Of a DNA stretch of 11,076 nt, positions 1-11,076 are shown in pieces. Where the stretch lies: assembly GCA_903831545.1 (NCBI GenBank), contig CAIKYI010000537.1:1-11076 (forward strand). Direction: 5' to 3'. Position numbers and translations under genes: made by a program. The DNA is from an uncultured Methylobacter sp. Its GTDB lineage: Bacteria; Pseudomonadota; Gammaproteobacteria; Methylococcales; Methylomonadaceae. The notes under the pieces are model-generated. The model had not been told where the DNA came from. It saw nothing but the letters and a program-made list of their open reading frames with translations, and did not search any database. Positions within the stretch are counted from its first letter, which is position 1; every line of letters starts with the position of its first letter.

Positions 1-20
1 CCCCTTTTTCAAAGAGGGGA
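1..20. repeat. Short palindromic repeat at left edge (REP-like)
   Basis: A C-run and a G-run flank an 11-nt core, CTTTTTCAAAG (positions 4-14), so the segment can fold into a small hairpin. The same core occurs in inverse orientation at 7494-7504, again flanked by C and G runs. No T-run follows, so it does not look like an intrinsic terminator. It is probably one copy of a dispersed intergenic repeat, possibly cut by the window edge. Confidence 0.45.
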
Positions 21-86
21 GCTGAACGTTTACTTTGAAGTTGCCTGCGGATGAAGTTATAGCCACCTCCAGGCGCTCCAAAATTA

Positions 87-148
87 AACCCTCTCGCCTT
101 GTGTAAGCTCGACGGTCTGTCGTCTAGCTTACACAAGGCGAGAGGGTT
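87..148. repeat. Perfect 23-bp inverted repeat (long hairpin) upstream of surface-protein operon
   Basis: Arms at 87-109 and 126-148 are exact reverse complements over 23 bases, separated by a 16-nt spacer. Inside the spacer, CGAC (110-113) can pair with GTCG (119-122), extending the stem with a small bulge. Outside it, TTAAA (84-88, partly overlapping the arm) and TTTAA (152-156) are again complementary after a CGG bulge. No T-run follows either arm, arguing against a simple intrinsic terminator. It ends 42 bases before the first gene of the operon. It may be a miniature mobile element, a dispersed repeat or a leader RNA structure; the sequence alone cannot decide. Confidence 0.85.
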
Positions 149-190
149 CGGTTTAACTGTCTGGAACCGAACGTCAACTACAGGGAACTT

Positions 191-1033
191 ATGAAAACTA
201 AAAAAAATCAGTCGGGACTCACAGCCTTAGCTGCGTTGGCAACAATAATCAGCGCTACGCTAGTTTCACCAGATGCTAATGCAGCTGTCCTGCATGCCCC
301 AACCAGCGGTACCTTTACCATGAACCTCAATCGAGATGCGTTAATACCGTATGGTGGCGGTTATTATCTGTCTACTTTTTGGAACTCACTGGCCTCCGAT
401 TACAGTAATTTAATTAATACCGGAGATTATTTGATTAGTCAGCTCAACACTACGGAAATTTCAGCAGTTAATCGAGTATTCGATCTGATGGCCATTGGCG
501 TCAATCCAACCGGCCAGGCAAATCAGCGCTTCGTAAAGGCGACTTCCGCCAATTTTGTCATTGATTCGAGTACGCTGGCAGGCGTGGCTGACGCGCAGAT
601 AGGCATGACCGGCGTTCAAGGCGTTTACGCACCGAATTGGCCGCCTGGCGGCGCCGGCTTAGTCAATGGCGATTTTTCGGTGCTTTATGATACCGGTCGA
701 CAAACCAACGGTCGCACTGGCTGGTATTTGGCTAACAATATTTATTTTACGATGGCAGTTTACGAGTTAAGCAATTTAAGTGTTGCGTTTACTGAGGTCG
801 ACAACTGGCGACTTAGCGGCGATTTGTTGATGTCACCGGAAAATGGCGGAATGTTGCAAGGCGCATCGCTTAATAAGGTGGGTGATTTTTGCCTGGGTGC
901 CGGCAGTTATGCGGGTTGCGGGCAGGTAACAGTAGTTCCGGTGCCGGGCGCGGTTTGGTTGTTCATAACGGGCTTGGTGGGGGTGGTAGTAAACCGCAGC
1001 CGTAAAGCAGACCTGTTTCTTAAGGTTTCCTAA
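191..1033 (+). CDS. Secreted VPVPG-CTERM (PEP-CTERM-like) protein, paralog 1
   Basis: A 280-residue exported protein of unknown function. Residues 1-31 form a Sec signal peptide: basic N-terminus, hydrophobic core and an ANA|A cleavage site. The mature part begins with a T-F-T-M-N-L-N-R-D-A segment shared with the next two genes. The C-terminus has a short motif VPVPG (249-253), a hydrophobic helix and a basic NRSRK cluster, the tripartite PEP-CTERM/VPLPA-CTERM architecture that exosortases recognise to process and anchor proteins at the cell envelope. Eight residues follow the basic cluster, more than usual. It closely resembles the third gene (1962-2828): both carry GDFCLGxGSYxGCGQ just before the sorting tail, with two cysteines that may form a disulphide. 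AGGG at 182-185 is a suitably placed ribosome binding site. It is probably the first gene of a five-gene operon. No catalytic motif is recognised; a structural or matrix role is inference. Confidence 0.88.
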   Translation: MKTKKNQSGLTALAALATIISATLVSPDANAAVLHAPTSGTFTMNLNRDALIPYGGGYYLSTFWNSLASDYSNLINTGDYLISQLNTTEISAVNRVFDLMAIGVNPTGQANQRFVKATSANFVIDSSTLAGVADAQIGMTGVQGVYAPNWPPGGAGLVNGDFSVLYDTGRQTNGRTGWYLANNIYFTMAVYELSNLSVAFTEVDNWRLSGDLLMSPENGGMLQGASLNKVGDFCLGAGSYAGCGQVTVVPVPGAVWLFITGLVGVVVNRSRKADLFLKVS

Positions 1034-1088
1034 TGCTTCCTCGAAGTGCTTTTCAATTAGTGCAGTCTCAACTCTAAAAACTATAATT

Positions 1089-1937
1089 ATGAAAATCAAT
1101 AAACACCCCATTGTTCAACAAGCGCTAAGCGTCAGTGTCATTGCCATTTTTGGCTCACTGATTTCCATGCATACGCAAGCCGCAACGATAACAGGCGGAG
1201 CGCTAACCGTGAATCTGGATCGTGACGCAATCATTGCGGGAGTGATTCAAGATAAATACCCCGACACCCCGACTGTAGATTTCCCGATCTGTTGCAGGCC
1301 TTCACTTTACGTGGAAGAGTTTTTTGACGCTTCGTCGGCCTCAAAAACGTTTAGCGAACTCAGGGACGAAAATACCCCCAATCTTAATGATCTGGCATCT
1401 GATGAGATCTCCGCAGTTGGGCTTCAATATTCCGTAAACGAACCGAATATTTCGTTAATTCCCGCTGGTCGCCAGAATAGAAATACCACGTTTGGGTTCG
1501 ATCCGGCAGATTTGTTCGGTACTGCGACAGGCAGCATAGGTCTTGGTGGGGTGATACGCTTCCGGGTCGATGTTAGTCCTCCTTCCAACCGTATCCTGCT
1601 CGGCGACATGTCGCTGGCTTACGATTCGTCTCTTGAAGGCACGACACCAGGGCGCTCCGGTTGGTTAATCACCAACCATATCGGTTTCGATGCTGATGCG
1701 TTTGAATTATTCGATGTTACCACCCAGTTGACAGGAAACATTTTGACGCTTAACGGAAATCTTGGTTTCGGCTGGGGCTTCGATCATCTTGGCGCAACTG
1801 CAGCTCGCTTGAATGATACTCGAATCGGCACTTTCAGTTTTCAAACCACAGTAGTTCCGTTGCCTGCCGCAGTCTGGATGTTCGTGACCGGAGTGTTTGG
1901 CTTTAGCGTCATGAATTATCGTAAACGGCAGGTATAA
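1089..1937 (+). CDS. Secreted VPLPA-CTERM protein, divergent paralog 2
   Basis: A 282-residue exported protein of unknown function. A signal peptide ends near TQA|A (residue 31). A classic tail VPLPAAVWMFVTGVFGF followed by NYRKRQ occupies about residues 256-282 and marks it as an exosortase substrate of the VPLPA-CTERM type. It shares landmarks with its neighbours: LTVNLDRDA near residue 40, DEISA, GDMSLAYD and SGWLITNHIGF. It lacks the CLGxGSYxGCGQ element of the first and third genes, and instead has an adjacent cysteine pair (PICCRP) near residue 76. It starts 55 bases after the previous stop, and no good Shine-Dalgarno sequence is visible before the ATG (AACTCTAAAAACTATAATT precedes it); no better in-frame start is seen. 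It is likely co-transcribed, perhaps translated less efficiently. Function unknown. Confidence 0.85.
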   Translation: MKINKHPIVQQALSVSVIAIFGSLISMHTQAATITGGALTVNLDRDAIIAGVIQDKYPDTPTVDFPICCRPSLYVEEFFDASSASKTFSELRDENTPNLNDLASDEISAVGLQYSVNEPNISLIPAGRQNRNTTFGFDPADLFGTATGSIGLGGVIRFRVDVSPPSNRILLGDMSLAYDSSLEGTTPGRSGWLITNHIGFDADAFELFDVTTQLTGNILTLNGNLGFGWGFDHLGATAARLNDTRIGTFSFQTTVVPLPAAVWMFVTGVFGFSVMNYRKRQV

Positions 1938-1951
1938 ATCACCTTATTTAT

Positions 1952-1955
1952 GGAG
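1952..1955 (+). promoter_or_regulatory. Ribosome binding site that decides the start of paralog 3
   Basis: GGAG lies six bases before the ATG at 1962. An ATG at 1950 is in the same frame but would place this motif inside the coding sequence and has no Shine-Dalgarno of its own. The start at 1962 also gives a more typical signal peptide. Confidence 0.7.
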
Positions 1956-1961
1956 AACACA

Positions 1962-2828
1962 ATGAACACCAATAATGGAAAATCTCATCAATTTCTTACT
2001 GCACTGCCTTTGTTGCTTACTGCAAGTATCGCAACCCTGGCGCCGAATGCTGCAATGGCTGCCATACTGAATGCCAGTTTGGGTGGTACTTTTATAATGA
2101 GTATGGACAGAGACGCCCTGGCACTTTCCGTTCAAGGCAGCCCAAGCAATCCTGGCAATTTTTTAGTTCACTATTACGATACGGCAGAATCGGATTACAC
2201 AACCCGTTCCGATTCATCATTTTATTTTAACAATCCCTTGCGCACTGAAATTTCTGCGTTGAATCTTGTGCATGCTATCACTCCTGTCAGTGCTGCCAAT
2301 CCAACCGGGCAAGCCTCAAATCGTTATGTCAAAGCAACTACGCAAGATTTTGCTATCGATTCGGATTCACTGACCGCGACCGGCATGCTGGGTATGACCG
2401 GAATTGAGTTGTATAAAGGGCTTTATAACGGCGCGCTAATCTATGGCGATTATTCACTGCAATACAATCCCGGTAACCGTGCGGCGGCCTGGGAAGATTA
2501 TGGCTTGGCGCTAGCACAGCCCAGTGGCTGGTATTTGCAAAATAACGTCAGTTTTAGTGTGGTGACCTACGATTTTGCTAATTTAACTGTCGTCGCTAGC
2601 GATGCCAATAACTGGAAGCTCAGTGGAGATTTGTTGTTGAGTCCCGAAAACGCGGGCTTATTACAAAACACGATTCAGCGCGATGTCGGGGATTTTTGTC
2701 TGGGTACCGGTAGTTATTCGGGTTGCGGTCAGGTCAGTGCCGTTCCTGTACCTGCCGCCGCCTGGTTATTTGTGTCGGGATTGGCAAGCTTGGGTTTTTC
2801 CGGTTTGCGCCGTAGGAGATTTCAATGA
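1962..2828 (+). CDS. Secreted VPVPA-CTERM (PEP-CTERM-like) protein, paralog 3
   Basis: A 288-residue exported protein of unknown function (292 if the ATG at 1950 were used). The signal peptide ends at AMA|A (residue 33). The tail VPVPAAAWLFVSGLASLGF plus LRRRRFQ (about 261-288) is a full VPLPA-type sorting signal. Along its length it matches the first gene: FxMxxxRDAL, TEISA, NPTGQAxxRxVKAT, GMTG, SGWYLQNNVSF, NNWKLSGDLLLSPENAG and GDFCLGTGSYSGCGQ. The two are therefore clear duplicates, with the second gene a more distant relative. The stop overlaps the start of the next gene in an ATGA, which argues strongly for translational coupling and one transcript. No enzyme motif is seen; being an envelope-anchored or matrix protein is inference from the sorting tail. 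Confidence 0.88.
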   Translation: MNTNNGKSHQFLTALPLLLTASIATLAPNAAMAAILNASLGGTFIMSMDRDALALSVQGSPSNPGNFLVHYYDTAESDYTTRSDSSFYFNNPLRTEISALNLVHAITPVSAANPTGQASNRYVKATTQDFAIDSDSLTATGMLGMTGIELYKGLYNGALIYGDYSLQYNPGNRAAAWEDYGLALAQPSGWYLQNNVSFSVVTYDFANLTVVASDANNWKLSGDLLLSPENAGLLQNTIQRDVGDFCLGTGSYSGCGQVSAVPVPAAAWLFVSGLASLGFSGLRRRRFQ

Positions 2829-4498
2829 ACTGCAAAAAAATCTCACTGCGTTTAGTCGGTGACTTTAAGCTAAGCCTGTTGATGCTACTGATTACTGGTT
2901 ACAATGCAGCGCAGGCCGATGCTGCTTCGCAGGTTGGTTTTGAAGGCTATACCAGCGTACAAATGAATGTTGATGCCTTCGGACAAAATATTGTTGGCGA
3001 TGCCGCTCACGAGCCGACTATCGCCTTTGATCCCAACAATCCGGACAAGTTAGTCACCGGTTGGAAACAGTTTGGTACGGTGTTGTCCGGAAATCGTCAA
3101 GGCGGTTGGGCTTACAGTGATAATGGCGGTAAAAACTGGCATTTTGAAGGTGTGCTAACACCTGGAGAGCAGCGGACCAATATCATGGTCGATGTCGATT
3201 CCAGTGGAAATTTTTATTATCAGAACCTGCATTACGGCCCAGGTGGCGATTACGCCCAAGATGTGCAAGTTTTCAAGTCAGTCGATAGCGGTGTGAGTTG
3301 GTGGGAGCCGGTATATGCCTACGGTAAAGGTGCCGACAAGGGGCGCATTGGCATTGATCGCAGCGGTACGTCCAGCGACGGACATATCTACGTGCATTGG
3401 CGGGAAGGCCTGGATGACAGGCACTTCACCCGATCAACCGATTTCGGTGTTAGCTTTGACGAACCGGTCAGTATTCCGGGTCGACCGGCCTTTGGCACTA
3501 TTGCGGTTGGACCGGAGGGGCAGGTTTATATTGGCGGCAGAAACGAGATCGGAACCTTGACAGGCGCAAAACTGGTATTTGGAGCCTATCTGTTTTCAAC
3601 TTCGCTGAATGCCCGTGACCCATTGGCTACTTCGAGTTTTACAACTCAGGAAATCAATCTGGGCGGTTCGCCGGTGATGTTTCAATTTCAAAATAATCCA
3701 AATCAGTTTGGGCCTTTAGGCGATGTACAGGTTGGCGTCGATCAATCTAACGGGCCGCTACGCGGTAATATTTATGTGCTGGCCTCGGTCGATCCGGTCG
3801 GCGTCGACAACCAGGACGTCAATTTTATTCGCAGTACCGATGGTGGAATAACGTGGTCGACGCCTCTAAAAATCAACACTGACAAACCCGATCGAAACGC
3901 CTACCAATGGTTTGCGATGCAGGGTGTTGCGCCCAATTCACGTATTGATGCCGTGTGGTATGACACCCGTAACAGTCTGCAACCGGCGATTTCGCAATTG
4001 TTCTACGCTTACTCTTGGGACGGTGGCCAGACCTGGAGCCAGAATAAACCGGTCACGGCGCCGTTTGATACCCATATTGCTTATCCGCTGGGCGCGCAAA
4101 AACTGGGCGACTACACCCACCTGGTATCGGATGCGAATGGAGCGCATATCGCCTATTCCGCGACTTACAATGGAGAGCAGGACGTTTATTACCTCAATGT
4201 TTTTCCGGACTGTAACAACAACAGCTTATCGGATGTTCGCGATATTCAACAGCATAGCAGCGGCGACACCAACAGTAACCACATACCTGATTCGTGTGAG
4301 AACATCACGATAATTGGTGATCTGGATAGTGACCGGGATGTTGACCAACTGGATCTTAATAAGCTGTTGGCGGCCAGAAACAAGCCTGCATCCGGGCCGA
4401 ATGATCCAAGAGATCTTGACCAAAACGGCACTATTAATGCATTGGATGCTCGCAAGTTGACGCTGTTATGTACTCGTCAGCGCTGTGCAACACAATAA
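2825..4498 (+). CDS. Secreted Asp-box (BNR/sialidase-like) beta-propeller protein with C-terminal dockerin-like domain
   Basis: A 557-residue exported protein. A signal peptide occupies about residues 1-32 (AQA|D or ADA|A). Five Asp-box motifs (S-x-D-x-G-x-x-W/F) are visible: SDNGGKNW 98-105, SVDSGVSW 152-159, STDFGVSF 204-211, STDGGITW 337-344 and SWDGGQTW 397-404. They indicate a BNR/sialidase-type beta-propeller. Sialidase catalytic residues such as FRIP were not seen, so activity is not claimed. After the propeller comes a DCNNNSLSD...DTNSNHIPDSCE segment (462-492), a DxNxN calcium-binding type with paired cysteines. Two dockerin-like calcium loops follow, DLDSDRDVDQLD (499-510) and DLDQNGTINALD (530-541). 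There is no sorting tail, unlike its neighbours, so surface attachment would need a partner; the adjacent cohesin-like gene is the obvious candidate. AGGAGA at 2815-2820 is a strong ribosome binding site, and the start overlaps the previous stop by four bases. Annotators may call it exo-alpha-sialidase; treat that as fold-level only. Confidence 0.85.
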   Translation: MNCKKISLRLVGDFKLSLLMLLITGYNAAQADAASQVGFEGYTSVQMNVDAFGQNIVGDAAHEPTIAFDPNNPDKLVTGWKQFGTVLSGNRQGGWAYSDNGGKNWHFEGVLTPGEQRTNIMVDVDSSGNFYYQNLHYGPGGDYAQDVQVFKSVDSGVSWWEPVYAYGKGADKGRIGIDRSGTSSDGHIYVHWREGLDDRHFTRSTDFGVSFDEPVSIPGRPAFGTIAVGPEGQVYIGGRNEIGTLTGAKLVFGAYLFSTSLNARDPLATSSFTTQEINLGGSPVMFQFQNNPNQFGPLGDVQVGVDQSNGPLRGNIYVLASVDPVGVDNQDVNFIRSTDGGITWSTPLKINTDKPDRNAYQWFAMQGVAPNSRIDAVWYDTRNSLQPAISQLFYAYSWDGGQTWSQNKPVTAPFDTHIAYPLGAQKLGDYTHLVSDANGAHIAYSATYNGEQDVYYLNVFPDCNNNSLSDVRDIQQHSSGDTNSNHIPDSCENITIIGDLDSDRDVDQLDLNKLLAARNKPASGPNDPRDLDQNGTINALDARKLTLLCTRQRCATQ

Positions 4499-4513
4499 AA
4501 AACTAAATGTTAC

Positions 4514-4519
4514 GAGGAA
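4514..4519 (+). promoter_or_regulatory. Ribosome binding site that decides the start of the cohesin-like gene
   Basis: GAGGAA is positioned five bases before the ATG at 4525. An in-frame ATG at 4507 lies upstream of it and has no comparable motif, so 4525 is preferred. Confidence 0.75.
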
Positions 4520-4524
4520 TTAAA

Positions 4525-5124
4525 ATGATCAGCCCATTGTACAAACTAGTAATAGCAACAGTTTTGCTGTCGACAACCGGAATTGCCAATTCCGCAATCA
4601 GTCTGAGCTTTAATCCGCAAACTCAAGTCGACTCTTTAATCGGTATAGGAATAATCATTTCAGGACTTGGTGCCAGTTCCGCTCCATCCATTGCTACTTA
4701 CGATCTTGATATTCTTTTCGACGCCAGTCATTTGGCCTTTGCAAGTGCTGAACTGGGCGATCACCTAGATATCTTTCATTTAGGCACAAACTTAACAACT
4801 GTCGGTTTAACCGGTCCCGGTGTTTTGAATATTTATGAGTTATCGTTTGATTTACCGGATGATTTAAATACTGTACAGAGCGATAGTTTTACCTTGGCGG
4901 TATTAAATTTCGACGTGCTAAATGCCTACAGCAGTCAATTGAACCTTGTCGTCAATGCGTTGGGAGATGCTGACGGTAATCCACTGGTAGCCAATGTGTC
5001 ATCTGCGGTAATTAACCCCGTGCCGTTGCCCCCCGCATTTTTTATGATGAGCTCAGGTCTGTTTAGTCTGGTAGCCATAAGGAAAAAGCGCCCTAACCAG
5101 GTTGTGATGACAAACTGGAGTTAA
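4525..5124 (+). CDS. Secreted cohesin-like domain protein with VPLPP-CTERM tail
   Basis: A 199-residue exported protein (205 if the ATG at 4507 were used). The signal peptide ends at about residue 23 (ANS|A). Residues ~25-160 are all-beta with the layout of cohesin-like domains. ISLSFNPQTQVDSLIGIGIIISGLG is followed by a YDLDILFDASHLAF strand pair, the pattern seen where cohesin-family proteins have a first-strand 'D-L-x-Y/F-D-P/A-x-x-L' segment. A late FTLAVLNFDVL strand and NALGDADGNPL complete it. The tail VPLPPAFFMMSSGLFSLVAIRKKR (from ~166) is a variant VPLPA-CTERM signal, with PP in place of PA and ten residues after the basic cluster. It starts 26 bases after the dockerin-bearing propeller gene. 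The pairing suggests that this protein is the envelope-anchored receptor for that dockerin. The cohesin assignment is made by eye and should be tested with a profile; the signal peptide and sorting tail are clear. Confidence 0.75.
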   Translation: MISPLYKLVIATVLLSTTGIANSAISLSFNPQTQVDSLIGIGIIISGLGASSAPSIATYDLDILFDASHLAFASAELGDHLDIFHLGTNLTTVGLTGPGVLNIYELSFDLPDDLNTVQSDSFTLAVLNFDVLNAYSSQLNLVVNALGDADGNPLVANVSSAVINPVPLPPAFFMMSSGLFSLVAIRKKRPNQVVMTNWS

Positions 5125-5369
5125 GCTGTTTTTTTTATCGAAAAAACAAAGAATAACAAGATTATTTCAGAGCGTTATCAGTCTTTAAATTGTTGCCGAA
5201 AGTATAAATGGCTGTGCAAGATAATATGATGATGTCTTTTGTGGATTGACTCCGGTTTTCAGATGCTTTGGTTGTTGTTAGCAGGTGTTTGGTAAAGTCT
5301 GATCTATAAACGGATAACCAGTCGCTAAACGTACGAAAAGTGAAGTAAGCTTTGTAAGTTCTGGCTCTA

Positions 5370-5395
5370 TTAGCTGCATCTTGTTTAGCAGCTAA
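5370..5395. repeat. Small inverted repeat in intergenic region
   Basis: TTAGCTGC (5370-5377) and GCAGCTAA (5388-5395) are exact reverse complements with a 10-nt loop. A-residues follow on the + strand, so neither strand gives a stem followed by a T-run. It could be a protein-binding site or RNA hairpin; function unknown. Confidence 0.5.
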
Positions 5396-5651
5396 AAAAT
5401 ATCGTTCTTTCCAATGCTATCCACGGACTATATTTTCAAAGCCAATATAAATAATGGTCAAAGCAATTAGCGACTCACCGGTTCTGCCAGGGTCTGTTGA
5501 TGTTTGTGGCTGTAAAGCTATCTAAATTGAGTTTTGTATTGGTGCAAAACAACAGTCCGGTGGTGGTTATGCACCCAAAGGCTTGCTGTTATTATCGGGA
5601 TTTTGCTAAATATTAATTTTAACTTATTGTTTTATAATTTATTTATTTTTT

Positions 5652-5667
5652 TGGCATGTATATCGCT
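5652..5667 (+). promoter_or_regulatory. Candidate sigma-54 (-24/-12) promoter for the SulP gene
   Basis: TGGCATG, four bases, then TCGCT fits the sigma-54 consensus TGGCACG-N4-TTGCW with two mismatches. The invariant GG (5653-5654) and GC (5665-5666) are 12 bases apart, as required. Transcription would begin near 5678, giving a ~30-nt leader that includes the ribosome binding site GAGG at 5697-5700. No good sigma-70 pair is seen nearby. Enhancer sites were not identified. Confidence 0.4.
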
Positions 5668-5707
5668 TATATCTCGTAAGTTGTTTTTGTAAATACGAGG
5701 ATTTGAT

Positions 5708-7393
5708 ATGCGTGAACCATCCCTGGCCGGGTTACCGAAGTCTGGTTTAGCCGGTTTAAAAGAAAATTGGCGTAGCGATTTGCTCTCCGGTTTTCTGGTT
5801 TTTCTGATAGCCTTACCGTTGTGCCTGGGTATATCGATGGCGTCCGGTTTTCCGCCATCGGCCGGTATTATCACGGAAATTATCGGCGGGATGCTGGTGT
5901 CGCGGATTAATGGTTCTTATATAACCATCAATGGGCCGGCGGCGGGACTGATCGTTGTGGTACTCAGTGCCGTGCAGGACTTGGGTGAAGGCGATGCCAT
6001 GGCGGGCTATCGCTATGCTTTGGCGGCTATTGTTGTTGCCAGCGTCATACAAATTTTAATGGGTTTTTTTAAGGCGGGTCGACTTAGTTCATTTTTTCCT
6101 GCATCAGTGATACATGGTATGTTGGCGGCTATCGGCATTATTATCATGGCCAAACAAATTCATGTCATGCTGGGTGCGGCGCCAGAGAAAGGCAGTAGTC
6201 TGTTTTCGACGATTGCTCAAATCCCGCACAGTGTGCTTAATCCTAATTATGAAATTGCCATTATTGGTATTACCGGACTGTTGATACTTATTAGCTGGTC
6301 AATGGTTAAAAATCCGTTGTTAAAAATGATTCCGGCGCCACTGCTTGTGGTGTTGGCTGGTATCGGTTTTGCGCGTTATTTTGATCTGAATCATGAGCAT
6401 ATGTATTTGTTTCTGCCCGATGCGAGTTTTTTAACGCATCATGAAGAAACCATCGGACCGAAATTCTTGGTTGCGATTTCCGAAGACTTTATGTCCGGTT
6501 TTTATTTTCCCGATTTTACAAAAATGGCTTCCCTGGAGTTCTGGGAAGCGGTCGTTAGCATTAGTCTGGTCGGTAGTCTTGAAAGTTTACTCAGCACCAT
6601 GGCAGTCGATAAACTGGATCCGTATAAACGCCATTCTAACCTTGATCGTGATCTGGCTGCGGTAGGAGCGGGAAATTTGTTGGCAGGATTAATTGGCGGT
6701 TTGCCGATGATAGCCGAGATTGTGCGGAGTTCGGCTAACGTAAACAATGGGGCGAAAACCCAGTGGGCCAACTTTTTTCATGGCACGTTATTACTGTTAT
6801 TTGTGGTATTGTTTCCTAGGCTGATTCATAGTATTCCTCTGGCGGCATTGGCTTCATTGCTGGTATTTACCGGTTTTCGCCTGGCGTCCCCCAAATCTTT
6901 CGCCTCAGTTTTACTGATCGGTAAAGAACAGCTGTTTATGTTTGTTGTAACCATTATCGGGGTGTTGGCGACTGATTTATTGATTGGTGTGGGTATTGGC
7001 ATCATAACCAAGTTCGCGATTCATATGTTGCGTGGAGTCAGGCCAAATAATCTGTTTAAGATTCATTTTGTTATTGAACCCAAAAACGCCGATTCTGTTG
7101 TAGTTTCGATAGTGGGGTCGGCTCTTTTTTCAAACTTCATGTCTTTGAAGACTGCCCTGGCTAATCTGGAAAATGGCAGGACGGTTATATTTCAATTGAA
7201 CAATGCCTATCTGATCGACCATACCGTTATGGAATTTATTCATGATTTTCAGCATAACTATGAAAGCCACGGTGGTAAATGCCAGTTTTTTGGCATGGAG
7301 TATCATGATACTTTTTCCTCACATCCTTTAGCCGTGCGTAGAATGCGACGGGACAATATGAGTCGTCGTAAAAGCGATCATTACGGGGTGTGA
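5708..7393 (+). CDS. SulP-family inorganic anion transporter with STAS domain (bicarbonate transporter candidate)
   Basis: A 561-residue inner-membrane transporter of the SLC26/SulP family. A cytoplasmic N-terminus with NWRSDLLSGFLVFLIALPLCLGIS (about 20-43) opens the membrane domain. It continues with GFPPSAGIITEIIGGMLVS and the ITINGPAAGLIVVV segment, typical substrate-site elements of the family. Residues ~285-323 carry the diagnostic SLESLLSTMAVDKLDPYKRHSNLDRDL stretch. About ten or more hydrophobic segments run to ~residue 440, then a STAS domain (about 455-535) and a basic tail. The family moves sulfate, bicarbonate and other anions. Close bacterial relatives with this sequence style are often proposed to be Na+- or H+-coupled bicarbonate importers, but substrate cannot be read from sequence. 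GAGG at 5697-5700 supports the start. It lies upstream of a Hyf-type membrane module, 260 bases away, so a link to inorganic carbon or ion-gradient use is possible but not shown. Confidence 0.92.
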   Translation: MREPSLAGLPKSGLAGLKENWRSDLLSGFLVFLIALPLCLGISMASGFPPSAGIITEIIGGMLVSRINGSYITINGPAAGLIVVVLSAVQDLGEGDAMAGYRYALAAIVVASVIQILMGFFKAGRLSSFFPASVIHGMLAAIGIIIMAKQIHVMLGAAPEKGSSLFSTIAQIPHSVLNPNYEIAIIGITGLLILISWSMVKNPLLKMIPAPLLVVLAGIGFARYFDLNHEHMYLFLPDASFLTHHEETIGPKFLVAISEDFMSGFYFPDFTKMASLEFWEAVVSISLVGSLESLLSTMAVDKLDPYKRHSNLDRDLAAVGAGNLLAGLIGGLPMIAEIVRSSANVNNGAKTQWANFFHGTLLLLFVVLFPRLIHSIPLAALASLLVFTGFRLASPKSFASVLLIGKEQLFMFVVTIIGVLATDLLIGVGIGIITKFAIHMLRGVRPNNLFKIHFVIEPKNADSVVVSIVGSALFSNFMSLKTALANLENGRTVIFQLNNAYLIDHTVMEFIHDFQHNYESHGGKCQFFGMEYHDTFSSHPLAVRRMRRDNMSRRKSDHYGV

Positions 7394-7490
7394 GTTTTAA
7401 AAGTCTTAACAACTTTTCACTACCAAGACATGGGATTAAGCGCACTTCGATTTTGGGGTGAATAAATCACTTTTAATTGGTAAACATAGC

Positions 7491-7510
7491 TCCCTTTGAA
7501 AAAGACGGGT
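7491..7510. repeat. Second copy of REP-like repeat core (inverse orientation)
   Basis: The 11-nt core CTTTGAAAAAG at 7494-7504 is the exact reverse complement of 4-14, and both copies have C and G runs on their flanks. Here the flanking stem is less complete. It lies in the gap between the SulP gene and hyfB. Two copies in 11 kb suggest a dispersed intergenic repeat family. Confidence 0.45.
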
Positions 7511-7581
7511 TGCAACGGATAAGTTCCACCTGCCCCTGCTTTCCAACGAAGAATAAGCAACAGTACACTTACTTTAATCGC

Positions 7582-7601
7582 CATGTTTCTGGGTAAACAT
7601 G
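7582..7601. promoter_or_regulatory. Inverted repeat upstream of hyfB (possible operator)
   Basis: CATGTTT (7582-7588) and AAACATG (7595-7601) are perfect reverse complements with a 6-nt centre. The right half is part of GGTAAACAT-GCTC, which also occurs with one extra base at 7479-7492. The site ends about 50 bases before the hyfB start, where a regulator could bind. No promoter hexamers were convincingly placed. Confidence 0.35.
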
Positions 7602-7653
7602 CTCAGAAGCGGGTGATATTAAAGTTTACACAATATGTTTGAGTGAGAATTTT

Positions 7654-9780
7654 ATGATCCTTGTATTAGCTTATGGCGCTGTTCTTCTGAGCTTTGCTTC
7701 AGGTCTGCTGGCTTTGCTGATGAATCAGCGCCAGGCTGCACTGGAGTTTAGCCAGTTCATTAACGAAAAATTTCCTGGCGGCAATCAATGCTGTAGAGCT
7801 TTGCTGGCTAACTGTCTGGAAGAAAAGAAGTTCCCTGACAGGTTGCGAAAAGCGGTGTTTGTCTTGCTGGGGTTGTCCGGTGTTTTTGCGACCTTAGCCG
7901 GGTTAAGCGTGTTGCTCAGTCAACAAGTTGTCACCGATCAGCTGGGCCTGGGCTTACCATGGTTGCCCTGGCATGTGCGCTTTGACTGTCTGTCCGGTTT
8001 TTTCTTTTTAATAATCGGCATTGCGGTCAGTGCGGTCAGTCTTTACGGGCCGGGCTATGTCAATAGTTATAATGATAGCCAGCATCCTTTTGCGGTTCTG
8101 GGGTTGTTTACGGGGCTTTTCGTTGCCGGAATGTTGCTGGTGCTGTTGGCCGATGACGCGTTCTTTTTTATGATCGCCTGGGAATTGATGTCGGTTGCCA
8201 GTTATTTTCTGGTGGCGTTTCAGCATGAGAATTCAGCCAATCGTCGGGCCGCATTTATTTATTTATTGATGGCCGAAGTGGGCGCTTTAGCCATTATTCT
8301 GGGTTTTGGTGTCCTGGCCAGTTTTAGCAATGGTTTTACTTTTGATGCGCTGCGCGAGGCGCATTTATCATCAACCTGGGCCAGTATCGCCTTTATGTTG
8401 GCGCTTTTGGGTTTTGGCATGAAAGCCGGGATTGTTCCCGTGCATGTCTGGTTACCTGAAGCGCACCCTGTCGCACCCTCGCATATTTCTGCCTTGATGA
8501 GCGGCGTGATGCTTAAGGTCGCGCTCTATGGACTGATTCGTTTTTGTTTTGATTTGCTTGGCGATGTTCAGTGGCAGTGGGGCGTGGTGTTGTTGATACT
8601 GGGTACAGTTTCGGCGTTGGGCGGTATTTTGTACGCGATGATGCAAGCCAATTTAAAGCGCCTGCTGGCTTACAGTTCGGTAGAAAATATCGGTATCATT
8701 TTTATGGTGCTGGGTCTGTCGATGATTTTTATGGCCAACGGTCATCCTAAATTGGCTGCGTTGGGTTTGTTGGCGGCGTTGCTTCATGCGTTTAATCATG
8801 CCTTGTTCAAGAACTTGTTATTTCTGGGGGCTGGTATTCTTCATCATCAAACCCATCAGTTAAATATCGATATGATGGGTGGCCTGATAAAAAAAATGCC
8901 TAAAACCAGTGTGTTGTTTTTGATCGGTTGTATGAGTATCTCTTCCTTGCCGTTGTTTAACGGTTTTGTTTCCGAATGGCTGGCTTTTCAGACTGCCTTG
9001 CAGGTCGATGTGCTGGATAATGGTGTGTTGCGCAGTTTGATACCGGTTGCGGCAGCCGCTTTAGCCTTGACCGCAGCGTTGGCGGCCGCCTGTTTTGTTA
9101 AAGTTTATGGCATGATCTTTTTGGGACAGTCCCGTTCGCATTATTGCGATAAAGCGCATGAGATTCAGGATAAAGGCATGCTGGCAGGCTCTGCGCTGCT
9201 GGCAGCTTTATGTTTTGTTTTTGGCGTTTTTCCCGGATTGATCATCAGTCTGATCAATAATGTTGCCGGACAGTTATTGGGCGAAACCTTGCCCAATGAA
9301 GGCGCTTTAGGCTGGTTGTGGCTGGCACCGGTTTCAAGTGCTCAGGCTTCTTATGCGCCGCCTCTGGTATTGATTGGTGCGTTGCTTGCAGCCGGTATTT
9401 GTTTTTGGTTTTTACGACGCAATCCTTCAACAGTGATGCGTCGGGCAGAAACCTGGGATTGCGGTTATGGTGGATTAACGCCGAAGATGCAATACAGTTG
9501 CAGTGCCTTTACCATGCCTTTTCGCAGGATTTTCAGTAAAGTCTGGATTATTGACGAACAAATAAAAAAAGACATGCAAGGCGCCATGAATCAGGATGTT
9601 GCAGCGGTGCATTATCATCTTGAAGTGAGTGATCATACCTGGCCGCTTTTATATCAACCGATTGAACGCGCTGTAAATCTTACCGCAGCCACGGTAGGAC
9701 GAATTCAAACAGGGAATATCCGAACCTATCTGGGTTACTCGTTTGCGACTTTAATACTTATGTTATGGGTGATCAGCTGA
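7654..9780 (+). CDS. hyfB: Hydrogenase-4 component B-like proton-translocating subunit
   Basis: A 708-residue inner-membrane protein of the Mrp/NuoL/HyfB antiporter-like family, the ion-pumping arm of group 4 hydrogenase and formate hydrogenlyase-type complexes. Conserved charged residues sit in membrane helices: Glu177 (AWELMSVASYF), Lys257 (GFGMKAGIVPVHVWLPEAHPVAPSHIS segment), Lys288 (SGVMLKVALYG), Lys386 with nearby His (HAFNHALFKNLLF) and Glu441 (FVSEWLAFQ). The C-terminus from ~599 (ETWDCGYGGLTPKMQYS, then SAFTMPFRRIF) is the HyfB-specific extension, distinguishing it from NuoL and DabB. Between the first two helices there is an unusual soluble stretch of ~45 residues with paired cysteines (about 22-68). 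The ATG at 7654 is preferred, with GAGTGAG at 7641-7647 as a weak binding site; a TTG at 7639 would add five residues. The stop shares one base with the hyfC start. Catalytic hydrogenase subunits are not in the window, so the complex's redox partner is unknown. Confidence 0.92.
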   Translation: MILVLAYGAVLLSFASGLLALLMNQRQAALEFSQFINEKFPGGNQCCRALLANCLEEKKFPDRLRKAVFVLLGLSGVFATLAGLSVLLSQQVVTDQLGLGLPWLPWHVRFDCLSGFFFLIIGIAVSAVSLYGPGYVNSYNDSQHPFAVLGLFTGLFVAGMLLVLLADDAFFFMIAWELMSVASYFLVAFQHENSANRRAAFIYLLMAEVGALAIILGFGVLASFSNGFTFDALREAHLSSTWASIAFMLALLGFGMKAGIVPVHVWLPEAHPVAPSHISALMSGVMLKVALYGLIRFCFDLLGDVQWQWGVVLLILGTVSALGGILYAMMQANLKRLLAYSSVENIGIIFMVLGLSMIFMANGHPKLAALGLLAALLHAFNHALFKNLLFLGAGILHHQTHQLNIDMMGGLIKKMPKTSVLFLIGCMSISSLPLFNGFVSEWLAFQTALQVDVLDNGVLRSLIPVAAAALALTAALAAACFVKVYGMIFLGQSRSHYCDKAHEIQDKGMLAGSALLAALCFVFGVFPGLIISLINNVAGQLLGETLPNEGALGWLWLAPVSSAQASYAPPLVLIGALLAAGICFWFLRRNPSTVMRRAETWDCGYGGLTPKMQYSCSAFTMPFRRIFSKVWIIDEQIKKDMQGAMNQDVAAVHYHLEVSDHTWPLLYQPIERAVNLTAATVGRIQTGNIRTYLGYSFATLILMLWVIS

Positions 9781-10724
9781 TGAACTGGTTAATAGCAATT
9801 TTACAAACCGCCTTGTTTGTTGCCCTGGCACCTTTACTCGCGGGCTGGCTTAAATGGTGCAAGTGTTATTTACAAAACCGCAGAGCGCCTTCTCTTTTGC
9901 AGCCTTACCGGGACTTGCTTAAATTAACCAATAAACAGCCGGTGGTTGCCGAGCAGGCGTCCTGGATTTTTTTGATTGCGCCTTACATTATATTCTCTGC
10001 TACGGTGCTGGCTGCGACCGTCGTGCCTTTTATCGCTGTTGATTTACCGACCTCGGCAAGCGCCGATGTAATTGTGCTGGTGGGTTTTTTTGCGTTTGCC
10101 CGGTTTTTTCTGGCGCTGGCAGGCTTGGACATAGGTACTGCTTTTGGCGGCATGGGTTCGTCACGGGAAATGACCATTTCCTCTCTGGCGGAACCTGCGA
10201 TGTTAATGGCTATTTTCACTCTGACCATGACCGCCTCGACAACCAATTTATCGTTTGCCATAACTCATGTGTTGAACGAAGGGTTGGTATTACGACCTTC
10301 GTTTGTGTTTGCCTTGTCGGCACTGGTTCTGGTGGCTATCGCAGAAACCGGGCGCATACCGGTGGATAATCCTGCGACGCATTTGGAGTTGACCATGATT
10401 CATGAAGCGATGATTCTCGAATACAGTGGGCGGCATTTAGCGTTGATTGAATGGGCAAGTCAATTAAAACTGATGCTGTATGGCGTACTGATAGCCAATA
10501 TCTTTTTCCCCTGGGGAATTGCCGAAGCCTTTAGTGCAGAAGCGCTGGGATATGGGGTTTTGGCAATTGTCGGCAAGCTTGCCATACTTGCTGTTTTTTT
10601 GGCGATTGCGGAAACGCTGGTGGCAAAAATGCGCTTGTTTCGGGTGCAGGAATATTTAAGTTTTGCTTATTTGTTAGGTTTGCTGGGTATGTTGAGCCAT
10701 ATCATTCTGGAGGCATCGAGATGA
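9780..10724 (+). CDS. hyfC: Hydrogenase-4 component C-like (NuoH-type) membrane subunit
   Basis: A 314-residue inner-membrane protein of the NuoH/HyfC/HycD family, which connects the pumping subunit to the catalytic arm of hydrogenase-4-like complexes. Family landmarks are clear. The N-terminal helix is followed by NRRAPSLLQPYRDLLKLTNK (33-52), and FGGMGSSREMTISSLAEPAML (122-142) is present. AETGRIPVDNPATHLELTMIHEA (188-210) holds the conserved acidic residues at the subunit interface, followed by MILEYSGRHLALIEWASQLK. Length is usual for the family. The ATG at 9780 overlaps the hyfB stop by one base, with GGTGAT upstream as binding site; an in-frame ATG at 9765 would add five residues and overlap hyfB more. 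The stop overlaps the outer edge of an inverted repeat. The expected next genes of such clusters (hyfE, hyfF, hyfG, hyfI) are not seen intact here. Confidence 0.93.
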   Translation: MNWLIAILQTALFVALAPLLAGWLKWCKCYLQNRRAPSLLQPYRDLLKLTNKQPVVAEQASWIFLIAPYIIFSATVLAATVVPFIAVDLPTSASADVIVLVGFFAFARFFLALAGLDIGTAFGGMGSSREMTISSLAEPAMLMAIFTLTMTASTTNLSFAITHVLNEGLVLRPSFVFALSALVLVAIAETGRIPVDNPATHLELTMIHEAMILEYSGRHLALIEWASQLKLMLYGVLIANIFFPWGIAEAFSAEALGYGVLAIVGKLAILAVFLAIAETLVAKMRLFRVQEYLSFAYLLGLLGMLSHIILEASR

Positions 10725-10799
10725 GGACGGATCAAGGTTCAAGGCAAAAACCGCGCATTGTATTTCTCTCATCCTTGCACCTTTAACCTTGGACCTCAT
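10721..10799. repeat. Imperfect inverted repeat between hyfC and the next frame
   Basis: ATGAGG (10721-10726) pairs with CCTCAT (10794-10799). Further in, CAAGGTT (10733-10739) pairs with AACCTTG (10785-10791), and AAGG (10741-10744) with CCTT (10773-10776). The arms are broken by small bulges around a central ~28-nt loop. The repeated AAGGTT/CCTTG units resemble dispersed intergenic elements. It starts inside the hyfC stop, spacing the following frame 77 bases away in an otherwise tightly packed operon. It may be an inserted repeat. Confidence 0.55.
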
Positions 10800-10801
10800 A
10801 C

Positions 10802-11076
10802 ATGAACATTGAACAACTGGATTTTTATAATCAGGCCATTTTATCAATGGCTGCCTTGGTAGGACTTACCTCGTTTCTGATGTATGTACTTATGAATACA
10901 TTTGGTATTGGATTTGACGTTGACATTAGTAATGATCGAATAGTTGAAGGATTTAATGCCGGTGAATTCAATTTTAAACCAGTCCCTAGTTTTACACCCG
11001 TTCCTGGTTTTACACCTTGGCCAAAGGATCTGATTCGGCGCTTCAACATTTATCAAAAAACAATAAATGAAAACAA
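10802..11076 (+). CDS. Unrecognised membrane-anchored protein, partial (possibly an altered hyfE)
   Basis: An open frame from an ATG at 10802 to the window end, at least 91 residues, with no stop reached. Residues ~12-35 form one hydrophobic segment (AILSMAALVGLTSFLMYVLMNTFG). The rest to the edge is hydrophilic. It includes three six-residue units, FKPVPS, FTPVPG and FTPWPK (residues 58-75; DNA 10973-11026). HyfE, which would be expected after hyfC, has several membrane helices in a row, so the part after residue ~35 does not fit it. The first 120 bases are about 35-38% G+C by hand count, against about 50% in a sampled 60-base stretch of hyfC. No good ribosome binding site precedes it. It may be an unrelated inserted gene, a hyfE interrupted after its first helix, or a lineage-specific protein; I do not recognise it. 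Confidence 0.4.
   Translation, partial: MNIEQLDFYNQAILSMAALVGLTSFLMYVLMNTFGIGFDVDISNDRIVEGFNAGEFNFKPVPSFTPVPGFTPWPKDLIRRFNIYQKTINEN

Follow-up and report, generated by a model that had tools for sequence, protein, structure and literature searches.

The anchoring scaffoldins ScaE and OlpA, the latter anchored by SLH, carry a single cohesin each. ScaE of Ruminococcus flavefaciens is described as sortase anchored through a C-terminal sorting motif (PMC12484212), and proteins that combine one cohesin with a membrane helix at the C-terminus are described for a Lachnoclostridium (PMC11557425). Cohesin and dockerin modules are also reported outside cellulose degradation, in Archaeoglobus fulgidus and ANME archaea; there, archaeal pairs were shown to bind, and a role in fastening proteins to the cell surface was suggested for S-layer-dockerin proteins (PMC9012536). 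A word search of the main text of the paper that founded the PEP-CTERM/exosortase (EpsH) system found neither cohesin nor dockerin (PMC1569441).

In the window, the 11,076-nucleotide stretch of DNA analysed here, which comes from a bacterium of methane-oxidizing type, two neighboring genes encode a secreted beta-propeller that ends in a dockerin and a small cohesin protein. We read them, with a probability of about 0.77, as a two-gene envelope display cassette in which the exosortase signal is confined to the cohesin, and a cargo without a tail docks onto it. Judged from sequence, the pair would resemble cellulosome anchoring scaffoldins in that a dockerin protein is received by an envelope-anchored cohesin. 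It differs from them in its PEP-CTERM-type tail and propeller cargo, whereas the scaffoldins, which serve mostly cellulase complexes, are attached by LPXTG sortase, SLH or other wall anchors of the Gram-positive kind. With the archaeal systems it shares the use of these modules outside cellulose degradation. Some of the archaeal proteins have several cohesins each, however, and the relevant parts of PMC9012536 describe neither an exosortase tail nor a linked cassette of one cohesin plus cargo. Non-cellulosomal pairing is itself already known; its exosortase-tailed variant appears to be new. No literature joining dockerin with PEP-CTERM, or cohesin and dockerin with PEP-CTERM, was found in a search that had the survey of noncellulosomal modules by Peer et al. 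(2009) outside its range, and among reports on dockerins in methanotrophs, judged by titles and the starts of abstracts, none dealt with such a cassette, nor did any of the further papers listed, going by title.

The two genes of the pair and the three before them lie on the + strand. The cargo gene (2825..4498) is preceded by three genes for secreted proteins (191..2828; 191-1033, 1089-1937 and 1950-2828), each product having a PEP/VPLPA-type C-terminal tail by pattern test, none of them over a curated cut-off. The gaps along this run to the cargo gene are 55, 12 and −4 bp, the third gene overlapping the cargo start (ATGA). Downstream of 5124, Pfam matches indicate a SulP transporter, an antiporter-type subunit and an NADH-dehydrogenase-like subunit; the last open reading frame, cut by the window end, had no Pfam match.

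The cargo gene, placed as in the earlier note, encodes 557 residues comprising a signal peptide, a beta-propeller with Asp boxes and a C-terminal type I dockerin. The two dockerin-like calcium loops that had been noticed there are real. In 31 aligned sequences, D499, D503, D507 and D510 of loop 1 (residues 499-510; 4319..4354) and D530 and D541 of loop 2 (residues 530-541; 4412..4447) are invariant, and chance or a composition artefact was rejected on this ground. Both cysteines of a terminal two-cysteine cap, CTRQRC (Cys549 to Cys554; 4469..4486), are likewise invariant in this alignment. In the predicted model a helix follows each loop (508-516 and 539-548), as in type I dockerins. Pfam Dockerin_1 (PF00404) gave a weak match to residues 498-545 (16.7 bits against a cut-off of 22.9; E 0.0088), and the tail alone reached 20.1 bits, still under the cut-off. 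The sequence relationship was established by a profile built from 28 dockerin tails, which matched solved dockerins (best 2y3n_B, E 2.9e-8), and by PF00404 matches at E up to 0.1 in 26 of these tails. PDB searches with each window protein as a single sequence gave nothing useful; profile searches succeeded. Fold comparison places the propeller near CylK, PLL/PHL lectins and BT3686-type glycosidases, and also sialidases. Going by this fold, a glycan is the probable target of the propeller, to be bound or cut, and the exopolysaccharide of the cell itself may be that glycan.

The receptor gene (4525..5124) is nested in an open frame from 4507 to 5124. Its start at the second methionine, 4525, is that of the homologues displayed in the alignment, and GAGGA lies just 5' of it. 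The product has a signal peptide, one cohesin domain and a VPLPP exosortase-type sorting tail, and what had been called a cohesin-like beta domain is a cohesin by modelled fold, with profile matches that come through its alignment. Although the window protein has no match to Pfam PF00963 even at E 1, 33 of the 51 members of its alignment match at E up to 0.1, and the alignment profile matches the NagJ cohesin (E 9.5e-4) and 5nrk (E 0.022). The modelled fold is the cohesin jelly-roll: the best 50 VIA-align matches and the best 50 Foldseek matches are all cohesin entries, and archaeal 2xdh is among the fold matches. One face of the cohesin bears an invariant Asp66.

The sorting tail of the cohesin (5020..5091) consists of VPLPP, a hydrophobic helix (177-193 in the 205-residue receptor model) and basic residues. 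Together with the signal peptide, these are the features of a PEP-CTERM substrate by pattern test, and the window's genome contains an exosortase (PF09721; G000:C787, E 3.9e-71). The cohesin differs from described substrates in that, once sorted, it would be a socket for unsorted cargo. None of the PEP-CTERM models listed for it scored over the cut-off, and in an NCBIfam scan of five proteins every match was weak and short of the cut-off. The propeller has no sorting tail by the tail test, in agreement with the earlier remark that it alone among the secreted proteins of the operon lacks one. This division of labor recurs across the sampled loci. Sorting-like tails end 49 of 52 cohesin open reading frames and 0 of 85 dockerin frames under a test that was loosened after the original version, which flagged 36 of the 52, was seen to miss clear VPxP ends.

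The linkage of the two genes is conserved across lineages while the cargo changes. Among 41 cohesin loci from GTDB genomes, found by sequence alone, a dockerin gene is present in 36 and absent by profile from 5. The two genes usually occur together, contrary to the separation that would have spoken against the pairing. These loci (L109-L149) were chosen by cohesin and form the fair test; L069-L108 were chosen around dockerins and are biased. Removal of identical cohesins and short dockerins reduced 46 pairs to 43, with near-identical ones kept and some loci representing one genome counted twice; among them the cargo comes first in 35 and the cohesin in 8. One explanation would be a single inherited operon whose linkage is functionally meaningless. 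A propeller-cohesin gene run does recur in Methylococcales (L072, L082, L083, L090 and, loosely, L069). The dockerin carriers, however, fall into 21 dissimilar body clusters, both gene orders occur, and the titles of pair-bearing records span Gammaproteobacteria, deltaproteobacterial groups, Nitrospira and Phycisphaerae, which makes this explanation very improbable. The correlated distances and the co-occurrence are partly shared descent.

A C-x(3-5)-C cap closes 39 of the 43 paired dockerins. This would also suit a dockerin-like end that serves as a calcium-folded, two-cysteine-capped tag for sorting, secretion or stability, with the cohesin-fold neighbor doing something else and merely co-expressed, as would the dockerin genes at which an adjacent cohesin is missing. 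In a set of large carriers beside a cohesin, on the other hand, the dockerin module lies within residues 25-114 (capped in L117, L122, L079, L140 and L147, uncapped in L086; some of these frames run off the locus), and is thus not solely a C-terminal tag. Moreover, the dockerin-cohesin pairing stays constant while the carriers vary. We consider the tag explanation improbable and retain the display cassette.

The dockerin side speaks partly against the cassette: a cohesin-alignment match lies within 1.5 kb of only 40 of 87 dockerin-tail matches, a count that used 56 cohesin-alignment rows (48 covering the core of the cohesin and 8 covering part). At many of the dockerin-tail matches with no such neighbor, a divergent tailed protein comes next. 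No tailed protein follows a dockerin class whose members end in LRLCRPTRR or LRLCYPTRR, nor additional dockerin genes of two genomes, G066 and G090 (L070, L071, L075). Among the tail-only matches listed, 102 were taken; 12 of these have a dockerin nearby and 90 lack one, and the idea that any PEP-CTERM gene adjoins dockerins was rejected. The 12 have profile starts at 121-130 and frames of 189-217 aa, two with an internal stop; two match PF00963, and we judge the other ten to be divergent cohesins. Similar frames also occur among some of the 90 matches away from dockerins.

The distribution of the cassette is patchy, which also counts against it. A cohesin, counted as a core-spanning alignment match or PF00963 with tail-only genomes left out, is present in 31 of 121 genomes of the order, and all 31 also have a dockerin and an exosortase. 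Ten genomes have a dockerin with no cohesin detected, 85 of the 121 lack a dockerin-tail match, and within the genus itself the six further genomes sampled match neither the cohesin nor the dockerin profile. At class level, PF00963 is found in 22 of 369 genomes and PF00404 in 42. Seven of eight stand-alone tailed cohesin loci there have a dockerin open reading frame within ~0.8 kb (L165, L169, L170, L173, L179, L180 and L181; the exception is L167). Counting independent, tail-flagged loci gives 4 of 5, with L170 and L180, from the window's own genome, and L179, unflagged by the tail test, set aside. The notion that every PF00963 protein is partnered by a dockerin was rejected, with 16 of the 22 untailed PF00963 loci having no dockerin by profile. 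The other six (L155, L158, L162, L166, L176, L177) have one nearby or in the same frame, and nine more match a loose loop pattern only.

The window's genome (72.7% complete) holds three further cohesin-dockerin pairs, giving at least four. The proposal that an anchored cohesin captures one dockerin-tagged Asp-box protein stands, as far as sequence supports it, in its two-gene pairing. It does not stand in its singularity, given these at least four pairs, nor in its restriction to Asp-box propellers, given the 21 carrier-body clusters. Pairing may also be non-exclusive, with a real cohesin serving several dockerin proteins of the cell as a common receptor and adjacency reflecting mainly co-regulation. 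In G066, six dockerin-tail matches occur (L070-L074): directly after three of them comes a cohesin gene or a tailed cohesin-like one, a fourth shares a gene run with a cohesin upstream of it, and two are alone. Against this, three different dockerins of the window's genome, 33-49% identical, are each next to a separate divergent cohesin, the cohesins being 21-28% identical, and divergence in one module goes with divergence in the other. A general receptor seems rather unlikely, if less so than a tag. Each of the four cohesin genes detected in the genome, which is incomplete, encodes one cohesin, with no multi-cohesin scaffoldin of the cellulosome kind among them; multi-cohesin frames are present in two relatives (G104:C22, G113:C1). 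The cellulase GH48 had no match in any of the 121 genomes, and control genomes likewise gave none.

Under the display cassette, the signal peptides of both proteins would direct export by the general pathway. From the PEP-CTERM literature, the genome's exosortase would recognize and cut the VPLPP tail of the cohesin, which would either stay attached to the outer envelope or exopolysaccharide or be released into one of these. By analogy with known cohesin-dockerin complexes, the tailless propeller may then be held there by calcium-stabilized docking of its dockerin. We think it somewhat probable that this represents a widespread Gram-negative display system, in which small exosortase-sorted cohesins are sockets and the gene next to each encodes a cargo whose two-cysteine-capped dockerin fits it; any secreted protein could then gain its surface address via a dockerin and not its own tail, with several orthogonal pairs per cell. 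The question bears on the purpose of exosortase substrates and on the role of non-cellulosomal cohesins and dockerins. If the reading is correct, environmental bacteria of several lineages would use cohesin-dockerin pairing for something other than cellulose degradation, new orthogonal binding pairs could be drawn from the several pairs per cell, and a recognizable group of PEP-CTERM proteins would have a function, that of carrying other proteins.

Five genes lie on one strand at 191-5124 of the window, with intergenic gaps of 55, 12, −4, and 26 bp. The window is contig C537 of the studied genome (3.64 Mb in 805 contigs, 72.7% complete), whose closest named relatives, judged by protein names, are Methylococcales. 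Genes 1 to 3 (191-2828) encode secreted proteins with PEP/VPLPA-type tails, for which no Pfam family was found above the cut-off. Gene 4 (2825-4498) encodes a propeller with a C-terminal dockerin, and gene 5 (4525-5124) encodes a cohesin with a VPLPP tail. Tailed genes also stand 5' of the propeller in loci L069, L072, L082, L083, and L090. The genes beyond the pair (5708-11074), in which Pfam identifies a SulP transporter and then membrane subunits of proton-antiporter type and NADH-dehydrogenase-like type, probably form an operon apart from that of the pair.

The propeller protein scored under the cut-off for the Pfam dockerin. Its loops 499-510 and 530-541 hold aspartates that are invariant in 31 aligned sequences, and a structure model places one helix behind each loop (508-516 and 539-548). 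Of 28 related tails, 26 matched Dockerin_1 (E ≤ 0.1), and a profile built from these 28 put solved dockerins at the top (2y3n_B, E 2.9e-8), ahead of the best calmodulin at E 0.001. A two-cysteine cap, which is not known from canonical dockerins, ends 39 of the 43 paired dockerins. The cap is kept in five dockerins sited near the N-terminus of their proteins, and it is therefore part of the dockerin domain rather than of a tail signal. Dockerins near the N-terminus of large proteins, with an adjoining cohesin gene, were seen in L117, L122, L140, L147, L079, and L086. A second dockerin subtype, ending approximately in PGPS(G) or PGP, occurs at L108:2464-12305, L006:1194-2582, L098:3913-5382, and L169:2059-3240; in L108, four ORFs of this subtype come after a pair of tailed genes.

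The dockerin profile gave three matches in the studied genome, on contigs C537, C211, and C554, each with a cohesin gene directly downstream. On contig C760, a fourth cohesin-like gene (cohesin-alignment E 4.8e-9; PF00963 E 0.0043, under the cut-off) directly follows a gene for a CxxCH protein with a dockerin end of another subtype (PF00404 E 1.6e-6). The cargo gene comes first in all four pairs found. In three of them the dockerins are 33 to 49% identical and the cohesins 21 to 28%, a divergence that would be expected if the pairs are separate and possibly orthogonal.

The order was sampled with 121 genomes: 36 have dockerin tails, 43 have cohesin-alignment matches (tail-only matches included), 17 have PF00963, 36 have PF00404, and 85 have an exosortase. 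All 31 genomes with a cohesin also have a dockerin and an exosortase, and 10 have a dockerin with no cohesin detected. Neither dockerin-tail nor cohesin-alignment matches were found in any of the six other sampled genomes of the genus, so the distribution of the cassette (cargo gene plus cohesin gene) within the genus is patchy. A dockerin lies within 3 kb of 19 of the 28 PF00963 matches, where about 0.001 per match is expected by chance for an assumed mean genome size of 4.2 Mb. A cohesin-alignment match lies no more than 1.5 kb from 40 of the 87 dockerin-tail matches; for many of the remainder, the next gene encodes a divergent tailed protein. When 21 tailed dockerin neighbors, some of which had already matched the first cohesin profile, were aligned, they matched the cohesin alignment (hhalign, probability 99.8, over a part that includes the shared tail); 11 of the 21 matched PF00963 at E up to 0.1.

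The linkage extends across lineages. Among 41 loci in GTDB genomes found by cohesin sequence alone, 36 hold a dockerin ORF; none was found in L109, L127, L137, L138, and L145, and in L109, L127, and L138 the cohesin is at a contig edge. By record title, the loci with a dockerin include Gammaproteobacteria, Nitrospira, Thermodesulfovibrionia, Deferribacteres, Phycisphaerae, and the deltaproteobacterial Desulfobulbaceae, Desulfobacteraceae, and Geobacteraceae. With loci chosen by dockerin added, 46 of 57 cohesin ORFs have a same-strand dockerin ORF within 700 bp (cargo first in 38, cohesin first in 8). Removal of identical cohesins and short dockerins left 43 distinct pairs, whose carrier bodies form 22 clusters; one of these is an empty body located at the edge of a contig, which leaves 21. 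A Pfam scan of 32 carriers identified BNR, PASTA, lamin-tail, endo/exonuclease, PKD, and Ig-like domains, among others. The constant parts of the cassette are the sorting tail and both docking modules.

A sorting-like tail was found in 36 of 52 cohesin ORFs, 0 of 87 dockerin ORFs, and 47 of 670 other ORFs of the same loci; under a test loosened after the misses of the strict one were seen, the counts were 49/52, 0/85, and 60/670. Such a split would be expected if the cohesin served as the address and the dockerin as the ticket. The distances among cohesins and those among dockerins correlate over the 43 pairs (r = 0.60), between different carrier clusters (r = 0.41), and with one pair per carrier cluster (r = 0.44, p = 0.0002), a correlation owed in part to common descent.

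Other arrangements were also observed. Some dockerin genes have no adjoining partner gene, and the additional unpaired dockerin genes of two genomes of the order (G066 and G090) suggest that several cargoes may share one cohesin in trans. One class of dockerins, in L076, L085, L087, L091, L094, L095, and L097, ends in basic residues, in most cases as LRLCRPTRR or LRLCYPTRR; no cohesin-like tailed gene was found directly after these dockerins. Most untailed PF00963 proteins depart from the rule of a tailed cohesin beside a dockerin; at class level (L152-L160, L163, L168, and L172) they represent another use of cohesin. Many of these are large, many lack a profile-detected dockerin, and in several the same reading frame also matches a loose loop pattern. 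Cohesin and dockerin occur in one protein without a sorting-like tail at L092:10303-13278 and L149:4894-9255, possible adaptors or self-assembling chains. Clustered PF00963 matches, two or more per long frame, mark multi-cohesin proteins in relatives (G104:C22:73852-75635 and G113:C1:2435133-2436041), with no dockerin found within 3 kb of either site.

Anchored cohesins are already known from Gram-positive cellulosomes (PMC12484212; PMC11557425), as are cohesin-dockerin pairing outside cellulosomes (PMC9012536) and PEP-CTERM sorting (PMC1569441). In a Methylomonas strain, an exosortase gene has been tied to exopolysaccharide (PMC11072679). The words cohesin and dockerin are absent from the available text of the last two sources. 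The union of cohesin-dockerin pairing with PEP-CTERM sorting was not found in the literature searched, which covers few subscription papers. Since each component was known before and their union is absent from that literature, the joining of the two appears to be a new variation on known systems.
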